Below, one piece after another: positions 1-64,000 of a stretch of 64,000 bases of DNA (the first letter of the stretch is position 1; every line of letters starts with the position of its first letter). Position numbers and translations under genes: made by a program. The DNA lies in contig CANOBK010000008.1 in NCBI GenBank assembly GCA_947564265.1, positions 1 through 64,000 of the forward strand, in the 5' to 3' direction. The notes beneath the pieces were generated by a model. It did not search any database and was not told the DNA's origin. It saw only the letters and a program-made list of their open reading frames with translations. This DNA comes from an uncultured Caryophanales bacterium (lineage in GTDB: Bacteria; Bacillota_I; Bacilli_A; RF39; UBA660).

Positions 1-2824
1 TATTTCTCAAATTCTGTCTTGTTAAGACAAATTCATAATCAACTTCACTACTATCTTTTTTCACATCATAAATTGTATTCCCATTTCCCTCGATATGTTT
101 AATTAAAGCAGTTGGATCTACGTTATATCCACGATAAGAAGCAGTACTATATCTTGCAGCACCAGTAACTAATCTTCTTCCATCTACAGAAGTTGTATCA
201 ATTGTACCAGTCCAATTCCATCTTGGATCACGATTATTTGGGAAATTATCCTCTAATTCAATTTCACGATAGATATATTGAACGCCATGACTACAAATAT
301 CTTTACTAGAATCACAAGATACTGGATCTTTATCTAATATATAATTTTGATATAGTCCATAAATACAATCAATATCTACATTCCATTGATTCCAAGAACC
401 AAAATTTCTTAAATCAACATCAATATTTTCGTACTTATCACCTTTTGCAGTAAATCTTTGAATAGTTGTATCAGTATTGCTAGGATTATAATATGGCCAA
501 TCCCGATAATCATTAATTGTTGGCGCTAATAAACTGGTATAGTACTTATATCCACCATTATAGTATTCTAGACATAGTTTATCATTTTTATCATCAAGTT
601 CACAATTCATTGTCTTCTTTTGATAAATGGTACCTACACCTAACTGTTGATTCGTTGTATTAGAAACATAAGATTGTGTCAAATGCACCACTTGCGTTCT
701 TGTAGTTGTATATTCCTTCCAAGTATAACTTAACATATCTTGAGTTACTGAATATTGCCCTGCATCTTGAGTGACAGAGGAAATGAACCTCGTCTGGTCA
801 CCTGAAGTTGAATTCGTTACCATCACATTCGTGATTGGTTGTTGATTTTTTCCAAAATTTACTTGCTTATCTAAATAATTATCATAGACACCCGTTTGAA
901 TTTCTTCATCCTTATAATCGCTTTCTGTATAGCCTTGAATACTAGCAACAACTTTACTATATTCATCTTTAACCTGTTTTACTTCTTCATAATATAGTTT
1001 TTCAGAATTTGCAGCACAGTCATCAGTTGTTACTAAGATTTCAGTACATCTTACTTCTGATTTACCTTTCTTCGGATTACATCCATCATCAAAATTCATA
1101 GCAGCTCCATGTTCTGTATAGCATGTTGCACTTCTTTTACCAGTCCTCTTACAACCAGAATTATTATTAATTACACAACAACTAGAAATAATTCCTCCCT
1201 TGATACCAGCAGATCCACCCATAAATTTTCCTTTTTCGCTACACTCTTGTGGGCAAGAAGAAGCATTTTCCCCAAAATAGGTAACAACTGGAACAATTCC
1301 TTTTTGCTTGTTAGAAATAGATAATAACCCTAAACCGTTGGTATCTGTATAACTGACTGTTTTTACATCTTGATTTCCATAAACTTCATCATAGCAACTT
1401 TCAATACAAGATTGGGAATACTTTCCTCCATCACAAGTTTGAACGCAAGCATCAAAGTCTTCATTTGGCCCAGCACAATTAATGGCATGATCATGATTTC
1501 TACCGTTACAAACTGCATAATATACACAAAGTGATTTTTTTTCAGGTACTTTTATTTGTACTGGATGACAAGTTCTAGTCAATGTAATAATGGTTGTATA
1601 AGAAAATCCTCCACCAGCATTGACCGCCTTTGGATCATCATAAGAAACAGTCATTTCTTCACTACACTCTACCCTCCAATACTTATATTTTAAGGAAGAC
1701 TCTAAATACTTATTGGTAATACTGGCTCTATAAGTATTCTTTGTATTTCCTCCTGTAGTGGTTTTTAATCCATCTCCACCACTTACGAACTCACATTTTC
1801 GAATGTTACTACCACTACTTGTGTTGTTGGGAATACTACTTTTACCACGAATCATATCTTGTACTTGAGCAATCGTTAGCATAATAGTTTCTCTACTAGG
1901 AATATTCTCTCCGTAATTAATAACATCTTTATAACAAGAAGGAATCATTCCTTTGGCAATTGGATCCGTACTAAATTCATTTTTTAAGGTGTCACACATA
2001 TTTCTTCCATCATCATAGGTATATTTAATTACTGGGTTAGAAATGTACATAGGGGCAGCACCTCTATATTCTGCCACAAATTCAGAACTACAAAATTCAG
2101 AGTTCCCATTAACATAGAATAAAAAATCAAATCTTTCGCCAAACGCTAAATCTATGGATGAACCAAAATGTTCTGTGTAAGTTCCTGGGTTCCCCGAATC
2201 ATCAAATTGATATTGTGTCATTCCATTTTCTTCATAAGTACTATAATTTAATTTTCGAAACATAAAAACGCCCGGATTCTCTTCCAAAACTTTAAATGTA
2301 ATGCGGTATCTTCCTCCACCAATCTCAGTCATGACAATATTCTCTGTATCTGTAATATCCCCAATTTTAGAATCTAATCCTCTGGCATAATAATCACATA
2401 ATTTTAATTTCCAAGCACCATCCTCCTGGACTAATGCACCACTTTCCAAAGCCTCATCAAAGGAGACAGAGTATCCACTTTCACAGTAATCAGAAATACG
2501 ATTTCCATTAGAATCCTCTGCAATGACTGAATCATCTGACCGTTTTGTCTGCACACCTTCTTTAAACTGTACACAACTAAGAGCAATATTATCATAAGAC
2601 AATTGCGTCAGATTTTCCTCTGTCACCTTTTCTGCACCCTTTAAATTCTGATAAGTATCTTCTGATTTTTTACGCCATTTGGCTTTATAAATTCTTTTAT
2701 CTACACTAATATAATCAGGAAACTGATAGTTAGCAATTCCTGCTGCTTTAACATCTATTGCTTGAAAAGAGAACAATAAAGCTAGGACAGAGAAAATACA
2801 TAATAAATATATACTTTTTTTCAT
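1..2824 (-). CDS. Large Cys-rich secreted surface protein (partial, runs off the left edge)
   Basis: An open frame starts at the ATG at 2824, preceded by a GAGGTG ribosome site, and reads leftwards without a stop to base 1, so about 941 residues are visible and the C-terminus is missing. Residues 1-28 form a signal peptide (KK, a hydrophobic core, then an Ala-rich end). The middle, roughly residues 430-620, is unusually rich in cysteine, with many paired Cys such as CVQTC, CIESC and SCPQEC, which suggests a disulfide-stabilised extracellular protein. The gene lies 11 bp downstream of a sortase gene and is probably the last or next-to-last member of that operon, so it is a natural sortase substrate candidate, but the sorting signal would lie outside the window. 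No known family was recognised. Confidence 0.8.
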   Translation of the reverse strand, partial: MKKSIYLLCIFSVLALLFSFQAIDVKAAGIANYQFPDYISVDKRIYKAKWRKKSEDTYQNLKGAEKVTEENLTQLSYDNIALSCVQFKEGVQTKRSDDSVIAEDSNGNRISDYCESGYSVSFDEALESGALVQEDGAWKLKLCDYYARGLDSKIGDITDTENIVMTEIGGGRYRITFKVLEENPGVFMFRKLNYSTYEENGMTQYQFDDSGNPGTYTEHFGSSIDLAFGERFDFLFYVNGNSEFCSSEFVAEYRGAAPMYISNPVIKYTYDDGRNMCDTLKNEFSTDPIAKGMIPSCYKDVINYGENIPSRETIMLTIAQVQDMIRGKSSIPNNTSSGSNIRKCEFVSGGDGLKTTTGGNTKNTYRASITNKYLESSLKYKYWRVECSEEMTVSYDDPKAVNAGGGFSYTTIITLTRTCHPVQIKVPEKKSLCVYYAVCNGRNHDHAINCAGPNEDFDACVQTCDGGKYSQSCIESCYDEVYGNQDVKTVSYTDTNGLGLLSISNKQKGIVPVVTYFGENASSCPQECSEKGKFMGGSAGIKGGIISSCCVINNNSGCKRTGKRSATCYTEHGAAMNFDDGCNPKKGKSEVRCTEILVTTDDCAANSEKLYYEEVKQVKDEYSKVVASIQGYTESDYKDEEIQTGVYDNYLDKQVNFGKNQQPITNVMVTNSTSGDQTRFISSVTQDAGQYSVTQDMLSYTWKEYTTTRTQVVHLTQSYVSNTTNQQLGVGTIYQKKTMNCELDDKNDKLCLEYYNGGYKYYTSLLAPTINDYRDWPYYNPSNTDTTIQRFTAKGDKYENIDVDLRNFGSWNQWNVDIDCIYGLYQNYILDKDPVSCDSSKDICSHGVQYIYREIELEDNFPNNRDPRWNWTGTIDTTSVDGRRLVTGAARYSTASYRGYNVDPTALIKHIEGNGNTIYDVKKDSSEVDYEFVLTRQNLRN

Positions 2825-2835
2825 AATTCACACCT

Positions 2836-3600
2836 CTATTCTAAGTTAAGCATATCATAATTTTTGTTTTTTTGAACTCCATATTTATCAATTTTTTCAT
2901 CAGTACGTATCCTTCTTGCATCAATTTTAAAAGTTGTTTTTCCCTCTGCACCAAAAAATCTTGTACAAGTAACTAGAGAAATTAGAAAATCTTTTTCATT
3001 TACATCTACTTTATAGTCATAAATACTATTCTTTTTAACATCATTGATATATTTTTTCGTTTCTTCTTCATCACTAATAGGATATCCTTCTTCATCATCT
3101 TGTTTATAAAAGCCAATGGCATAAATTTTATAAAGTTCATTTTTTCCATTTTGAGTATATTGAATATATAAATTTTCTTTTGCAAAATCATAATATACAA
3201 AACTTAAAAGTTGTTCAAATCGTACATGACCCTCTTCTTTAATTAAAGGTTTGTTAGAAACATTTCGGATGTTATGTCCAAAAACGGCAAGACGATTTTC
3301 ACCTTCCACATACATACTGGAAATCCACAAATAATCCTTGAGTCCCTGGTATACTAAATTTGTTTCATACACCACAGGATAATCAATATCAGTTCCTTGA
3401 ACATTCACCCATCCAATAGTTTCACTATCTTCAATAATGGTAGATTTCATTTGTTCTACTCTCGATTCTGGAGAATAATAATCCTGACCTTTCGAATTAG
3501 ATCTAATTACTATAATAGCTCCAATGACAAATAGAATAATCACTACTGGAATTATTTCTCTTTTACTAATTTTTTTTCGCATCTTATCTTTTTTTTTCAT
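2836..3600 (-). CDS. Sortase, class B-like
   Basis: A transpeptidase of 254 residues that would anchor surface proteins to the cell envelope or join pilin-like subunits. One N-terminal membrane anchor lies at about residues 17-33 after a very basic cytoplasmic tail. The sortase fold is shown by the segment around GWVNVQGTDIDYPVV (63-77), the catalytic His in VFGHN (His109) and the catalytic Cys in SLVTC (Cys212). The partner arginine is probably in the IDARR stretch (229-230), although Arg214 directly after the Cys motif is also possible. The early GWVNV/IDYPVV block and the spacing resemble class B enzymes more than class A. It sits in an operon between an Ig-like surface protein and the Cys-rich secreted protein, which are its likely substrates. 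Confidence 0.88.
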   Translation of the reverse strand: MKKKDKMRKKISKREIIPVVIILFVIGAIIVIRSNSKGQDYYSPESRVEQMKSTIIEDSETIGWVNVQGTDIDYPVVYETNLVYQGLKDYLWISSMYVEGENRLAVFGHNIRNVSNKPLIKEEGHVRFEQLLSFVYYDFAKENLYIQYTQNGKNELYKIYAIGFYKQDDEEGYPISDEEETKKYINDVKKNSIYDYKVDVNEKDFLISLVTCTRFFGAEGKTTFKIDARRIRTDEKIDKYGVQKNKNYDMLNLE

Positions 3601-3612
3601 ACATTACCTCTT

Positions 3613-5460
3613 TTACTTAATATAATATGGATTGGAATAGGTTCCCTTTCCACTCGCAATCTTTAAATTTCCTTTTAAATATAAAACCACTTTGACTGTA
3701 TTTTCACCAAACACATCTTGATCTAACGTAAAGGCAAGTCCATTTCCTGTATTAACGAAAGTAATATCATTGTTCAGACTATAATCTAACAATAAGAAGT
3801 TAGAGTCATTCATATCACCTAAAGCATTATAAGTAGAAAACAAATCATAACTAGTAGGAAGAGATAGCATTGCCTTTACTTTTGTTTTCTTCCACTGATC
3901 ACATGGTAGTTCAATATCAATTTCTGGAATTTCATATTCATGGTTTACAATTGATTTATCACTTAAATGAAGTAAAAGTTCTTCATTTAAAGTATGTCCA
4001 ACATTCCCAACTACTGTAGGATCAAACTTACGTTCCGTAATAGAATCTGCATACCCTATCAAAAATTCCTCTCTAGTCTCTGGATTCTTCATATTACTAG
4101 ACATAATCATTTTTACATTTCCATCTTTATCAGTATCAATTTTTCTAAATAAGTAACCTGAATAAGAAAAATATTCTCCATCTAAACGATCCTTAAGTTG
4201 TTCATTCTCTTTGGCATATTCATAATCATTTAATTTATATGGATCTGTGAATAACCCTGTACCACTCATAATATAAACATCTGTATTTAAATTTATTACT
4301 GGGCGAACAGCACCATAAGTTCTAGCACTCCATGCTGTAAAACCTTTCGTTTCCGTACAATCTGCAATATTAATCATTTCACTGTTAACTCGATCTAGTA
4401 ACCAATAAATCTGACTTGTATTTAGATAAGATCCTCTTACATTTCCATCACTCAGTACTAAATCTCGGATAGATAGTAGTCCAACTGGACTTTGAAAAGT
4501 TTCACCATTACATTCATTAGGCAAATCTTCCAAACTATAAATTGTATTGTTACTACACCAAGAAGCGTTTTTTACAATATATTTTTCTGAATTCTTTAAA
4601 TGTGAGTAAAAGTAATCATTCAACCAATGATAAACATTAGAATCTGTAAACTTTTCTTCTACTCCAAATATGACATTGGAACTTGAATTTGCTAAAACTA
4701 GTCTTACTGAATTATCAGGGTTTACATTTACAATCCTCCAAAGCATTCCAGAAAATTGAACAAAGTTTTTTACTTCATCCCCATTATAATAATTTGTCTC
4801 ATCTGTATTTCTAGTAACAAAAGAATATAATTTATCAACTACTTGAACCTTCCTCGTCACTTTTGTCTCATTATAAAGTTTATCATGAGCAGTATAGGTT
4901 ACTTTATATAACCCAGGCTTGTTCGTATCTACCTTTGAGGTATCTATATTTACCTTTTTAACATCCATCTTACCATCTGTATCATCTTTGACCGATTTTA
5001 CTCCAAGATCTTTATATTCAGTTCCATAATCTACAATTACTGTATTATCTCCATTAAGTTCAATCTCAGGACCTTTTCTATCAACCTTTGACTTAAAAGA
5101 ATTACATTCTAAATTTACAAAGTATTCATATTCCTCTTCTTCATTTTGATAAACGCGTACCCAACTATCTGTATCACAAAGCTTTTTACTTCCTGGTATA
5201 TATAAAGTATCTACTTTCCCTGCATCATATAAATCTTGTAACGACACTTCTCTCGTTTCTCCTACTGGTGGTAAATATCTAGAATACGTATCATAGTAAC
5301 TTTTTGCCCCTTCTAGCAACATCTTTTCTTGGTGATTAAATTGATAATATCTAGAAAAGAAAAACTTCCATGATAAGGTTCCTACTAGAATAAAGAAAAT
5401 ACCAATTCCTAAGAGAGTTGCTAATTTTTTCATTTTCTTTGAATTCATTCTATTCATCAT
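3613..5460 (-). CDS. Anchored surface protein with Ig-like (DUF5011-type) domain and two repeat domains
   Basis: A 615-residue protein with a basic N-terminus and one membrane segment at about residues 13-32. Residues ~128-210 look like a bacterial Ig-like DUF5011 module (GPEIELNGD start, then YKDLGVKSVKDDTDG and GLYKVTYTAHD). Two related domains follow, each opening with a motif like FVQFSGMLWRI or YFSYSGYLFRKI and each closing with a G-x-x-x-x-PY motif (GLFTDPYKL and GTYSNPYYIK). This suggests a tandem duplication of a ~190-residue extracellular domain. Its start overlaps the end of the upstream membrane-protein gene by 11 bp, and the sortase gene follows after 12 bp, so translation is probably coupled. 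Function is unknown; a structural or adhesive surface role is inferred. Confidence 0.75.
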   Translation of the reverse strand: MMNRMNSKKMKKLATLLGIGIFFILVGTLSWKFFFSRYYQFNHQEKMLLEGAKSYYDTYSRYLPPVGETREVSLQDLYDAGKVDTLYIPGSKKLCDTDSWVRVYQNEEEEYEYFVNLECNSFKSKVDRKGPEIELNGDNTVIVDYGTEYKDLGVKSVKDDTDGKMDVKKVNIDTSKVDTNKPGLYKVTYTAHDKLYNETKVTRKVQVVDKLYSFVTRNTDETNYYNGDEVKNFVQFSGMLWRIVNVNPDNSVRLVLANSSSNVIFGVEEKFTDSNVYHWLNDYFYSHLKNSEKYIVKNASWCSNNTIYSLEDLPNECNGETFQSPVGLLSIRDLVLSDGNVRGSYLNTSQIYWLLDRVNSEMINIADCTETKGFTAWSARTYGAVRPVINLNTDVYIMSGTGLFTDPYKLNDYEYAKENEQLKDRLDGEYFSYSGYLFRKIDTDKDGNVKMIMSSNMKNPETREEFLIGYADSITERKFDPTVVGNVGHTLNEELLLHLSDKSIVNHEYEIPEIDIELPCDQWKKTKVKAMLSLPTSYDLFSTYNALGDMNDSNFLLLDYSLNNDITFVNTGNGLAFTLDQDVFGENTVKVVLYLKGNLKIASGKGTYSNPYYIK

Positions 5461-7021
5461 CTACCTTTAATTTATAAATATATTGATAGGTTCGAACGGT
5501 AAACCGTAATTCTATTTTTGTCGCTTCTTTCACTTCTACTGGAACTGATAAATAAAGTATTTTTCCTCGATAGCTTTTTTCAATCATAAATTCTGGTGTT
5601 ATCTCTTTTTCTATTCCATTTACTGTATATCGAAGTTTTCCATATTTTTTAATAAATTTAATAAACTCTTCTGTAGAATCACTACCAAAGTCTCCCCTTA
5701 GTCTTAGTACTGTATTTCCATTTTTCCCTACTAATGTTCCTTCATAAATCGGACAATTGTGTACATAGCATTTTTCATAGGTATATGTTATAGAATCCGC
5801 TAATACATAGTCATTCAAACTAAATATTTTCTTTTCTTCTAGATTGATTGGAACTTCTAAAGTCTCTGTTAATTTCTTTATATCTTTATCCACAAATTTA
5901 CTTAAATCACGCACTTTAATTTTTACTTTAATTGTTTTGGCATCCTTTGTCATCAAATCTTGGTAAGTTAATAAAAAATTACTTTTATTCGAAGGTTTAT
6001 CAATCTCATAAATTAATAAATAATTCTCTGTTTCTTTTCTTCCAATACTTTTTCCTTCATAGGTTCTACCAATATCATTAAAATAATTATTAAATCTTAA
6101 ATCTGGTTCATAGAAATCATTATCTACAAATAAATGAAACTTTGTCATATCAAAATCTCTTTCCTGATTTAATAAGTTTTCTACTTTAAAGTCCAGAATT
6201 ACATAGTATTTATCTTCTTTAGAAATGATATTTCCAGCATAATCTTTATCTGTTAAATAAGTATTTTCTATCGTTAAACGATAATTGTTAGATTTAAAAG
6301 TTTCATTCATTCCATAAACTTTATGATATACATAAACATAGTTATAAACGACAAAAACAAGAACTAGGACTACTACAATCGTAATTGCTGATAAAGCAAA
6401 TTTGTGTTCCATAAAGAAATATTTGAATAAACGAAATTTATTTCTAAATTGTCGAATAAAAATATCCTTATCAAAAGCTACTTCTACTTCGACTTCTTCT
6501 CTATCTTCTTCATTCGTTTCCAAGAATTCCTTATCTTCATTAAATCCGAATTTTTTTAGGTCTAATCCAACAGAGCGAACTAGTAATAATAGGATACTGA
6601 CCGCATAAGGGAGAACTGTAACCAATGTAACATACATTAAGTTACGGGAAGCTTCCATACTATAACCAGAATATACACCTGATGAGAAATAGTATCTCAT
6701 GTATAGGAATACAATTAAAGTTAATAGATTGGAAACTGTCATATAGATATAAAAGGCATATGGTTTATTTTTATATTTTAAAAGATATGCTAAGACGGCG
6801 GAGATAAAAACAATCAAAAATAGTGCTAAAAGTGCCCAGATATTTGAATAATTCGAGATTGAATCTAACGCGCTATTATAAATCGCAGTATTGGCATAAT
6901 CTCTTAAAAAGCCATACATTGAAATATCTTTATAAGCGATAAAAATAACAAGAGCGAGTAATAGAACATTGATTTTCTTAAAATTTCTAATTAAAAACGC
7001 ATACGGTTTTCTAAGTACCAC
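5450..7021 (-). CDS. Polytopic membrane protein with C-terminal extracellular domain
   Basis: First gene of the left-edge surface operon, 523 residues. Residues 1-150 contain about four hydrophobic segments, then an acidic cytoplasmic stretch (~165-190). A strong single membrane helix follows at ~208-230 (ITIVVVLVLVFVVYNY), and the rest is a ~290-residue soluble, beta-rich and probably extracellular region. There is a Cys pair in the CYVHNC segment. No catalytic motif was recognised. Its position at the head of the sortase operon suggests it assembles, anchors or senses the products of the two downstream surface genes, but that is inference. Confidence 0.7.
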   Translation of the reverse strand: MVLRKPYAFLIRNFKKINVLLLALVIFIAYKDISMYGFLRDYANTAIYNSALDSISNYSNIWALLALFLIVFISAVLAYLLKYKNKPYAFYIYMTVSNLLTLIVFLYMRYYFSSGVYSGYSMEASRNLMYVTLVTVLPYAVSILLLLVRSVGLDLKKFGFNEDKEFLETNEEDREEVEVEVAFDKDIFIRQFRNKFRLFKYFFMEHKFALSAITIVVVLVLVFVVYNYVYVYHKVYGMNETFKSNNYRLTIENTYLTDKDYAGNIISKEDKYYVILDFKVENLLNQERDFDMTKFHLFVDNDFYEPDLRFNNYFNDIGRTYEGKSIGRKETENYLLIYEIDKPSNKSNFLLTYQDLMTKDAKTIKVKIKVRDLSKFVDKDIKKLTETLEVPINLEEKKIFSLNDYVLADSITYTYEKCYVHNCPIYEGTLVGKNGNTVLRLRGDFGSDSTEEFIKFIKKYGKLRYTVNGIEKEITPEFMIEKSYRGKILYLSVPVEVKEATKIELRFTVRTYQYIYKLKVDDE

Positions 7022-7121
7022 AAGCTATCCCTCCTATTATCTATTCTTTAACAGTATAGCATATTTTGATGCAAAGAGAAAGATAATTTACTTCTTTTTC
7101 ACTAAAACACGAGAATCTTCA

Positions 7122-7151
7122 TTGACAAGTCTAGTTTTAAAGTGATAAATT
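7122..7151 (+). promoter_or_regulatory. Probable sigma-A promoter of the thioredoxin-like lipoprotein gene
   Basis: A consensus TTGACA -35 box at 7122-7127 is followed by an 18-bp spacer and TAAATT at 7146-7151. It lies 34 bp upstream of the start codon of the gene at 7185, which also has a ribosome site (GAGAGGT). Confidence 0.55.
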
Positions 7152-7184
7152 TGATAATAGAAAAAAGGAAATGAGAGGTACGAT

Positions 7185-7586
7185 ATGAAGAAGTTAGGAT
7201 GGATGATACTCGTACTTGGATTAATTGGTTGTATCACAACCGGTTGTACGAAGAGCTATATGGTAGAAATTTCGTATGAAGAGTATCAAAAGTTATTAGA
7301 AAATAAAGAAACATTTGTCTTAGAGGTCATGAAAAATGATTGCTCTGCTTGTAAAGGAATTCGACCAAAACTAAAAAAGATATCTGGAGAATATAAGGTA
7401 GAAATTAAATATATCGATATCAGTAAATTAAAAGAAGAACAAATCGATACTTTAGAAGTTTCTGCAACACCAACCATTATTTTTTACACAAATGGTGAAG
7501 AAGAAACTACTTCCGCTAGAATTGAAGGAAACCTATCAGAGAAAAAGATTATCGAAAAGTTTCAAGCTAGTGGTTTTATTAAATAA
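7185..7586 (+). CDS. Thioredoxin-like lipoprotein
   Basis: A 133-residue secreted, membrane-anchored thiol protein. The N-terminus is a lipoprotein signal (MKK, hydrophobic core, lipobox ending at Cys21 in TTGC). The thioredoxin fold is indicated by the CSAC active site at about residues 55-58 (CxxC), the YIDISK strand and the cis-proline motif ATPT. It would act outside the membrane as a disulfide reductase, oxidase or chaperone; which one cannot be told from sequence. It is a single-gene unit with its own promoter and a clear terminator, divergent from the surface operon whose products contain many cysteines. A role in folding those products is possible but only inferred. Confidence 0.8.
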   Translation: MKKLGWMILVLGLIGCITTGCTKSYMVEISYEEYQKLLENKETFVLEVMKNDCSACKGIRPKLKKISGEYKVEIKYIDISKLKEEQIDTLEVSATPTIIFYTNGEEETTSARIEGNLSEKKIIEKFQASGFIK

Positions 7587-7594
7587 ACAGTTCT

Positions 7595-7627
7595 ACAACA
7601 TCACTTTCTATTGATGTTGTTTTTTTA
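7595..7627 (+). terminator. Rho-independent terminator of the thioredoxin-like gene
   Basis: A 9-bp stem ACAACATCA/TGATGTTGT with an 8-nt loop is followed directly by a run of seven T. Confidence 0.85.
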
Positions 7628-7633
7628 TCCATG

Positions 7634-7661
7634 AAAAAACACTAACTTATGATAGTTAGTG
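7634..7661 (-). terminator. Rho-independent terminator downstream of trmL
   Basis: Read on the minus strand: CACTAAC, 8-nt loop, GTTAGTG, then six T. It lies just beyond the trmL stop codon and faces the terminator of the convergent gene. Confidence 0.85.
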
Positions 7662-7664
7662 TAT

Positions 7665-8171
7665 CTATCTTTCTAAATAATCTTTTCCTTTATGAGGTTC
7701 TTCTTTTAGCAAAGTTCTATAATTCTGTTGTCTTAATACTTCATAAGTACAAATAGCAACACAGTTCGATAAATTAAGTGCTCTTACATTGGCTGTCATC
7801 GGAATTCTCATACAATGCTCTAAATCTTCTTGTAGAATTTCTTTTGGAATTCCAGTTGACTCTTTTCCAAAGATTAAATAAATTTCTTTTTCTTGGTCAC
7901 TATAATCAAAGCTTGTATGGGGTTTATGACCATAGCGAGTAAAATAATAGTAATCCCCTCTATTTTTTTGTTTAAATTCTTCCCAATTAGGATATATGGT
8001 ATATTCTAGTTTGTCTATATAGTTAACACCACTTCTTTTTAAGTGGGCATCATCTATTTTAAAACCTAATGGTTCAATTAAATGGAGTTTACTACCTGTT
8101 GCTACACAGGTACGCATAATGTTTCCTGTATTTTGAGGAATTTCTGGTTGATATAAAACAATATGGATCAT
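7665..8171 (-). CDS. trmL: tRNA (cytidine/uridine-34-2'-O)-methyltransferase TrmL
   Basis: A 168-residue SPOUT-class methyltransferase that 2'-O-methylates the wobble base of tRNA-Leu isoacceptors using S-adenosylmethionine. The N-terminus IVLYQPEIPQNTGNIMRTC is the family signature. The C-terminal SAM-binding knot is shown by IFGKESTGIP and by NVRALNLSNCVAIC. Its length matches the family. Its ATG overlaps the stop codon of the upstream membrane-anchored gene (TAATG), implying translational coupling. This is housekeeping and confidently assigned. Confidence 0.95.
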   Translation of the reverse strand: MIHIVLYQPEIPQNTGNIMRTCVATGSKLHLIEPLGFKIDDAHLKRSGVNYIDKLEYTIYPNWEEFKQKNRGDYYYFTRYGHKPHTSFDYSDQEKEIYLIFGKESTGIPKEILQEDLEHCMRIPMTANVRALNLSNCVAICTYEVLRQQNYRTLLKEEPHKGKDYLER

Positions 8172-8710
8172 TAATTTTCTACCTGCTCTACTGGATTACG
8201 ATCTAAGAATTCTTGAACAACCTTACTAGAATAATTTTCTCCTACTGGAACTTCTAAAATCTCTGCTACTTTTCCGTCTTTAAATGCAATAATAGAAGGA
8301 TACTTTTTTAATGAACTATTATAAAATTTATTAAATTCTTTAAAGAATTCTTTTGTATTTTTTTCTTTTTCTAAGTTTAAGTAAGTGATTTCTTCTTCCA
8401 GTTTATTATTTTTAATAATCTGATTAAAGTCAATTTCAAATGTACGACAGTCAGAATCACTAACAGCCCCAACATAAATTAAGGCATTTGGGTATTCTCG
8501 TACATAGTTATAAATCTCATTTTGATTAATTTCTTGTTGAATCGTTTCACTGATTACTGGAATTTTCAACTTGTAGTTTTGTTTTCCTAAGTATAAATTT
8601 CGAAGAAATAATACGATCAAGACTGTTACTGCAAAAAGTACAAACAGCTTCACATAATTAGAGAAAAGATTTATTTCCTCTGTTTTTGGTTCTTTTTTCT
8701 TTTTAAACAT
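8171..8710 (-). CDS. Membrane-anchored thioredoxin-like protein with a single cysteine
   Basis: A 179-residue protein with a charged cytoplasmic N-terminus (KKKKEPK), one membrane helix at about residues 20-44 and a soluble domain resembling thioredoxin: YPNALIYVG strand, a DSDC helix start, and KYPSIIAFKDGKV with the Pro-containing loop before the last strands. Only one active-site Cys remains (DSDC, where CxxC would be expected), so classical disulfide chemistry is unlikely without a partner. It is co-transcribed with trmL, with an overlapping start and stop. The function is unknown. Confidence 0.7.
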   Translation of the reverse strand: MFKKKKEPKTEEINLFSNYVKLFVLFAVTVLIVLFLRNLYLGKQNYKLKIPVISETIQQEINQNEIYNYVREYPNALIYVGAVSDSDCRTFEIDFNQIIKNNKLEEEITYLNLEKEKNTKEFFKEFNKFYNSSLKKYPSIIAFKDGKVAEILEVPVGENYSSKVVQEFLDRNPVEQVEN

Positions 8711-8761
8711 AAAATCACCTATCCTTATTATTATTTTAACATAAATTTTAAAATATCTAAA

Positions 8762-11005
8762 CTACTTTGTCAGTTTTTTTACAATCGATAAGATTTCATC
8801 TTTTGTCTCATTTAAGAATTCAAAGCGAAAATGAGTAATTCCCATTGACTGATATTTTTTTTGTTCCTGTTCAATTGGGGTATGATAAAAAATATGGGTA
8901 AGTTCCTTTGATTGCATCATGGGATAGACTGCCCCATTTCTGTCTTTTAGGGAATATATTTTTCCCGTTTTACATAAGTTACAAGCCCCTTGTTCTTTTT
9001 TTAATACTAAGGATAGTGGGCAATATTTGGTAACCATCACTTCGATATGTCCATATAAAATCATTTCAATTTCAGAAAATTTTATTTGTTTTTTCAAAAG
9101 GTGATCAATCTGTTCTTTCGAACATTCTACTGATAAGGTAATCCTCTTTACGTCATGTTCTTGTAGAAACTCTATCATTGAATGATTTGCCACATTTAAA
9201 TAATAATCACTTACGATTTCATTGTTTGATGCATACGAGTAGACCGATCCAAGTTCTCCAATTAATAAGCGTTCTTCAGAAAAAGAAGGATGATTTTTCA
9301 TCACACGATCTAGTCGGTAATAAATAGGAAGTTCCTTTTTAAACTCTTGATATAAAGAAAAATCAGGCGTGTAAAATTCTTCAATCCCTGCTTCTCTACA
9401 AGCAAGTAGTTGTTCTTTATTTCGAACAAGTGCAGTATAAGTAATCTTTGATGAAACAGATTCTTCTAGTATTTTAGGAAATTGATAGGACTTTTCTACT
9501 ACTTGGTTTGATGCCTCGTTTTCCCTCATCGAAGTAAGTTCTTCTAATATTTCTCTTCGAAGACCGTTTAATAAGGGAATCGGAAGAAACAAATTATCAT
9601 CCATATCTACTGTTATCTTTGAAACGATAAATGGTGTATTTCCCGTTTTTCTCAGTTGAGAAATTACCCTTTCTTCTGTCGTAGGACTATTAGTCGCAAG
9701 AGATAAAAACTCTCCCTCTTTTTGAACTACATGAAAGGAATCTGTAACAGTCAAGATAAAATGATCAGGATAATGTGCTACTACTTTCATTTCAATCGGA
9801 ATCTTCTTTTCAGGATATTGTTCTAAAATTTCTAAAAGCTTTTTATCTAAAGTCTTCATAACGGTATCTCCCACTTTTGCAGAAACTTTAGAATCAACAA
9901 AAATATGTTCCCCTTTCGATGCTGAACGAATCAGTTTCGAAGAGGCATTATATAGGTAATTGACTATCATTCCTGTTTCTGATTCTAAGAAACGAATTCC
10001 ATCTTCTTGCGTAAGCTCTTCTGTTAAAGAAATCTCAATTTTTGATTCTGTTACTGAGACTACTCTTCCAATTGGGTAGCCAATATGATTAGGGCTTTTT
10101 ATATTCATTAAATTAGGAAAAGTAGAAGAGAATAAAAATCCATCCGTAAATTCACGATTAAACAGTACTAATAAATTTTTCTTTTCCTCTTCCGTTAATA
10201 AATATGGTTGATTTTTTTCATATCCATCGATTAATTTTCGATAAAGAGAAACGATAAAGCCAATCGTTGCGGGAGACTTCATTCTTCCTTCAATTTTAAA
10301 ACTCGTAACTTTCGATTCCATCAACTCTTTTATGTGATGCATACTGTTTAATTCTCTTGGACTCAGTAAATAATTTCCCTCCGTCGAAACTTTTCTTTCA
10401 TCCTCCAATAACTGAAAAGGCAGTCTACAGATTCCAGCACAAGCTCCTCGATTGCCACTTCTTGATAGTAGGAGACTACTAAATAAACACTGTCCAGAAT
10501 AACACACGCAAAGTGCCCCATGAATAAAACATTCAATCTCCATTGTCGTATCAAGAGAATTAATTTCTTTTAGACTTAATTCTCGTGCGACTACCACTCT
10601 TTTTACCCCTAATTCTTCTAAAAGTTTTAATCCTTCCCTATTATGATTGTGTAATTGTGTCGATGCATGTATTTCTAAATTCGGAAATTTTTTTCTAAGA
10701 ATTCGGATTAGTCCAAGATCTTGAACGATAATCGCATCTACAAAATGGTGATGTAAAAAAGAAACATACTGAATGACTTCTTCTAATTCTTCCTCATAAA
10801 TCATGGTGTTTACAGTTACATAAATTTTTACTCCATATAAATGGCAATAGCGAATCGCACGTACCATTTCCTCTTCATCAAAATTAGAAGCAAATTTACG
10901 GGCACCGAACTTTTTTCCACCTAAGTAAACTGCATCAGCTCCTTGATGAACTGCTTGCTTTAATGTCTCAAGGTCTCCTGCTGGTGCTAGTAGTTCCTTT
11001 TTCAT
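8762..11005 (-). CDS. U32-family peptidase-like protein (probable RNA-hydroxylation factor)
   Basis: A 747-residue member of the peptidase U32 family, whose studied relatives (RlhA, TrhO/TrhP types) take part in 5-hydroxycytidine or 5-hydroxyuridine formation on rRNA or tRNA rather than proteolysis. The start KKELLAPAGDLETLKQAV and the block ECFIHGALCVCYSGQC (~175-190) are the family signature. Cys residues there and at GACAGIC fit a metal- or Fe-S-binding site. The C-terminal half corresponds to the DUF3656-type extension, with another Cys set near KYCPLS...GACNLCKTG. I chose ATG 11005 because GAGGTGA lies just upstream; an in-frame GTG at 11014 overlaps that ribosome site. Monocistronic. 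Confidence 0.87.
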   Translation of the reverse strand: MKKELLAPAGDLETLKQAVHQGADAVYLGGKKFGARKFASNFDEEEMVRAIRYCHLYGVKIYVTVNTMIYEEELEEVIQYVSFLHHHFVDAIIVQDLGLIRILRKKFPNLEIHASTQLHNHNREGLKLLEELGVKRVVVARELSLKEINSLDTTMEIECFIHGALCVCYSGQCLFSSLLLSRSGNRGACAGICRLPFQLLEDERKVSTEGNYLLSPRELNSMHHIKELMESKVTSFKIEGRMKSPATIGFIVSLYRKLIDGYEKNQPYLLTEEEKKNLLVLFNREFTDGFLFSSTFPNLMNIKSPNHIGYPIGRVVSVTESKIEISLTEELTQEDGIRFLESETGMIVNYLYNASSKLIRSASKGEHIFVDSKVSAKVGDTVMKTLDKKLLEILEQYPEKKIPIEMKVVAHYPDHFILTVTDSFHVVQKEGEFLSLATNSPTTEERVISQLRKTGNTPFIVSKITVDMDDNLFLPIPLLNGLRREILEELTSMRENEASNQVVEKSYQFPKILEESVSSKITYTALVRNKEQLLACREAGIEEFYTPDFSLYQEFKKELPIYYRLDRVMKNHPSFSEERLLIGELGSVYSYASNNEIVSDYYLNVANHSMIEFLQEHDVKRITLSVECSKEQIDHLLKKQIKFSEIEMILYGHIEVMVTKYCPLSLVLKKEQGACNLCKTGKIYSLKDRNGAVYPMMQSKELTHIFYHTPIEQEQKKYQSMGITHFRFEFLNETKDEILSIVKKLTK

Positions 11006-11084
11006 AGCCTTCACCTCAATTGCCTCAATTATACCACAAAGGTTTCCAAAACGTGATACAATATTATTAGAAAGAAGGATACTT

Positions 11085-12470
11085 ATGAAAAAAGAAAAAT
11101 GGATTTTATGTTTAATTTTTATTCTGATTCTTTGTATTAGTATTTTCTTATTTTCTTATGGAAGTGATTTCTATTGGCATTTAAAAGCTGGGGAGTATAT
11201 TTCCACCCATCATAGAATTCCATTTACAGATATTTTTTCATGGTATGCTTCTAGTAATCACCTTTCTTGGATTTCTCATGAATGGTTATTTGAAGTTTTG
11301 ATTTATCACTTTTTTCACATTGGAAAACAATTCGGTGTCTTTCTCTATGTCCTTTTATCTTTTATTTTTATTTCCATCATTCTGTGGAAACAAAATGAGA
11401 AAAATTTTTTCAGACACCCATTTGAAACGATTATTTGGAGTGTGATTGGAATGTTAGTCTTCGCAAATAAAGCACTTCCAAGGCCGCATTTAATGAGCTA
11501 TCTTTTTTTTACACTTACGATTTATTTTGCCTACGATACTATACAAAATCAAAATAGCAAAAAGATTTATCTTGCCCCACTTATTTCCCTTCTTTGGAGT
11601 AATATTCATGGAGGAAGTAGTAACTTAAGTTATCTTATCTATGGTGCCTTTTTCTTTTTCAGTGTTCTTCCATTTACTAAAGGAAAATTCAAGAATCAAC
11701 CAATGTCAAAGAAACAACAAAAGAAATATCTCTACGCTTTTTTTACTTCCATTCTATTTATTTGTATAAATCCTCATGGAATTCAAATGCTACTTTATCC
11801 CTATATCAATATGACTTATAAGGTCATGCTAAATTGTATTGAAGAATGGCAGGTTCTATCTATTACTAGTATTGATGGTATTTTCTATTTATTTTTTATT
11901 CTCATAGTATTTTTTAAAGTCTTTCATTCAAAAAAAGAACGTCAAGTACTTGATCTTCTTCTTTTATTTGTATTTGCTATTTTAGGAGTCAAATCTACTA
12001 GATTTATGCCCTATTTCTATCTTGTCTGTACTTTTATTCTTCCAAAATACTGGAAAGATTCTAATATTAAGGTTCAATTATTTCCTATCTTAATATTTCT
12101 TATTTTTCTCATTCCAAGCTTTTATTTAACACTTTATCAAAAACCTGAATTTTCTCTCGTTTCAGAAGAAATGATTGGATATTTAAAAAAAGGAAAAATA
12201 ACCCTTTATAATTCCTATGAGCTTGGTGGTTATTTGATTTATCAAGATATTCCTGTATTTATCGATGGAAGAGCTGACCTTTATATTGATACTATTTTAT
12301 GTGATGTTTGTGAAATTGAGCAAGGGAAAAATCCTAGTCTGTTAGACAATTATCCATTTGATACTTTCTTAGTACAGAATCATTCCAAAGTAGAGTCTTA
12401 CTTGAAAGAAAATTCAAAGTACCAATTAAAATTAAAAGATAGAAAAAATTCTTTATATATTTTAAAATAA
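11085..12470 (+). CDS. Polytopic membrane protein, GT-C-like
   Basis: A 461-residue integral membrane protein with about ten hydrophobic segments. The first external loop contains GSDFYWHLKAGEYI, a motif type (D-x-x-W-H-x-x-x-G) common in GT-C glycosyltransferase-like membrane proteins that use lipid-linked sugars. The C-terminal ~90 residues form a soluble domain containing YNSYELGGYLIYQDIPVFIDGRADLY. Lipid-linked sugar transfer is the best guess, but no specific substrate can be named. It has a GAAGGA ribosome site 6-7 bases before the ATG. The stop codon abuts the -35 region of the first small-peptide repeat. Confidence 0.65.
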   Translation: MKKEKWILCLIFILILCISIFLFSYGSDFYWHLKAGEYISTHHRIPFTDIFSWYASSNHLSWISHEWLFEVLIYHFFHIGKQFGVFLYVLLSFIFISIILWKQNEKNFFRHPFETIIWSVIGMLVFANKALPRPHLMSYLFFTLTIYFAYDTIQNQNSKKIYLAPLISLLWSNIHGGSSNLSYLIYGAFFFFSVLPFTKGKFKNQPMSKKQQKKYLYAFFTSILFICINPHGIQMLLYPYINMTYKVMLNCIEEWQVLSITSIDGIFYLFFILIVFFKVFHSKKERQVLDLLLLFVFAILGVKSTRFMPYFYLVCTFILPKYWKDSNIKVQLFPILIFLIFLIPSFYLTLYQKPEFSLVSEEMIGYLKKGKITLYNSYELGGYLIYQDIPVFIDGRADLYIDTILCDVCEIEQGKNPSLLDNYPFDTFLVQNHSKVESYLKENSKYQLKLKDRKNSLYILK

Positions 12471-12498
12471 GTTCAACTTATAAATTAATCGGTATAAT
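12470..12498 (+). promoter_or_regulatory. Sense promoter of repeat unit 1
   Basis: A perfect -10 TATAAT at 12493-12498 is preceded 17 bp upstream by a weak -35 (AGTTCA, 12470-12475). The predicted start (~12505) falls on GGAATACTTAG, the segment that can pair with the 3' end of the same transcript. The -10 and the preceding ATCGG are conserved in all three units. Confidence 0.65.
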
Positions 12499-12565
12499 AA
12501 TAATTGGAATACTTAGAAATAGGTACTATTCTCCTTTACTTTGAAAAGTGAAAGGAGGTGACATT

Positions 12566-12658
12566 ATGAAGATGAGAGAAACATATCTTTTCACTATCAT
12601 AATACTCCTTATTATTATGATTTTAATCATATTAATAAAAATAGTACCAACTGTATAA
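12566..12658 (+). CDS. 30-residue hydrophobic peptide, type I toxin-like (copy 1)
   Basis: A small ORF of 30 codons with a very strong Shine-Dalgarno sequence (AAAGGAGGTGA) 5 bases before the ATG. The peptide begins MKMRETYLFT, then has a continuous Ile/Leu/Met run of about 17 residues, and ends KIVPTV: one membrane helix with positive charge at both ends. Size, charge pattern and transcript architecture resemble membrane-active type I toxins (Fst, TxpA, BsrG, TisB classes), although I recognise no direct homologue. The SD is buried in an 11-bp hairpin (12531-12557), so translation is predicted to be tightly restrained. Alternatives are a leader peptide or a small regulatory membrane peptide. 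Confidence 0.8.
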   Translation: MKMRETYLFTIIILLIIMILIILIKIVPTV

Positions 12659-12743
12659 GTCGGTACTGTACCCATTTAGTGGAATAGTACCTAGTACTAC
12701 AAACTAGGTATTCCTTTTTTATTAAATGAAGACTCCTTCATCT
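12634..12743 (-). ncRNA. Predicted antisense RNA of unit 1 (candidate antitoxin, ~110 nt)
   Basis: The minus strand has TAGATA (12773-12778), a 17-bp spacer and a perfect TATAAT (12750-12755), giving a start near 12743. Transcription would run back over the sense terminator and 3' UTR. It would end at a 10-bp hairpin over the peptide stop codon (12643-12667), which on this strand is followed by ATTTTTATT. The hairpin has no U-tract on the sense strand, so it reads as an antisense terminator. The RNA would be complementary to the last codons and the whole 3' UTR of the peptide mRNA. Confidence 0.6.
12688..12720 (+). terminator. Sense terminator of unit 1
   Basis: TACCTAG, a 9-nt loop, CTAGGTA, then TTCC and six T. 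The same bases can instead pair with the 5' end of the transcript (see findings). Confidence 0.75.
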
Positions 12744-12749
12744 ACTTAT

Positions 12750-12778
12750 ATTATACTGTACTATTATTAAAATATCTA
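12750..12778 (-). promoter_or_regulatory. Antisense promoter of unit 1
   Basis: On the minus strand TAGATA, 17 bp, TATAAT. The same -35, spacing and -10 recur in units 2 and 3. Confidence 0.65.
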
Positions 12779-12797
12779 CTTTTATTTTCTAAATATT

Positions 12798-12826
12798 TTA
12801 AAGACCTATAAAACAATCGGTATAAT
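12798..12826 (+). promoter_or_regulatory. Sense promoter of repeat unit 2
   Basis: TTAAAG (12798-12803), 17-bp spacer, TATAAT (12821-12826). The predicted start is at GGAATACTTAG (12833). Confidence 0.65.
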
Positions 12827-12892
12827 GTAAGTGGAATACTTAGAAATAGGTACTATTCTCCTTTACTTTAAAAAGTGAAAGGAGGTGACATT

Positions 12893-12985
12893 ATGAAGAT
12901 GAGAGAAACATATCTTTTCACTATCATAATACTCCTTATTATTATGATTTTAATCATATTAATAAAAATAGTACCAACTGCATAA
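12893..12985 (+). CDS. 30-residue hydrophobic peptide, type I toxin-like (copy 2)
   Basis: Identical to copy 1 except for the last residue: the final sense codon is GCA instead of GTA, so the peptide ends PTA rather than PTV. That change falls in the loop of the stop-codon hairpin and leaves the stem intact. The same AAAGGAGGTGA ribosome site is buried in the same hairpin, whose loop is TAAA instead of TGAA. It has its own promoter and terminator, so the copies are separate transcription units and not an operon. Confidence 0.8.
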   Translation: MKMRETYLFTIIILLIIMILIILIKIVPTA

Positions 12986-13068
12986 GTCGGTACTTGAACA
13001 TTTTTTGGAATAGTACCTAACGATCAAACTAGGTATTCCTTTTTTATTAAATGAAGAATCCTTCATCT
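12961..13068 (-). ncRNA. Predicted antisense RNA of unit 2
   Basis: Same architecture as unit 1. The start is expected near 13068 from TATAAT at 13075-13080, and termination at the 10-bp hairpin 12970-12994, followed on the minus strand by an ATTTTTATT tract. The stretch 12995-13007, which it would cover, differs from the matching stretch in units 1 and 3. Confidence 0.6.
13014..13045 (+). terminator. Sense terminator of unit 2
   Basis: TACCTA/TAGGTA stem with a 10-nt loop, followed by TTCC and a T run. Confidence 0.72.
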
Positions 13069-13074
13069 ACTTAT

Positions 13075-13103
13075 ATTATACTGTACTATTATTAAAATAT
13101 CTA
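13075..13103 (-). promoter_or_regulatory. Antisense promoter of unit 2
   Basis: Minus strand TAGATA (13098-13103), 17 bp, TATAAT (13075-13080), as in unit 1. Confidence 0.65.
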
Positions 13104-13118
13104 CTTTTTTTAAATATT

Positions 13119-13147
13119 TTCATAACTTGTAAAACAATCGGTATAAT
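13119..13147 (+). promoter_or_regulatory. Sense promoter of repeat unit 3
   Basis: TTCATA (13119-13124), 17-bp spacer, TATAAT (13142-13147). The predicted start is at GGAATACTTAG (13155). Confidence 0.65.
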
Positions 13148-13214
13148 GATAAATGGAATACTTAGAAATAGGTACTATTCTCCTTTACTTTAAAAAGTGA
13201 AAGGAGGTGACATT

Positions 13215-13307
13215 ATGAAGATGAGAGAAACATATCTTTTCACTATCATAATACTCCTTATTATTATGATTTTAATCATATTAATAAAAATAGTACCAAC
13301 TGTATAA
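13215..13307 (+). CDS. 30-residue hydrophobic peptide, type I toxin-like (copy 3)
   Basis: The amino-acid sequence is identical to copy 1, with the same AAAGGAGGTGA ribosome site 5 bases before the ATG and the same SD-blocking hairpin. One predicted membrane helix with Lys/Arg at the N-terminus and Lys near the C-terminus. Keeping the peptide intact in all three copies while the flanking AT-rich junctions drift argues that the peptide is translated and selected, although a recent duplication would also give similarity. Confidence 0.8.
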   Translation: MKMRETYLFTIIILLIIMILIILIKIVPTV

Positions 13308-13396
13308 GTCGGTACTAAACCAAAAATATTTTAGAATAGTACCTAGCACTACAAACTAGGTATTCCTTTTTTTATTGAATGAAGAATCCTTCATCT
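13283..13396 (-). ncRNA. Predicted antisense RNA of unit 3
   Basis: TATAAT at 13403-13408 gives a start near 13396. The terminator hairpin is 13292-13316, followed on the minus strand by an ATTTTTATT tract. The antisense promoter lies immediately beyond the stop codon of the minus-strand gene ending at 13439, so readthrough from that gene could also produce antisense RNA. Confidence 0.58.
13340..13373 (+). terminator. Sense terminator of unit 3
   Basis: TACCTAG/CTAGGTA stem with a 9-nt loop, then TTCC and seven T. Confidence 0.75.
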
Positions 13397-13402
13397 ACTT
13401 AT

Positions 13403-13431
13403 ATTATACTGTATCCTAATAAAAATATCTA
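13403..13431 (-). promoter_or_regulatory. Antisense promoter of unit 3
   Basis: Minus strand TAGATA (13426-13431), 17 bp, TATAAT (13403-13408). Confidence 0.65.
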
Positions 13432-13438
13432 CTTTTTT

Positions 13439-14746
13439 TTAATTTGTATATACTTGATCTTGAGAAGGTAAGGTTTCTACATACTGATAATTTTCTAAAA
13501 TATATTCTTTAAAGATCGGATCGTTTTGTAGTTCTTTTTTTTCTTCAAAATAATCACGATCTAAAATAAAAATACATTTTTCTTTTTTACATGTTTTTTC
13601 TATCTGATTCAAATACTGTTCCTTGTTACTTCCTAAATTTCCCTGATTAATTAAATCATGAAAACTAGGAATTTCTGAAAGTTGTAAACGAATTAAGTAA
13701 GCGTTTGACATGAACAAATAAACATGGGCTTCTGTTTCTTTTTGCTTTACGTAATTTGTAATATTCAAAAAGTAAGAGTCAAAGCCTGGATTTACTCTTC
13801 GATAACGAACAAAAGAATCGATTTTCGTATAGGTAAAAGGAAAGTCCTTTAAAAACACAACGAGAAAACTAACTATCAATAGTCTCTTGGTAATCACCAA
13901 ATATTCCCTTTTCTTACAGGTCGAAAAAAAATAATAAAGAACAGGAAGTAACCCCATAAATACATGATTACTATCTATAATTGGGAAAGCCATCAACTGA
14001 AAAAAAAGCAAATAGAGAATTTTAGAATCTTTGGTTAATAGAAACTTTCTTCCTAAAAGAAAAAGAATTAGAAGTTCAATTAATAAAAACGGAATAGAAC
14101 AAGAAAAATTATCTAAAAAACTACCAAGTCCTAAATAACAAAAATCAATATAATTGAATAAATTTTTTTGGTATAAAAGGATTCCAAAAAAAACAAGACA
14201 AGGAAGTAAAAAGGAAACTAGTATTTCTTTTTTCTTTTTATTTGTAAAAAGTGCGATGATTAGGAAAGCAATTCCAATATTTTGTTTTGTCATGAAAATA
14301 AAACTAAGAAGAAGACCTAAAAGCCAAGGATGATATTTCCAATCTTTCTCCTCTAACATTAAAATACAAATACATAAAAAAGCGACGAAAGTATTATAAT
14401 TAAAGAGAATTGGTAAAATACCTAAAAAAAGAAGTAAATAAAAAGAGGAAGTTCCTATCTTTCTATAAATTAAAAGAAAAAAGAATCCAAATAATACACT
14501 ATTGATTAAAGAGAAAAAGAAAATATGATTTTTAAAAAGAGAAAGAAAAATAGCAATTAAAAAGTTATAGAATGGACCAACTACCATATTAAAATCTTTA
14601 TAAGGAATCATTCCATTTGCCATATTGTAAGAAAAACCATAGTTCCATATTTCATCTCTGGTTAAGCTTGTCATAAAATACGAAATGACCAAAAGGAAAA
14701 AAACAGAGGCCATATAAATAAAAAAATCATGTTTCTTTATCTTCAT
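13439..14746 (-). CDS. Polytopic membrane protein, GT-C / GT39-like
   Basis: A 435-residue protein with about ten hydrophobic segments. The first external loop contains SLTRDEIWNYGF and later DFNMVVGPFYNF. An acidic residue near an N-terminal Trp loop followed by many membrane helices is typical of GT-C enzymes of the dolichyl-phosphate-mannosyltransferase (PMT/ArnT) type. The last ~100 residues are soluble (YLFMSNAYLIRLQLSEIP onward). It faces the other GT-C-like gene at 11085-12470 across the triple repeat. The substrate is unknown, and the family assignment rests on topology and weak motifs. Confidence 0.62.
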   Translation of the reverse strand: MKIKKHDFFIYMASVFFLLVISYFMTSLTRDEIWNYGFSYNMANGMIPYKDFNMVVGPFYNFLIAIFLSLFKNHIFFFSLINSVLFGFFFLLIYRKIGTSSFYLLLFLGILPILFNYNTFVAFLCICILMLEEKDWKYHPWLLGLLLSFIFMTKQNIGIAFLIIALFTNKKKKEILVSFLLPCLVFFGILLYQKNLFNYIDFCYLGLGSFLDNFSCSIPFLLIELLILFLLGRKFLLTKDSKILYLLFFQLMAFPIIDSNHVFMGLLPVLYYFFSTCKKREYLVITKRLLIVSFLVVFLKDFPFTYTKIDSFVRYRRVNPGFDSYFLNITNYVKQKETEAHVYLFMSNAYLIRLQLSEIPSFHDLINQGNLGSNKEQYLNQIEKTCKKEKCIFILDRDYFEEKKELQNDPIFKEYILENYQYVETLPSQDQVYTN

Positions 14747-14784
14747 AATATTTCCTACCTTCTATTAAGAAGTATAACATATTT

Positions 14785-15018
14785 TTATAGTCCTAATTTT
14801 ACTAAAATCACATCTTCCCCTATTTTGGTAATACTTTTCCAAGGAATTTCTGTATCTTCTCCTCTACTTAAAAACGAAAAAAAATTTTTACTAGGTTCGA
14901 TAATTAAAGAAGCTATTGTTCCTGTTGCTTCATCAACTTTTACATCGATAATATTTCCAACATTTCTTCCATCAATTACATTGACAATATCTTTTCTTTG
15001 TAAATCAGACAGTAACAT
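14785..15018 (-). CDS. ylmC: YlmC/YmxH-family PRC-barrel protein
   Basis: A 77-residue single-domain PRC-barrel protein: LLSDLQRKDIVNVIDGRNVG, then a hydrophobic strand with SLIIEP, ending DVILVKL. In Bacillus and Clostridium the homologue also lies just downstream of sigG, and the same neighbourhood is seen here, with two small genes in between. Its molecular role is not established. I prefer the ATG at 15018 because TAGGTGG lies 6-7 bases upstream; the in-frame GTG at 15027 is within that ribosome site. Confidence 0.85.
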   Translation of the reverse strand: MLLSDLQRKDIVNVIDGRNVGNIIDVKVDEATGTIASLIIEPSKNFFSFLSRGEDTEIPWKSITKIGEDVILVKLGL

Positions 15019-15053
15019 AGAGACCACCTAATAAAATATATGTTAAAAAACGA

Positions 15054-15102
15054 AAAAAAGAAGGAAACACTAGTTTGGTTGTTTCTCTTCCTCTAATACA
15101 TT
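15054..15102 (-). terminator. Terminator overlapping the end of the TSCPD gene
   Basis: Minus strand: GAAGAGAAAC, loop, GTTTCCTTC (one bulge), then a run of seven T. It would separate ylmC from the upstream sigG transcript. Confidence 0.6.
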
Positions 15103-15333
15103 TTTTAAGGCTTTTGCTAGTTGATCAGCACAAGAAGTTCCTTTATTTCCACAAAGATTACCTTCGCACATTGAAATAATTTCTTCGATGTTCCATCCAT
15201 CTAATATCTTTGAAATCATCTTCAAATTTCCTGGACAACCACCCTCGAAGTGAATATTAAAAACTTTTCCTTCTTTTACTTCAAATGTAATATTTCTAGA
15301 ACAAACGCCTGTAGGTATCACACTATGTTTCAT
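15070..15333 (-). CDS. TSCPD-domain protein (TIGR03905-like)
   Basis: An 87-residue protein with the Cys-rich TSCPD layout: PTGVCSRNI at the start, FEGGCPGNL in the middle, then CEGNLCGNKGTSCADQLAKAL. The domain is also found at the end of B12-dependent ribonucleotide reductases, where it is thought to bind metal or nucleic acid. Stand-alone versions are common in clostridia and relatives and have no proven function. It overlaps the upstream gene by 4 bp (ATGA-type), so the two are translationally coupled. Confidence 0.85.
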   Translation of the reverse strand: MKHSVIPTGVCSRNITFEVKEGKVFNIHFEGGCPGNLKMISKILDGWNIEEIISMCEGNLCGNKGTSCADQLAKALKNVLEEEKQPN

Positions 15334-15899
15334 CTTCTTACCCCCTTTTTCAATTCTAATAAATCAACGGAACCTCCAAGATAATAATTCAATTGTTCAT
15401 AATCGATTGGATCATTCCCATAATTCCAATAATTTTCTACTTTTTCTGTAAAAGAATCAAACTCCTGCATCGTTGTTGGTAAATCAGAAAAATATGCCGT
15501 TTCTAGTTTCAATGTTTTTTTCAACACATACGTTTTTCCTGAATCGACAACATCTAAAAGAGGACGATAACTACAATAAATTCTTCCTTTTTTTATTTTC
15601 CCTCCAGAAAAAGCACAGGTCGTATTAAATTCGCTTTTATACTCACGAATCGATGGATAAAAGAAAACTTGTTTACCTGGAAAATGACGGAAAGATGTAC
15701 TCTCTAAGTACTCTGAATGTAAAATAGTTTCCAACGTTTTAATAGAACAGTTCGGATACTCTTTCATTATCCTTCTTAAAAAGGGAGTACTCCCAAGTTC
15801 TAATCTTTTTTCTCGATAATACTTTTTCAGATTTTCCCTCAAAACTAAATCTTCAATTTGATTCATTTCTTCTAATGTATATTCTTCTATTGTTTTCAA
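15330..15899 (-). CDS. Conserved hypothetical protein downstream of sigG
   Basis: A 189-residue soluble protein not recognised by family. The N-terminal third is helical and charged. The centre contains the motif CAFSGGKIKKGRIYCSYRPL (about 112-131), where two Cys flank a basic loop as in small treble-clef or zinc-ribbon-like folds. No membrane segment is present. It begins 15 bp after the sigG stop and overlaps the TSCPD gene, so it is probably co-transcribed with sigG. Confidence 0.7.
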   Translation of the reverse strand: MKTIEEYTLEEMNQIEDLVLRENLKKYYREKRLELGSTPFLRRIMKEYPNCSIKTLETILHSEYLESTSFRHFPGKQVFFYPSIREYKSEFNTTCAFSGGKIKKGRIYCSYRPLLDVVDSGKTYVLKKTLKLETAYFSDLPTTMQEFDSFTEKVENYWNYGNDPIDYEQLNYYLGGSVDLLELKKGVRR

Positions 15900-15914
15900 C
15901 TAAACCACCTATAT

Positions 15915-16691
15915 TCATCTTAACACCTTTTTCAAACTTTTAATAGCATTTTTTTCTAATCTTGAAATTTGTGCTTGACTGATACCAAGTTCACTGGCAA
16001 TTTCCATCTGTGTTTTTCCAATAATATATCTTTGATCAATGATATATCGTTCTCGTTCATCTAAATCATGAATGGCATCATCTAACGCAATATTAATATC
16101 AATGTCTTTTTTCTTTAACCTTTGATCCTCAATCTGATCACAAAGATAAATCGTATCTCCTCCATCGTTATAGATTGGTTCAAAGATACTCATCGGACTT
16201 CTCATAGAATCTAACGACATTACGATATCGACTGGATCTTCATGAAGGGCTTCGGCAATTTCATCAATTGTTGCTTCTCTTCCCTTTTCGGATGTAATTC
16301 TCTCCTTCTCTTTCATTGCATTATAAGCTAGATCTTTAATAGAACGACTCACTCGAATACTATTATTATCTCTTAAATACCTCTTAATTTCTCCTAGAAT
16401 CATAGGAACCGCATAAGTTGATAATTTCACTCCATGACTAAGATCAAAATTATCAATTGCTTTAATTAATCCAAAACTTCCAATTTGAAACAAATCATCC
16501 ATATTCTCATCTCGATGATGAAATCTTTTTAGGATACTGAGAACTAATTTTAAATTTCCTTCAATTAATTCTTTTCTAGCATTTAAATCTCCCTCCTTCA
16601 TTCGAAGAAATAATTTTTCTGTTTCTTCACTACTAAGGACCTTCATATTCGCTGTATTCACACCACTAATCTCAACTTTGTGGCGTGCCAT
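15915..16691 (-). CDS. sigG: Sporulation sigma factor SigG (forespore)
   Basis: A 258-residue sigma-70 family factor of the SigF/SigG type. In spore formers SigG drives the late forespore programme. Features: N-terminal RHKVEISGVNTANMKVL, almost the SigG-specific N-terminus; region 2 with ENMDDLFQIGSFGLIKAIDN and FDLSHGVKLSTYAVPMILGE; the IKRYLRDNNSIRVSRS linker; and region 4 with GKTQMEIASELGISQAQISR as the -35-binding helix-turn-helix. I chose ATG 16691, with AAAGGAGA 7-8 bases before it, over the upstream in-frame ATG at 16715. SigE, which usually precedes sigG, is not adjacent here. Confidence 0.95.
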   Translation of the reverse strand: MARHKVEISGVNTANMKVLSSEETEKLFLRMKEGDLNARKELIEGNLKLVLSILKRFHHRDENMDDLFQIGSFGLIKAIDNFDLSHGVKLSTYAVPMILGEIKRYLRDNNSIRVSRSIKDLAYNAMKEKERITSEKGREATIDEIAEALHEDPVDIVMSLDSMRSPMSIFEPIYNDGGDTIYLCDQIEDQRLKKKDIDINIALDDAIHDLDERERYIIDQRYIIGKTQMEIASELGISQAQISRLEKNAIKSLKKVLR

Positions 16692-16736
16692 AAAAAAATC
16701 TCCTTTCGTATTCATATTGAAACGAAAAGGAAATTT

Positions 16737-17486
16737 TTATTCAACATCGTAATTTGTAATTGTAGTAACTCCATTAAAGTATTTAATATTAGCATTACAC
16801 CAGTCAATAGATGGCTCTTCTCCAGCCCCAAAGACTTTTGTCAGATTTACAACTAAAATATCATCAATATAAGCAGTAGCAGTATCACTGCTTGCGACTC
16901 CTACCTGCACAAATACTTCTGCATCTTGTGGAACAACAGCAATAGCTCCCCCTCTTTCAAAATCACTTGTCACTCTCGACGTATAGTAACTTCCTTCTAC
17001 CGAAGGAATCGCTGTCCCATACTGACCTCCTGTAGGTTTTTGAGAATTATAAGCTAGAGAAACTGTAACGCCACCACTAATACTTTTAATATAAACGTAA
17101 TAGCCAACATAGATTTTATCTCCAGGAGATACATCAGGAATTCTTTGCCACTGCCACCCTCTTGGTGAAACAAATAAACTTTTACTTCCAGAGTGGAAAG
17201 TGGAAGAATCCGTTACATTTCCCAACTGATTATTTGTTGTATATAAGTCTGTCGTCCAAGAAGCACCATCATTTTCAAAACTACCATTCGATATTAAATT
17301 ATAAAGTTGTAGACTATCTCCATTCACACCACTTACTTGTTCTTTTACCATATCTGCTAAATCTAATGTATTTTTATTATTGGTAGATAAAACGGAAAGA
17401 ATTAAAACTAAAACTAATGCAACAATCGTCGCTGAAGCATATAACAAAACCGAAACAGCAAACCCTCGATTATCTACTTTCTTCAT
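16737..17486 (-). CDS. Prepilin-like exported protein with C-terminal jelly-roll-like domain
   Basis: A 249-residue protein. The N-terminus KKVDNRGFAVSVLLYASA followed by a long hydrophobic helix resembles a type IV prepilin leader (cleavage after the Gly of RGF, then a membrane/assembly helix), although Glu+5 of true pilins is absent (Val-Ser there). After residue ~60 comes LISNGSFENDGASW, the opening of carbohydrate-binding-module-like jelly rolls, and FHSGSKSLFV with later AYIDDILVVNL completes that pattern. It ends 45 bp before sigG on the same strand. A type IV pilus-like or pseudopilin role with sugar binding is inferred; a plain membrane-anchored lectin is the alternative. Confidence 0.65.
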   Translation of the reverse strand: MKKVDNRGFAVSVLLYASATIVALVLVLILSVLSTNNKNTLDLADMVKEQVSGVNGDSLQLYNLISNGSFENDGASWTTDLYTTNNQLGNVTDSSTFHSGSKSLFVSPRGWQWQRIPDVSPGDKIYVGYYVYIKSISGGVTVSLAYNSQKPTGGQYGTAIPSVEGSYYTSRVTSDFERGGAIAVVPQDAEVFVQVGVASSDTATAYIDDILVVNLTKVFGAGEEPSIDWCNANIKYFNGVTTITNYDVE

Positions 17487-17553
17487 TTTATCACCCTATC
17501 TATTCTATCTTTATTATAAAAAAATTAACTAGAAAAAGCAAGTTTCGTTAGGG

Positions 17554-18255
17554 TTAAATCCTAGTTCCATGCTTCATTTTTCGTATTTTCTCTTTCTCTT
17601 CTTTAGAAACACGATTCGATTCTATTATTTTTTGTAATGCTTTTTGATAAGTCCAATCTGATAAATGATTCTTTTTTAAATAAGAAAGTGTTTTCTTTTT
17701 ATCCTTTACATAAAGGACTGAGATCAACCATGCGATTGCCATTTTTACATAGTAGTCCTCTAAAGAAATAGAGTCAATCACTTTTAATACTTGATCAATA
17801 TAAGGTTCTATTAAAAAATAATCCATTAGCATAACAATAACAAAACGAACTTCGAATTCATGATTAGAGCCAATATATTTTTGTAGATAATTCCAAACTA
17901 AGGGTAATTCCTTTTCCATCAGGTGAAAACTAGAAACACAGGTATCACAGATTGCCCAATTATCAATTTTAGGAATAAAGGAATCTAAATATAGAAATTT
18001 TTCTTCTAAAGACATTTTGGATTGAGCGATGAGTAGACCTTCAATCATTGTCTCTTCATAGAATCGATTTGGAGCATGATCTAAGTAAAACCGATAATCT
18101 TCCTTTAATAAATCTTTTACAATCTTTCGGACGACTGGTACTCTTACTCCTAAAATATGATCAATTCCAGGACATAGATTCGACTGGAATTTTTGATATT
18201 CTAAATCCTGGTTTTCTAATAGTTTTTGATATACTTGTTCTACAATATTTGTCAT
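17554..18255 (-). CDS. AlkD-like DNA alkylation repair protein (HEAT-like repeats)
   Basis: A 233-residue all-helical protein of the DNA alkylation repair family. Family members fold as HEAT-like repeats and remove N3/N7-alkylated purines. Family features are GVRVPVVRKIVKDL near the N-terminus, FYEETMIEGLLIA, PKIDNWAICDTCVSS (the Asn-Trp-x-x-x-Asp block containing the catalytic-region Asp) and YVKMAIAWLISVLYVK. Length fits the family. It follows the HD-hydrolase gene by only 7 bp on the same strand, so they form a small operon. Confidence 0.85.
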   Translation of the reverse strand: MTNIVEQVYQKLLENQDLEYQKFQSNLCPGIDHILGVRVPVVRKIVKDLLKEDYRFYLDHAPNRFYEETMIEGLLIAQSKMSLEEKFLYLDSFIPKIDNWAICDTCVSSFHLMEKELPLVWNYLQKYIGSNHEFEVRFVIVMLMDYFLIEPYIDQVLKVIDSISLEDYYVKMAIAWLISVLYVKDKKKTLSYLKKNHLSDWTYQKALQKIIESNRVSKEEKEKIRKMKHGTRI

Positions 18256-18262
18256 CTAAATA

Positions 18263-18976
18263 TTAACCTCTTAACTTTTCTTTCGATTTCTGAATAACGG
18301 GAGACTTCTCTAAATAATCATCTAAATATTGAGTCCACTCTGGTGCGGTTACCTCGTCAAAATAATGATACAAAAAATCAATCATCGCTTGATATCTAAT
18401 ACTAGCTTCTTTCTTTCCTGATTCTGTAAGCATTAAATCCTTATATTTCAATAAGACTTCAAAAATAAAACGAACAGTACTGGAAGTCGGTATCATATGA
18501 TATTCGTAACTCTCATCGTTAACTGGAAAATCCTCTCTAAGAAAGAAGGGACGATTAATTTTTAATCCATATTGGGATACTCTTAAAATTCCTATTGACC
18601 CTAAAGCATCACACATATCTGCATCAGATACAATTCTTCCTTCCATACTAGTTGCTCGAATTCCCTTTAAAGATTTACTATATCCAATACAATGAAGTGC
18701 CTCACAAACTTTCTGTTCTTTCTCTATCTCAATACCTACATCTCGCATAATTCTCCTAGCATTGGTTAGATTTCTTTCACTTTCTTCGCCAAATAACTTA
18801 TAATCATCCACATCATGAAGTAAGGCAATCAAAGAGACAACCTCTACATCTACTGAAACTTCCTGTTGAGCGAATTTTAAAGACAAAGCAAGTACCCGAT
18901 CGATATGATCCATTCCATGCCCTGATTGATCACCATTCAATAGTTCATGTACTCGTTTTTTTACTATTTCAATCAT
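18263..18976 (-). CDS. HD-domain phosphohydrolase
   Basis: A 237-residue metal-dependent phosphohydrolase of the YedJ-like HD family. Metal ligands are visible: GHGMDHIDRVL (first His, ~20-25), LIALLHDVDD (the HD pair), ALHCIGYS and IVSDADMCDALGSIG (final Asp). Substrates of this subgroup are not well defined; small phosphorylated metabolites or nucleotides are most likely. It is co-transcribed with the AlkD-like gene. Confidence 0.85.
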   Translation of the reverse strand: MIEIVKKRVHELLNGDQSGHGMDHIDRVLALSLKFAQQEVSVDVEVVSLIALLHDVDDYKLFGEESERNLTNARRIMRDVGIEIEKEQKVCEALHCIGYSKSLKGIRATSMEGRIVSDADMCDALGSIGILRVSQYGLKINRPFFLREDFPVNDESYEYHMIPTSSTVRFIFEVLLKYKDLMLTESGKKEASIRYQAMIDFLYHYFDEVTAPEWTQYLDDYLEKSPVIQKSKEKLRG

Positions 18977-18999
18977 TCTTATCCCTCAAAACAATTTTA

Positions 19000-19770
19000 T
19001 CACAAATCAAAGGAAGCAGCATAGGAAAAATAACTCGCTAGGTATTCCTCTTCTGAAATCAATTTTTTTCCAACAAGAAAATAATGCTGGTACCCTTTTC
19101 TCATAAAAACTGGGGAGGAAATGATTTTTTCCTTTCGAAATGAATATGGATTAAGGTAGCGCTCCAATAAAAATTTTTCATATAAATAATTTCCCTTCTT
19201 TTGTTCCTCCCAAAGTCTAAAGAATAAAGAGAAAAATAAAAAGATCCAAAAAACAGATTGATAAAATAAGACAATAATAAATAAAAGAATGAAGTAGAAA
19301 AATAGACTACTGTAAAAGGTAATTTTTAAGGCATAATAATAAGAGAAAATGAAACTTAGAATTAGAAATAATAGTTTTCCACCATCTAGTGGATAAATGG
19401 GTAATAGATTAAAGAAAAGTAATACTTTACTAGAGGATAGTAAAAAAGTATAATCGATTTCTCGTAAATACTTACTCATTAAGTAGGTAAATATCAATTG
19501 AAAGATAGGTCCCATTATTAAAACAAAGAATTCTTGAATATTCGAAACATTAACATCTACTTCAAAGTAACTACATCCTCCATAAGGATAGAGTACGATT
19601 TTATCTACTTTCCAATGAAAAAAATAAGCAGTCAAATAGTGACCTAATTCATGAACGAAAATTAAGGAAGTAAATAAAACCATTCTTCGAAAGTTTCCAC
19701 TAAGAGCCGCTAGAGCCAAAAAAATATAAAATAAGGGATGAATGGATATTTTAAGAAATGTAGTCTTGAT
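19000..19770 (-). CDS. spoIVFB: SpoIVFB, intramembrane metalloprotease (non-canonical start)
   Basis: Site-2-protease-type M50 enzyme, which in spore formers cleaves pro-sigma-K in the mother-cell membrane around the forespore. It shows HELGH (zinc ligands) in a membrane helix and LLPIYPLDGGK with the third ligand Asp. The C-terminal FLLERYLNP resembles the FLLERYYG of Bacillus. The conserved N-terminus LKISIHPLFYIFLALAALSG reads upstream of the first ordinary start (TTG at 19719) but has no ATG/GTG/TTG before the in-frame stop at 19774-19776. I therefore extend it to the ATC at 19770, an inferred start. It overlaps the spoIVFA stop by 20 bp, suggesting coupled translation. Confidence 0.85.
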   Translation of the reverse strand: MKTTFLKISIHPLFYIFLALAALSGNFRRMVLFTSLIFVHELGHYLTAYFFHWKVDKIVLYPYGGCSYFEVDVNVSNIQEFFVLIMGPIFQLIFTYLMSKYLREIDYTFLLSSSKVLLFFNLLPIYPLDGGKLLFLILSFIFSYYYALKITFYSSLFFYFILLFIIVLFYQSVFWIFLFFSLFFRLWEEQKKGNYLYEKFLLERYLNPYSFRKEKIISSPVFMRKGYQHYFLVGKKLISEEEYLASYFSYAASFDL

Positions 19771-20374
19771 AACTTACAAAAGCTCCTTCTTTTTGAAAAT
19801 ATAAATCAATTTCTTTTTCTTTTGCTTCTCCTAAAAGACTTCCCTTTTCAATATAGTCATATAATTTTAAATCAGTAGGCGTAATCCCAACATACCAGGC
19901 ATCGACTCCATTCACTTGCTGAATAATTAGTGTTTCCCCGTACCCTTCTTGATTTCCCATAAATACCACTAAGCCACTTTCTAACGCAGGCATCAAATAA
20001 CCTTTTCCTACAGAAACCCGAACCCCATTTTTAATTTCCTTTTTGTCTTGGTATACAAATGATTCTTGAAACACCATTTGCTCTTTTGGAAGCTTTTTAG
20101 AAATTTCTTCTGGAAATAAATTCCCAAAATATTTTTGATACCATTCTTGAAAGGAGACAAAAGAAAAGTTCTTACCGAAAATCGTTTGATAGACATCTTT
20201 CTTCGTATTTGGATTCATTTTAACCATACAAAGAACCGTCAGTAATAAAATACCCGAAAGTAAAACACGATTACAAAAGCCAAGGAAAAAAGAACGAAAT
20301 TGATTCGTTTCTTTTTCCTTGTTCTTTCCCTTTTGCTTATTTAAATACTTTGCTACTGATTTATATTCTTCCAT
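19751..20374 (-). CDS. spoIVFA: SpoIVFA, regulator of SpoIVFB (degenerate M23 domain)
   Basis: A 207-residue protein with a basic cytoplasmic N-terminus, one membrane helix at about 35-55 (VLLSGILLLTVLCMV) and a C-terminal LytM/M23-like domain (VRVSVGKGYLMPALESGLVVFMG and GYGETLIIQQ). The metal-binding His residues of active M23 peptidases are missing. In Bacillus SpoIVFA holds SpoIVFB inactive with BofA until a forespore signal arrives. Its position directly before spoIVFB and after mreD supports the call. I chose ATG 20374, with GGTGGA upstream, over GTG 20383. Confidence 0.82.
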   Translation of the reverse strand: MEEYKSVAKYLNKQKGKNKEKETNQFRSFFLGFCNRVLLSGILLLTVLCMVKMNPNTKKDVYQTIFGKNFSFVSFQEWYQKYFGNLFPEEISKKLPKEQMVFQESFVYQDKKEIKNGVRVSVGKGYLMPALESGLVVFMGNQEGYGETLIIQQVNGVDAWYVGITPTDLKLYDYIEKGSLLGEAKEKEIDLYFQKEGAFVSYQDYIS

Positions 20375-20396
20375 AAAGTCCACCTACTAATTTATA

Positions 20397-20846
20397 CTAA
20401 CCTTTTCTTTCAATTAGACCAAAAAGTAAAGAAAAAAGAAAGGTAACCATCAGATTAAATGGAATGGATGTTACCAGTAGCCAAAATAATTTTGATAATA
20501 GGACTGGTTTTTGTAACAAAAAATATAGGATTTCTCCATAAAGATAATATCCAAGAAGAAAACATCCCATAAAAACTAAGAGATTGCTTCTAGAAAGTTT
20601 TTTTGTAAAAAGATTAATAGTGACAGAATAAAATAATACCAGATAAGAAAAATCTAAAAAAAAGTTTCTTTTAAAAAAGAGAAAGGCCAAGAAAACTTGA
20701 ATTCCTGCCTTTAAAAGAAAGAAATCAAAATTCTTTTCCTTTCGATAGGAAAAAAGAGCGAAAACAAAGGCAAAACATGGGTAACACCAGGTTCCCACTA
20801 AGAATTTTGCAAATACACTATCTAAAAAGTATCCTAAAAAAATCAT
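20397..20846 (-). CDS. mreD: MreD, rod-shape membrane protein
   Basis: A 149-residue integral membrane protein with about five hydrophobic helices and short loops, the normal size and topology of MreD. It starts 7 bp after mreC and is followed by spoIVFA. It works with MreC, MreB and RodA to organise lateral wall synthesis. Sequence similarity in this family is low, so the call rests mostly on topology and conserved position. Confidence 0.8.
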   Translation of the reverse strand: MIFLGYFLDSVFAKFLVGTWCYPCFAFVFALFSYRKEKNFDFFLLKAGIQVFLAFLFFKRNFFLDFSYLVLFYSVTINLFTKKLSRSNLLVFMGCFLLGYYLYGEILYFLLQKPVLLSKLFWLLVTSIPFNLMVTFLFSLLFGLIERKG

Positions 20847-20853
20847 ATTTTCC

Positions 20854-21606
20854 CTACTTTCTCAGAACAAATACATAGCCTAATTGATAAAAATCAACAG
20901 CGGAATCTACTTTGACTACTAAAGAAATTCCAAGTGCATCGGTCGTAACCTCTGAAACAGTTCCAACAATAATCCCACTGGGAAATAAATTTCCTAACCC
21001 ATTTGTAACGACGGTACTTCCTAGTTCTAGTCCCTCTACTTCTTGAATGCTAGTCACTAGAAAAGTATGAGATGAGGAATCATATCCATCTAGAACACCA
21101 TGATATTCTTGATTATTGGATACAATGGATACTGCTACTTTCATTGGATTCATCGTATCTGTTAGTAACCGAACGAGACTTGATTTTTGATAAACCTCTT
21201 CTACTTTCCCAATTAATCCATTCTCTGTGACTACTGCCATATTAGGAGAGATTCCATCTTTTTTTCCACAATCAATAATTAAGGTATCTTCCCATGCAGA
21301 TTCACGGTAAATTACAGAAGAAGGGATAATCTCATAATCTGTTAATGATTCTTTAAAGTTTAAAAGGTTTCGAAGTTGTTCATTTTCTTTTCGGAGAGAA
21401 ACAATCAAATCTCGATCATATCTCTCTAATTTAACGGCGTCACGTGTAAAAAATTTCCCAACTGATACACCAAAATCTTGAAAAATCCCTCTCCATGGTA
21501 ACGAAAAAGAAAAAATACCAAATAAGGCAAAACCTCCAATTAGGATAAACCAAAGAATTCCATACTTTTTATTTTTCTTGTAAAGACTTTTTTTTCTCTT
21601 TCTCAT
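20854..21606 (-). CDS. mreC: MreC, rod-shape-determining protein
   Basis: A 250-residue protein with one N-terminal membrane helix (~15-34), a short coiled coil with LRKENEQLRNLLNFKESL (about 67-84), and the beta-rich MreC domain. Landmarks are SSVIYRESAWEDTLIIDCG, KKDGISPNMAVVTENGLIG and TNGLGNLFPSGIIVG. It acts outside the membrane as a scaffold for the elongasome. mreB is not next to it, unlike in Bacillus. Confidence 0.93.
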   Translation of the reverse strand: MRKRKKSLYKKNKKYGILWFILIGGFALFGIFSFSLPWRGIFQDFGVSVGKFFTRDAVKLERYDRDLIVSLRKENEQLRNLLNFKESLTDYEIIPSSVIYRESAWEDTLIIDCGKKDGISPNMAVVTENGLIGKVEEVYQKSSLVRLLTDTMNPMKVAVSIVSNNQEYHGVLDGYDSSSHTFLVTSIQEVEGLELGSTVVTNGLGNLFPSGIIVGTVSEVTTDALGISLVVKVDSAVDFYQLGYVFVLRK

Positions 21607-21615
21607 AATAAGCTC

Positions 21616-22302
21616 CTATAAATCTAATATTTTTCCATCTTCATAAAAACTGTAATACGTAGAGTTCCCTATAATCACATGGTCTACTACTGGAATCGCA
21701 TTGACTTTTCCCAATTCTACTAGTGCTTCTGTTAATCGAATATCTTCCCTACTTGGAGAAATATTTCCACTTGGATGATTATGTACACAAACAATCGAGC
21801 TTGCACTATTTAAGTAGGCATATTTAAAAATTTCTCGTGGATGAACCACACTACGATTAATTGTCCCCATGAATAACAATCTCCTTTCAATTACCTCAGA
21901 GCGAGGATTTAGATATAGACAATAAAAATATTCTTGTTTTTTTTCATAAAATACATATCTCATATATTGATAGATATCCTCTGCTGTTCTTAGAGAAAAT
22001 TTATCTTGGTGATCTACTTGTAAATATAGTCTCTTTCCAAGTTCAAAAGCACTTAGAATTTCTATCGCTTTCGCAGTTCCAATTCCCTTTATTTCCAAAA
22101 GTTGCTTCAGTGATAGATTTAAAAGGTCTGTTGAATTGGGATAACGTTTTAAAATTTCTAAAGCAACTTCTCGTGCGGAAACTCCTTTTGATCCTTTTTG
22201 AATTAGGATGGCAAATAACTCTTCTAAGGAAAGAGTTTGTACTCCTTCATTAATTGCTCGTTCCCTCGGTCTACTAGAAACTGGAATATCTTTAATTCTC
22301 AA
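21616..22302 (-). CDS. radC: RadC-family JAB-domain protein
   Basis: A 228-residue protein with an N-terminal helix-hairpin-helix region (LLEIKGIGTAKAIEILSAFELG, about 68-89) and a C-terminal JAB/MPN metal-binding domain with NHPSG and SREDIRLTEAL, followed by the VDHVIIGN motif. Despite the name, a direct role in recombinational repair is not proven. The start is a TTG preceded by AGGAAGTGA. It lies in the conserved radC-mreC-mreD-spoIVF order. Confidence 0.93.
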   Translation of the reverse strand: MRIKDIPVSSRPRERAINEGVQTLSLEELFAILIQKGSKGVSAREVALEILKRYPNSTDLLNLSLKQLLEIKGIGTAKAIEILSAFELGKRLYLQVDHQDKFSLRTAEDIYQYMRYVFYEKKQEYFYCLYLNPRSEVIERRLLFMGTINRSVVHPREIFKYAYLNSASSIVCVHNHPSGNISPSREDIRLTEALVELGKVNAIPVVDHVIIGNSTYYSFYEDGKILDL

Positions 22303-22313
22303 AACATCACTTC

Positions 22314-22751
22314 CTATTGATTTAACACGAACTCTTCATAAGAGGACAAAATTGTTGATAATACAGAATTCATTTCTTCTCTTGTTTTCGTACTTTTTAA
22401 TAAAATATCATACTGAGATAGTTCATTTACAAATTCTTCACTCTCTACTTTTTTTGATTGAATAGAAAGTGTAATTCCCTGTTTTTGATACTCCTCTTCA
22501 ATCTTCTTTGCATTTTCTTCTAAAGTAGTCATCCCAACATAAATATAATTTTTCCCCTTCTCTTCTACTGAAATATGGGTAAGAGAAAGATTTTTTGTTT
22601 CCTCGTCTATCGGTGTATATTCTAAAAAGTAAACTTGATTCGTATCTTGAAAGGTACTATTCGTTGATCCTTGAGACTCAAAGAGAAAAGTGGCACATAA
22701 ATAGCCTAAGAGCAAAGAACAAATGACAGAAATGATAAAATTCAATTTCAT
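22314..22751 (-). CDS. Membrane-anchored SPOR-like protein, SpoIIB candidate
   Basis: A 145-residue protein with one N-terminal membrane helix (~4-25) and an extracytoplasmic domain. It contains YIYVGMTTLEENAKKIEEEYQKQG, the strand-helix pattern of a SPOR domain (aromatic strand, helix of Ala/Glu-rich repeats, glycine turn, then LSIQSKKV). In Bacillus, spoIIB lies directly upstream of the maf-radC-mre cluster and encodes a membrane-anchored SPOR protein that helps engulfment. Position, topology and fold pattern therefore point to a SpoIIB-like role, but direct similarity is weak. It ends 11 bp before radC. Confidence 0.5.
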   Translation of the reverse strand: MKLNFIISVICSLLLGYLCATFLFESQGSTNSTFQDTNQVYFLEYTPIDEETKNLSLTHISVEEKGKNYIYVGMTTLEENAKKIEEEYQKQGITLSIQSKKVESEEFVNELSQYDILLKSTKTREEMNSVLSTILSSYEEFVLNQ

Positions 22752-22939
22752 ATTTAATCACCTATTATAACGATAGCAAAAATCACTTGAAAATTTTGTC
22801 GAAAATTAAAAAAGAAATCATCTTTCTCTTAAATTGTACCGAAAAAATACTCTGATCATCCAAAATATAAAAAAGACTTTATTCATTTCAAAAGGATGTA
22901 TAACAATGGTAAACAAAATGTAAAAAAATGCCAAAGTAA

Positions 22940-22969
22940 TTGACCCAGAAAAAGTAAATCATATATAAT
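22940..22969 (+). promoter_or_regulatory. Strong sigma-A promoter of the WXG100 pair
   Basis: TTGACC (22940-22945), 18-bp spacer, TATAAT (22964-22969). It is 52 bp upstream of the ATG at 23022, which has a strong AGAGGAGGA ribosome site. The rest of 22752-23021 is AT-rich and shows no gene. Confidence 0.75.
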
Positions 22970-23021
22970 AAAGTTAATGATAGAAGATAATTTTATCAAA
23001 TAAAATAGAGGAGGATAAAAT

Positions 23022-23327
23022 ATGGATTATTCATTTAGTAGTAGTGCCGTTCGTCAAGTTGCAAACGATGTTCGTAATACTGACGCTACTAACATTGAAC
23101 AAGGAGCAACAAATGTACAAAATATTGGAAATTCAGTACAAAGTGCTTGGCAAGGAACTGATGCAAACGCATACGTTGATGCCATCAATGCTTATGTACC
23201 AGAAATTCAAAAACTAGCTGCTACACTTAACGTAATAGCTGATACATTGGATCAAACTGCTAATTTAATGGACGAAAGAGAACAAGAACGTCGTCAGAGA
23301 GCTACGACAGAGTTAAGTTCTAACTAG
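23022..23327 (+). CDS. WXG100-family T7SS secreted protein
   Basis: A 101-residue helical-hairpin protein of the EsxA/WXG100 type. The turn motif SAWQGTDA (W-x-G) lies at about residues 45-52 between two amphipathic helices, and the C-terminus is charged. Proteins of this size and motif dimerise and are exported by EssC-type ATPases. It has the strongest promoter and ribosome site in the locus, so it may be the main exported subunit. It is paired with the next gene (15-bp gap), which lacks WXG but ends in YxxxD, a likely heterodimer. Confidence 0.92.
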   Translation: MDYSFSSSAVRQVANDVRNTDATNIEQGATNVQNIGNSVQSAWQGTDANAYVDAINAYVPEIQKLAATLNVIADTLDQTANLMDEREQERRQRATTELSSN

Positions 23328-23342
23328 AAAGGAGATAAAAAA

Positions 23343-23696
23343 ATGCAAAATGGATTAAAATATTCAATCGCGGATGCCCAAGCGAATGCACAAATGTTAA
23401 GACAATATGCTACTCAAATGGAATCTGATTTACAATCATCTAAACAAAGAATTGAAGCTCTTTGTGCAAATGAAGAGTTCAGAACAGTAGCTGCCTCTTT
23501 GGCTTTCTTTGAAAAAATTGATCAAGCTGCCGCTAATTTTCCAAAATTTATTGAAGCAATTAGAAAATTCGCTGATTTCTTAGATCAATATGTTGCACAA
23601 AACTACCAAGAAACAGATACTTCTGCAAGACAATTACAAAGTCAAATGGAAGCAAGTTTATCAGATTTACAAAACTCTGGAAATCTTGGAGCATAA
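23343..23696 (+). CDS. Small T7SS partner protein with YxxxD motif
   Basis: A 117-residue, mostly helical protein. It shares a domain with the proteins at 23764-24144, 31114-32682 and 33332-34540: a central block EEFRTVAASLAFFEKI, a PKFIEAIRKFADFL helix, and VAQNYQETD near the C-terminus, where Y-x-x-x-D (about residues 89-93) matches the T7SS export signal. There is no WXG motif. Its close pairing with the WXG100 gene suggests the two form the exported heterodimer. The family has no name that I recognise. Confidence 0.85.
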   Translation: MQNGLKYSIADAQANAQMLRQYATQMESDLQSSKQRIEALCANEEFRTVAASLAFFEKIDQAAANFPKFIEAIRKFADFLDQYVAQNYQETDTSARQLQSQMEASLSDLQNSGNLGA

Positions 23697-23707
23697 ACAA
23701 CAACCAA

Positions 23708-23738
23708 AAAGACGAATCCAATCGATTCGTCTTTTTTT
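23708..23738 (+). terminator. Bidirectional terminator between convergent T7SS gene sets
   Basis: An 11-bp perfect stem AAAGACGAATC/GATTCGTCTTT with a 5-nt loop, followed by T runs on both strands. It ends the plus-strand pair and the long minus-strand essC operon. Confidence 0.9.
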
Positions 23739-23763
23739 GTGCCTTTTTATCATATCTCTTCTA

Positions 23764-24144
23764 CTAACTATTTCCTATATTGCCAGAGTCTGAAAGCTTC
23801 GCAAGTTCTGCATTCAATTTCTCAGAAACTTCCTTCTCAATCGTAGTATCTGTTTCCTTATACGAGGTTAATGTATCCGTCATAAATTGTGAATAATTTT
23901 CAATTTCCTTCACAAACCTTGGAAATTCACTTTGAAACTTAGAATATCTTTCTAATAAACTTGTAGAGGCTTCTCCCAAAAGAAGAGATTCTCCTTGTAA
24001 TTTTTCCATCTCAGCGGTCACTGTTTCTAGTATTTCTTGTGCAGAAAGAGAAATATCCTTTAAGGAAGTTCCAATCTCTTCAACACCAGAACGTAATAGT
24101 GTTTGTTGATCTTCATTCATAGTTTTAAATTGAAGTTGTCGCAT
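23764..24144 (-). CDS. T7SS small protein with YxxxD motif (last gene of essC operon)
   Basis: About 126 residues, mostly helical, related to the product of 23343-23696: LLERYSKFQSEFPRFVKEIENYS, then LTSYKETDTTIEKE with YKETD (Y-x-x-x-D), and the same SDSGNIGN-type end (SGNLGA in the other). It overlaps the upstream WXG-like gene by about 20 bp. The start is uncertain: ATG 24144 (or the TTG just before it), or the internal ATG at 24120. None has a clear ribosome site, so coupling to the upstream gene is likely. Together with that gene it probably forms a second exported pair. Confidence 0.8.
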   Translation of the reverse strand: MRQLQFKTMNEDQQTLLRSGVEEIGTSLKDISLSAQEILETVTAEMEKLQGESLLLGEASTSLLERYSKFQSEFPRFVKEIENYSQFMTDTLTSYKETDTTIEKEVSEKLNAELAKLSDSGNIGNS

Positions 24145-24580
24145 CAATCTGCGCTACTAATTGGTCTAAGATGCGATTGATTTTTTCAACTTCTGCCTCC
24201 TTCCTGTTAATACTTTCACGAACACCATGATTTTCATGAGTTTCCATTTCTCCAGTTTCTTCATTCATTTTTTCATAAGTCAACTGACCATATAGACTTG
24301 CAATTTCTGCTTTTAATGCTTCTCTTTCTCTTCGTTTCGCATTATGTTCATTTACTAAATTAATGAGCGTTACGACACGATCCAAATGTCCTTGAAGCTC
24401 TGTTAATTTATCCTGTTCTCTACCAACAGCGGAATCAAAGTTATCAAAAGATGATCCTTTCCAAATGGTACTTAGAGTACTTTGCGCACTGGATAGATTT
24501 CCTTGTAGTTCTGATACCTTCGCAATAAATTCCTCTGCCATACTAGGAGTTAAATTTAATCCTTCAAAATTTTCATTCAT
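24125..24580 (-). CDS. WXG100-like T7SS protein, long form
   Basis: A 151-residue helical protein with the turn motif TIWKGSSFDNF (W-x-G, about residue 41) and long charged helices containing RREREALKAEIASLYGQL. It is longer than a standard ~100-residue WXG100 protein because helix 2 is extended. It lies in the operon essC, yukD, WXG-like genes. A T7SS substrate or substrate chaperone role is inferred from motif and position. Confidence 0.82.
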   Translation of the reverse strand: MNENFEGLNLTPSMAEEFIAKVSELQGNLSSAQSTLSTIWKGSSFDNFDSAVGREQDKLTELQGHLDRVVTLINLVNEHNAKRREREALKAEIASLYGQLTYEKMNEETGEMETHENHGVRESINRKEAEVEKINRILDQLVAQIDATTSI

Positions 24581-24591
24581 TTAAAACCCTC

Positions 24592-24915
24592 CTACTCTAT
24601 TTTTGTATCTTCTATTTTCGCAATATTTTCTAGCATTTGTTTATTCCAGTCCTCATATCCAGAACATACTTGAGTTAGGAAATCTACGATACTGCGAAAA
24701 CTATCATCGAATTCTAAAAATTTCCGATAATCATTTGAGAATTTATCATAAATATTTTTAGAAGCCAAACTGTACCAAGTACTATTTTCCTCTTCTCCGA
24801 TTATATCCATTTGTCCCTTCGCAGAATCTAAGATTTCTCTTACCTCTACTAATTTTTTCGATAACTGATCTTTTTTCATTTGAAGTTCAGATGTTTTAAT
24901 TTCTTCTTTTTCCAT
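24592..24915 (-). CDS. WXG100-like small protein with degenerate turn motif
   Basis: A 107-residue helical protein located among WXG100 genes, with similar size and helix-turn-helix layout. The turn reads NSTWYSLAS (Trp kept, Gly replaced by Ser), so it is a degenerate WXG. It contains GYEDW near the C-terminus (Y-x-D-W rather than a clean YxxxD). Probably a partner subunit of one of the neighbouring WXG proteins. Gaps on both sides are 11 bp. Confidence 0.72.
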   Translation of the reverse strand: MEKEEIKTSELQMKKDQLSKKLVEVREILDSAKGQMDIIGEEENSTWYSLASKNIYDKFSNDYRKFLEFDDSFRSIVDFLTQVCSGYEDWNKQMLENIAKIEDTKIE

Positions 24916-24926
24916 GAAAACACCCC

Positions 24927-25232
24927 CTAATATACTGAAATATCCTTAGAAGCCATATCGTTTTCTAAACATTCTTTCGCTTGACAGCTTTTCTCTAAAT
25001 AAGTACTATAATCATCCAATGTTCTGTTTACTTGATTTAATGCTGTCATATATTTTTCTTTTAATAATTGATAATAACTACTTTCATCACTACCAATCCA
25101 AGCATGACTTGTTTCAATTGACTCTAAAAGGGAATCAATTTCTAAATAGCGCATATGTAAATCATTACTTAGTTCATTCATCGCTCCTGATAATGCATAG
25201 AGACTTTCAAACGTCATTTTCACTTTTCTCAT
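24927..25232 (-). CDS. WXG100-like T7SS protein
   Basis: A 101-residue protein with two helices joined by HAWIGSDES (W-x-G, ~45-50), followed by LLKEKYMTALNQVNRTLDDYSTYLEK. This is the standard size and motif position of WXG100 proteins. Its ATG overlaps the stop of the upstream gene by 4 bp, so the two are translationally coupled. Confidence 0.85.
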   Translation of the reverse strand: MRKVKMTFESLYALSGAMNELSNDLHMRYLEIDSLLESIETSHAWIGSDESSYYQLLKEKYMTALNQVNRTLDDYSTYLEKSCQAKECLENDMASKDISVY

Positions 25233-25771
25233 AATGTCTCCTCCTCATCTTCTTCTACATTGACTTCCTTTTTCGTACTTGTTTCTTCTTTTGTTTTGTT
25301 ATCTACTCCTTGTAACGATTGAAATACCAATGTTTCTTCACGTACGATTGGATGAAACTCTAGTTGATAATCTAATCTCACTTTACTATTTGGAATTTCA
25401 AAATCCAAATGATTATAAGAACCAATATTCATACCTCCCATTACTGAATTGGTAGAAGAACTAGTTGTCGCTGTACTAGATCCTGTTGCTAAAAAGTTAT
25501 CTAAGCTTAAGTAATTGTCCTGACATTCTTGAACAAAGTTCGAAATATTTAGAATTGATCCTTTCGCAGCATTCATCTCTGACTCTACTCTTTTAGCAAG
25601 TCCTGCGATGTTATGAGTTGGAAAAGAACGCATTTGTTGGAATAGAGAAGAAGAAACATATTGAGAAGCTAAAGTAGAAGATTTATCTACCAATTGTGGT
25701 TTCATAAAATCTACTTGTTTTTCTTCTAGTCTTTCTAAATCTAATTCAATAAAACCTCTTCCCATATTCAC
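25229..25771 (-). CDS. Hypothetical T7SS operon protein
   Basis: A 180-residue protein of unknown family between two WXG-like genes, overlapping both by 4 bp. The N-terminal half is helical (HNIAGLAKRVESEMNAAKG). The centre is a Ser/Thr linker (GSSTATTSSSTNS), and the C-terminal part may be a small beta domain ending in a very acidic Lys/Glu tail (VNVEEDEEE). No membrane segment, WXG or YxxxD motif is evident. It might be a secreted effector or a cytosolic adaptor. Translation could start at GTG 25771 or ATG 25765. Confidence 0.68.
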   Translation of the reverse strand: MNMGRGFIELDLERLEEKQVDFMKPQLVDKSSTLASQYVSSSLFQQMRSFPTHNIAGLAKRVESEMNAAKGSILNISNFVQECQDNYLSLDNFLATGSSTATTSSSTNSVMGGMNIGSYNHLDFEIPNSKVRLDYQLEFHPIVREETLVFQSLQGVDNKTKEETSTKKEVNVEEDEEETL

Positions 25772-26064
25772 ACCCTACCTACGGTTGTTTTAATGGAATC
25801 ACTTAGAGTCGTTGTATTGGTAGAAATATCCTCCACCATTTGACCATACTCTCCAATGATTTTCCCAACCATTCTCATATTTTTTTCTTCTTTTGCCACT
25901 CGACTCATAAAAACCAAATAGTCTTGTTGATTTCCTGTCCAGTGTTCTTCCAACGTTTGAATTACTTGATACATTCGATCCATCAACAGGTCGTATTCTT
26001 TGCCTTTTTCTTTGATTTTTTCACCAATTGCTTGGACTTCCTTCATTTTTTCAATTAAATTCAT
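25768..26064 (-). CDS. WXG100-like T7SS protein
   Basis: A 98-residue helix-turn-helix protein with EEHWTGNQQDY at the turn (W-x-G, ~42-44) and charged amphipathic helices (KMKEVQAIGEKIKEKGKEY). Typical length. It is placed directly after yukD in the essC operon, a position often held by core Esx subunits in Bacillota systems. Confidence 0.85.
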   Translation of the reverse strand: MNLIEKMKEVQAIGEKIKEKGKEYDLLMDRMYQVIQTLEEHWTGNQQDYLVFMSRVAKEEKNMRMVGKIIGEYGQMVEDISTNTTTLSDSIKTTVGRV

Positions 26065-26073
26065 AAAACCCTC

Positions 26074-26328
26074 CTATATCAAGATTACAATTGATCCATT
26101 ACTTAGGTCTGAATCTTTTAAATAGACATTACTATCATATTTTGTCCCATTTATTTTGTTATACAGTTTTTCGTTTCCTCGTACTACATAACCTCCAGAG
26201 GTTAACTCTGAAATGGCATTTGTTAATAAGACAATGATGTTACTAATTTTTTTATTGATTGGTAAAAATACGTTATATTTGCGTTCAATCGAAGGAACTT
26301 CCAAAACAATTAATATCTTATTGTGCAT
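26074..26328 (-). CDS. yukD: YukD/EsaB-like ubiquitin-fold T7SS protein
   Basis: An 84-residue protein with the beta-grasp pattern: VLEVPSIERKYNVFLPIN for strands 1-2, an alpha helix NIIVLLTNAISELT, and a C-terminal DLSNGSIVILI strand. YukD/EsaB proteins are ubiquitin-like, lack conjugation machinery and are conserved components of Bacillota T7SS loci. The gene overlaps the end of essC by 11 bp, which supports the call. Confidence 0.82.
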   Translation of the reverse strand: MHNKILIVLEVPSIERKYNVFLPINKKISNIIVLLTNAISELTSGGYVVRGNEKLYNKINGTKYDSNVYLKDSDLSNGSIVILI

Positions 26329-29300
26329 TATGTTCCTCCTCTCTTACTGCTTCTTTTTCTAGAACTTTAATTAATTTTGGACTTCCTTTTCTAATTAAGA
26401 ATCCAAAACTATCATTAATCTCTTCTCTCATTTCTTTTGTTGTTTTATTTAACCGAATTGCCATCTGATTAGAAACTCCTGAACCAATCCAAAGTCCATC
26501 ATCACCAGAAATGTATTCTCGGTACCATGCTTCATAAGCAACCTTTTTAAATCCATCTGCGGTATCTACGAAAATAAAGGCATACTTTTTAATCATTGTA
26601 GCACTCTTTAATAAGAATGAGAAATTCTTTTTCTTGGTAGGATTTAGACTTTCATAGAATTTACTAAATCCAACAATCGTACAAACAACCTGTTTCATAT
26701 TTTGAACTTCTCCATCTGTATTTGGTTTACTATTAATGATGTTAAATTTTGATACGATATCTTCTTCTAGAAACTGATAGATTTCATCTACTTTTTCATT
26801 GAAATACATGGAATTTTTAAAGCTTTCTTTTGAAAAATTATGATTAATATCAACTACTACAGATAGTGTTTCCCCAAGCTCTAATAGTAAATCGGTAAAT
26901 CCGCATAAAAATTTTTCCGTAACAGAAATATCCAGTGATGCAACTAAACTGATAAAATTTTTCTTCATATCCATGGATTCAATACTTAATTCCTCAGTAG
27001 AAACACCAATTGGCATACTATTTAGTCCTCGAATCGATTCTTTTAAGAAATCAACCGTTACTACTTGTGGAAGGACTGGAATTGTACGTGCTCTTTGTTC
27101 CATTTTAGATTCTAATACTTCAATCGTACTTTTTACAGTTTGAGAAATGGTATCACTAATGTATGCTGTTTGAAATTCATAGACATCCTCTAATCTTACT
27201 AAACCACGACCTGCTACCTTCGATGGGAAAATTCCATTCGTTCTTCCCACTAATCCTGTATATTCCGAATTATCATTTAATTGAAGTACGAATTTTTGTC
27301 CTATATTTTGTAGTAATTTATAACGAATCGTATTGACATTTGTTGCTGAAATAACAAAAATAACTCCATATTTTAAACCCTCGCGAGTTAACTGAATTAA
27401 ATCTTCTTCTAATACAGGATAAAGTTCCAAAAAGGCTGCAAAGTTATTAATTATTACTACGATATTGGGAACACTCTTTCCACTATCTTTACAATAAGTT
27501 TGATAATCACCATTATATTCTGTAAATAAATCTTTTCTATGTTCAATTTCTTCACGAACCATTTTAAATAGATTGGTAATTTTTTCTTTGTCATAAGTTG
27601 TAGCAACATCGCCAACTTGTGGTGCCTTAGCAAACATCTTTAATGTCTCTGCCCCTAAATCTAAGATGTAGATATTTACTTCTTCCACTGTATAAGTCGT
27701 AATCATAGAGTATATAGCGGTACTCAGTAAATTTTCTTTTCCACTTCCCGTAATTCCATAAATTGCAGTATGACCACTTTCTGTTAATGGAAGCGTTAAA
27801 AGTCCTTGTCTTTGATTATTTGGATCATCAAATTCCCCCACTACTGGGTTAATGACAAAATTTTGTTTTTGATATCCATATTTTTTCTTTAAATCTCCGA
27901 TGTAGATCACATCAGGAATTCGATCTAGCCATAATTGTCTTACATGGACATTTTCCTTTTCGGCAATTCCGATTAAATATTTGACAATATTTGGTAATTG
28001 TTCTCCCACATCAGCCGTTTTTTCTTGTTTTTGAGAATCTGTGATTGTTTTAATTACCGTTCCTACACGATCGACAAACATCACTGAATCATCCACTTTA
28101 CGTTTTAGTTTTTCCGCAGGATAGTACTTCGCACCACACCATGCTGATTGACCTAAGGCAAAGTATTCGTTATAACCAACTTGTAAATAGAAGCGCCCCG
28201 TTTCTTTTAACATCGCAGCATCTGGTCTTTTAATCATATCCATACTGTCTGCCTTTTCTTGTACTTTTAAGCAGACTTTAAACTTGGCGTTGGACCAAAT
28301 CTGATCATTAACAACTCCGCTTGGCTTCTGGGTAGCAAGAATTAAATGAACTCCTAAACTACGTCCGATACGTGCGGTCGAGATTAATTGGGACATGAAT
28401 TCTGGTTGTTGTTGTTTTAATTCGGCAAACTCATCGGAAATGATAAATAAATGAGACATTGGTTCTTTTACTAGTCCTTGACGATATAATTTTTGATATT
28501 TATAAATATCAATCGTACTTTCATCTAATGCTTCTCTTGCCTCATTAAACATTCTTTGTCTTCTTCGAAGTTCACTTTGAATGGATGCAAGACTTCGGTT
28601 CATTTCTACGGTATCAAGGTTTGTAATCGTTCCTGCCAAGTGTGGCAAACGAATTCCTGTTTCTCTGTTTTCAAAGGCTCCTGCTAGTCCACCACCTTTG
28701 TAGTCAATTAGCACAAACTGAACTTCATCTGGATGATAATTTACCGCCATGGATAAAACATAAGTAATGATAAATTCTGATTTTCCACTACCAGTAGAAC
28801 CGGCGATTAATCCATGAGGTCCATGTTGTCTTTCGTGTAAATCTAGTTTGAATAATTCTCCTCCCGCATAAACACCAATCGGTGCACTAAGATTAGCCGT
28901 TGGATCATTCGTTTTCCAAACATTTGCAGAATTTAATTGTTCTACCATTCCTACTCCATACATTTCTAGGAAGGTAATCATTCCAGGTAAATTAGAGTTT
29001 TCATCTTCTGCCATAATTGGAATATTGGCTAATTTCATACTACAATGTTCTAGACTAATCGATGGATTATGATCAATTGTAAATTGTTTTTGCTTAGTGG
29101 AAATTAATTCATTTTCTACAAGACCCGAAGTTTTTTCTAAAATATCTAGGAATGTTTCACATTCTTTTGGAAGTTGAGAGATGAGATCAGTCAAAATCAT
29201 TAAAGAGAAGCCTAAATTTACAGAAGACGTTAAAACTTCATGAATGATTCCTAAGTTTTTTACTGATTTATAGCTATCTGTCAAAATCAAGTAGTAAGGT

Positions 29301-30949
29301 GGGAAATTACGATAATCGACGCTCTTACTTCCAGAGTCTGCCATACTACTCTTTCTTTCTTCTATAATAGACTGTAAATAAGCATCAATCGTTTTCATTT
29401 CATCTGTATTGGTAGCAAAAAAGTGAATTTCTTTATTATTATCCCAACAGTGTGGTAATACTTTCGCAAAGTTATAATCTTCTTCTTTAGCATGTTCCAT
29501 TAAAAATACAATTTTTAAGTTATTATAACCATGAAAAGTGATTAATTGTAAAATCATATTAGAAAGGAAAATCTTTCTTTCAGAATCAATTCCCATGACC
29601 GCTACAATGTTTTTTTGGGCTAAGTTCATTCCGACAGGAACATTGATTAATTCTCTCGATTTATAAACTACTTTGTTTACTTCAGCTAATAAATTATCTT
29701 CATCTAAAGAGAATCCTTGTTCAGGGGCTTTTACATCGATTTCTGCTGGAACGATACCAAGTCCTAAACGAATTGAAAGGAAATCGTTATCTCCTGTACG
29801 TCGTTCCCACAAGACACGTTTTCGATTCATAATGATATTTTCGCACATATCTAATGGTAAATAAATTTCATTTAATATCTGCGTTTGTTTTTTCATTTCT
29901 GCATCAATTTGTTGTTCAATATCAAATAAATATTTACGATATTTACTTTGACGCAATTGTTCTCTTTTTTCTTTCTGTTTTCTTTGATATTTTCTAGACA
30001 TTATTGGTAATAGTAAAGTACCAAACATCATCGTAAAACACATGATCAAGGACGGAATGGCTGTTGCTTTACTACGAGTACCATCGATCAGTCCCATGAC
30101 TGCTGTATATCCTGATAGGATAGAAGTACATGCCATTGTAAGCATAGGTCCTACCGTAAAAATCCAAGGAGCTTTTCCCTGTTCTTGTTTCGTAGGAGGT
30201 CCATCTATTTTAATTTCCTTCTTTTCGATAGAACTTCTAAGTCTAGGAGATTGATAAAAATAATCTTCTTCTTTATATAATTCGAGTTCTGATAAGTCCA
30301 TAGGTTCTGACTCATCGATGATATTCTCTGGTTCTGGACTTCTCAGTTTTAAATTTCCCTCATGAATGAAATATTGATTTTTAGGATTTTGAATTGATAA
30401 GAAAGATCCCATATAAACTAACTTTAGTCCGTAAATGAAAATAATATCTCCAATTTTTAAACGAACATTCGCACTAGGGGCTGTCTCACTATTTAGATAA
30501 ACCCCATTACCCGTTGCCTGTAAAATCATCGTTTCTCCATCAAAGAGAAATTTTGCTTGAATACTGCGAACTAATGGATTTTTCATGACAATATGATTCG
30601 TATCTGCTTGTCCAATTGTAATTTCGTTTTTCGATAAAATATCATAATTAAGGATAGAGTCGTCGCAGAAAGAGGAAGTATACAGGATAATTTTTTCGTC
30701 TTCTAAATTTAAAAAGTACAATTCTCCATTTTGTAGGGCAATTTGATCATAGTTTTCTGTTCCTTCTAAATTAATCAAGGAAACATCCTTATTCTTTTTC
30801 ATAATCCAGGTATTATCTTCTGCGATTACATTTACTAGTTCTTTCGATTTTCCTCTTTTGTCAGTATAAAAAACCCAGTAGTTTCCATCTACTAGTTCAG
30901 GCAAAATAAAATATTCTAGTTTTTTCTCCCGAATAATGGTGATCCTCAT
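26318..30949 (-). CDS. essC: EssC-type T7SS ATPase (FtsK/SpoIIIE family)
   Basis: A 1543-residue membrane ATPase, the motor of type VII secretion. The N-terminal ~180 residues hold FHA-like repeats (EITIGQADTNHIVM, VRLKIGDIIFI). Two membrane helices lie at ~263-320. Three FtsK/SpoIIIE-type modules follow. Module 1 has Walker A GSTGSGKS (~713-720), VLIDYKGGG and Walker B LFIISDEFAE, so it looks active. Module 2 has GITGSGKE (Glu instead of Ser/Thr) and VVIINNFAAF (Asn instead of acidic), so it is probably degraded. Module 3 lacks a P-loop. EssC usually has about 1480 residues. It heads the operon of YukD and the WXG proteins. Confidence 0.95.
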   Translation of the reverse strand: MRITIIREKKLEYFILPELVDGNYWVFYTDKRGKSKELVNVIAEDNTWIMKKNKDVSLINLEGTENYDQIALQNGELYFLNLEDEKIILYTSSFCDDSILNYDILSKNEITIGQADTNHIVMKNPLVRSIQAKFLFDGETMILQATGNGVYLNSETAPSANVRLKIGDIIFIYGLKLVYMGSFLSIQNPKNQYFIHEGNLKLRSPEPENIIDESEPMDLSELELYKEEDYFYQSPRLRSSIEKKEIKIDGPPTKQEQGKAPWIFTVGPMLTMACTSILSGYTAVMGLIDGTRSKATAIPSLIMCFTMMFGTLLLPIMSRKYQRKQKEKREQLRQSKYRKYLFDIEQQIDAEMKKQTQILNEIYLPLDMCENIIMNRKRVLWERRTGDNDFLSIRLGLGIVPAEIDVKAPEQGFSLDEDNLLAEVNKVVYKSRELINVPVGMNLAQKNIVAVMGIDSERKIFLSNMILQLITFHGYNNLKIVFLMEHAKEEDYNFAKVLPHCWDNNKEIHFFATNTDEMKTIDAYLQSIIEERKSSMADSGSKSVDYRNFPPYYLILTDSYKSVKNLGIIHEVLTSSVNLGFSLMILTDLISQLPKECETFLDILEKTSGLVENELISTKQKQFTIDHNPSISLEHCSMKLANIPIMAEDENSNLPGMITFLEMYGVGMVEQLNSANVWKTNDPTANLSAPIGVYAGGELFKLDLHERQHGPHGLIAGSTGSGKSEFIITYVLSMAVNYHPDEVQFVLIDYKGGGLAGAFENRETGIRLPHLAGTITNLDTVEMNRSLASIQSELRRRQRMFNEAREALDESTIDIYKYQKLYRQGLVKEPMSHLFIISDEFAELKQQQPEFMSQLISTARIGRSLGVHLILATQKPSGVVNDQIWSNAKFKVCLKVQEKADSMDMIKRPDAAMLKETGRFYLQVGYNEYFALGQSAWCGAKYYPAEKLKRKVDDSVMFVDRVGTVIKTITDSQKQEKTADVGEQLPNIVKYLIGIAEKENVHVRQLWLDRIPDVIYIGDLKKKYGYQKQNFVINPVVGEFDDPNNQRQGLLTLPLTESGHTAIYGITGSGKENLLSTAIYSMITTYTVEEVNIYILDLGAETLKMFAKAPQVGDVATTYDKEKITNLFKMVREEIEHRKDLFTEYNGDYQTYCKDSGKSVPNIVVIINNFAAFLELYPVLEEDLIQLTREGLKYGVIFVISATNVNTIRYKLLQNIGQKFVLQLNDNSEYTGLVGRTNGIFPSKVAGRGLVRLEDVYEFQTAYISDTISQTVKSTIEVLESKMEQRARTIPVLPQVVTVDFLKESIRGLNSMPIGVSTEELSIESMDMKKNFISLVASLDISVTEKFLCGFTDLLLELGETLSVVVDINHNFSKESFKNSMYFNEKVDEIYQFLEEDIVSKFNIINSKPNTDGEVQNMKQVVCTIVGFSKFYESLNPTKKKNFSFLLKSATMIKKYAFIFVDTADGFKKVAYEAWYREYISGDDGLWIGSGVSNQMAIRLNKTTKEMREEINDSFGFLIRKGSPKLIKVLEKEAVREEEHNAQ

Positions 30950-31061
30950 AGCCCAACTCCTATTATCTTTATAAACATATTATACCAAGAAATGCCAGTA
31001 TAAAACAATAGAATCGAAAATATTTCAATGATTTTTTTAAAGAGAGATTTTCTAATCATAG

Positions 31062-31082
31062 AAAAAGGATACCAAGTATCCC
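31062..31082 (-). terminator. Terminator of the 522-residue T7SS substrate gene
   Basis: Minus strand GGATAC, 3-nt loop, GTATCC, then five T. A short but well-formed hairpin between this gene and the essC promoter region. Confidence 0.7.
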
Positions 31083-31113
31083 AAATTTATTACATTATTC
31101 TATTTACTAAGTT

Positions 31114-32682
31114 TTACTGTTGGTCTATGCTATCAATAATATTCTGTACCATGTTACCAGCTGTTGCAGCTAAATTATCCCCAGTTACAGAACCTATACC
31201 AGTACCAACAGCGGTTTGGGCAGGTGTATTTAGAATCTTATCATTTAAAGGTGCACTAAATACCGGCTGTAAGGTAGGTCCATCTATCGTAGGCAAACTG
31301 CTAGTTTGATTACTTATCCCATTTCCAGAGTTGTTTAAACTTGGTAACGGAGAAACTACCGTTGATTGAGTTGATTGAAGTGTTGGTAAAGGCCCTGGAG
31401 TCTGAGTAATTGCCACTCCACTATTTCCAGAAGGAATAGGATTCATAGTACTAATTCCAGCACCTGCTGTACTTGTATTAACTCCGGAAACGTTTAAGTC
31501 TGAGAATAACCACGAAGATTGCGTGCTTGTAGCCCCACTATTTCCAGAAGAAACAGAATTAGGGATACTGATACTAGCACTTGTAGTATTTGTCCCAACA
31601 TTTGTACTAGTTCCAGAGATACTTAAGTTTGGTAACTTAGGGGAATCTGTTACCGGATTTAGTTGAAGGGCTGGTAAGGATCCAGGCTCCTGAGTGATTG
31701 TCACTCCACTATTTCCGGATGGTTGAGACGGAATCTGAACTTGTGACGTAATAGAACTAGTATCTCCTATATTGATTGTTTCATTTTGAGAAAAAGATGG
31801 TTGTTTAATGGCGTTCACTCCATTTCCTGCCGCATTAACTGCTCCCGTTACTTGTAGTTGTCCTAAAGACTGAGCACCCTTACTAGCCGCATTTACAGAA
31901 CCAGATGCCTGTATCTGAGTAGATATTGAAGGATCTAGATATTTTAGTCCTGCACCTACTATATTCGCTGTATCAGTTGCTACTTCTGACTTTCCAGAAG
32001 GATTCAACGCACTTCTTTCACTTAAATTTGCCACATTTTGTTCTGCAAGGTCTGCTAATTCTTTTTGCATTTGTTCTCTTGTTAATCCTGTCTTTGCTGC
32101 TGTAGTATTTGAACTAGCTTCTACTTTTGGTGCACTTACGATGCCATCTGCTGTAGTAAATCCCATAGTGGTACCATTTTTTACGATTTGGAGACTTCCA
32201 TCTTCACGTGTAATGTATTCTAATTCACCATCTTCAAAGTATTGTTTTAAAATTTTATCCTCACTAATAAAATTTCCTTGGTTAGCATTTGATGCCGTAT
32301 TGGCTATTTTTGTATAATCTAATCCCTGACTGTTAATCGCACCCAAAGATTGTAATTGCTCAATAGAACTTGCTAAATTTGCCTCAATTTTTGCCTTTGT
32401 TTCCTCGTCTGTCTCCGTATAATTTTGCACCACATATTCTGCTAAAAATTTTGAAAATCTAAGAATTGCTTCGGAATATTTTGGAACGATAGCGTTTAAC
32501 TCATCAATATTAGCAAAGTATTCGCTACTCGCTACTACTGTTTTAAATGTTTCACTTTCTCGTAATGACGTAATGTATTTATACATTTCCGTACATACTT
32601 CATTTAACTGTGCCGATGCATTATTTAAATCTGAGCCACTAGAGATAATCCCTTCAATACTTAATTTTTTTTCTTCATTCAT
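31114..32682 (-). CDS. T7SS candidate substrate: YxxxD domain plus long Ser/Thr/Pro-rich repeat tail
   Basis: A 522-residue protein. Residues ~1-120 are the helical domain shared with 23343-23696 and especially with 33332-34540: RESETFKTVVASSEYFANI, then VVQNYTETDEETKAK with YTETD. A second shared module at ~125-185 contains FEDGELEYITREDGSLQIVK. The remaining ~335 residues are low-complexity, with imperfect repeats opening SGNSG and followed by segments like VTITQEPGSLP or VAITQTPGPLP. There is no signal peptide or membrane helix, so export would be by T7SS. A wall-spanning or surface filament is a reasonable guess. Confidence 0.78.
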   Translation of the reverse strand: MNEEKKLSIEGIISSGSDLNNASAQLNEVCTEMYKYITSLRESETFKTVVASSEYFANIDELNAIVPKYSEAILRFSKFLAEYVVQNYTETDEETKAKIEANLASSIEQLQSLGAINSQGLDYTKIANTASNANQGNFISEDKILKQYFEDGELEYITREDGSLQIVKNGTTMGFTTADGIVSAPKVEASSNTTAAKTGLTREQMQKELADLAEQNVANLSERSALNPSGKSEVATDTANIVGAGLKYLDPSISTQIQASGSVNAASKGAQSLGQLQVTGAVNAAGNGVNAIKQPSFSQNETINIGDTSSITSQVQIPSQPSGNSGVTITQEPGSLPALQLNPVTDSPKLPNLSISGTSTNVGTNTTSASISIPNSVSSGNSGATSTQSSWLFSDLNVSGVNTSTAGAGISTMNPIPSGNSGVAITQTPGPLPTLQSTQSTVVSPLPSLNNSGNGISNQTSSLPTIDGPTLQPVFSAPLNDKILNTPAQTAVGTGIGSVTGDNLAATAGNMVQNIIDSIDQQ

Positions 32683-32891
32683 TTTCTGTTCCCCTATCTA
32701 AGCGTAATACTGTTGCTATTCTAATTTGAAGAAACTACGCCATTCATAATATTTGCTTAAACGTAATAAAAAGATATCTCAAGAACATAACTTTTACATC
32801 ACACTTTGCCTTCTAAAATTAGGCAAACCAAAAAAATCAAAATTAGGAGTCATTTTTCTAAAAAAGGATTCCAATCTTTTGATTATTTATT

Positions 32892-33191
32892 TTAGTACAA
32901 TTCGCTTTGTACTGCTGTTGTTGTTTGTGCCTGAGTTTCTTGATATTGATTACTTGTTGATTGTAGTACATCCATTGCTCCTAAATAACTATCTTCTAGT
33001 TTTTTGATAGAAGGACTATATTCCGTAATTTTTTGAATATATTCTACTGCATCTGTACCTTCCCATACTGTTTGTAAGTTATTTGCAATATTATTTACTT
33101 TAATCAGTACATCTTCTATTACAGCTGCATCTGTTCGTACCTTTTGAATTGCCTCCTCAATATTACTATAATCTAAACTATAATCTGCCAT
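32892..33191 (-). CDS. WXG100-family T7SS protein
   Basis: A 99-residue protein with TVWEGTDAVEYIQKI (W-x-G, about 42-44), a classical WXG100 turn very similar to that of the gene at 23022. It lies between the two long YxxxD-domain substrate genes and upstream of the 522-residue one. It is probably the export partner of one or both. A TTTGACAAATTGTGTA motif lies upstream (33258-33273), shared with the promoter region of the next substrate gene. Confidence 0.9.
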   Translation of the reverse strand: MADYSLDYSNIEEAIQKVRTDAAVIEDVLIKVNNIANNLQTVWEGTDAVEYIQKITEYSPSIKKLEDSYLGAMDVLQSTSNQYQETQAQTTTAVQSELY

Positions 33192-33257
33192 GTTTACACG
33201 CTCCTATCTTTATAATTTAAGAATATCATAAAACAAATCATTGTGCAAAGAAAAATA

Positions 33258-33273
33258 CACAATTTGTCAAATC
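33258..33273 (-). promoter_or_regulatory. Shared 16-nt motif TTTGACAAATTGTGTA (copy 1)
   Basis: An exact copy of the motif at 34647-34662. It includes a TTGACA -35-like box, but the matching -10 for the WXG100 gene at 33191 is not clear, so this may be a regulator-binding site rather than only a promoter. Confidence 0.5.
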
Positions 33274-33280
33274 ATTGTCA

Positions 33281-33313
33281 AAAAAAGTTATCTTCCGTAA
33301 AAGATAACTTCTA
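33281..33313 (-). terminator. Terminator of the SleB-domain substrate gene
   Basis: Minus strand AAGTTATCTT, 6-nt loop, AAGATAACTT, then T run. Strong 9-10 bp stem. Confidence 0.88.
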
Positions 33314-33331
33314 AAAATCATATTTTTTATT

Positions 33332-34540
33332 TTATAGTACATCTGAGAATCTATTATATTCTCCGTTACCAGAGTAGTAATATACGTTTCCTTCCATGTT
33401 TCGAACACCACCTAAGGCATCGTTTACTGCTTCTGTTGCCTGAGCGAGCTTTTCTTGTCCCCAAGCTGTATTATAGTATTTTCCACCAGGTTCATAGGCA
33501 ATATGCGTTTCTCCCCATGGGAAGTATCCTTTTTCTAAAACCTCTGTCACAGAATTTCCATAACCATCTGCCTCTAATCGATTTAGTACTGTACAAGTAA
33601 CTCCTAACATATCATCCTTAGAGTTTCCTGCTTCTCCAGCGACTTGAGCGCATAATAAATTATAATCACTTTGTGAAATGGTACCAGGTGCTTTCGTATA
33701 CTGACTATCTGGAACGATGGTATATTTTTGGTTGTCTGTCGTAATCGTTCCTGTAGAAGATTTAATTCCAGCTGTTGCCTGACTCTTTGTATGAATATCT
33801 CCTGTATATCCACGTGCTAAATATTCTTCAGGAATTCCATTGGTAGTTGTAGAACTGCTTGAAACTGCAGGAGGTTCTGGAATAGTCGTTGTTGTTTCTG
33901 GGGTAGAAGCAACTCCTGATCCTACAGTTGCCGCTACACCTGCAGCGCTTGCTACCGTTTCCGCTGTACCAGAGCCCGTTGTTGGAGCATTTCCAATACC
34001 ATCTTGTGTTGTATATCCAAGAACAGAACCATTCTTTACAATTTGTACACTTCCATCTGGACGTGTAATAAACTCTAATTCTCCATCCTCAAAAGCAGAT
34101 TTACGAATTTTTGAACTGTCAATAAAGTCTCCTGCTAAAGCTCCTGAGGCAGTAGAAGAAATTTTACTGTAATCTACAGAGCCACTGCCTTCCGCAAGTC
34201 CAAGAGCAGAAAGTTGTGCAATTGACTCTGCTAAATTACTTTCAATTTTTGCCTTTGTTTCCTCATCTGTCTCTGTATAATTTTGTAAAACATAGTTTGA
34301 CAAAAACTGTGAAAACTTCAAAATTGCCTCTTCATATTTTGGAACAATTGCGTTTAACTCATCAATATTAGCAAAGTATTCATTACTCGCTACTACCGTT
34401 TTAAATGTTTCACTTTCTCTTAAAGCTGTAATTACTGAATACATTTGAGAACAAGTATCTGACAACTGTCCTGATGCATTATTAAGATCAGAACTACTTG
34501 ACATTAAGCCTTCAATACTTAAAGATTTTTCTCCGTTCAT
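33332..34540 (-). CDS. T7SS candidate effector: YxxxD domain plus SleB-type cell wall hydrolase
   Basis: A 402-residue protein. Residues ~1-120 are the YxxxD domain (FKTVVASNEYFANI, VLQNYTETDEETK) and ~125-185 the second module shared with 31114-32682 (FEDGELEFITRPDGSVQIVK). A Gly/Ser/Thr/Pro linker follows, and the last ~125 residues form a Hydrolase_2/SleB domain: LLCAQVAGEAGNSKDDMLG with the catalytic Glu, TCTVLNRLEADGYGNSV, and the ending YYSGNGEYNRF. SleB enzymes are lytic transglycosylases of peptidoglycan. There is no Sec signal peptide, so T7SS export is the likely route. It could open the wall for the secretion system or act on spores or competitors. Confidence 0.85.
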   Translation of the reverse strand: MNGEKSLSIEGLMSSSSDLNNASGQLSDTCSQMYSVITALRESETFKTVVASNEYFANIDELNAIVPKYEEAILKFSQFLSNYVLQNYTETDEETKAKIESNLAESIAQLSALGLAEGSGSVDYSKISSTASGALAGDFIDSSKIRKSAFEDGELEFITRPDGSVQIVKNGSVLGYTTQDGIGNAPTTGSGTAETVASAAGVAATVGSGVASTPETTTTIPEPPAVSSSSTTTNGIPEEYLARGYTGDIHTKSQATAGIKSSTGTITTDNQKYTIVPDSQYTKAPGTISQSDYNLLCAQVAGEAGNSKDDMLGVTCTVLNRLEADGYGNSVTEVLEKGYFPWGETHIAYEPGGKYYNTAWGQEKLAQATEAVNDALGGVRNMEGNVYYYSGNGEYNRFSDVL

Positions 34541-34630
34541 TCAATTTCCTCCTTATTGTGTGTCAGTATATGATATCAACATAACTTCACTTATTATTTT
34601 ATATAAATAAAGAATAACATAAAAAAACGA

Positions 34631-34662
34631 AATATACAAAAAAAATTACACAATTTGTCAAA
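34631..34662 (-). promoter_or_regulatory. Promoter region of the SleB-domain gene with shared motif (copy 2)
   Basis: Minus strand TTGACA (34656-34661) within TTTGACAAATTGTGTA (34647-34662), with TATATT at 34631-34636 after a 19-bp spacer. The exact 16-nt match with 33258-33273 suggests common control of the two genes. Confidence 0.55.
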
Positions 34663-34698
34663 TAAATTTTTATTACATCAAAGAAAAATAGTAAAATT

Positions 34699-35628
34699 TC
34701 AACTTTTTATTAACATCCTTAATACCTTTTCTGTTTGATTTCTTAATTGATCATTCTCAATTATCAATGAAATATGCTTTAAATAAAAGAAGTTTCCTAA
34801 AGCAAGAGTACAAGAAAGAATGATCAGGTAAGAAATTTCAAATAAATTTAGTTGTCCTTCCCAATCAATGATTAAGGTTGTTTCGTAATCTCCATTTCTT
34901 TCAGTGACAAATAAAGAGTCGTAAATTTTTTTTATGATCTGAGATTCATCCTCACTTTTTATTAATTTTTTTTGGTATTTTTCTAGAAAATGGTTTCGTT
35001 TTTTACTAGTATTAATTCCTTTAGAACTACTCTTTTTCATTATTGTAATTCCTTTTTTTATTATTTTTTTTAATTTTGAAAAATCACAGCCTAACTCAGT
35101 AATTCCATAAAATATTTTACTATGAAGCAAAAAGCTATAATTCATAGGAATCAATTCGTTATCGAAGTACAATTTGTTTTTTCCGCAGAAGGGACATAGA
35201 CATTGTCCCTTTCTATTAGCGGAGGTAATTTGGTCTACATAAAAAACATTTAAACAAGAGTAACAAGCAGCTACGTTATTAGAATCCATCTGGTCCACCA
35301 TCGCTTTTTTTTCTTTTAGTCCATAAATTTCATGAATGATTTCTGAAAGATTATAATCACTAATTGGTAAAGAAGTATCTGGAACTAACAACAATCTCTC
35401 AATAATTTGAGAAATATGATTATTTTTCACATTCTTAGTCACGGATATATAATATAGAACAATGCACATTTCTTCTTCTGAAAGCGTAGATATCGGAAGA
35501 GATTCAATTTTTTTATAAATTTGTAAATAGTTTTTTGGCATTGTTAAAAAGAATTGAATGTCTAAAAACAATTCTGGTAACATTCTAACTTCTAATTCTG
35601 TATATTTCTCTAACCACCAGTATTTCAT
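34699..35628 (-). CDS. Zinc-ribbon protein of unknown function, next to the T7SS locus
   Basis: A 309-residue protein. A zinc ribbon lies at about residues 125-155: ACYSC, then KGQCLCPFCG (two CxxC-type knuckles). The N-terminal part is helical. After the ribbon comes a very basic stretch (KKIIKKGITIMKKSSSKG) and a C-terminal Leu-rich segment (LNLFEISYLIILSCTLALG) that could be a membrane or packing helix. The family was not recognised. It ends 158 bp before the SleB-domain gene and could be part of the T7SS neighbourhood or an unrelated nucleic-acid-binding protein. Confidence 0.65.
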   Translation of the reverse strand: MKYWWLEKYTELEVRMLPELFLDIQFFLTMPKNYLQIYKKIESLPISTLSEEEMCIVLYYISVTKNVKNNHISQIIERLLLVPDTSLPISDYNLSEIIHEIYGLKEKKAMVDQMDSNNVAACYSCLNVFYVDQITSANRKGQCLCPFCGKNKLYFDNELIPMNYSFLLHSKIFYGITELGCDFSKLKKIIKKGITIMKKSSSKGINTSKKRNHFLEKYQKKLIKSEDESQIIKKIYDSLFVTERNGDYETTLIIDWEGQLNLFEISYLIILSCTLALGNFFYLKHISLIIENDQLRNQTEKVLRMLIKS

Positions 35629-35654
35629 GTAGAATCCCCCTGCATTTTTATTAT

Positions 35655-36536
35655 TTAGTTATTTTTCTTCGTTTTGAATTTTTTACCAATGATTGTTCCT
35701 AATTGAACTTTTACTTCAATCCCTTGATTTGAATATTTTAAAATTAAAGGATCCATTTCAACTTGATTTTTTTCTAGAAACAGGACAATGGTACTTCCGC
35801 CAAACTCAAAATATCCTTTCTCTTCTCCTCTTTGAAATTTCTTTACTGAATGGTTGACTATTTTTCCTACCATTAAGGCTCCAACCTCTACCCAAGCTAC
35901 TGTTTTAAAATGATCTGTTTCTAAAATGGATACTTGTCTGCTATTTTCTTGAAATACTTTGTAATGCTCATAAACAATCGGAGATACAGTATGAAGCCTT
36001 CCTGGAATAAAATAGGTATTTTTTACCTTACCAGAATCAAAGAAAGAATACCGATGATAATCATCTACAGAAAGGCGAAAAACAAGGCAAAGTCCTCCCT
36101 GATATTTTTTAGAAAGTTCCTCATCTTGAAGGATGGAATCAACACTATACTGACTGTGTTTCACAGAAAAAATCAAATTTTGATCAATTGGATAGACCAT
36201 TAATCTACTATCACAAATAGAAATAAAATCAGAAGGTTCTATCGAAATTGGCCTCCTACTAGGAATGATTTTTCTAGTAAAAAAATCATTAAAGCTCTGA
36301 TAATCCTTTTTTTCATATTCTTCTAATAGAATGTGATTTTTTTGAACAAATGATTTTATTTTATGCTTAGAAAGTTTACTATTATTGTATTTTCCATAGA
36401 TTTTAGAAATCAAGGGTCTCGTAATTACTTTCAGAAACACTCTTCCTATCGCTGTCTGATATAAAAAAGAAAGACTTTTCTGATTATACTGAGGTACCTC
36501 GATTTCTTTATTTTTCTGATAATCAAAAATACGCAT
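35655..36536 (-). CDS. psd: Phosphatidylserine decarboxylase
   Basis: A 293-residue enzyme that converts phosphatidylserine to phosphatidylethanolamine at the membrane. Family motifs: DYQSFNDFFTRK (N-terminal), LSVDDYHRYSFFDSGKV (catalytic-region Asp/His), and FGGSTIVLF, the self-cleavage site where the Ser becomes the pyruvoyl group (the usual motif is LGST; here GGST). The length fits group II Psd. It starts within the pssA stop codon, so the two steps of PE synthesis are translationally coupled. Confidence 0.93.
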   Translation of the reverse strand: MRIFDYQKNKEIEVPQYNQKSLSFLYQTAIGRVFLKVITRPLISKIYGKYNNSKLSKHKIKSFVQKNHILLEEYEKKDYQSFNDFFTRKIIPSRRPISIEPSDFISICDSRLMVYPIDQNLIFSVKHSQYSVDSILQDEELSKKYQGGLCLVFRLSVDDYHRYSFFDSGKVKNTYFIPGRLHTVSPIVYEHYKVFQENSRQVSILETDHFKTVAWVEVGALMVGKIVNHSVKKFQRGEEKGYFEFGGSTIVLFLEKNQVEMDPLILKYSNQGIEVKVQLGTIIGKKFKTKKNN

Positions 36537-37153
36537 TAGAAATAAAGTAGAAGTAAGGTGACAGCTATAACAATTGCTAGGAAAGTAAATAGATATAGAA
36601 CATTTCCTGTTAATTTTTTTATTTTAAAGTTGTAAGTAAATAGAAAGGCAACCAGCAAAATAACAGATGTCATAATTCCCTCAAAAATATCTGGTTCTAA
36701 AATAAAAGACAAGATATAAACAATTGGAAAGATAAACGATGTTGTTGTTACAGGAAGTCCGCTATAATATTTAACAGGTCCACTTAAATGGAAAGATAAT
36801 GCCTCTACATTGAAGAAACCTAAACGAATCACTCCACCTAAAGCTAACATGGTGTAAATCACGTTATGGTACCATTCTTCGTATCCCATACAGTGAAAAA
36901 TTACAATAGGAAAAATAACGAAATTAACAATATCCGATAAAGAATCAATTTCTACCCCAAACATCTTTTCTTTCTTATTTCTTTTACACTTTCTCGCAAT
37001 TGGTCCATCGAAAATATCACAAATTCCCGCTGCTAATAAGCAGAGGAATGCATATAAAATTTCTCCACTAAATGCAAGATTTATTCCAAAAATACTAAAA
37101 CATACACCTAGGTATGTTAAAATTACAGATTTATTATAGTAACCAATAAACAT
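36536..37153 (-). CDS. pssA: CDP-diacylglycerol-serine O-phosphatidyltransferase
   Basis: A 205-residue integral membrane enzyme making phosphatidylserine from CDP-diacylglycerol and serine. The CDP-alcohol phosphotransferase signature is complete: DGPIAR, then a spacer, G in MFGVEIDSLSD with the final two Asp (pattern DGxxAR...GxxxDxxxD). About six membrane helices. It feeds the coupled downstream psd. cdsA, which supplies CDP-diacylglycerol, lies 2.1 kb upstream on the same strand. Confidence 0.95.
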   Translation of the reverse strand: MFIGYYNKSVILTYLGVCFSIFGINLAFSGEILYAFLCLLAAGICDIFDGPIARKCKRNKKEKMFGVEIDSLSDIVNFVIFPIVIFHCMGYEEWYHNVIYTMLALGGVIRLGFFNVEALSFHLSGPVKYYSGLPVTTTSFIFPIVYILSFILEPDIFEGIMTSVILLVAFLFTYNFKIKKLTGNVLYLFTFLAIVIAVTLLLLYF

Positions 37154-37206
37154 AAAATCACTCTCTTTATACCATTTATTATATCATAGACTCCTTTATT
37201 TTCCAA

Positions 37207-37246
37207 AAGAAAATGAAAGGGATTAATTCCTTTCACTTGGAACATT
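37207..37246 (-). terminator. Terminator of the 203-residue membrane-anchored gene
   Basis: Minus strand GTGAAAGG, 7-nt loop, CCTTTCAT, then TTTTCTTTT. The stem overlaps the end of the coding sequence. It separates this gene from pssA. Confidence 0.65.
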
Positions 37247-37834
37247 TAGAATAAAATTTTCTGCATCTACAACTGTACCCTCTTCATCTAGAATTCGAAT
37301 AATAATATTATTTTTCTTTCCAGGAACTAGCGTATCGATTTTGTAATAATGACGATTGGTTGAAACAATATTCCCCTCTTCATCTAAAAAATCCAAATAT
37401 TCTAGCGTATCTATATCCTGCATCACAATACTTTCCGTTGAAGCAAAAAACTGAGCCTGATACCTTTCACCAGTATGAAAATAAATATAAAGACTATTTG
37501 TATCTTCCCGATAAGGATTGTAAATTAAAAGAGGATTTTCAATGGAATAGGAATTTATTAATAATGATTTAATTTTTTTGTTTATAATCTCTGTATAATT
37601 TTCAGTCTCTACCGTTAAGTCTTCTGGCATATGTACCACTTTTACTTGGCTCCCAATTCGGTAATCATCTTCTAAAGAGATATTATTCTCTACCCATTCT
37701 AAATCCGTTTCATGTGAATTAATATAATCTTGATAAGATTTTTTTCCGAGTTTGTAAACTTGTTGAGTTGCTAAGATTAGTATTAAAAATAAAACGGCAT
37801 ATTTTACTATTTGCTTTAACATATATTTATTCAT
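37223..37834 (-). CDS. Membrane-anchored hypothetical protein
   Basis: A 203-residue protein with one N-terminal membrane helix (~10-27, YAVLFLILILATQQV) and a soluble extracytoplasmic region. The second half looks beta-rich and Ig-like (YYKIDTLVPGKKNNIIIRILDEEGTVVDAENF). No Cys or catalytic motif. Family not recognised. It is the last gene before a terminator and is separated by 45 bp from a small acidic gene upstream. Confidence 0.65.
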   Translation of the reverse strand: MNKYMLKQIVKYAVLFLILILATQQVYKLGKKSYQDYINSHETDLEWVENNISLEDDYRIGSQVKVVHMPEDLTVETENYTEIINKKIKSLLINSYSIENPLLIYNPYREDTNSLYIYFHTGERYQAQFFASTESIVMQDIDTLEYLDFLDEEGNIVSTNRHYYKIDTLVPGKKNNIIIRILDEEGTVVDAENFILNVPSERN

Positions 37835-37878
37835 AAATTCACCACTACTTTTAGTATATACTATTTTTTATTTTTTTT

Positions 37879-38154
37879 CTATTTATTTGTATTAGAATAA
37901 TATTCTCTTTCAGAAAGCTCTTTCGCTATTTGTTCTAAAGAGCCATTCTCATTGATAAAATCACTCGAATTAAGATAAGTTTCTAGATCAAATAATAATT
38001 CCTTTATTGTTCCATATTTTTGATAAGAAAATCCATAACGACTTAGTGTTTCAATTTGATAGTCTGATAAAAACATTCCATTTTTTCTTTTTTCTGAAAC
38101 ATAAAGTCGTAAATTATTAGGAATTATTTTTTCAATATCAAAGTCTTTTTCCAT
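37879..38154 (-). CDS. Small hypothetical protein
   Basis: A 91-residue soluble, charged protein with no membrane segment: RLYVSEKRKNGMFLSDYQIETLSRYGF then a helical acidic C-terminus (LEQIAKELSEREYY). The YQIETLSRYG segment suggests a small helical domain. Family not recognised. The ribosome site TAGGAGGAAT precedes the ATG. Confidence 0.65.
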   Translation of the reverse strand: MEKDFDIEKIIPNNLRLYVSEKRKNGMFLSDYQIETLSRYGFSYQKYGTIKELLFDLETYLNSSDFINENGSLEQIAKELSEREYYSNTNK

Positions 38155-38177
38155 TTTGATTCCTCCTATCAGAAAAG

Positions 38178-38213
38178 AAAGGGATTTCTAGAAATTTCTT
38201 CTAGAAACCCCAT
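38178..38213 (-). terminator. Terminator of rseP
   Basis: Minus strand GGGGTTTCTAGA, short loop, TCTAGAAATCCC, then TTTCTTTTC. A long stem placed right after the rseP stop codon. Confidence 0.8.
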
Positions 38214-38217
38214 CGAA

Positions 38218-39261
38218 TTAAAATAATCTTAAGATGTCATTAAAGGTAATGTAAACCATTAATATCATTAATAGGAGAAAACCAATCGTATGAATTTTAT
38301 TTTCTGTTTCTGGTTTTACTGGACTTCCCTTAATTTTCTCAATTATTAAGAATAAGATTCTACCACCATCAAATGCTGGAAATGGAATTAAATTAATGAA
38401 TCCAACATTGATACTTAATAGTGCGATTAGATAAAGGATATTCGCAAATCCTGCTTTGGCTTGTGTTCCAACAATATTATAAATACCAACAGGACCAGAA
38501 AATTGATTCACTGAGACGCTTCCCGTAAATAAGCTTTCTAGCGTTACAAACATCTGTCTAAAAAGAGAACCTGTTTTAACAAATGCATACTCGATTGCTG
38601 CTCCTAATCCTTGCTTTCTTTCATTATTGATTAAGACCCCAATTCGATAAACTTCTTGACCTTCTACTTCTTCTTTGATTGGTTCAACATCAAAGGTATA
38701 TTCTTTTCCATCTCTTTGTATCTTAAATTCTACTGGTTTATCTTTATCAACAATTTGTAAGAATAAGGAAATATCATCAGAAGTTTTTACTTTACGGTTA
38801 TTGATAACAAGAACTTTATCTCCATTCTGTAATCCTGCAATTTCTGCTGGATTATCTTTTACTACTTCAGCAATAATTGGTTTTGAGCTAGATGATCCAT
38901 AAACAAGACCGATTACAAAAAGAATTAAAACTGCAAAAATAAAGTTAAATCCTGCACCAAAAAACATAACTAAAAATCTTTGCCAAGCCTTTTTCGCATA
39001 AAGTTTTCTGTTTTCTGGAACCTTTTTATCATCGTCGACTTCTTCTCCTGCTAAGGAAACAAAACCTCCAATAGGAATCGCACGAATACAATATTCAGTT
39101 TCCCCATTTTTCCCCTTTTTAGAGAATAACTTTGGTCCCATTCCAATTGAAAATTCATATACATAAATTCCACATAATTTTGCAAATAAAAAATGTCCTG
39201 ATTCATGCACTAATACAATAATTCCTAATACAAGGATAAAATAGATAATATTTAATAACAT
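38218..39261 (-). CDS. rseP: RseP/RasP site-2 protease
   Basis: A 347-residue intramembrane zinc protease that cleaves anti-sigma factors, remnant signal peptides and similar substrates within the membrane. VHESGH (zinc-binding) is in the first helix, a PDZ domain lies at ~120-200 (DNPAEIAGLQNGDKVLVIN), and NLIPFPAFDGGR near the C-terminus carries the third ligand. Four membrane segments, as expected. It lies 10 bp after cdsA, the conserved Bacillus-type order. Confidence 0.95.
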   Translation of the reverse strand: MLLNIIYFILVLGIIVLVHESGHFLFAKLCGIYVYEFSIGMGPKLFSKKGKNGETEYCIRAIPIGGFVSLAGEEVDDDKKVPENRKLYAKKAWQRFLVMFFGAGFNFIFAVLILFVIGLVYGSSSSKPIIAEVVKDNPAEIAGLQNGDKVLVINNRKVKTSDDISLFLQIVDKDKPVEFKIQRDGKEYTFDVEPIKEEVEGQEVYRIGVLINNERKQGLGAAIEYAFVKTGSLFRQMFVTLESLFTGSVSVNQFSGPVGIYNIVGTQAKAGFANILYLIALLSINVGFINLIPFPAFDGGRILFLIIEKIKGSPVKPETENKIHTIGFLLLMILMVYITFNDILRLF

Positions 39262-39271
39262 AGTTAGCCTC

Positions 39272-40084
39272 CTATATCAGTGACATAAATAATGTCGCTG
39301 TAATTACCACAAAGATAATACTGTCAAAGCGATCTAAAACTCCTCCATGCCCTGGGATTAGATTCGAGAAATCTTTTTCATCATAATGCCTTTTAATTGC
39401 TGAAAATACTAAGTCACCCAATTGTCCCATTAAAGATAAGGTCATTGTAATAATCAATAAATTAATGATATCAATTGATGAATTAATCACCGTTAAGTAA
39501 AATACACTTGCGATAAATACACCCATAACGGTTCCACCAATCAATCCCTCGATTGTTTTATATGGGGAAATCACTTCTACTAATTTATGCTTTCCAACTA
39601 GCAGTCCTGTAAACAAAGAAAAAGTATCCGTCATCGTAGTAATTAATAAAAAGTATAAAATATAATTCAAAGAGTAATTTCTTGTTAAGATAATCAAATT
39701 AAAAGATAACCCTAAGAATAGCACACTCCCCATTAGGAACATCGCATCTTCTAAATTATATTTCTTTTCATCTGCCAAAATGATAATTGGAATGAAAAAG
39801 ATAATTAAAAGTAGACTAAGAACACGATAATCTAGAATAATCTTAAATTCTGTAGAATTCCAATTATTTAAGATAATAAAAAGCAAACAAGCATAAGATA
39901 AAATTTTTAATGTTAGTGGTACTTGTTCCTCTTTCTTCTTTTTCTTAAATCTAACATTCCATAATTCTCTAAATCCTAACATTCCTATTAAGGCCATTAG
40001 TACTGCAAAATATTCTCCTCCTAAAAATAATAATGGTAAGAAAATAATTAAAATAAGGGCAGCTCCTAACGCTCTTTTTTTCAT
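39272..40084 (-). CDS. cdsA: Phosphatidate cytidylyltransferase
   Basis: A 270-residue membrane enzyme that forms CDP-diacylglycerol from phosphatidate and CTP. The C-terminal signature FSAIKRHYDEKDFSNLIPGH continuing GGVLDRFDS is complete. Around eight membrane helices. I chose ATG 40084, which follows AGGAGG at the normal distance, rather than the TTG two codons upstream. It supplies PssA and is coupled to rseP. Confidence 0.95.
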   Translation of the reverse strand: MKKRALGAALILIIFLPLLFLGGEYFAVLMALIGMLGFRELWNVRFKKKKKEEQVPLTLKILSYACLLFIILNNWNSTEFKIILDYRVLSLLLIIFFIPIIILADEKKYNLEDAMFLMGSVLFLGLSFNLIILTRNYSLNYILYFLLITTMTDTFSLFTGLLVGKHKLVEVISPYKTIEGLIGGTVMGVFIASVFYLTVINSSIDIINLLIITMTLSLMGQLGDLVFSAIKRHYDEKDFSNLIPGHGGVLDRFDSIIFVVITATLFMSLI

Positions 40085-40227
40085 AAGCAACCTCCTAGTT
40101 TCACAAATATTCTAAATTCAATTATAATACACTTTTCAAAGAACTACAATCTGTTTTCCCAAAATAATTTTTTTGAATTCTTGAAATAATTTTATTAATA
40201 CTAGGAACACTAAAAATGGTGATATCT

Positions 40228-40731
40228 ATGAATTACTTAAATATTTTCTTCTTCTTTTCTATTCTAGGGCATTTTATTGAAAGTACATTTGTGAAAAACT
40301 ATACTAGTGGTATCCTTTATGGATATTGGACTCCCATTTATGGAATTGGAGTAGTTATTATTCTTTTATTCAATCAGGGATTAAAAAAAAGAGTGAAGAC
40401 AACTTGGAAACGATACGTCGCTCTATTTTTTCTTTCGGCCATTACACTTGCGACAATGGAATATGTTGGTGGTTATTTTATCGAAAAATTATTCCATCAA
40501 GTTTTTTGGAATTATCAAGATCATAAAGCCAATATCGGAAGATACACTTCTATCGAAATGAGTCTCGTTTGGGGAGTCAGTAGTATTTTCGTTGCTTTAA
40601 TCATCGATCCAATCGCAAAAAAGTATAGTAAAAAAATCCCAAATTTTATTTCTTATTTTCTTTTAATTCTGCTTATTATTGACTGTTTAATGACGATTAA
40701 TAATAAGATTATTTCTTTTTTAATAAAATAA
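40228..40731 (+). CDS. Membrane protein, putative ABC-transporter type IV family (PF06541-like)
   Basis: A 167-residue polytopic membrane protein with about five helices. The N-terminus FSILGHFIES and LYGYWTPIYGIG, then ATMEYVGGYFIEKLF and VFWNYQDHKANI, match the CmpB/YvlB-like 'putative ABC-transporter type IV' family, whose biochemical role is unproven. The start at 40228 is preferred because GGTGAT precedes it; ATG 40216 is also in frame. It is a lone plus-strand gene between minus-strand housekeeping genes. Confidence 0.78.
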   Translation: MNYLNIFFFFSILGHFIESTFVKNYTSGILYGYWTPIYGIGVVIILLFNQGLKKRVKTTWKRYVALFFLSAITLATMEYVGGYFIEKLFHQVFWNYQDHKANIGRYTSIEMSLVWGVSSIFVALIIDPIAKKYSKKIPNFISYFLLILLIIDCLMTINNKIISFLIK

Positions 40732-40735
40732 AAAA

Positions 40736-40753
40736 AGAATCTCTAAAGATTCT
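40736..40753 (-). terminator. Terminator of the rpsP-khpA operon
   Basis: Minus strand AGAATC, 6-nt loop, GATTCT, then a run of seven T. The khpA stop codon lies inside the stem. On the plus strand the U-tract is missing. Confidence 0.75.
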
Positions 40754-41000
40754 AAAAACTATCAATATTGATTTTTATTTTTTTGTTATCTTTTATATAA
40801 CTACTTGCTTGAACTAAAGTTCTTACAGCATTGGCAATTTTACCACCTTTACCAATTACTCTTCCCATGTCATCTTCACTGACTAAAACTTGGATAAGGA
40901 CAGTATTTTCTTCATCGCTTTCAAATTCTTTTACAGATACTTCTTCTGTATTTACTACTAAGGATTTTACAAGAAATTCTGTTAACTCAATCAAATTCAT
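40752..41000 (-). CDS. khpA: KhpA, KH-domain RNA-binding protein
   Basis: An 82-residue single KH domain protein with the RNA-binding GxxG loop in VIGKGGKIANAVRTL (~50-64). KhpA works with KhpB/EloR in RNA binding that influences cell elongation and division in Bacillota. It follows rpsP by 2 bp, as in most relatives. Confidence 0.93.
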   Translation of the reverse strand: MNLIELTEFLVKSLVVNTEEVSVKEFESDEENTVLIQVLVSEDDMGRVIGKGGKIANAVRTLVQASSYIKDNKKIKINIDSF

Positions 41001-41002
41001 GC

Positions 41003-41269
41003 TTATTTTCCTTGTTTCTTATCAGCATGCTTTTTCATAATTCCAGCTTTGCTGAATAAATTTCTTACAGTATCTGATGGTTGTGCTCCAAGATCTAACC
41101 ATTTTAAAGCGACTTCTTCATTAATTTTTGTTTCTTTTGCAATTGGATCATAAGTTCCAACCAATTCAAGATATTTTCCATCTCTTTTTACTCTAGAATC
41201 GCTTGCTACAATACGATAGCTTGGTCTTTTTTTGGCACCCATACGAGTAAGTCTAATTTTTACTGCCAT
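41003..41269 (-). CDS. rpsP: 30S ribosomal protein S16
   Basis: An 88-residue S16 beginning [20 protein letters not shown], the invariant family start, followed by [18 protein letters not shown] and [19 protein letters not shown] chose the ATG at 41269, preceded by GGAGGAGA; in-frame codons upstream to 41329 are not part of the protein. The usual neighbours ffh (upstream) and rimM-trmD (downstream) are missing here, so the operon has been broken. Confidence 0.97.
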
Positions 41270-41381
41270 GTTTCTCTCCTCCATTTCTTTTATTAATACC
41301 ATTATAATGCTTCTTTTTAACACTGTCAAGTATTTTTTATTAACAGTATATTTTTATTGATAATTATAATTTTTAAATTAT

Positions 41382-42248
41382 TTATTTTATTTTTTCTATT
41401 TGCATGAATGTATAGGTACCATCGCCATTATCTTGATAAGTATATTGATAGATACTTGCCTGACTTTCATATTGATTCCAATCGATTTTCCCAAAATTAA
41501 TCATATAATCATATGAATCTATAAATTCTTTTTTTCCAAGCAATTTTGTTCTGTTATAGTCCTGATAATAATAGGCAGTATTCTCATCACTTGTTCCATA
41601 TTCACCAGTCAAACCAAAAATTACCATTTGATCTATATATATTTTATTTCCCTTCTGTACAGCCTTTGAGAGTTTTGTAAGAGTTAATGGATTGCACATA
41701 TCTCCGCCACATTCCCATCCAACAGTGTAATTCCCATCCTCTCCCAAATAGAAATAGTGACAATTTTGTTCATTGATAATTTCAAATGATGTTTCTTTTC
41801 CAAAAATACGATTCTTTGTTTCAATAATTTTCTCTTTTGTATACTTTGGATTAGTATGCATATCCCTTTCTTTGTTTAGATTCATAACTACAATAAAATT
41901 TTTTTCTAGATTACTAAAATCATCTGGAACTATTTTTCCGCTACCATAATGAGAAAACAAGCTACTCCCACAATCCATTGGATCATAAAGCATATTGTAA
42001 AGTTCCTCTGCCATTTCCATAGAAATTTCAATTTCATCCTCTTCTGGCTCATAAATATTTTCATCCGATGTTGGTTTAGGGCCTTCTGATGAAACAGGCT
42101 TATTTGTAGATATTGGATCTTTATTTTGATTTTCTGAATTGTTTTCTAATAAGAAATTATCTACTAAAATAAATCCCAGAAATCCTATTAATATTATTGA
42201 TAATACTACAATCGCAATTTTTATATTTTTTTCTATTTTACGACCCAT
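41382..42248 (-). CDS. Anchored extracellular protein, paralogue A
   Basis: A 288-residue protein with a basic tail, a membrane helix at ~9-30 (IAIVVLSIILIGFLGFILV), a Pro/Ser/Glu-rich linker (PTSDENIYEPEEDEIE) and an extracytoplasmic domain of ~215 residues. That domain has several Cys (PMDCGSSLF, NEQNCHYF, WECGGDMC) and ends YTYQDNGDGTYTFMQIEKIK. The N-terminal 75 residues are almost identical to paralogue B, while the extracellular domain has diverged strongly. Function unknown. Position: between rpsP and paralogue B. Confidence 0.75.
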   Translation of the reverse strand: MGRKIEKNIKIAIVVLSIILIGFLGFILVDNFLLENNSENQNKDPISTNKPVSSEGPKPTSDENIYEPEEDEIEISMEMAEELYNMLYDPMDCGSSLFSHYGSGKIVPDDFSNLEKNFIVVMNLNKERDMHTNPKYTKEKIIETKNRIFGKETSFEIINEQNCHYFYLGEDGNYTVGWECGGDMCNPLTLTKLSKAVQKGNKIYIDQMVIFGLTGEYGTSDENTAYYYQDYNRTKLLGKKEFIDSYDYMINFGKIDWNQYESQASIYQYTYQDNGDGTYTFMQIEKIK

Positions 42249-42387
42249 TTTTACACCCCACCTATTATGTCCTCATTTTAGCATTACATTAATCTAAATA
42301 CAATATAAAATAGCAAACTCACAGGGAAAAATCTTATAATTACATCGAACATGTAGAAAAGGACCAAAGTTTAAACAAAAGTCCTAT

Positions 42388-43245
42388 TTATTTAATTTTC
42401 TCCATTTGTATAAATTTATAGGTATTATCACCATTATCTTCATAAGTAAAACGATAGATACTTACTTGATCTTCATATTTTTTCCAATCAATTTCGTTAT
42501 ATTTATCTATGTACTCATCGGAATCTTTATAATCTTTTGTTTCTAAGAGAACTGTTCGTTCTGGATTTTGATAATAATAGGATGTCATTCCTTCATCATT
42601 CGTATGATTTTCACTTTTTTCAAATATTACTTGTTGATCTATATAAATTTTATTTCCCTTTTGTACGGTTTTTATAAAATCTGTTATTTCTTGGTAAGTA
42701 CACATACCACCGCTACAATAACGATTTAAATCATAAGTACCATCTTCTAGTTTAAAAAAATATTTACATTCTTTACTATTAATAATCTCAAATGTCGTAT
42801 CACTACCCAAAAGACGATTTTTAGTTTCCATAATTTCTTCTTGTGTAAATATATGGTCTTCCATTCTTTTAGCTATATTTAACGATATAATGTATGTCTT
42901 ATCTTCATTAGTTAATTCATCTGCTGTTACCTTGCTGTATTTATAATATTTTGAAAATCTTTCTCCACAATCTTCCCAATCATAAAATGTATTATAAATT
43001 TTTTCTGCAAGATCTATAGGAATTTCTATTTCATCCTCTTCTGGCTCATGAATATTTTCATCCGATGTTGGTTTAGGTTCTTCTGATGAAACAGGCTTAT
43101 TTGTAGATATTGGATTTTTATTTTGATTTCCTGAATTGTTTTCTAATAAGAAATTATCTACTAGAATAAATCCCAGGAATCCTATTAATATTATTGATAA
43201 TACTACAATCGCAATTTTTATGCTTTTTTCTGTTTTACGACTCAT
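42388..43245 (-). CDS. Anchored extracellular protein, paralogue B
   Basis: A 285-residue paralogue of the gene at 41382-42248, with the same membrane anchor and linker and a diverged outer domain (EDCGERFSKYY, SKECKYFF, RYCSGGMC; ending YTYEDNG-like FTYEDNGDNTYKF). The Cys positions are kept, so the fold is probably the same. Each paralogue has its own ribosome site and a 139-bp gap between them, so this is a tandem duplication rather than an obligate pair. Function unknown. Confidence 0.75.
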   Translation of the reverse strand: MSRKTEKSIKIAIVVLSIILIGFLGFILVDNFLLENNSGNQNKNPISTNKPVSSEEPKPTSDENIHEPEEDEIEIPIDLAEKIYNTFYDWEDCGERFSKYYKYSKVTADELTNEDKTYIISLNIAKRMEDHIFTQEEIMETKNRLLGSDTTFEIINSKECKYFFKLEDGTYDLNRYCSGGMCTYQEITDFIKTVQKGNKIYIDQQVIFEKSENHTNDEGMTSYYYQNPERTVLLETKDYKDSDEYIDKYNEIDWKKYEDQVSIYRFTYEDNGDNTYKFIQMEKIK

Positions 43246-43299
43246 TTTTACACCCGCCTATTATGTTTTCATTGTAGCACTAAAATTAATAGGATACAA

Positions 43300-43333
43300 C
43301 AAAAAATAAAGTACCGTAACGATACTTTATTCA
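43300..43333 (-). terminator. Terminator of cotE
   Basis: Minus strand ATAAAGTA, 9-nt loop, TACTTTAT, then TTTTT. It overlaps the end of cotE. Confidence 0.78.
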
Positions 43334-43872
43334 TCTAGATATTCTTCTTGGATTTCGTTATCAATTTGTTGTTCTGCTTGTTCTAATTCTATTTCTGTTT
43401 GATCATCTTCGATATCTTCCCATGGATCTTCTTCTTCATCGTAACTAATTTTTACTTTTGTATCTCCAACAAGTTCAATTCCTAATTGTTTTTCAACAGT
43501 AAACTCGATTTTCCCATCGATGATTTCTGCTCTTGTACAAGTTGGTTGTTTTAAGCTACGAATGACTACTTCTTCATTAGAAAGTGATGATTCATTTTTC
43601 TTTGGTACTGTCACATTTTCATTGTATTGAACACTTTTCTTTACTACCTCTGTCTTACTATCATCCATGCATGAATACCAGATGTTAACATCATAACTAC
43701 CAGTAATTCCTACTTTATCCCCGTTCTTCTTTCCAGAAAAGTTATGATTGATAATCCAAGCACCAAGGATAGTTGTAGGCATAATTTCTGGAGTTATCAC
43801 ATCTGTCGTTACAAATGTTTTTCTCCCTTTTCCAATAACTGCTTTTGTAACAATTTCTCTCGTATTTGCCAT
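43327..43872 (-). CDS. cotE: CotE, outer spore coat morphogenetic protein
   Basis: A 181-residue protein matching CotE: TREIVTKAVIGKGRKTF, then ILGAWIINHNFSGKKNGD, GSYDVNIWYSCMDDSKTEVV and VEKQLGIELVGDTKVKISYD, ending in a strongly acidic tail (EEDPWEDIEDDQTE). CotE directs assembly of the outer coat around the forespore. The order miaB-ymcA-cotE is as in Bacillus. Good ribosome site GGAGGG. A strong marker of endospore formation. Confidence 0.93.
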   Translation of the reverse strand: MANTREIVTKAVIGKGRKTFVTTDVITPEIMPTTILGAWIINHNFSGKKNGDKVGITGSYDVNIWYSCMDDSKTEVVKKSVQYNENVTVPKKNESSLSNEEVVIRSLKQPTCTRAEIIDGKIEFTVEKQLGIELVGDTKVKISYDEEEDPWEDIEDDQTEIELEQAEQQIDNEIQEEYLDE

Positions 43873-43959
43873 AATATCCCTCCTCTAATTTAATGTATGC
43901 AAAAGAATCCTTTTGTTGATAGAAAGAAAAAAACAATTCTTTTTTTCGAATTGTCTTCA

Positions 43960-44289
43960 TTAAAATATAAATAGTTCTTCAATCGATTCTTTAATAAAGG
44001 AAAAGGAATCATTCAATTCTTTTTGTATATCAACAAAATCTTGGTATAAAGGAATTTCTTCTAATTGTTCTTGTAAGGAAGAAAGTTCTTTTTCTATGGA
44101 GTCAATTTCTAATCCTTGACTCACCATTTGTACTGCTTTTTTCTGTAGTTTTTTTATTTCTTCAATTAATTTTGGAATTTTAGGGTGCGATTTCATTTTA
44201 TTTTCTAATTCAAGATAAGTTTGATAAGAAGGAGAATCTTTGACGATTTTAACAATTTCTTCTACTTTGTCTAAAATTTCTTTATTCAA
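43960..44289 (-). CDS. ymcA: YmcA/RicA-like protein (YlbF/YmcA family)
   Basis: A 109-residue all-helical protein matching the YmcA family, with KKLQKKAVQMVSQG and LQEQLEEIPLYQDFVDIQKE. In Bacillus YmcA, YlbF and YaaT form a complex that supports RNase Y-dependent mRNA processing and sporulation/biofilm phosphorelay. The Bacillus protein is ~143 residues with a C-terminal tail containing Cys ligands of an Fe-S cluster; this version lacks that tail. It starts at TTG, overlapping the miaB stop. Confidence 0.85.
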   Translation of the reverse strand: MNKEILDKVEEIVKIVKDSPSYQTYLELENKMKSHPKIPKLIEEIKKLQKKAVQMVSQGLEIDSIEKELSSLQEQLEEIPLYQDFVDIQKELNDSFSFIKESIEELFIF

Positions 44290-45697
44290 CTAGTTCTCCG
44301 TCTAAACTCCAAGTTTTCGCATCCGTTACTTTGACTGAAACAATTTTTCCAATTAAAGAATCGTCTCCATTGAAATTAATTAATTTGTTTGTATCTGTAT
44401 AACCAAATAATTCTGTTTTTCCATTTTCATTATGGCCATCAACCAAAACTGGAACCGTTTGACCAATTAGTTTTTGATTATTTTCTAAGAAATAGCGGTT
44501 TACAATATCATTTAAACGATACAGTCTTTTTTCTTTTTCTCTTAATGGTGTCTTATCTTCTAATCTGCAAGCCGCTGTATTTTCCCTCTGTGAATAGATG
44601 AATGTAAAGGCATTGTCATATTTACAGTGTTCCACTAAATCTAGAGTGTCTTGAAAATCTTCCTCTGTTTCCCCAGGAAACCCTACAATAATATCTGTTG
44701 AGATACTGACGTTTGGTATTTTTTCTTTAATTTTATCAAAGAGTAACAGATACTCTTCTTTTGTATAGCGTCTTCCCATTAACTTTAAGATTCGGCTACT
44801 ACCAGATTGTACTGGTAGATGAATCGATGGCATAATATTTGGATATTTCGCGATAACATCAATCATTTGATCTGTAAAATCCCATGGGTGACTCGTCATG
44901 AAACGAACTCTTGGAATCTTCGTTTTCGCAACATCTTCTAAAAGATTTTCCATACAATACTTACTATCTGTATCTTTTCCATAAGCATTTACATTTTGAC
45001 CTAGAAGAGTTACTTCTTGATATCCTTCTTTTACTAATTGCTCTACCTCTTTTAGAATATCTTCCTTCTTACGACTTCTTTGTTTTCCTCTTGTATAAGG
45101 AACAATACAATAGGTACAAAACTTATCACACCCATACATAATATTGACAAAAGCTTTATGATGACTCGCTCTTTTAACAGGCATTCCTTCAATTAAATTT
45201 CCTTCGACACTAAGTACTTCAATTTCTTGTTTTTTGCTATCTAGGTGATTCTTTAAAATCGTAGGGAGTCTGTGTAAATTATGAGTTCCAAATACAAAAT
45301 CTACTTGACGATATTTATGTAAAATTTCATCAATGACCCCTTCTTCTTGTGCCATACACCCACACAATCCGATGATTAGTTCTGGTCTAGATTCTTTTAA
45401 GTGTTTGAGTCTTCCAAGCATACCAAAGGCCTTATTATGCGCATTTTCACGAATAGAACAGGTATTTAAAATAATTAAATCTGAGGCTTCCATTTCTAGA
45501 CTTTCTTCAAATCCTAGTTCTTCTAGCATTGCCTTAATATTTTCACTATCATGTTCATTCATTTGGCATCCATAGGTTTTTACATAATAGGTCTTACAAG
45601 ATCCTATGTTCTTTAAATCATTGTTTAATTGATATTCTTCTATGGTAACTTTTTCTTTTTTTCTACTTCTTGCTTCTTGATAATTTGGTAATTTCAT
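44282..45697 (-). CDS. miaB: MiaB, tRNA-2-methylthio-N6-isopentenyladenosine methylthiotransferase
   Basis: A 471-residue radical SAM enzyme that adds the 2-methylthio group at A37 of tRNAs. The N-terminal UPF0004 domain has TYGCQMN, ILNTCSIR and GCMAQ (three Cys for the auxiliary cluster). The radical SAM motif is CDKFCTYC. A TRAM domain is at the C-terminus. I chose ATG 45697, preceded by AAAGGGTGA; the in-frame GTG at 45706 lies in the ribosome site. Head of the miaB-ymcA-cotE group. Confidence 0.96.
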   Translation of the reverse strand: MKLPNYQEARSRKKEKVTIEEYQLNNDLKNIGSCKTYYVKTYGCQMNEHDSENIKAMLEELGFEESLEMEASDLIILNTCSIRENAHNKAFGMLGRLKHLKESRPELIIGLCGCMAQEEGVIDEILHKYRQVDFVFGTHNLHRLPTILKNHLDSKKQEIEVLSVEGNLIEGMPVKRASHHKAFVNIMYGCDKFCTYCIVPYTRGKQRSRKKEDILKEVEQLVKEGYQEVTLLGQNVNAYGKDTDSKYCMENLLEDVAKTKIPRVRFMTSHPWDFTDQMIDVIAKYPNIMPSIHLPVQSGSSRILKLMGRRYTKEEYLLLFDKIKEKIPNVSISTDIIVGFPGETEEDFQDTLDLVEHCKYDNAFTFIYSQRENTAACRLEDKTPLREKEKRLYRLNDIVNRYFLENNQKLIGQTVPVLVDGHNENGKTELFGYTDTNKLINFNGDDSLIGKIVSVKVTDAKTWSLDGELVE

Positions 45698-45763
45698 AAG
45701 AATCACCCTTTCTTTTCTTTATCATTATATCACTTGAATTTCTATCTGTAAATTTGAACTATT

Positions 45764-46756
45764 TTATCGTTTTGGATAAATAGATCCTAGTATTTTTACT
45801 TTTTGTTCTAACTGTTCTATAGAAAGATTTTGAATTTCAAAAGAAGATTTATAAAAAGAAAGTACTTCACGATTAAAACCATCGATATCTGCTGAATAGG
45901 CCGCTAAACAATAATCAATTACAGCGCTAACAATCTTACTAATTTCTCTTTCTGGCAAATTCCAGTGAATGCAATAGTTTAAAAAATCTTGATAGGCCTG
46001 TACCTGATGTTGTTCAAAGGATTTCATCAAAGACTTAGAATCTCCAATTTTTTGTCTCATCCAATGATATCCTTCAATAAATTCAGAAAAATTTCCACAC
46101 GGAAAATTGAAGTATGAATTACTCCGTTCTATATTGCTAATTTGATAGTAGTATGCGACTTCCATATTTTCTACTACTCTCTTTGCGTCATGCATTGTCC
46201 AATAGTGAAAATAACAATCTTCTCTCATGTAATCAGGGAAACTCTTGTCTTCCAAAAATTCTGCACGATAAATTTTATTACAACAAGAAATAGGTTCTTT
46301 TTCCATAAAAGAATTTCTCTGCCATGAAAAGGGAATATATGGATTTAGTCGATTATAAAAAGGTGGTTCGATTCGATTTTTGCTTTTATTTCTGAAATCT
46401 CCTACTACAATATCTGGCTTTTTTCTTTTTTGGCACGCAGTTTCATATAAAGCCTGATAGAATCCCTCATCTATCATGTCATCGGCATCAAAAAATCCAA
46501 TATATTCGCCCCTTGCTTCACGAATTCCCCTTGTTCTTGTATAACTTACTCCTATATTGGATGGATTTCTTAAAAGCCGAACTCTACTATCTTGAGATGC
46601 AATCTTTTGAGCAATTAAAAAACTATCATCGGTAGAGCAGTCATCGATGAAGAGAAATTCTGTCTTTTCAGAGGGATTGGAAAGTAATTGATTTAAAGAA
46701 GATTCTAAATATTTTTGTTTATTATAAATTGGTACTACAACACTTAGTTTTTCCAT
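45764..46756 (-). CDS. Family 2 glycosyltransferase (paralogue A)
   Basis: A 330-residue GT-A enzyme: LSVVVPIYNKQKYLESSL, FLFIDDCSTDDS (nucleotide-sugar Asp), ARGEYIGFFDADD (DxD metal site) in the first 100 residues. The C-terminal ~200 residues are specific to this paralogue pair and contain CCNKIYRAEFL and MREDCYFHYWTM. No membrane segment, so it is probably cytosolic or membrane-peripheral. It transfers a sugar to an unknown acceptor in polysaccharide or glycan synthesis. Start at ATG 46756 with GAGGTGA upstream. Confidence 0.9.
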   Translation of the reverse strand: MEKLSVVVPIYNKQKYLESSLNQLLSNPSEKTEFLFIDDCSTDDSFLIAQKIASQDSRVRLLRNPSNIGVSYTRTRGIREARGEYIGFFDADDMIDEGFYQALYETACQKRKKPDIVVGDFRNKSKNRIEPPFYNRLNPYIPFSWQRNSFMEKEPISCCNKIYRAEFLEDKSFPDYMREDCYFHYWTMHDAKRVVENMEVAYYYQISNIERSNSYFNFPCGNFSEFIEGYHWMRQKIGDSKSLMKSFEQHQVQAYQDFLNYCIHWNLPEREISKIVSAVIDYCLAAYSADIDGFNREVLSFYKSSFEIQNLSIEQLEQKVKILGSIYPKR

Positions 46757-46799
46757 TTTTCTCACCTCTTCAAAATTTTCTATATTATATCATAGGATA

Positions 46800-47807
46800 T
46801 TATTTTCTTCTTCGATTTGGATAATTATAAGAAAGACGATTTAATTTTTCTTTCAAATGTTCTAAAGAAGTTTTTGGATATTTTTCCTTATATAAATCAT
46901 AATATTTTTCACTAATAATGTCTAAAGACTCTAAATTCATATGATGAACTCTTATACAATAATCAACTAACGCACCAATTAAGTCTAACTCACCATCAAA
47001 AGATAGATTCCAACTATCAATTGATTGAATATAACTAGAGAATGCTTGTTGCTGTGCTTTATGAAAAGAAGAAAGAAATTCTTCATTTCCAATCTTTTGT
47101 CGTAGCCATTCGTATCCTTCTATAAGATCATAAAAGTTTCCATTTGGAAGGTTATAATATGATAGATTTCTTCCATTATCCTTTGGACGATAATAGTAAT
47201 CTGTTTTCCTGTTTTCTAAAACATTCTGAGCACTCCACATTGTCCAATAGTGAAAGTATAAATCTTCTTTCATATAATCAAGAAAATATTTTTCTTTTAA
47301 AAATGGACTATGATATATTTTATTACAGCATGAACAAGTTTCACTAGAAACAAATTTTCTTCGTTGAAGAGAAAAGTCAAAACCATCAACTAAAATAGGC
47401 ATCGAAGGAAATATAATTTGAAGATTATTTACATCAATACACTGAAATCCACCAACTACAATGTCAGGTTTTATTTCTGTCGAAAAAGCGCTTTGGCACA
47501 ATTTATCATAAAATCTATAATCTACTTTATCATCAGCATCAAAAAAGCCAATGTATTCTCCTTTTGCTTCCTGAATTCCTCTATTTCTTGTAGCACCAAC
47601 ACCACGATTTACTTTATTTTTCAAAAGTCTAATTCTAGCATCTTTCTTTGCAAATTCCTTCGCAATTGAAAAACTTTTATCCGTAGAATCATCATCAATT
47701 AATAGTAGTTCGGTCTCTTGACTGACTCCATTCAGCAAGCTATTTAATGAATCTTCTAAACAGTCTTCTTTATTATAAATTGGCACAATAATACTTAAAT
47801 TTTCCAC
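46800..47807 (-). CDS. Family 2 glycosyltransferase (paralogue B)
   Basis: A 335-residue paralogue of the neighbouring gene: LSIIVPIYNKEDCLEDSL, LLLIDDDSTDKS, AKGEYIGFFDADD. The same distinctive C-terminal blocks are present (CCNKIYHSPFL, MKEDLYFHYWTM, YNLPNGNFYDLIEGYEWLRQKIG). The pair is a local duplication, and the conserved C-terminus probably sets acceptor specificity. Gap between the two genes 43 bp, same strand. Confidence 0.9.
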   Translation of the reverse strand: MENLSIIVPIYNKEDCLEDSLNSLLNGVSQETELLLIDDDSTDKSFSIAKEFAKKDARIRLLKNKVNRGVGATRNRGIQEAKGEYIGFFDADDKVDYRFYDKLCQSAFSTEIKPDIVVGGFQCIDVNNLQIIFPSMPILVDGFDFSLQRRKFVSSETCSCCNKIYHSPFLKEKYFLDYMKEDLYFHYWTMWSAQNVLENRKTDYYYRPKDNGRNLSYYNLPNGNFYDLIEGYEWLRQKIGNEEFLSSFHKAQQQAFSSYIQSIDSWNLSFDGELDLIGALVDYCIRVHHMNLESLDIISEKYYDLYKEKYPKTSLEHLKEKLNRLSYNYPNRRRK

Positions 47808-47843
47808 TATCCTATTCCCCCTGAAAAGATTTCTATTCTATTC

Positions 47844-47872
47844 CAAAAAAAATAACGCATTAAGCATTATTT
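47844..47872 (-). terminator. Terminator of the ankyrin-repeat gene
   Basis: Minus strand AATAATGC, 5-nt loop, GCGTTATT, then seven or more T. It overlaps the end of the coding sequence. Confidence 0.75.
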
Positions 47873-48555
47873 TCTTTTAGTACGTTCTCAATGATACTAT
47901 CCATACAAGTAAATTTCTGACTAGTTAATACTTCATCTTTAATTACATCAAAGTTATTTCTGATAAATAAAACTAATTTTTCCATTCTAGGAAGCAGAGA
48001 TTTTTCTTCAAGATTGTCCATAATCATTTCTAAATTTGTAAGTTTTGAATATTTCCCGTATTTGTTACTTTTAATATAAGTATCATACAAATTTTTGAAA
48101 GATACGACATCGATATTATTAAATCTTTCATCTTCTAGAATTTTAACTGTTGTATAGATATAATGGTCATTGATTGACTTATCTAAAATTGTCTCTCCCT
48201 TATTATTCTTGATATTAGGAAGAAATTTCTTATTCTTCTTTAATTTTATTATGATTTCTACTACATTCACGTAATTAATAGAAACTAAGAAATGAGCAAA
48301 TGTATTTCCCGCTAAATTTTGATGGTTTACATCCCAATCCTTATTTCCCATATGGTGAAGTACTAAATCATAATCACCATGTTTTAGTAATCGAACTAAA
48401 ACACTATTACCTGCATCATCGCAAGTGTTAATATCCACAATTTTCTTTTTGAGCACCTTGTCAACTAAATCTGTATGTCCTTCTTTAATTAGTTCAAACA
48501 CTAACGAAGGATCTTTTTCAACAGCCTCAATTGCTTTGGCTTCATCATAAAACAT
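47860..48555 (-). CDS. Ankyrin-repeat protein
   Basis: A 231-residue protein with four to five ankyrin-type repeats: INTCDDAGNSVLVRLLKHGDY, VNHQNLAGNTFAHFLVSI and NIKNNKGETILDKSIND, followed by a helical C-terminus. There is no signal peptide or membrane helix, so it is probably cytosolic and mediates protein-protein contacts. The partner is unknown. It is divergent from the plus-strand gene at 48696, with a 140-150 bp shared intergenic region. Confidence 0.82.
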   Translation of the reverse strand: MFYDEAKAIEAVEKDPSLVFELIKEGHTDLVDKVLKKKIVDINTCDDAGNSVLVRLLKHGDYDLVLHHMGNKDWDVNHQNLAGNTFAHFLVSINYVNVVEIIIKLKKNKKFLPNIKNNKGETILDKSINDHYIYTTVKILEDERFNNIDVVSFKNLYDTYIKSNKYGKYSKLTNLEMIMDNLEEKSLLPRMEKLVLFIRNNFDVIKDEVLTSQKFTCMDSIIENVLKENNA

Positions 48556-48704
48556 CTATAACACCTCTTATACACGGGATAGTTCACTATTATACTCGCT
48601 TTGTCCTCTTTTGTCAAATTATTTACCCCAAAGATTGAATAGAAATTGACAATATCCTTATAAACAGATAGAATATAAGACATTATAAAAAAGGGATGAG
48701 TGAC

Positions 48705-49538
48705 GTGTTTCAAAAGGATAAAACTAAGTTAGAAGATATAAAAGATTTACAGGAAACGATTCACATGATGAGAAAAAAAGGATTATCTCAATTCTGTTAT
48801 ATGATGTCATTTTCTATTAGAATTTATTTAAAAAGTTTCATTGTCTTTGGACCTGAAACTGTAGTAACAGAGGATATCGCTTCTGCATGGAGAGAATATC
48901 TTACTATTAAGAAAAAAGAAAACAAGATTTTTAATTATTTGTTAAAGCGGAAAGAAGATATTGATTATTTCTCCTTTCCTGCCAATGAGTTCTTGTTGGA
49001 TTTAGATGAATTAAGTGAACAGACAGATGAATACTTCGAAAAAGTTCTTGAGGATATTGAGGTTGCTTGTGATATGAGAGACAAATATCGGGCCAAAAGG
49101 ATGCCAAAGGAATTTGATACATTGATTGAAAATGATGATTTTGTTCATGAATTAGTAGAGGGAACAATCAATATCAAAGATATTATTAAATTTTTAAGAT
49201 TGCCAAAGAAATTTATAAAGTTTATGAAAAATGATAATTTTCGTATTTATGAATTGGAAGATGATGAAGAGAATCACCAATTTTTCTATGGTGTGAACTT
49301 TCAGGAAGATGAAAATGAAAAATTATCAGATATTAAATTAATGATTCCAGGTATTGTAGATTTTAAAACTGCTTTAATTAATGTTAGTGAATATCAAAAA
49401 GCATACCAACTCTATCAAAGATTAGGCAGAAATCTAAATGATCATGACATTCAAGAAATTCTAAATAGTGCCAAATACTGTGAAGAACGATTCGAAAAGG
49501 AATATATCAAAGAAAAAATTACTACTAAGTTATCGTAG
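48705..49538 (+). CDS. Hypothetical helical protein
   Basis: About 277 residues, soluble and mostly helical, very charged. Segments include HMMRKKGLSQFCYMMSFSIRI, FVHELVEGTINIKDIIKFL and YQKAYQLYQRLGRNLNDHDIQ, the last resembling a TPR-like helix pair. No recognised domain or catalytic motif. The start at GTG 48705 is preferred because AAGGGATGA lies at a normal distance; ATG 48696 is in frame. It ends 6 bp from a convergent gene. Confidence 0.65.
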   Translation: MFQKDKTKLEDIKDLQETIHMMRKKGLSQFCYMMSFSIRIYLKSFIVFGPETVVTEDIASAWREYLTIKKKENKIFNYLLKRKEDIDYFSFPANEFLLDLDELSEQTDEYFEKVLEDIEVACDMRDKYRAKRMPKEFDTLIENDDFVHELVEGTINIKDIIKFLRLPKKFIKFMKNDNFRIYELEDDEENHQFFYGVNFQEDENEKLSDIKLMIPGIVDFKTALINVSEYQKAYQLYQRLGRNLNDHDIQEILNSAKYCEERFEKEYIKEKITTKLS

Positions 49539-49543
49539 TAATT

Positions 49544-50488
49544 TTATTTTTTTCTACTCTTTTCAGTTTCTTTCACAATATAGATTGGTCTATTTTTAGT
49601 CTCTAAATAGGTTTTAGACAAGTACTCTCCAATAATTCCTGTACAGAAAAGTTGTACTCCACCTACTAAGAACATAATACAAGCCATACTTGGCCATCCA
49701 CCAACAGGGTCGCCCCAGATTAAGGTTTTCGTAATAATCACAATGATTAAAATTACTGCTATTAAACAAAAGAGCATTCCAACTAAAGCCGCAAAAACTA
49801 AAGGTGCTGTTGAAAAAGCAACGATACCCTCTAATGCATAAGAGAAAAGTTTTCTAAAATTAAAGTTGGTTTTCCCTGCTACTCTTTCTTCTAATTCAAA
49901 ATCAATCCATTTCGTTTCAAAGCCAACAAAGCTAAATAATCCTTTCGAATATCGATTGTACTCCTTCATTGATAAAACAGCATCAACCATTTGACGAGTC
50001 ATTAGGCGAAAATCGCGAGCACCTGGCACCATTTCTATTTTAGAAATTTTTCCAATTAGTTGATAAAACCATTTTGTAAATATTTTTCTAAAGAAAGAAT
50101 ATCCCTTTCGATTGGTACTCTTTGTCGCAACACAATCATATTCTTCTGTTTCTAAAATTTCAAACATTTCTTCTAATAAACTTGGCGGATCTTGTAAATC
50201 TGCATCCATCGTTGTCACATAGTCGCCAGTCGTTGCTTCAAGTCCTGCATACATGGCAGATTCTTTTCCAAAGTTTCTAGAAAAAGATAAATAGTGAACA
50301 TTAGAATCTTGATCCGCTAATTTTCTTAACTCCTGTAATGTTTTATCTGTAGAACCATCATTTACAAACACGAATTCAAAAGTTGCCTTTTTTTTCATAT
50401 TTTCAGCAATTTTACTTACTTCCTTATAAAAAAGTGGAATGGAAGCTTCCTCATTATGGCAAGGAACCACAATTGATATTTTTTTCAT
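49544..50488 (-). CDS. Polyprenyl-phosphate glycosyltransferase (DPM1/GtrB-like)
   Basis: A 314-residue GT2 enzyme of the GtrB/ArnC type, which loads a sugar onto undecaprenyl phosphate for transfer outside the membrane. It shows ISIVVPCHNEEASIPLFYKE, FVFVNDGSTDKT, TTMDADLQDPP (metal site) and RLMTRQMVDAV. Two C-terminal membrane helices lie at ~230-255 and 268-290, and the final LSKTYLETKNRPIYIV is the usual family ending. The two GT-C-like membrane proteins at 11-15 kb could use such a lipid-linked sugar. Confidence 0.93.
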   Translation of the reverse strand: MKKISIVVPCHNEEASIPLFYKEVSKIAENMKKKATFEFVFVNDGSTDKTLQELRKLADQDSNVHYLSFSRNFGKESAMYAGLEATTGDYVTTMDADLQDPPSLLEEMFEILETEEYDCVATKSTNRKGYSFFRKIFTKWFYQLIGKISKIEMVPGARDFRLMTRQMVDAVLSMKEYNRYSKGLFSFVGFETKWIDFELEERVAGKTNFNFRKLFSYALEGIVAFSTAPLVFAALVGMLFCLIAVILIIVIITKTLIWGDPVGGWPSMACIMFLVGGVQLFCTGIIGEYLSKTYLETKNRPIYIVKETEKSRKK

Positions 50489-50580
50489 TTTATCCCTCCG
50501 CTGAAACTATCATATCATAAAATTAACAAATTGATAATATTTCTACTAGCGATTGACATATCAAAAAAAAATCTATTTTG

Positions 50581-51435
50581 TTAATCTTCCAATAAATTTC
50601 TTCCTCCTAATACTAACATAAACATAACATATCCAAAAAGAAACGTTATCAAACAACTAGCCATGGTAGAAATGAAAAATGAACTTACTCTAGAAAAAAC
50701 TAGAAACATGATAGATTGAGCAAGAATACAGAAAAAACTAAAAAGTAGCATTTTCTTTGATAGATGTGGTGAAACCCGATAAGAAACACAATAAAGGATT
50801 ATTGTAAATAAATAAGAGATGAGCCAGTAGATAAGAAAGATTTCAAATTTAGGTAAATTCTGAAAGGAACTAAAATTAGAAAATAAATACTGAAAGGCGA
50901 TAAAAAATATTCCAAACGTAAAATATTGAAAAATTCCAGAGGAAAAAAATGATGCTTTGCCATTATTAATGTAATTTTCAATAGTCGATAGCATTTGATT
51001 ATGGTTTCCTTGATAGGCTTTTGGTTGAAATTTCTTTATTTTCTTTAGATTCTTTTCAATATCTGAAACATCAGCACAAGGAAGAATGTAATTTTCTTTT
51101 CCAAGTTCTTCTATCACTTGAATTTGATGATCATTTGCATGTTCCTTATACTTAGATAGTCTTGGAACAGCGATTATTTTTTTTCCTCTCGATAATCCGT
51201 CAAAAATAGAACCTACGCCTCCATGAGTAATTAAACAACTGCACTTACCAATCAATTCTTCAAACTCATCTTTTGGTAAATAATCAAATATTTTCATTTT
51301 TTTACTAGAATATACAGTATAACCCGCTTGGACAATTACTTCTTCCCGAATGATTTTCTGGTCGATTAACCTTTCAATTTCAATCAGTAATCTATCAAAA
51401 CTTTTATCTTGAGTTCCCAGTGTAACTAAAATCAT
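50581..51435 (-). CDS. Alg13-like glycosyltransferase domain fused to a GtrA-like membrane domain
   Basis: A 284-residue protein. The first ~160 residues are the Alg13/PssE-type GT28 C-domain: VTLGTQDKSFDRLL, ITHGGVGSIFDGLSRGKKIIAVPR and KEHANDHQIQVIEEL. The last ~115 residues contain four membrane helices (YFTFGIFFIAFQYLF, LIYWLISYLFTIIL, and two more) with the GtrA-like pattern. The fusion is unusual, since Alg13 homologues are usually soluble and recruited by Alg14. Start at ATG 51435 (GGGAGG upstream), 11 bp after the Alg14-like gene. Confidence 0.83.
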   Translation of the reverse strand: MILVTLGTQDKSFDRLLIEIERLIDQKIIREEVIVQAGYTVYSSKKMKIFDYLPKDEFEELIGKCSCLITHGGVGSIFDGLSRGKKIIAVPRLSKYKEHANDHQIQVIEELGKENYILPCADVSDIEKNLKKIKKFQPKAYQGNHNQMLSTIENYINNGKASFFSSGIFQYFTFGIFFIAFQYLFSNFSSFQNLPKFEIFLIYWLISYLFTIILYCVSYRVSPHLSKKMLLFSFFCILAQSIMFLVFSRVSSFFISTMASCLITFLFGYVMFMLVLGGRNLLED

Positions 51436-51446
51436 AATTGCCTCCC

Positions 51447-51917
51447 TTAATAAATCCATCCTCCATAGACAGCTTTTGGATATAGTTTTAACATACTCTC
51501 CCATTGAACGATAAATAAGTCTGCAAAATGGTAAATTAATCTCCCTGTCACTGTTTTCGTATGAATATTAGCAAAAGATTCTATGTAAATAATTTTACTG
51601 CCAAATAGTTTTCCAATGCAACAGATAGGTCCTGCTGTATGAGCACCCGTTGTAATAATATATTTTGGTCGAAAGCGAATATAATAATATAAACTTTTAA
51701 AGCAGTTGGCTAACAACTTCCAGGGGTAAGTGAATGGATGATCCTTCGTCCCATAAAGTAAGTAATTTACTTTTCCAGCATATTTTTTTTCTAGATAAAT
51801 TGCCGAAGGAGTGTATTCTGTAATAATACGAAAGTCATAGTTAGAAAATAATTGTTCTAATCGCATCATTTCTGTCAAATGACCTCCAGTACTGGAAATA
51901 AATAATACTTTCTTCAT
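51447..51917 (-). CDS. Alg14/PssD-like glycosyltransferase subunit
   Basis: A 156-residue protein with the Alg14-family pattern: LFISSTGGHLTEMMRLEQLF at the N-terminus, then IITTGAHTAGPICCIGKLFG and IYIESFANIHTKTVTGRLIY. Alg14-type subunits bind the lipid acceptor and recruit the Alg13-type catalytic partner encoded by the next gene. Together they add the second sugar to a polyprenyl-diphosphate-linked chain in capsule or exopolysaccharide synthesis. It starts 1 bp after the GT4 gene. Confidence 0.9.
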   Translation of the reverse strand: MKKVLFISSTGGHLTEMMRLEQLFSNYDFRIITEYTPSAIYLEKKYAGKVNYLLYGTKDHPFTYPWKLLANCFKSLYYYIRFRPKYIITTGAHTAGPICCIGKLFGSKIIYIESFANIHTKTVTGRLIYHFADLFIVQWESMLKLYPKAVYGGWIY

Positions 51918-51918
51918 A

Positions 51919-53064
51919 TTATCCCCTTTTCTTTAGAAGCTTCATCCAATCACCCTTTACTTGTTCTTTCGTATAATTAGAACTCATCTTTCTCGCTTCT
52001 TTTCCTAATTTTTTTCGTTTGGTTACACTATTCATTAGTTCTAAGACTTTGTTCGCCATCTGCTCAAAATCCCTATTTTCTATTAGATAACCATTCTGGT
52101 CATTTGTAATTAAGTCATTGGCCCCTTCCGCTGATGAAAAGGCAATACAAGGAATTCCATGGGACATCGCTTCAATTAGAACAATTCCAAAAGACTCTGT
52201 ATAAGAAGTCATTAAATAAAGGGAAGATCGATGCAGAACCTCATCCACCTCTTCTCTACTCAAATATCCATGTAATTCTACAAAATCATTTAACTTGTAT
52301 TGGTAGATTAAATCTACAATTTTATTTTTTTCGGAACCATCTCCCACTAAGCATAATTTCCATTCTGGCTTCTTTTCATGGATCATCCTAAATATTTCAA
52401 TTAAATCAACAAACCCCTTTTCTCTAGAAAAACGTCCGACAGAAACTAAAGTATGTTCCTTTAAGGAAGAAGTTTCCTTAGGGATTGAATCAAGCATATT
52501 GGGGATATAAACACACTTACATTTTAAACCATTTTTTCGAAATTCTTTCTTATAAAAAGAACGGAGTGAATCAGATACTACAACCAATTTATCCAACTTC
52601 TTACAAGAAGAAACTAACGTTTTAATGTATTTTTCATCCTGATGATGATGGTTATGTTCCCACCCAATTTTATAGGCTTTACTATTCCCATATTCTCCTA
52701 ACCAGTTATTAAATAAAGCTCTTGTTGAAATTACAATATTACTATCATTTTCTTTAATAGCCGCAATGGTTTTTCTTCTTCTAAGTAATAAAACGACAAT
52801 TGCTTTATAAGTTTCCTTAATAAAAGTGATTGGTTTTATCTTTTTAATCGATTGTTTCCATTCTTCTCGATTTGGCTTATATTTTTCTATTAAATAACGA
52901 ACCTCTACATTAGAGTCAATAGAAAAGGCAGGTTTTTCTGCTAAACGATAGGTAGAAATAATTTCTACTTTATAATCATGACAAAGTAGATTTGCCAAAT
53001 TTACAACACATTTTTCGATACCACCATATCCTAAGTGAAGTGCCAAAATGCTTATCTTCTTCAT
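51919..53064 (-). CDS. Family 4 glycosyltransferase
   Basis: A 381-residue GT-B enzyme: ALHLGYGGIEKCVVNLANLL in the N-terminal domain, LVSVGRFSREKGFVDLIEIF at the start of the C-terminal domain, and YTESFGIVLIEAMSHGIPCIAF (E-x7-E motif region) in the donor site. It is the first gene of the exopolysaccharide-type cluster GT4-Alg14-Alg13. Sugar and acceptor unknown. Confidence 0.93.
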   Translation of the reverse strand: MKKISILALHLGYGGIEKCVVNLANLLCHDYKVEIISTYRLAEKPAFSIDSNVEVRYLIEKYKPNREEWKQSIKKIKPITFIKETYKAIVVLLLRRRKTIAAIKENDSNIVISTRALFNNWLGEYGNSKAYKIGWEHNHHHQDEKYIKTLVSSCKKLDKLVVVSDSLRSFYKKEFRKNGLKCKCVYIPNMLDSIPKETSSLKEHTLVSVGRFSREKGFVDLIEIFRMIHEKKPEWKLCLVGDGSEKNKIVDLIYQYKLNDFVELHGYLSREEVDEVLHRSSLYLMTSYTESFGIVLIEAMSHGIPCIAFSSAEGANDLITNDQNGYLIENRDFEQMANKVLELMNSVTKRKKLGKEARKMSSNYTKEQVKGDWMKLLKKRG

Positions 53065-53140
53065 GTTATCACCTTGTCCCTATTATATAATAAGTACAAG
53101 GAGAAAGTAAAGAAAAGCCATAAATTTCACATAATTTGGT

Positions 53141-55600
53141 TCACTTAGAATTCTTAGACGTAAGTCTTGGTTTCCAACATACAATCACAAATCCAATGAT
53201 AATTTCTACAATACATTCGAAACATAAAAAATTCTTTACTTGTTTTTCATCTACGGAAGTATGTGGTGGCATAATCGGCTCGTTCAAAAGATCAAGGGTA
53301 ATCACTTGTTCCTTTTCTTCAATTTTAAAGTTGATTTTAAGAGAATTCAAAATATAGTTTCGATTACTTTTTACTTCTTCTATATAGTATTCTCCTATCG
53401 GAATAGAGTCCAAGACAGCTTTTCCTTCTTGATTGGTTACAATTGTCGCTATTTGCTGTCCGTCCATTGTATAAACCGAAAAATAAGTATCGGAAATAGC
53501 GCTTCCTGTTAGCGAGTCCTTTTTATAAATGATGAGACTTCCTTTTTTTAGATAATTATAAATACAAAGAGATGGATTTAATTCTTCTGAACTTATTTCT
53601 ACAAAATATTTCTTTTCATTTGTAATATAAGAGTCCAAAAAAGTAATTTCCAATACAGAATATTTACCAATTGGTAAAGAAAAATCAATTTTTCCCAGTG
53701 AATTTGTCCTTTTTTGTCCAACCATTTCCCCTTTCTTATAAAGAATTGTTCCATCGCCTAAAACAATATCCTCTTCAGCATATACAGAAAATTCAATATT
53801 TTCTAATGGTTGATATTCATAAGAAAACTGATCTTTTTCTACTCGAAAGACCTCTCCTTGTTTTTGAATTGTTAGAGTTCCCTTTTTAGGACGATTATAG
53901 ACTTCTATCACAATCATTTGACCATAGTTTGAGTCTAATACCGTATTGGAATCCTTTGAGATTTGAAAAACAAATGGTTCTTCTAAAGAAAAATATCCAT
54001 CAGGAGTTTCTATTTCTTCTAATTGATAATTTCCAATAGGTAATGGCTCAGCCGTTATAAAAAATCCTTGTTCATTCGTTGTAAAAACATCAACCATTTC
54101 TCCGTTAGGATAAGGTAATCTTTGTTTTACATATTCTAATGTATCTAAGTTTTTAATTCGAAAAGATGCTTTTTTAAGAATAATTTCCTTTCCTGTCTCT
54201 TGATCTTTTTTTATTACTTTCAGATATCGATTCATTGGTTCATTTTTAAAAATAAATTGGTATTCCTGATCTAATTCTGCTTTGATTGTTACCGTAAAAT
54301 CTTCAATAAAACGATATCCATCTTTTCCACTAGTCTGATGAAAACGATAAGTACCATAAGGAAGCGTAATTTCAGTCTGTCCCAACAAGTCTGTTTTTAT
54401 TTTATTGATTAATTGATTCTTAGAATTGTATATTTCAAATTCTGCTCCCACTTCTTCTTTTAATGAGGATCCTAATTCATAGAATTTTTGTAATTTTATT
54501 TTTCCTTGATAAACCGTATCTTCTCTTGTGATTATAACCTCTGGGCTATGCATACTAACCGTATATTCCTTTGGATCTACTTGATACCCTTCCCCACTTT
54601 TTATTTCTTTTATAAAGTAGGTTCCGTAGGGAATTCCTTCTACGACTACTGGTTGATCATCCTTTATTTCAATTATTTTTTTAAATTTATGATTTTTTGT
54701 ATAAATTTCATAAGTCGTCCCCAAAAAAGAAGCATCTCCTTGAGGTATTGACTCTTGGGTATCCTTATCTATTTTTCTAAATATAATTTTTCCTGTCTCT
54801 ACTTTTACCTTAAATTCTGTTGTTATTTTTGGAAAATTTCCTCGTACAATTAAGTTCTGAGTACTAGGACTCACATAAAGTAAAGTTTGTCTAGTTGTAT
54901 CTTCTCTTGTTAATTGAAATGTAGCTGTTCCAACGTAATCCATTCTAATATTAATACTGTGATTACTTCCCTGTTGATAAGTAACTGGATCATTTGTAGT
55001 TACTGTAAAATCATCCATTACTTTATTCGAATCAAAAAAATATTGATTCATAAACGCATCAATTGAATGAGTTTTATTCGCAAATTCTGGTAACATCTTA
55101 TGCTTCATTATTAATCTTTCTATTTCTTTCATTTCTTCTTCAAATTTTTCAACTTGGTTACCATTTAAGGTATCTGTAAAATAAATCGTACTACTTGGTT
55201 CTAACGTTTTCCAAATTAAAAATTGACTTGCTGCATACCAATTGGTGGATGTATGGTCTTTATACTCGTATCCATAATAGGCGATTAATTGAATCCGTTC
55301 CCAAACATCATTTGAAATTCCTGCATGAAAAGCATAATCATCTGTATAACTATCCATTTGTTGTCCTGGGTTTAGTTGAGCCCACAACTCAATACAATAT
55401 GCTGCTTGATTGTCACTACTTCTTCTAAAAATTCTCATCTGTTCATATTTTCCTACTGTCTGTCCTGACCTAAACTTTTTTAAATAAGCACCTTCTACTA
55501 ATTCTCCTTCATAAAAAGAATCACTTTGTGCATAAACGTTACTTGTCACTGTTACAAGTGCCACTACTACTAATGTTAAAAAATATTTTAAATATTTCAT
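53141..55600 (-). CDS. Thioester-domain / Cna-B (SpaA-type) surface adhesin with LPXTG-like tail
   Basis: An 819-residue wall-linked adhesin. A signal peptide (1-24) is followed by a TQXA-type thioester domain (~45-180), with AYCIELW (thioester Cys) and WYAASQFLIW (Gln partner). Then come about five Cna-B/SpaA repeats, each opening with a motif like GKIIFRKID, GKIKLQKF, RYLKVIKKD, GTLTIQKQ or GSLIIYKKD, and with an EE/KE-type Glu in the strand (YFIKEI, YQLEEIE, YYIEEV) that forms isopeptide bonds. The C-terminus is PPHTS, a hydrophobic helix and a basic tail: an atypical sorting signal. It is probably covalently host- or surface-reactive. Isolated gene. Confidence 0.9.
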   Translation of the reverse strand: MKYLKYFLTLVVVALVTVTSNVYAQSDSFYEGELVEGAYLKKFRSGQTVGKYEQMRIFRRSSDNQAAYCIELWAQLNPGQQMDSYTDDYAFHAGISNDVWERIQLIAYYGYEYKDHTSTNWYAASQFLIWKTLEPSSTIYFTDTLNGNQVEKFEEEMKEIERLIMKHKMLPEFANKTHSIDAFMNQYFFDSNKVMDDFTVTTNDPVTYQQGSNHSINIRMDYVGTATFQLTREDTTRQTLLYVSPSTQNLIVRGNFPKITTEFKVKVETGKIIFRKIDKDTQESIPQGDASFLGTTYEIYTKNHKFKKIIEIKDDQPVVVEGIPYGTYFIKEIKSGEGYQVDPKEYTVSMHSPEVIITREDTVYQGKIKLQKFYELGSSLKEEVGAEFEIYNSKNQLINKIKTDLLGQTEITLPYGTYRFHQTSGKDGYRFIEDFTVTIKAELDQEYQFIFKNEPMNRYLKVIKKDQETGKEIILKKASFRIKNLDTLEYVKQRLPYPNGEMVDVFTTNEQGFFITAEPLPIGNYQLEEIETPDGYFSLEEPFVFQISKDSNTVLDSNYGQMIVIEVYNRPKKGTLTIQKQGEVFRVEKDQFSYEYQPLENIEFSVYAEEDIVLGDGTILYKKGEMVGQKRTNSLGKIDFSLPIGKYSVLEITFLDSYITNEKKYFVEISSEELNPSLCIYNYLKKGSLIIYKKDSLTGSAISDTYFSVYTMDGQQIATIVTNQEGKAVLDSIPIGEYYIEEVKSNRNYILNSLKINFKIEEKEQVITLDLLNEPIMPPHTSVDEKQVKNFLCFECIVEIIIGFVIVCWKPRLTSKNSK

Positions 55601-55717
55601 AAAACCCTCCTGTTCTAACTATCATTATTTATAAAAAAGGAGGACTCGTCCAAAAAAATTACAAATTCCTTAGAAAAATACGATATAATAAGTATTAGAA
55701 AGGAAATGTGAAAATAA

Positions 55718-57013
55718 ATGATTCAAGTTATAAAAAATGGAACTGTCATCACGATGGATGAAAAAAGAAAGAAAAAGTATGAAAATTTAGATATTGTCAT
55801 CACTGATGATACCATCACATCAATAGAAGAAAACTATCAAGGTCCTTATGACAAATTGATTGATGCTACCAATAAAATTGTACTTCCGGGGTTAGTTAAT
55901 TGTCATACACATCTAGGTATGAGTATCTTCCGTGCTACCAATGATAATCTTACTTTACAAGATTGGTTAACAAAAAAAATTTGGCCAATTGAAGATCATA
56001 TGACAGATGACGATGTTTACTACACTACTCTACTTTCTTGTATTGAAATGATTCAAACAGGAACTACTACATCAAATGATATGTATTTTGGAGTACAAGG
56101 AGCATTAAAAGCGATTAAAGAATCAAAAGTCCGTAGTGTTTTTTCTAGATGTTTAACAGGAAGAGATGAACATGCCCTCGAAAGAATCGAAGAGTTTAAA
56201 CAATTAGTAAGAGAAAATCAAGGAAATGAACTTTTAGCTTTTACTGTAACACCTCACTCTATGTATACTTGTGATAAAGAATATTTAAAAAATTGTAAAG
56301 AAGTAGCAGAAGAATTTCATTTACCAATCCATATGCACTACTGTGAAAATCAATCAGAAGTAGAAGGAATTCAAAAGGAATATCAAAAGTCTCCTGCTGA
56401 GGCATTAAAAGAGCTTGGGTACCTAGAACATAAACTTATTTTAGCTCATGGTACTTTTATTACTGAAGAAGAACAAAAACTATTAGCAAAAGGGAATGTT
56501 TCGATTGCTACTAATCCAATTAGTAATTTAAATCTAGGATGTGGAATCGCCGATTTAGTTAGTTATCAGAGAAATGGTCTCAACGTTTGTCTTGGAACAG
56601 ATGGTCAAGGAAGTGGAAACAACCTAAATATGTTTTATCATATGTCCATGGTAGATCAACTTCAAAAAGCTAAGTATCAAGATCCAACTGTTATGGGATC
56701 TTATGATGTATTAAAAATAGCAACTATTAACGGAGCTAAAGCATTAAATCTAGAAGATAAAATTGGATCGATTGAAGAAGGAAAAAAAGCAGATCTTATC
56801 ATTTTAGATTTAAGCAATACTGAAGTCTACCCTACAACCGATTTAATTACGCAAATTGTTCACAATGTAGAAAGTAACAATGTCGATACTACTATGATTA
56901 ATGGAACTATTCTAATGGAACATCATCAATTAACACTTCCAATCGATGTCGAAATTATTAAGAAACAGATTGATCAAATTACTAATCGACTAATGGTTCA
57001 GGAAGAAAAATAA
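55718..57013 (+). CDS. mtaD: 5'-methylthioadenosine / S-adenosylhomocysteine deaminase (amidohydrolase)
   Basis: A 431-residue amidohydrolase with all metal-site motifs: LVNCHTHLGMSIFR (HxH), MHMHYCE, LAHGTF and CLGTDGQGSGNNLNMF, plus the substrate-binding DWLTKKIWPIE and TTTSNDMYF blocks. It most likely deaminates MTA/SAH, or another 5'-modified adenosine, to the inosine derivative. A PNPOx-like gene lies convergently after it. The upstream region has TATAAT at 55684-55689. Confidence 0.9.
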   Translation: MIQVIKNGTVITMDEKRKKKYENLDIVITDDTITSIEENYQGPYDKLIDATNKIVLPGLVNCHTHLGMSIFRATNDNLTLQDWLTKKIWPIEDHMTDDDVYYTTLLSCIEMIQTGTTTSNDMYFGVQGALKAIKESKVRSVFSRCLTGRDEHALERIEEFKQLVRENQGNELLAFTVTPHSMYTCDKEYLKNCKEVAEEFHLPIHMHYCENQSEVEGIQKEYQKSPAEALKELGYLEHKLILAHGTFITEEEQKLLAKGNVSIATNPISNLNLGCGIADLVSYQRNGLNVCLGTDGQGSGNNLNMFYHMSMVDQLQKAKYQDPTVMGSYDVLKIATINGAKALNLEDKIGSIEEGKKADLIILDLSNTEVYPTTDLITQIVHNVESNNVDTTMINGTILMEHHQLTLPIDVEIIKKQIDQITNRLMVQEEK

Positions 57014-57052
57014 AAAGTCAGAAAGCTAACAATTGCTCTCTGGCTTTTCCAT
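57014..57052. terminator. Terminator between mtaD and the PNPOx-like gene
   Basis: Imperfect stem AAAGTCAGAAAGC/GCTCTCTGGCTTTT (with G-U pairs), followed by TTCC. A moderate signal between convergent genes. Confidence 0.55.
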
Positions 57053-57074
57053 TTATAATTAATTAATTTCAATT

Positions 57075-57479
57075 TTAAAATTCGTATGTTGCACTTATAT
57101 TACCATCACTATCTGCAATGGTAGCTTTCGCATTGGCAATATATAATACTTGGAAATTTGGGTTATCTAATGTATAACCAGCTTCTTCCATCCAATCGAA
57201 TTCTTCCATCATTGCTTTTTTCGCTTCTATATTATCGCTATCATCAATTAACTCACAATCAACACGAACCCACTCTTCACCATCACAGGCAACAATGCAA
57301 GCATGATTGTTTTTGCTTAGTTGTCTAGAAACATTTTTTTGTTTGTTCGTAATTACATAAATTTTATTATCAAATAATACAGGATCTCCAAAAGGACGAT
57401 TACTTGGTAAATCTCCATTCACAGTAGCTACATAATTAATTTGTGTTCTTACTTTTAAAAACTCATAGACCTCTTTCAT
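57075..57479 (-). CDS. Pyridoxamine 5'-phosphate oxidase-like (split-barrel) protein
   Basis: A 134-residue FMN-binding split-barrel family protein: TQINYVATVNGDLPSNRPFG, VLFDNKIYVITNKQKNVSRQL, and WVRVDCELIDD. These small relatives usually bind FMN, F420 or heme and reduce small molecules; true PdxH activity is unlikely because the C-terminal substrate-binding part is missing. The start at ATG 57479 follows GAGGAG; upstream in-frame codons to 57524 are not needed. Confidence 0.85.
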   Translation of the reverse strand: MKEVYEFLKVRTQINYVATVNGDLPSNRPFGDPVLFDNKIYVITNKQKNVSRQLSKNNHACIVACDGEEWVRVDCELIDDSDNIEAKKAMMEEFDWMEEAGYTLDNPNFQVLYIANAKATIADSDGNISATYEF

Positions 57480-57640
57480 CTCAATTTCTCCTCTCTCTTT
57501 TATTATATCATCTCTGAAATTCATTCACAATTTAAAAATTTTTCTTTTTAAATAGAAAATTATTAATATAAATATACATTTTTTCTAGAAAAAGTTAATG
57601 AACAATGTTATTATAGTGAGATAGAAATAGGAGGATTTTT

Positions 57641-59644
57641 ATGAGTTCTGATGAAATTAAAAAAAATGACATTTCAAAAGTAATAGATCAACAGGAAAAT
57701 ATCTCAACTTTAGAAGAAAAGATAGAACGTAATTGTTTTTATGAATTTTTAAGGCTTATTAGAGACAATCAATATGATCAGGCATATCGAAAGCTATATA
57801 AAGTTTTGGAAATTAAGACTCCGCTCCAATACCAGAATGAATATTATTTTTATTTTCTTTTATTAAGAAAAATTTTGGGAGAACAAGAATACGATTTTAG
57901 TTTTCTTGAAAATTGGAGTTTTTCTCCTAGTCAAATGGAACTAGAAACTGATTCTAAGGGAAAGTCACTTTTTAAATTTAAAGAGGCTCTTTTAAGGTCT
58001 GACTTTCAAGAAGCTTTTACCTATATTCATGACTATGAAAAACAGGAAAGAGAAGAAAATGAAAATGGTTCAGCAAGCATTAATACACAAATATTGATTA
58101 GACTTACAGATAAAGTTTATCAAAACTGCCACTTTTCTAATGAAGAAAGAAAAGTACAACAAGCCCAATTTAATCAATTTTCAAAAAAAGTATTAGAAAA
58201 AGATATGGAAGGAGCATATCAAGAATTATATCAATATGTAAAAGTGAGAGTAGATAATACTTATGATAATCATATTTATCTATATGCACTTCTATTAAAA
58301 GAAATTTTAGGAGAACAAGACCATGATTTTAGTTTTTTAGAAACAGGAGAACTTTGTTATAAAAGTACTCATTCCAGCGAAAAAGCTCCGCTTCATTTAT
58401 TTGAAAAATTTGAAGATGCTGTTCTATGTTCTAATTTCCAAGCCGCTTATTCTTTGATCCAAGAATGTGAACAAGTTGAAAAAGAAAGAAAGAATAAAAC
58501 AAAACTCTACATTAAACTATTTCTGCGACTAGCTTACTTTGCCTATCTAAAAGAGCAAAGAGATTTATATCCTAAATTCATTAAGGCTTTTCAAATAACA
58601 GAATTAGAAGAAGAAACGAATGATGGTTTAAAGATTAATAGCGAGAAGGATCTTCTTAATCTAATTGAAAACAGAAAATATAAAGAAACAAAAGTACTTT
58701 TGGAACAATATTCTAAAAAAAATGTTGGTATAAATGACTCTCGTATTTTTGGAAAGACTCTATACTTACTCAGTATATTAGAAAAAGCAGAAAATAATAA
58801 AATTAAATTTCTACCAGCTTTTCCTAAAGGATCATACGATGATATTACTTTCAGCCCTTATCGAAATTTCTTTACAGCATTGAACCGATTTGATTATATA
58901 ACTGCTTATCAATATGCACAAAAATGTCTAAAGAAGGATATTAAAAAAGGAGAAAGTAAAACGGAATATTCCATCTATAGTTATCTTTTATCTGATCTTC
59001 TTCTCTACCAAAAAATTAAGAACTCTGTTCATAATGTGGAAATCACAGAAGAAGATTTACCAAAATTAAAGGAACTGTATGAAGAAAAAAGTAAAATCAT
59101 TATGTATTCAAAAAGGTATACCTATTACGTGCTAGATTTGATTGATATGATAGAAACTATTGGGAAACAAGGAATAAATCCCTCCTTCTGTAAAGTTGAA
59201 ACCAATCAGACTAATTTAATTAGTCAGTTTGAGGATTGTATGAATTTAGGAGACTACTCTACTGTCTTTGAACTCATGAATCAAGAATCTTGGATGGAAG
59301 AAACCAAAGATAGTTCTTATAAAACGGATATGATTGTCATTAAAAAATTATTGACAATGATGTTAAGAAAATTGATACCAACAAAAGAAGATTCAAAAAA
59401 GCAAAAATTTCTTCTATTAGAACCAAACTCACCAATCGTAGAACAATTAGAAATTATAAAAAGATACGTTTGTGCAGGAGATTTCTTAGGTGCCAAAGAG
59501 CAATTGATGAAAATGGATGCAACAAAAGATCCAGAATTTAGTATAGATATGTTGGAACTACTTTCTTTTGCTTTAAACCTAAAAGAAAAAAGCACTTCAT
59601 TCGATATGGAAGAATCTAGAAAAGTAAAAGAATACAATTTATAG
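57641..59644 (+). CDS. Helical-repeat (TPR-like) protein of unknown function
   Basis: A 667-residue soluble protein, mostly helical. It contains a clear internal duplication of ~180 residues, with LRKILGEQEYDFSFLENW in one copy and LKEILGEQDHDFSFLETG in the other. A helix-turn pattern occurs four times (FKEALLRSDFQEAFTYIHDY, FEDAVLCSNFQAAYSLIQEC, FFTALNRFDYITAYQYAQKC, FEDCMNLGDYSTVFELMNQE), like SEL1/TPR repeats. There is no signal peptide or catalytic motif. Probably a scaffold, but no partner is suggested by position. A good ribosome site (TAGGAGGAT) precedes the ATG. Confidence 0.7.
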   Translation: MSSDEIKKNDISKVIDQQENISTLEEKIERNCFYEFLRLIRDNQYDQAYRKLYKVLEIKTPLQYQNEYYFYFLLLRKILGEQEYDFSFLENWSFSPSQMELETDSKGKSLFKFKEALLRSDFQEAFTYIHDYEKQEREENENGSASINTQILIRLTDKVYQNCHFSNEERKVQQAQFNQFSKKVLEKDMEGAYQELYQYVKVRVDNTYDNHIYLYALLLKEILGEQDHDFSFLETGELCYKSTHSSEKAPLHLFEKFEDAVLCSNFQAAYSLIQECEQVEKERKNKTKLYIKLFLRLAYFAYLKEQRDLYPKFIKAFQITELEEETNDGLKINSEKDLLNLIENRKYKETKVLLEQYSKKNVGINDSRIFGKTLYLLSILEKAENNKIKFLPAFPKGSYDDITFSPYRNFFTALNRFDYITAYQYAQKCLKKDIKKGESKTEYSIYSYLLSDLLLYQKIKNSVHNVEITEEDLPKLKELYEEKSKIIMYSKRYTYYVLDLIDMIETIGKQGINPSFCKVETNQTNLISQFEDCMNLGDYSTVFELMNQESWMEETKDSSYKTDMIVIKKLLTMMLRKLIPTKEDSKKQKFLLLEPNSPIVEQLEIIKRYVCAGDFLGAKEQLMKMDATKDPEFSIDMLELLSFALNLKEKSTSFDMEESRKVKEYNL

Positions 59645-59675
59645 TTTTAAACATATTCCTGGCAATCAAAATTCC

Positions 59676-59704
59676 TTTACTTTTCTAGAAAATTATGGTA
59701 TAAT
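59676..59704 (+). promoter_or_regulatory. Promoter of the radical SAM gene
   Basis: TTTACT (59676-59681), 17-bp spacer, TATAAT (59699-59704) with an extended TG one base before it. The ribosome site AAGGAGGGGG precedes the ATG at 59733. Confidence 0.65.
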
Positions 59705-59732
59705 ACAGTCACTTAAAAAGGAGGGGGAAAAC

Positions 59733-60731
59733 ATGGAACACAAACTTGAATCTATCGCACTTCATCTTACGAATGAATGTCCACATGCTTGTCCAACTTG
59801 TTATGCAACCGATAAAACAAAACCAGTAGAAGAAGGGAATTTGGAAACACTAAAGAAAATCTTACTTGAACTAAAAAAAGCAGAAATTCCTGAAGTTAAC
59901 TTTGTAGGAGGAGATCCTGCTGCCTACTCTAAAATTAAGGAGCTTTTAGAATATGCAAGTAATCTAGGTTTAAGCATTCCAATTCTTTCTAACACGCATG
60001 ATTACAAAAATTCTTCTGTTGAAGAAATTACACCTTATGTTAGTTCTCTTGAATGGACCGTTCATGGACCAAATGAAATGATTCATGATGCATACTGTGG
60101 AAAAAAAGGTGCATTCGAAAGTACAATCAATAATTTAAAGATTTATAATTCTATGCGTTCAGAAGACCAAAAATTAGGAATTGTAATGAATTTAATGAGA
60201 CATAATCACAATCTTTTATATTCATCTGTTGAAAATGTTGTGAATCAAGGAATACCTGCAGACTATGTACTAATTCAAAGAATCGCACCATTCTATCGTG
60301 GAAAACAATTTGATAATACTATTTATCAAAAAGAGATTATCACAGGATTTGAAAATATTAAACGTATTAATGAAGAGTTAGGAATTGAAACAATCATGGT
60401 TGATGCCTTCCCACTTTGTATGATTCCAGAAGAATATCATCAATATTTTGGAAAATGTGAATGGGGATACTCTATTGGTGCCATAGACTTTAATGGAAAT
60501 TTATCAAGATGTGCGATGAGTCCAGTATATCAATTAGGAAATATTTTAGAGACTCCTATCAATGAGATTTGGGAAAATGCAGAAATGCTACAGAGATTTA
60601 GAAGTAAAGAATATCTAGATGAAGAATGTAAAAACTGTAAACAATTAGATAAATGTGGTGGCGGATGTCCAATGAGTTGTGGAGACGAAAATTTAAAAAG
60701 TGATGTCCTACTAAAAATGAAACAAAGATAA
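59733..60731 (+). CDS. Radical SAM protein with SPASM-like C-terminus
   Basis: A 332-residue radical SAM enzyme. The cluster motif is CPHACPTC (CxxxCxxC, ~16-23), followed by VNFVGGDPAAYS (glycine-rich SAM strand). The C-terminal ~100 residues carry extra Cys: FGKCEWGYSIGAIDFNGNLS, RCAMSP, then CKNCKQLDKCGGGCPMSC, a SPASM-type auxiliary-cluster pattern typical of peptide-modifying enzymes. No precursor peptide was seen within 100 bp on either side, so the substrate is open. Monocistronic, with its own promoter and terminator. Confidence 0.88.
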   Translation: MEHKLESIALHLTNECPHACPTCYATDKTKPVEEGNLETLKKILLELKKAEIPEVNFVGGDPAAYSKIKELLEYASNLGLSIPILSNTHDYKNSSVEEITPYVSSLEWTVHGPNEMIHDAYCGKKGAFESTINNLKIYNSMRSEDQKLGIVMNLMRHNHNLLYSSVENVVNQGIPADYVLIQRIAPFYRGKQFDNTIYQKEIITGFENIKRINEELGIETIMVDAFPLCMIPEEYHQYFGKCEWGYSIGAIDFNGNLSRCAMSPVYQLGNILETPINEIWENAEMLQRFRSKEYLDEECKNCKQLDKCGGGCPMSCGDENLKSDVLLKMKQR

Positions 60732-60735
60732 AACG

Positions 60736-60760
60736 AAAAAGACCGTAAAATGGTCTTTTT
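60736..60760 (+). terminator. Terminator of the radical SAM gene
   Basis: AAAAAGACC, 7-nt loop, GGTCTTTTT. Nearly symmetric, so it may also serve the convergent Nudix gene. Confidence 0.8.
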
Positions 60761-60767
60761 TATTTGA

Positions 60768-61307
60768 CTAATTCCCGTTCTCAATGACTCTCTTCATTTC
60801 TAAAAGTGCCTCTAACCCATCCTGTTTAAACGTAAATAAAGGATTTCCAACATTTGAAATCACTTCATCTAAAGAAAACCACCGAATCTCTGATAATTCC
60901 TCTTTTTGAATCATAAAATCTGAAAGATCAAAATCTTTCTTAATATAATACCAAGTTCTAACATTCGAATCTTTTTTTTCACGTAAGACAAGTTTTTTAT
61001 TTACTAAAATTTTTAATTCTTCTTTCTCTATACGAATTCCAAGTTCCTCTGATAATTCACGTAAGGCTGCTTCTTCTAAGGTTTCTGATACATCAACATG
61101 TCCAGCGCAAGAGGAACCCCAGCAATTGGGACTACTTTTCTTATTAGCAGATCTTTTCTGTAATAACAGTTGATTCTTAGAATTGATAATGAAAACAACG
61201 ATTTCATTGTGTAAAAGGTTCTTCTCATGAATTTCATTTCTAGGTAAAATTTCACCTGTTGGCATTCCATCCTCTGTTACAACTTCTAATAATTCTTTTT
61301 CTTCCAT
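60768..61307 (-). CDS. Nudix hydrolase (IDI/YfcD-like)
   Basis: A 179-residue Nudix protein. The Nudix box is GHVDVSETLEEAALRELSEE (G-x5-E-x7-REUxEE), followed by LG and then a strand. The N-terminus MEEKELLEVVTEDGMPTGEI and IVVFIINSKNQLLLQKRSAN are like the isopentenyl-diphosphate isomerase/YfcD group. The substrate is unknown; the gene lies in a run of small nucleotide-linked enzymes. Gap to the next gene 17 bp. Confidence 0.9.
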   Translation of the reverse strand: MEEKELLEVVTEDGMPTGEILPRNEIHEKNLLHNEIVVFIINSKNQLLLQKRSANKKSSPNCWGSSCAGHVDVSETLEEAALRELSEELGIRIEKEELKILVNKKLVLREKKDSNVRTWYYIKKDFDLSDFMIQKEELSEIRWFSLDEVISNVGNPLFTFKQDGLEALLEMKRVIENGN

Positions 61308-61324
61308 ATTTTCTCCCCCTAAAA

Positions 61325-61867
61325 CTAAACAGCAGAATATTTCTGAATTAGTTTCGCTGGATAAATTTCAAATAAACCAAATGCATCAATTTCTAATTCA
61401 AAGGGAACAAAGTTTTTTTCAATCACATTCTTAATTTCCATAATTTCATCTAAATCTTTACGAATATCAATTGTAATATGGAAATTAAATTCTCCAGGAA
61501 TATAGGTTTTCGTAGAAAAAACTTCAGCTATTTGTTTTTGTAATTCTACTAACTCTTTATTTCTAATAATGTGGAATCGTAACTCATAACTATCCTCTGC
61601 ACCATTTACAAGTTCCAATGATTCTACCAAAATTTTAAATTTCTCAAATTGGAAGTTTTCCAAAAATTTAAGAAACTCTTCTTCTTTCTGAATACTTAAA
61701 GCAAACAAAGTAAAATGATATGGAAGTGTATCATTCTTTATTCGATCTTCTACATTTTTTCCATAAGGAATCTTACATAATTGTTGCCCTATTCCCTCTA
61801 AATATCCTGTAATTTTACTTAAATTTGTATTATCCAATAATGATACAAACGTGATTCTCTCATTCAT
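61325..61867 (-). CDS. 2H phosphoesterase (2'-5' RNA ligase-like)
   Basis: A 180-residue protein with the two HxT motifs of the 2H superfamily: YHFTLF (~residue 50) and FHITID (~residue 130), separated by ~80 residues as expected. Members act on cyclic phosphodiesters or 2'-5' linkages. It overlaps the upstream deaminase gene by 8 bp, so the two are coupled. Specific substrate unknown. Confidence 0.85.
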   Translation of the reverse strand: MNERITFVSLLDNTNLSKITGYLEGIGQQLCKIPYGKNVEDRIKNDTLPYHFTLFALSIQKEEEFLKFLENFQFEKFKILVESLELVNGAEDSYELRFHIIRNKELVELQKQIAEVFSTKTYIPGEFNFHITIDIRKDLDEIMEIKNVIEKNFVPFELEIDAFGLFEIYPAKLIQKYSAV

Positions 61868-62309
61868 TCGTTGCTGCCCTTTCTTTGATTATTTGTACTG
61901 CGCTTTCTCTATGCAACTCAGGTACAATTTCTATTTTATTTTTTGCATATTTTACTAAATCTTCGACAGGAACTATAACTTCTGGACAATAAAGATCATT
62001 ACTATCTTCTAAAGTCGCTGCATAAACTATTTTTTCAAATTCTTCATAAAGAATCGCTCCCATACACATCATACATGGCTCGCAGGAGTCATACAAAGTT
62101 GCTCCTTTTAAATCTCCATATAAATTTTTATTTTTAGAAGCACTCTCAATTGCCTCTAATTCTGCATGAGAATACATACTGGTCTCCATCAAAGTAGTAT
62201 CATCACTTCTTCCAATAATTTGATTATCCTTTACTACAATTGCACCATAAGGGTACTTTGCATGTTTACTAATTTCTATCGCAATATCAATATATTCTTC
62301 ATCGCTCAT
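61860..62309 (-). CDS. Cytidine/guanine deaminase-like zinc enzyme
   Basis: A 149-residue CDA-superfamily deaminase: YSHAELEAIESA (His and catalytic Glu) and DSCEPCMMCMGAILYE (PCxxC zinc ligands). It resembles guanine deaminase and tRNA-adenosine deaminase (TadA) groups. The exact substrate is uncertain; a free-base or nucleoside deaminase fits the neighbourhood best, because TadA normally has an extra C-terminal helix and different flanking sequence. Confidence 0.87.
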   Translation of the reverse strand: MSDEEYIDIAIEISKHAKYPYGAIVVKDNQIIGRSDDTTLMETSMYSHAELEAIESASKNKNLYGDLKGATLYDSCEPCMMCMGAILYEEFEKIVYAATLEDSNDLYCPEVIVPVEDLVKYAKNKIEIVPELHRESAVQIIKERAATNE

Positions 62310-62320
62310 ATTTTATCCTC

Positions 62321-62641
62321 CTATATCGATTTTGTTTCCTCTTCTATCCAGTCTAAATAACCCTGGTATCCCTCTACAATATCATAGGCAATTAACTGCG
62401 GTGTTTCATAACTGTGATTTTCTAAAATTACCTTTTCGATTTCTTTATATAATCCCTTTCTAGATTTCATTTGAAGTAGAAATTCATTCGAATGTTCAAT
62501 TTTTCCTTTCCAATGATAAGAACTTGTAATATTACTTAATTGACAACAACTAACCAGTCTTTTCTCTAGCAATAATTCCGTTATTCTATTTGCTTCTTCT
62601 TGATTATCAAACGTGGTTGTAATCATAATATATTGATTCAT
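62321..62641 (-). CDS. cutA: CutA1 divalent-cation-tolerance family protein
   Basis: A 106-residue CutA1 protein: MITTTFDNQEEANRI, LVSCCQLSNITSSYHWKGKI, ENHSYETPQLIAYDIVEG and YLDWIEEET. CutA1 forms stable PII-like trimers; the metal-tolerance role was first proposed in enterics and its function elsewhere is unclear. Gap to the next gene 11 bp. Confidence 0.95.
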   Translation of the reverse strand: MNQYIMITTTFDNQEEANRITELLLEKRLVSCCQLSNITSSYHWKGKIEHSNEFLLQMKSRKGLYKEIEKVILENHSYETPQLIAYDIVEGYQGYLDWIEEETKSI

Positions 62642-62657
62642 AATAAATCCTTTCTTA

Positions 62658-63842
62658 CTACATATCTTCTTTAATCTCTTTAATTTGTGCCTCTAATTCT
62701 GGTATTTTTTTAAATAAAATTTCCTCTATATCAGATTTCATTTTATCGGAATAATCTTCATAGGAAAAATCATCAACTTTTGAATAATCAACTGTCCAGC
62801 TTTGAAATATATAACTTCCCCACTTCTTACCATTTTGACCCTTTACTTTTTCAGGACTCCTTTTTTTAATTTTTAAATCCATCTTCTTTACTAACTCGTA
62901 GTTATCAGTATCAGTAATTCCATCAGACAATAATACTAAGGCAATTTTACAATAAAATTGATCTACAACAATATAATATTCATAGGGCATATTCCCATTT
63001 TTCCTTGGCATCATCTGATCCATATTATCTGTCCAAAATTCAAACCATTTGTGATTTTTCGGATTTTTAAAATTTATTTTTTTACTCCATTCTTCCATAA
63101 TCCAATTATGTAAATCCTCAGCAAGTTGTTGTTTTTCTAGTGGTACATTATCAATAATCAAATCAATTGCTTGTTTGTGCCTTTCATATATCTTCATGCA
63201 TAGTTCTTTTATTTCTGGGTTTTCCACTTCAATTACACTCCTTATCGCTTCTATATAATTTTTAATAATTAATTCAACTTCGTTATTTAAAGTATTTTTC
63301 TCCAAAAGATTTTCTAATATCTCAATGATCACGCTATAACTCATCGGTAACCATGTTTCCTGCATTTCAGGTGGTTCACTTCCATCTAAGGTTAAGAATA
63401 TAAAATAATTAGTATAGCCACGATATCTCTTTTTTATTTTTTCAGGATAAGTCACAAGTTGATTACCATTCACACCAGAATGGATTTTATTCTCAATGGC
63501 AAAAACAATTTTGTCCTTATCCGATATTAGTGATAAATCAATAGAATCGGTTTCTCGCTCTATACGAAAGTTACTATAGTTAGCTAACAGTAATTTGATT
63601 GCCTCATTTGCCTCGACATATTCCTTTACATACCATTTAATCACCGCTTCTAAAAAGGAACCACCCAATCCATGATTTTCTCTAGGATTGAGTAACCAAG
63701 CTAGAAAATTACTATGACGTATTTCTACATCCGTTAATCTTAGAATAGAAAAAATGTTTGGTTTCATGTTAATTTTTTCTTCTAACTCCTCTAATAAAGA
63801 ATTATCTAATAGTAATTTGTTTAAAGCCTCAATATCTCTCAT
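62658..63842 (-). CDS. PD-(D/E)XK nuclease superfamily protein (PDDEXK_4-like)
   Basis: A 394-residue protein with the PDDEXK_4 layout: LRLTDVEIRHSNFLAWLLNP, a Glu-containing RIERETDSIDLSLI, and VFAIENKIHSG, where D...ExK forms the nuclease motif. The C-terminal ~200 residues have no recognised fold but contain YEYYIVVDQFYCKIAL. The family is often found in phage-defence and mobile contexts; here there is no partner nearby. The cutA stop and this gene are separated by 16 bp. Confidence 0.82.
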   Translation of the reverse strand: MRDIEALNKLLLDNSLLEELEEKINMKPNIFSILRLTDVEIRHSNFLAWLLNPRENHGLGGSFLEAVIKWYVKEYVEANEAIKLLLANYSNFRIERETDSIDLSLISDKDKIVFAIENKIHSGVNGNQLVTYPEKIKKRYRGYTNYFIFLTLDGSEPPEMQETWLPMSYSVIIEILENLLEKNTLNNEVELIIKNYIEAIRSVIEVENPEIKELCMKIYERHKQAIDLIIDNVPLEKQQLAEDLHNWIMEEWSKKINFKNPKNHKWFEFWTDNMDQMMPRKNGNMPYEYYIVVDQFYCKIALVLLSDGITDTDNYELVKKMDLKIKKRSPEKVKGQNGKKWGSYIFQSWTVDYSKVDDFSYEDYSDKMKSDIEEILFKKIPELEAQIKEIKEDM

Positions 63843-63965
63843 CTTACCATCCTCTCTTGATAAATCAATTATAATACTTTCCCCTATTTTTACCTATATA
63901 AATTACTTTTTATCATCTCTTCCAAAAGTACATTATTTCTACTTCTTCACAATTTTTTCAATTTT

Positions 63966-63995
63966 ATTATATCATCACTTTTATATTGTATACAA
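63966..63995 (-). promoter_or_regulatory. Possible promoter of the PDDEXK_4 gene
   Basis: Minus strand TTGTAT (63990-63995), 18-bp spacer, TATAAT (63966-63971). A second TATAAT (63868-63873) lies closer to the gene, with TAGGTA as a weak -35 (63891-63896). Confidence 0.45.
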
Positions 63996-64000
63996 CTCAA

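What the first reader, a model, noticed from the sequence alone, without database searches (positions are those of the whole stretch)
12476..13438. Three tandem cassettes look like an undescribed type I toxin-antitoxin family
Each ~325-bp unit carries a 30-residue hydrophobic, basic-ended peptide with a perfect Shine-Dalgarno, its own promoter and terminator, and a convergent antisense transcription unit. Direct observation: the peptide is identical in copies 1 and 3 and differs by one residue in copy 2, and all signals are repeated three times. Known biology: small hydrophobic peptide, tightly structured mRNA and 3'-overlapping antisense RNA are the marks of type I systems (hok/sok, fst, txpA/RatA, bsrG/SR4). 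Inference: this is such a system. I recognise no named family with this peptide.
Basis: partly seen in the sequence, partly recalled or inferred. Interest (0 to 1): 0.88.

Follow-up and report, generated by a model that had tools for sequence, protein, structure and literature searches.

The report
New bacterial toxin–antisense-RNA cassette family
Three side-by-side copies of a tiny gene pair, a membrane peptide that is probably toxic to its own cell and an antisense RNA that silences it, belong to an apparently undescribed family carried by about a third of the sampled genomes of one group of uncultured bacteria, and the switches of both RNAs are preserved by evolution.

Summary
In detail: three ~325-bp units at 12475-13440, 30-aa hydrophobic peptide, V30A in copy 2. 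A peptide match (E<=0.01) occurs in 135 of 386 genomes of the same family; class and phylum samples (E<=5e-4) gave matches only inside that family (18 of 395, 8 of 392). In 79 of 87 cassettes the best antisense promoter lies 37-41 nt past the sense T-run (shuffles 258 of 4350); the other 8 are readable by eye. Shine-Dalgarno hairpin and a 5'-3' lock covary on 50 cassettes (24 double-change cells, shuffles 7.8, 0 of 500). Their G-U pairs fit the sense strand; those of the CDS-end hairpin fit the antisense strand (5 against 55), so it is probably the antisense terminator. A shorter sister group keeps the plan with other sequences. No Pfam, NCBIfam or PADLOC family, no Rfam family at gathering score. 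Best reading: a new family of type I toxin-antitoxin loci. Transcripts and toxicity are untested, and folding does not show how the closed mRNA opens.

The parts
12493..12498 (+). copy 1 sense -10 (TATAAT)
   Evidence: direct reading; 73 nt before the ATG, within the -71..-79 range found in 75 of 87 cassettes; for this copy the script itself preferred another site
12506..12516 (+). copy 1 mRNA 5' end: left arm of 5'-3' lock helix 1
12520..12531 (+). copy 1 leader: left arm of 5'-3' lock helix 2
12531..12557 (+). copy 1 Shine-Dalgarno-sequestering hairpin
12566..12658 (+). copy 1 30-aa hydrophobic peptide (putative toxin)
12643..12667 (-). copy 1 antisense intrinsic terminator (T-run 12641-12637), overlapping the end of the CDS
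12681..12720 (+). copy 1 sense terminator hairpin and T-run; also the right arms of the 5'-3' lock
12637..12743 (-). copy 1 predicted antisense RNA (putative antitoxin), about 107 nt
   Evidence: inferred from promoter and terminator
12750..12778 (-). copy 1 antisense promoter TAGATA-17-TATAAT
   Evidence: place conserved in relatives
12821..12826 (+). copy 2 sense -10
12893..12985 (+). copy 2 peptide (V30A)
12970..12994 (-). copy 2 antisense terminator
13008..13045 (+). copy 2 sense terminator
   Evidence: direct reading, alignment; not called by the scan
13075..13103 (-). copy 2 antisense promoter
13142..13147 (+). copy 3 sense -10
13215..13307 (+). copy 3 peptide
13291..13317 (-). copy 3 antisense terminator
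13334..13373 (+). copy 3 sense terminator
   Evidence: direct reading, alignment; not called by the scan
13403..13431 (-). copy 3 antisense promoter

Best explanation
Each unit is a self-contained type I toxin-antitoxin locus of a new family. A leader of ~60 nt and a 30-codon ORF are transcribed from a sense promoter. [quoted passage not shown] effect on translation inferred). A convergent promoter drives a ~107-nt antisense RNA with a 5' hairpin, a copy of the terminator stem-loop, and a terminator that lies across the end of the toxin ORF; its ~84-nt overlap with the mRNA 3' half would allow duplex formation and RNase III decay, as in txpA/RatA and bsrG/SR4 (inferred). The peptide (charged N-terminus, ~17-residue hydrophobic stretch, closing lysine) would insert in the membrane and disturb it if antisense control fails (inferred). 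The IVPTV tail seems dispensable: the sister group and two main-group cassettes end at the lysine.
For: Antisense promoter conserved in place, hexamers kept while the spacer drifts: 79 of 87 at +37..41 (shuffles 258 of 4350), mean score 10.0 against 5.5 (sd 1.6); TTG in 72/66/68 of 72, TG in 69/67 of 72, TA..T in 72 of 72. Sense promoter at -71..-79 in 75 of 87, shuffles 419 of 2610. Covariation of SD hairpin and 5'-3' lock: 24 double-change cells against 7.8 (sd 2.3), 0 of 500 shuffles, 50 sequences. Strand asymmetry, G-U against A-C on the sense strand: SD hairpin 65:9, lock helices 75:7 and 25:2; CDS-end hairpin 5:55. Sense mRNA mean z -7.9 over 79 distinct sequences; antisense 5' hairpin mean z -2.7. 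Coding signature: codons 10-22 vary .070/.029/.108 by codon position, pN/pS 0.56. Sister group keeps the parts with other sequences (antisense promoter in 12 of 12 scored, 1 skipped). A diverged cassette sits at the same chromosomal site in G002.
Against: No transcript or toxicity data. SD and start codon stay closed in full-length, 3'-trimmed and leader-only models (P unpaired ~0.10-0.14 and ~0.002-0.003), so folding gives no activation step. pN/pS 0.56 is only moderate and partly shaped by RNA constraint (other frames 0.79 and 1.44). In one search the number of pairs with a double change (7) is exceeded by two of the six slid controls (8 and 10), and 22 of 500 shuffles reach it; shuffles do not keep relatedness. 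The sense terminator alone covaries only marginally. L113 has lost the lock and L121 shows no SD-hairpin partner by eye. The strict terminator search found no antisense terminator in 2 of 12 sister-type rows, L126 and L108. The window's antisense -35 (TAGATA) is weaker than in most relatives, and at the G002 site the script's best antisense promoter is elsewhere, although the aligned -10 is identical. Hexamer frequencies for promoter scoring were recalled from memory.
Confidence: 0.84

Rival explanations
1. The peptide is a useful, non-toxic small membrane protein (for example a regulator of a membrane enzyme) whose dose is tightly held by a structured mRNA and an antisense RNA; the anatomy is type I-like without a toxin.
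For: The anatomy says nothing about toxicity; the peptide is conserved beyond hydrophobicity (I11, I12, L14, L15, K25 and P28 in 66 of 66); the window neighbours tested look chromosomal.
Against: Patchy distribution (135 of 386 genomes, many of them incomplete), up to 14 matches in one genome, no cassette at the orthologous site in G016 and decayed copies fit a dispensable, addiction-like element better than a housekeeping regulator; the N-terminal residues vary and the tail can be lost.
Confidence: 0.11
2. The element is a mobile or repetitive non-coding RNA unit; the ORF is incidental.
For: Several copies per genome in many genomes, unrelated flanks where compared, strong RNA structure.
Against: Start codon, Shine-Dalgarno and frame are kept in the 87 cassettes compared (these were selected for a start; start-less copies were left out); second codon positions vary least in the hydrophobic segment; in the sister group the sequence differs while charged start, hydrophobic core and closing lysine remain.
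Confidence: 0.03
3. The convergent signals are a bidirectional terminator plus chance AT-rich -10 boxes; there is no antisense RNA and the ORF is controlled by its leader alone.
For: AT-rich DNA gives many promoter-like sites (20 found against 8.9 in shuffles).
Against: Position, spacing and hexamers conserved in relatives while the spacer drifts; the CDS-end hairpin departs through A-C on the sense strand, which is G-U on the antisense strand (55 against 5); in L123 its counterpart is a different perfect hairpin followed by TTTTTTT on the antisense strand.
Confidence: 0.02

Closest known systems
bsrG/SR4, txpA/RatA, bsrE/SR5, yonT/SR6 (Bacillus subtilis type I loci)
   Same: Small membrane peptide, ribosome site in a hairpin, antisense RNA from its own promoter overlapping the toxin mRNA at the 3' ends (PMC6562991, passages and section 2.4; PMC3531473, passages: txpA/RatA overlap predicted at ~120 nt).
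   Different: No significant Pfam match for the peptide and no Rfam match at gathering score for the RNAs. Here tandem, with a covarying 5'-3' lock and a shorter inferred overlap (~84 nt).
aapA/IsoA (Helicobacter) and hok/Sok
   Same: Full-length mRNA held by a 5'-3' long-distance interaction; aapA is also multicopy on the chromosome (PMC6733600, passages).
   Different: In aapA the lock itself covers the Shine-Dalgarno and 3' trimming frees it; here a separate local hairpin covers it and a trimmed model stays closed. The antisense overlaps the 3' half here.
Clostridioides difficile type I loci and Fst/Ldr
   Same: Gram-positive small hydrophobic toxins (34-59 aa in C. difficile) with antisense RNAs (PMC6563280, passages; PMC7472228, start of abstract in a search listing).
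   Different: Toxin homologues in C. difficile phages carry lysine-rich C-termini, and the C. difficile loci lie in prophages or beside CRISPR arrays; this peptide has one closing lysine and a neutral tail. CRISPR arrays and prophages were not searched for here beyond ten neighbouring genes. No significant family match.

Membership tests
Type I toxin-antitoxin loci (general kind) | Small hydrophobic peptide under about 60 aa with one membrane helix | tested here: met
   30 aa, GRAVY 2.0, residues 7-24 mean hydropathy 3.46; coding signature; helix itself not modelled
Type I toxin-antitoxin loci (general kind) | Antisense RNA gene with own promoter and terminator overlapping the toxin mRNA | tested here: met
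   by sequence signals and their conservation only, no transcript:
Type I toxin-antitoxin loci (general kind) | Structured mRNA hiding the ribosome-binding site | tested here: met
   prediction plus covariation:
Type I toxin-antitoxin loci (general kind) | Expression of the peptide stops growth and the antisense RNA prevents it | not testable with these tools
   needs the bench
bsrG/SR4 - txpA/RatA type | Convergent genes, RNAs overlapping at the 3' ends | tested here: met
   predicted from window signals and their conservation
bsrG/SR4 - txpA/RatA type | Peptide sequence related to the known toxins | tested here: not met
   no known toxin family among the Pfam matches up to E 10 of 21 representatives (best E 0.063, SNARE); that Pfam holds models for these toxins is recalled, not checked, and no direct comparison with the toxin sequences was made
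aapA/IsoA - hok/Sok type | 5'-3' long-distance interaction in the full-length mRNA | tested here: met
   helices 1 and 2 (96.9% and 99.5% of cells paired, 12 double-change cells); leader-terminator pairing at or below 2 of 100 shuffles in 77 of 84 main-group cassettes
aapA/IsoA - hok/Sok type | 3' trimming frees the Shine-Dalgarno | tested here: inconclusive
   equilibrium folding does not free it in the three window copies
Fst/Ldr superfamily | Fst/Ldr peptide family match | tested here: not met
   no such match in Pfam or NCBIfam; presence of Fst/Ldr models there is recalled

The most novel reading that the evidence does not exclude
The locus is a three-way RNA switch for which I saw no precedent in the papers listed or read: the leader of the toxin mRNA has two alternative downstream partners, one at the end of the coding region and one in the terminator, and the antisense RNA, made from those same two segments, carries two imitations of the leader and so both silences and mimics it. 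It would combine the 5'-3' lock known from Hok/AapA with the 3'-overlapping antisense known from BsrG/TxpA, in a lineage-specific, multicopy family.
Probability: 0.35. Interest if true: 0.72.

Novelty: new member of a known kind. Interest (0 to 1): 0.6.

Why it matters
Type I loci are hard to find by sequence, because the peptides are tiny and unlike each other. This one comes with 87 main-group cassettes and about a dozen others in hand, so its RNA switches can be read from evolution before any experiment. It adds a family in small-genome uncultured Bacilli (many of the named records carry rabbit-style 'Lapin' labels), a group where the one lineage name tried (RF39, recalled) returned no paper on toxin-antitoxins. 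Natural variants (truncated tails, swapped hairpins, an empty site) show which parts to test.

Tried and rejected
Peptide-profile scans of genome contigs and viral contigs confirmed nothing; at least the first is uninformative, because a DNA-motif scan of the same collection then found 111 stretches, probably since a 30-aa match cannot reach the tblastn cut-off. The motif scan of viral contigs (exact motif only) and blastn against phages and plasmids found nothing, so a phage or plasmid home was not pursued. Weak Rfam matches (best by bits Ref55, E 0.46, 25.4 bits against a gathering score of 43; lowest E 0.073, a group II intron model), weak PHROGs and weak Pfam matches are at chance level. 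The antisense 5' hairpin could not be scored on alignment A3 because its register shifts (54 Watson-Crick, 70 G-U, 81 A-C, 55 other); it was folded sequence by sequence, where 65 of 79 have z below -1. Activation by 3' trimming was modelled and not supported. Near-stop pairing of the leader is modest: main group mean z -1.96, 21 of 84 at or below 2 of 100 shuffles; other group mean z -2.57, 9 of 12. Eight of 87 cassettes failed the antisense-promoter script; read by eye seven suffer from a misplaced T-run anchor and L089 has an insertion. Rows dropped: start-less, truncated or contig-end copies (L008, L013, L014, L039 and others) were left out of the 87, and a few of the 87 are identical (84 distinct over 345 nt). 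From the 87, 69 representatives were chosen (L005 left out) and I gave 50 of the 69 to alignment A3; the 19 left out include most of the divergent ones (such as L100, L108, L115-L118, L120-L122), so the covariation counts describe the better-aligned part. The 12 rows of the second group include two main-group cassettes that end early (L105, L113) and one intermediate (L125).

Full report
What is there. The window carries three direct copies of a ~325-bp unit at about 12475-13440 (spacing 327 and 322). Each has a 30-codon ORF (12566-12658, 12893-12985, 13215-13307) behind AAGGAGGTG; the peptide is the same in copies 1 and 3 and V30A in copy 2. No other copy was found in the assembly. The scan finds an antisense promoter TAGATA-17-TATAAT and an antisense terminator in all three copies; terminators are 4 against 0.2 in shuffles. 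The sense RNA folds at z -8.1, the antisense RNA at z -3.75. The units lie between two genes for long, apparently hydrophobic proteins. Of ten neighbouring proteins tested, seven have a Pfam match (U32 peptidase, SpoU methylase, sigma-70 regions, DNA alkylation repair, PRC barrel, DUF6568, CBM_4_9) and three, the two flanking ones included, have none.

Relatives. In a first sample of 99 relatives, own genome included, 30 have a match at E<=1, but only 12 at E<=1e-3. With a 13-row profile, 135 of 386 genomes of the same family match at E<=0.01, in 73 of 150 genera, with up to 14 matches in one genome. A motif with up to 2 mismatches is found in 99 of 385 genomes of the order sample. An exact-motif scan of named genomes gave 111 stretches, of which 80 are listed; all 80 are metagenome-assembled genomes titled as Bacilli, Tenericutes, Firmicutes, Mycoplasma sp., Bacillales, Erysipelotrichaceae, Clostridia or plain bacterium. 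Class-wide 18 of 395 and phylum-wide 8 of 392 genomes match at E<=5e-4, every one in the window's own family; the weak matches outside it (E 0.12 and worse) were not followed. Tandem arrays recur elsewhere. The flanks of the copies printed differ; in 13 of the 80 named loci with enough flank, no ORF of 90 aa or more overlaps the leader, and two of these (L185, L191) share their neighbours.

Same-site test. Beside the orthologue of the upstream gene, G016 (L256) has no cassette, and the matches to the two flanking proteins end 47 bp apart; G002 (L258) has one diverged cassette (25-aa peptide) and, by eye, a remnant of a second at the same site; G009 (L257) has none, and the downstream gene does not match there. 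The G002 cassette aligns with the window from the sense -10 to the antisense -10, with a 12-nt identical stretch over the latter, though the promoter script prefers another site there.

Antisense promoter. 87 cassettes with a recognised start and enough flank were scored. The best promoter on the antisense strand lies 37-41 nt past the sense T-run in 79 of 87 (shuffles 258 of 4350), mean score 10.0 against 5.5 (sd 1.6); 53 of 87 beat all 50 shuffles. In 72 distinct sequences aligned without gaps the -35 TTG is kept in 72, 66 and 68, the TG of the extended -10 in 69 and 67, TA..T of the -10 in 72 each; in the spacer columns -17 to -6 the commonest base reaches only 35 to 79%, in the two columns before the TG 93 and 86%. 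This alignment is centred on the scored promoter, so the hexamer counts are partly circular; the position test is not. The eight exceptions read by eye keep the promoter, L089 with a weaker -10. The sense promoter sits at -71..-79 in 75 of 87 (shuffles 419 of 2610).

RNA structure. On 50 cassettes (A3; 50 of 69 representatives, most of the divergent ones left out) a structure of 43 pairs was counted: 95.3% of cells paired, 24 double-change cells against 7.8 (sd 2.3), covariation 0.110 against 0.093, each reached by 0 of 500 shuffles. Less clear: 7 pairs with a double change against 4.3, reached by 22 of 500 and exceeded by two slid controls; and the shuffles do not keep relatedness. The double changes lie in lock helix 1 (5 and 6 cells), lock helix 2 (1) and the Shine-Dalgarno hairpin (8, 2, 1 and 1); the CDS-end hairpin has none, and one of its positions fails to pair on the sense strand in 48 of 50. 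That failure is informative: the same letters pair as G-U on the antisense strand. Over all pairs, sense-strand G-U against A-C is 65:9 (SD hairpin), 75:7 and 25:2 (lock helices), but 5:55 for the CDS-end hairpin. So the first three look made for the sense RNA and the last for the antisense RNA, where it is followed by ATTTTTATTA. The sense terminator alone is 15:37, its covariation marginal; its letters are shared with the lock and with the antisense stem-loop. Mean z is -7.9 for 79 sense RNAs (range -11.9 to -2.1) and -2.7 for the antisense 5' hairpin, 65 of 79 below -1.

Sister group. Shorter peptides ending at the lysine (for example L123, three tandem copies) have another leader, another lock and another antisense terminator sequence, yet the same order of parts; a strict search found an antisense terminator in 10 of 12 rows, none in L126 and L108. 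Leader-to-terminator pairing has mean z -5.75 over 12 rows, 11 at or below 2 of 100 shuffles, and the antisense promoter is at +37..+39 in 12 of 12 scored, one skipped. Three of these 12 rows are main-group or intermediate (L105, L113, L125). L105 and L113 end at the lysine through a shorter A-run, so the IVPTV tail looks dispensable (inference).

Coding. In 66 distinct 30-codon ORFs, pN/pS is 0.58 overall and 0.56 in codons 10-22, where variability by codon position is .070/.029/.108; the other two frames give 0.79 and 1.44. I11, I12, L14, L15, K25 and P28 are invariant.

How it works. Shown by comparison: conserved promoters and hairpins, their strand, covariation. Inferred: a closed mRNA; a ~107-nt antisense RNA overlapping its 3' half by ~84 nt; duplex decay by RNase III as in txpA/RatA and bsrG/SR4 (PMC6562991, PMC3531473, passages); a membrane-acting peptide, as is usual for type I toxins (PMC8309996, its section 2). 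Against a complete account: the ribosome site stays closed in all modelled forms, so the opening step is unknown.

Known or new. No match in Rfam at gathering score, NCBIfam (one peptide), PADLOC (three peptides) or PDB sequences (E<=1); only chance-level matches in Pfam, PHROGs and Rfam below gathering. Two core peptide strings occur in no held paper, and no held paper joins RF39 and toxin-antitoxin (RF39 as a name for this lineage is recalled, not verified). T1TAdb itself could not be searched. I file it as a new family within a known kind, type I toxin-antitoxin loci, with a mixed architecture.

Noticed in passing
L094 (G307:C13:12250-13350): A relative seems to have lost the stretch between two AATAGTACC repeats, which removes the antisense terminator and changes the peptide end; the antisense promoter remains.
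   Followed up: partly
L258 (G002), about 280 nt after the start of the first cassette: Apparent remnant of a second cassette (CDS-end hairpin and antisense side) at the orthologous site.
   Followed up: partly
window 11085-12470 (+) and 13439-14746 (-): The two flanking long, apparently hydrophobic proteins have no Pfam family; the first has relatives in 8 of 18 genomes of the genus, the window's own counted.
   Followed up: no
window 13287-13330, minus strand: Weak resemblance of the antisense 3' end to Enterococcus sRNA Ref55 (E 0.46, below gathering score), possibly chance.
   Followed up: no
window 16737-17486 (-): A 249-aa protein with a hydrophobic start and a carbohydrate-binding-like domain (CBM_4_9, E 1.1e-5) next to the sigma-factor gene.
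   Followed up: no
L124, L126, L108: Most divergent sister cassettes, in which leader, near-stop and terminator segments have all changed together.
   Followed up: partly
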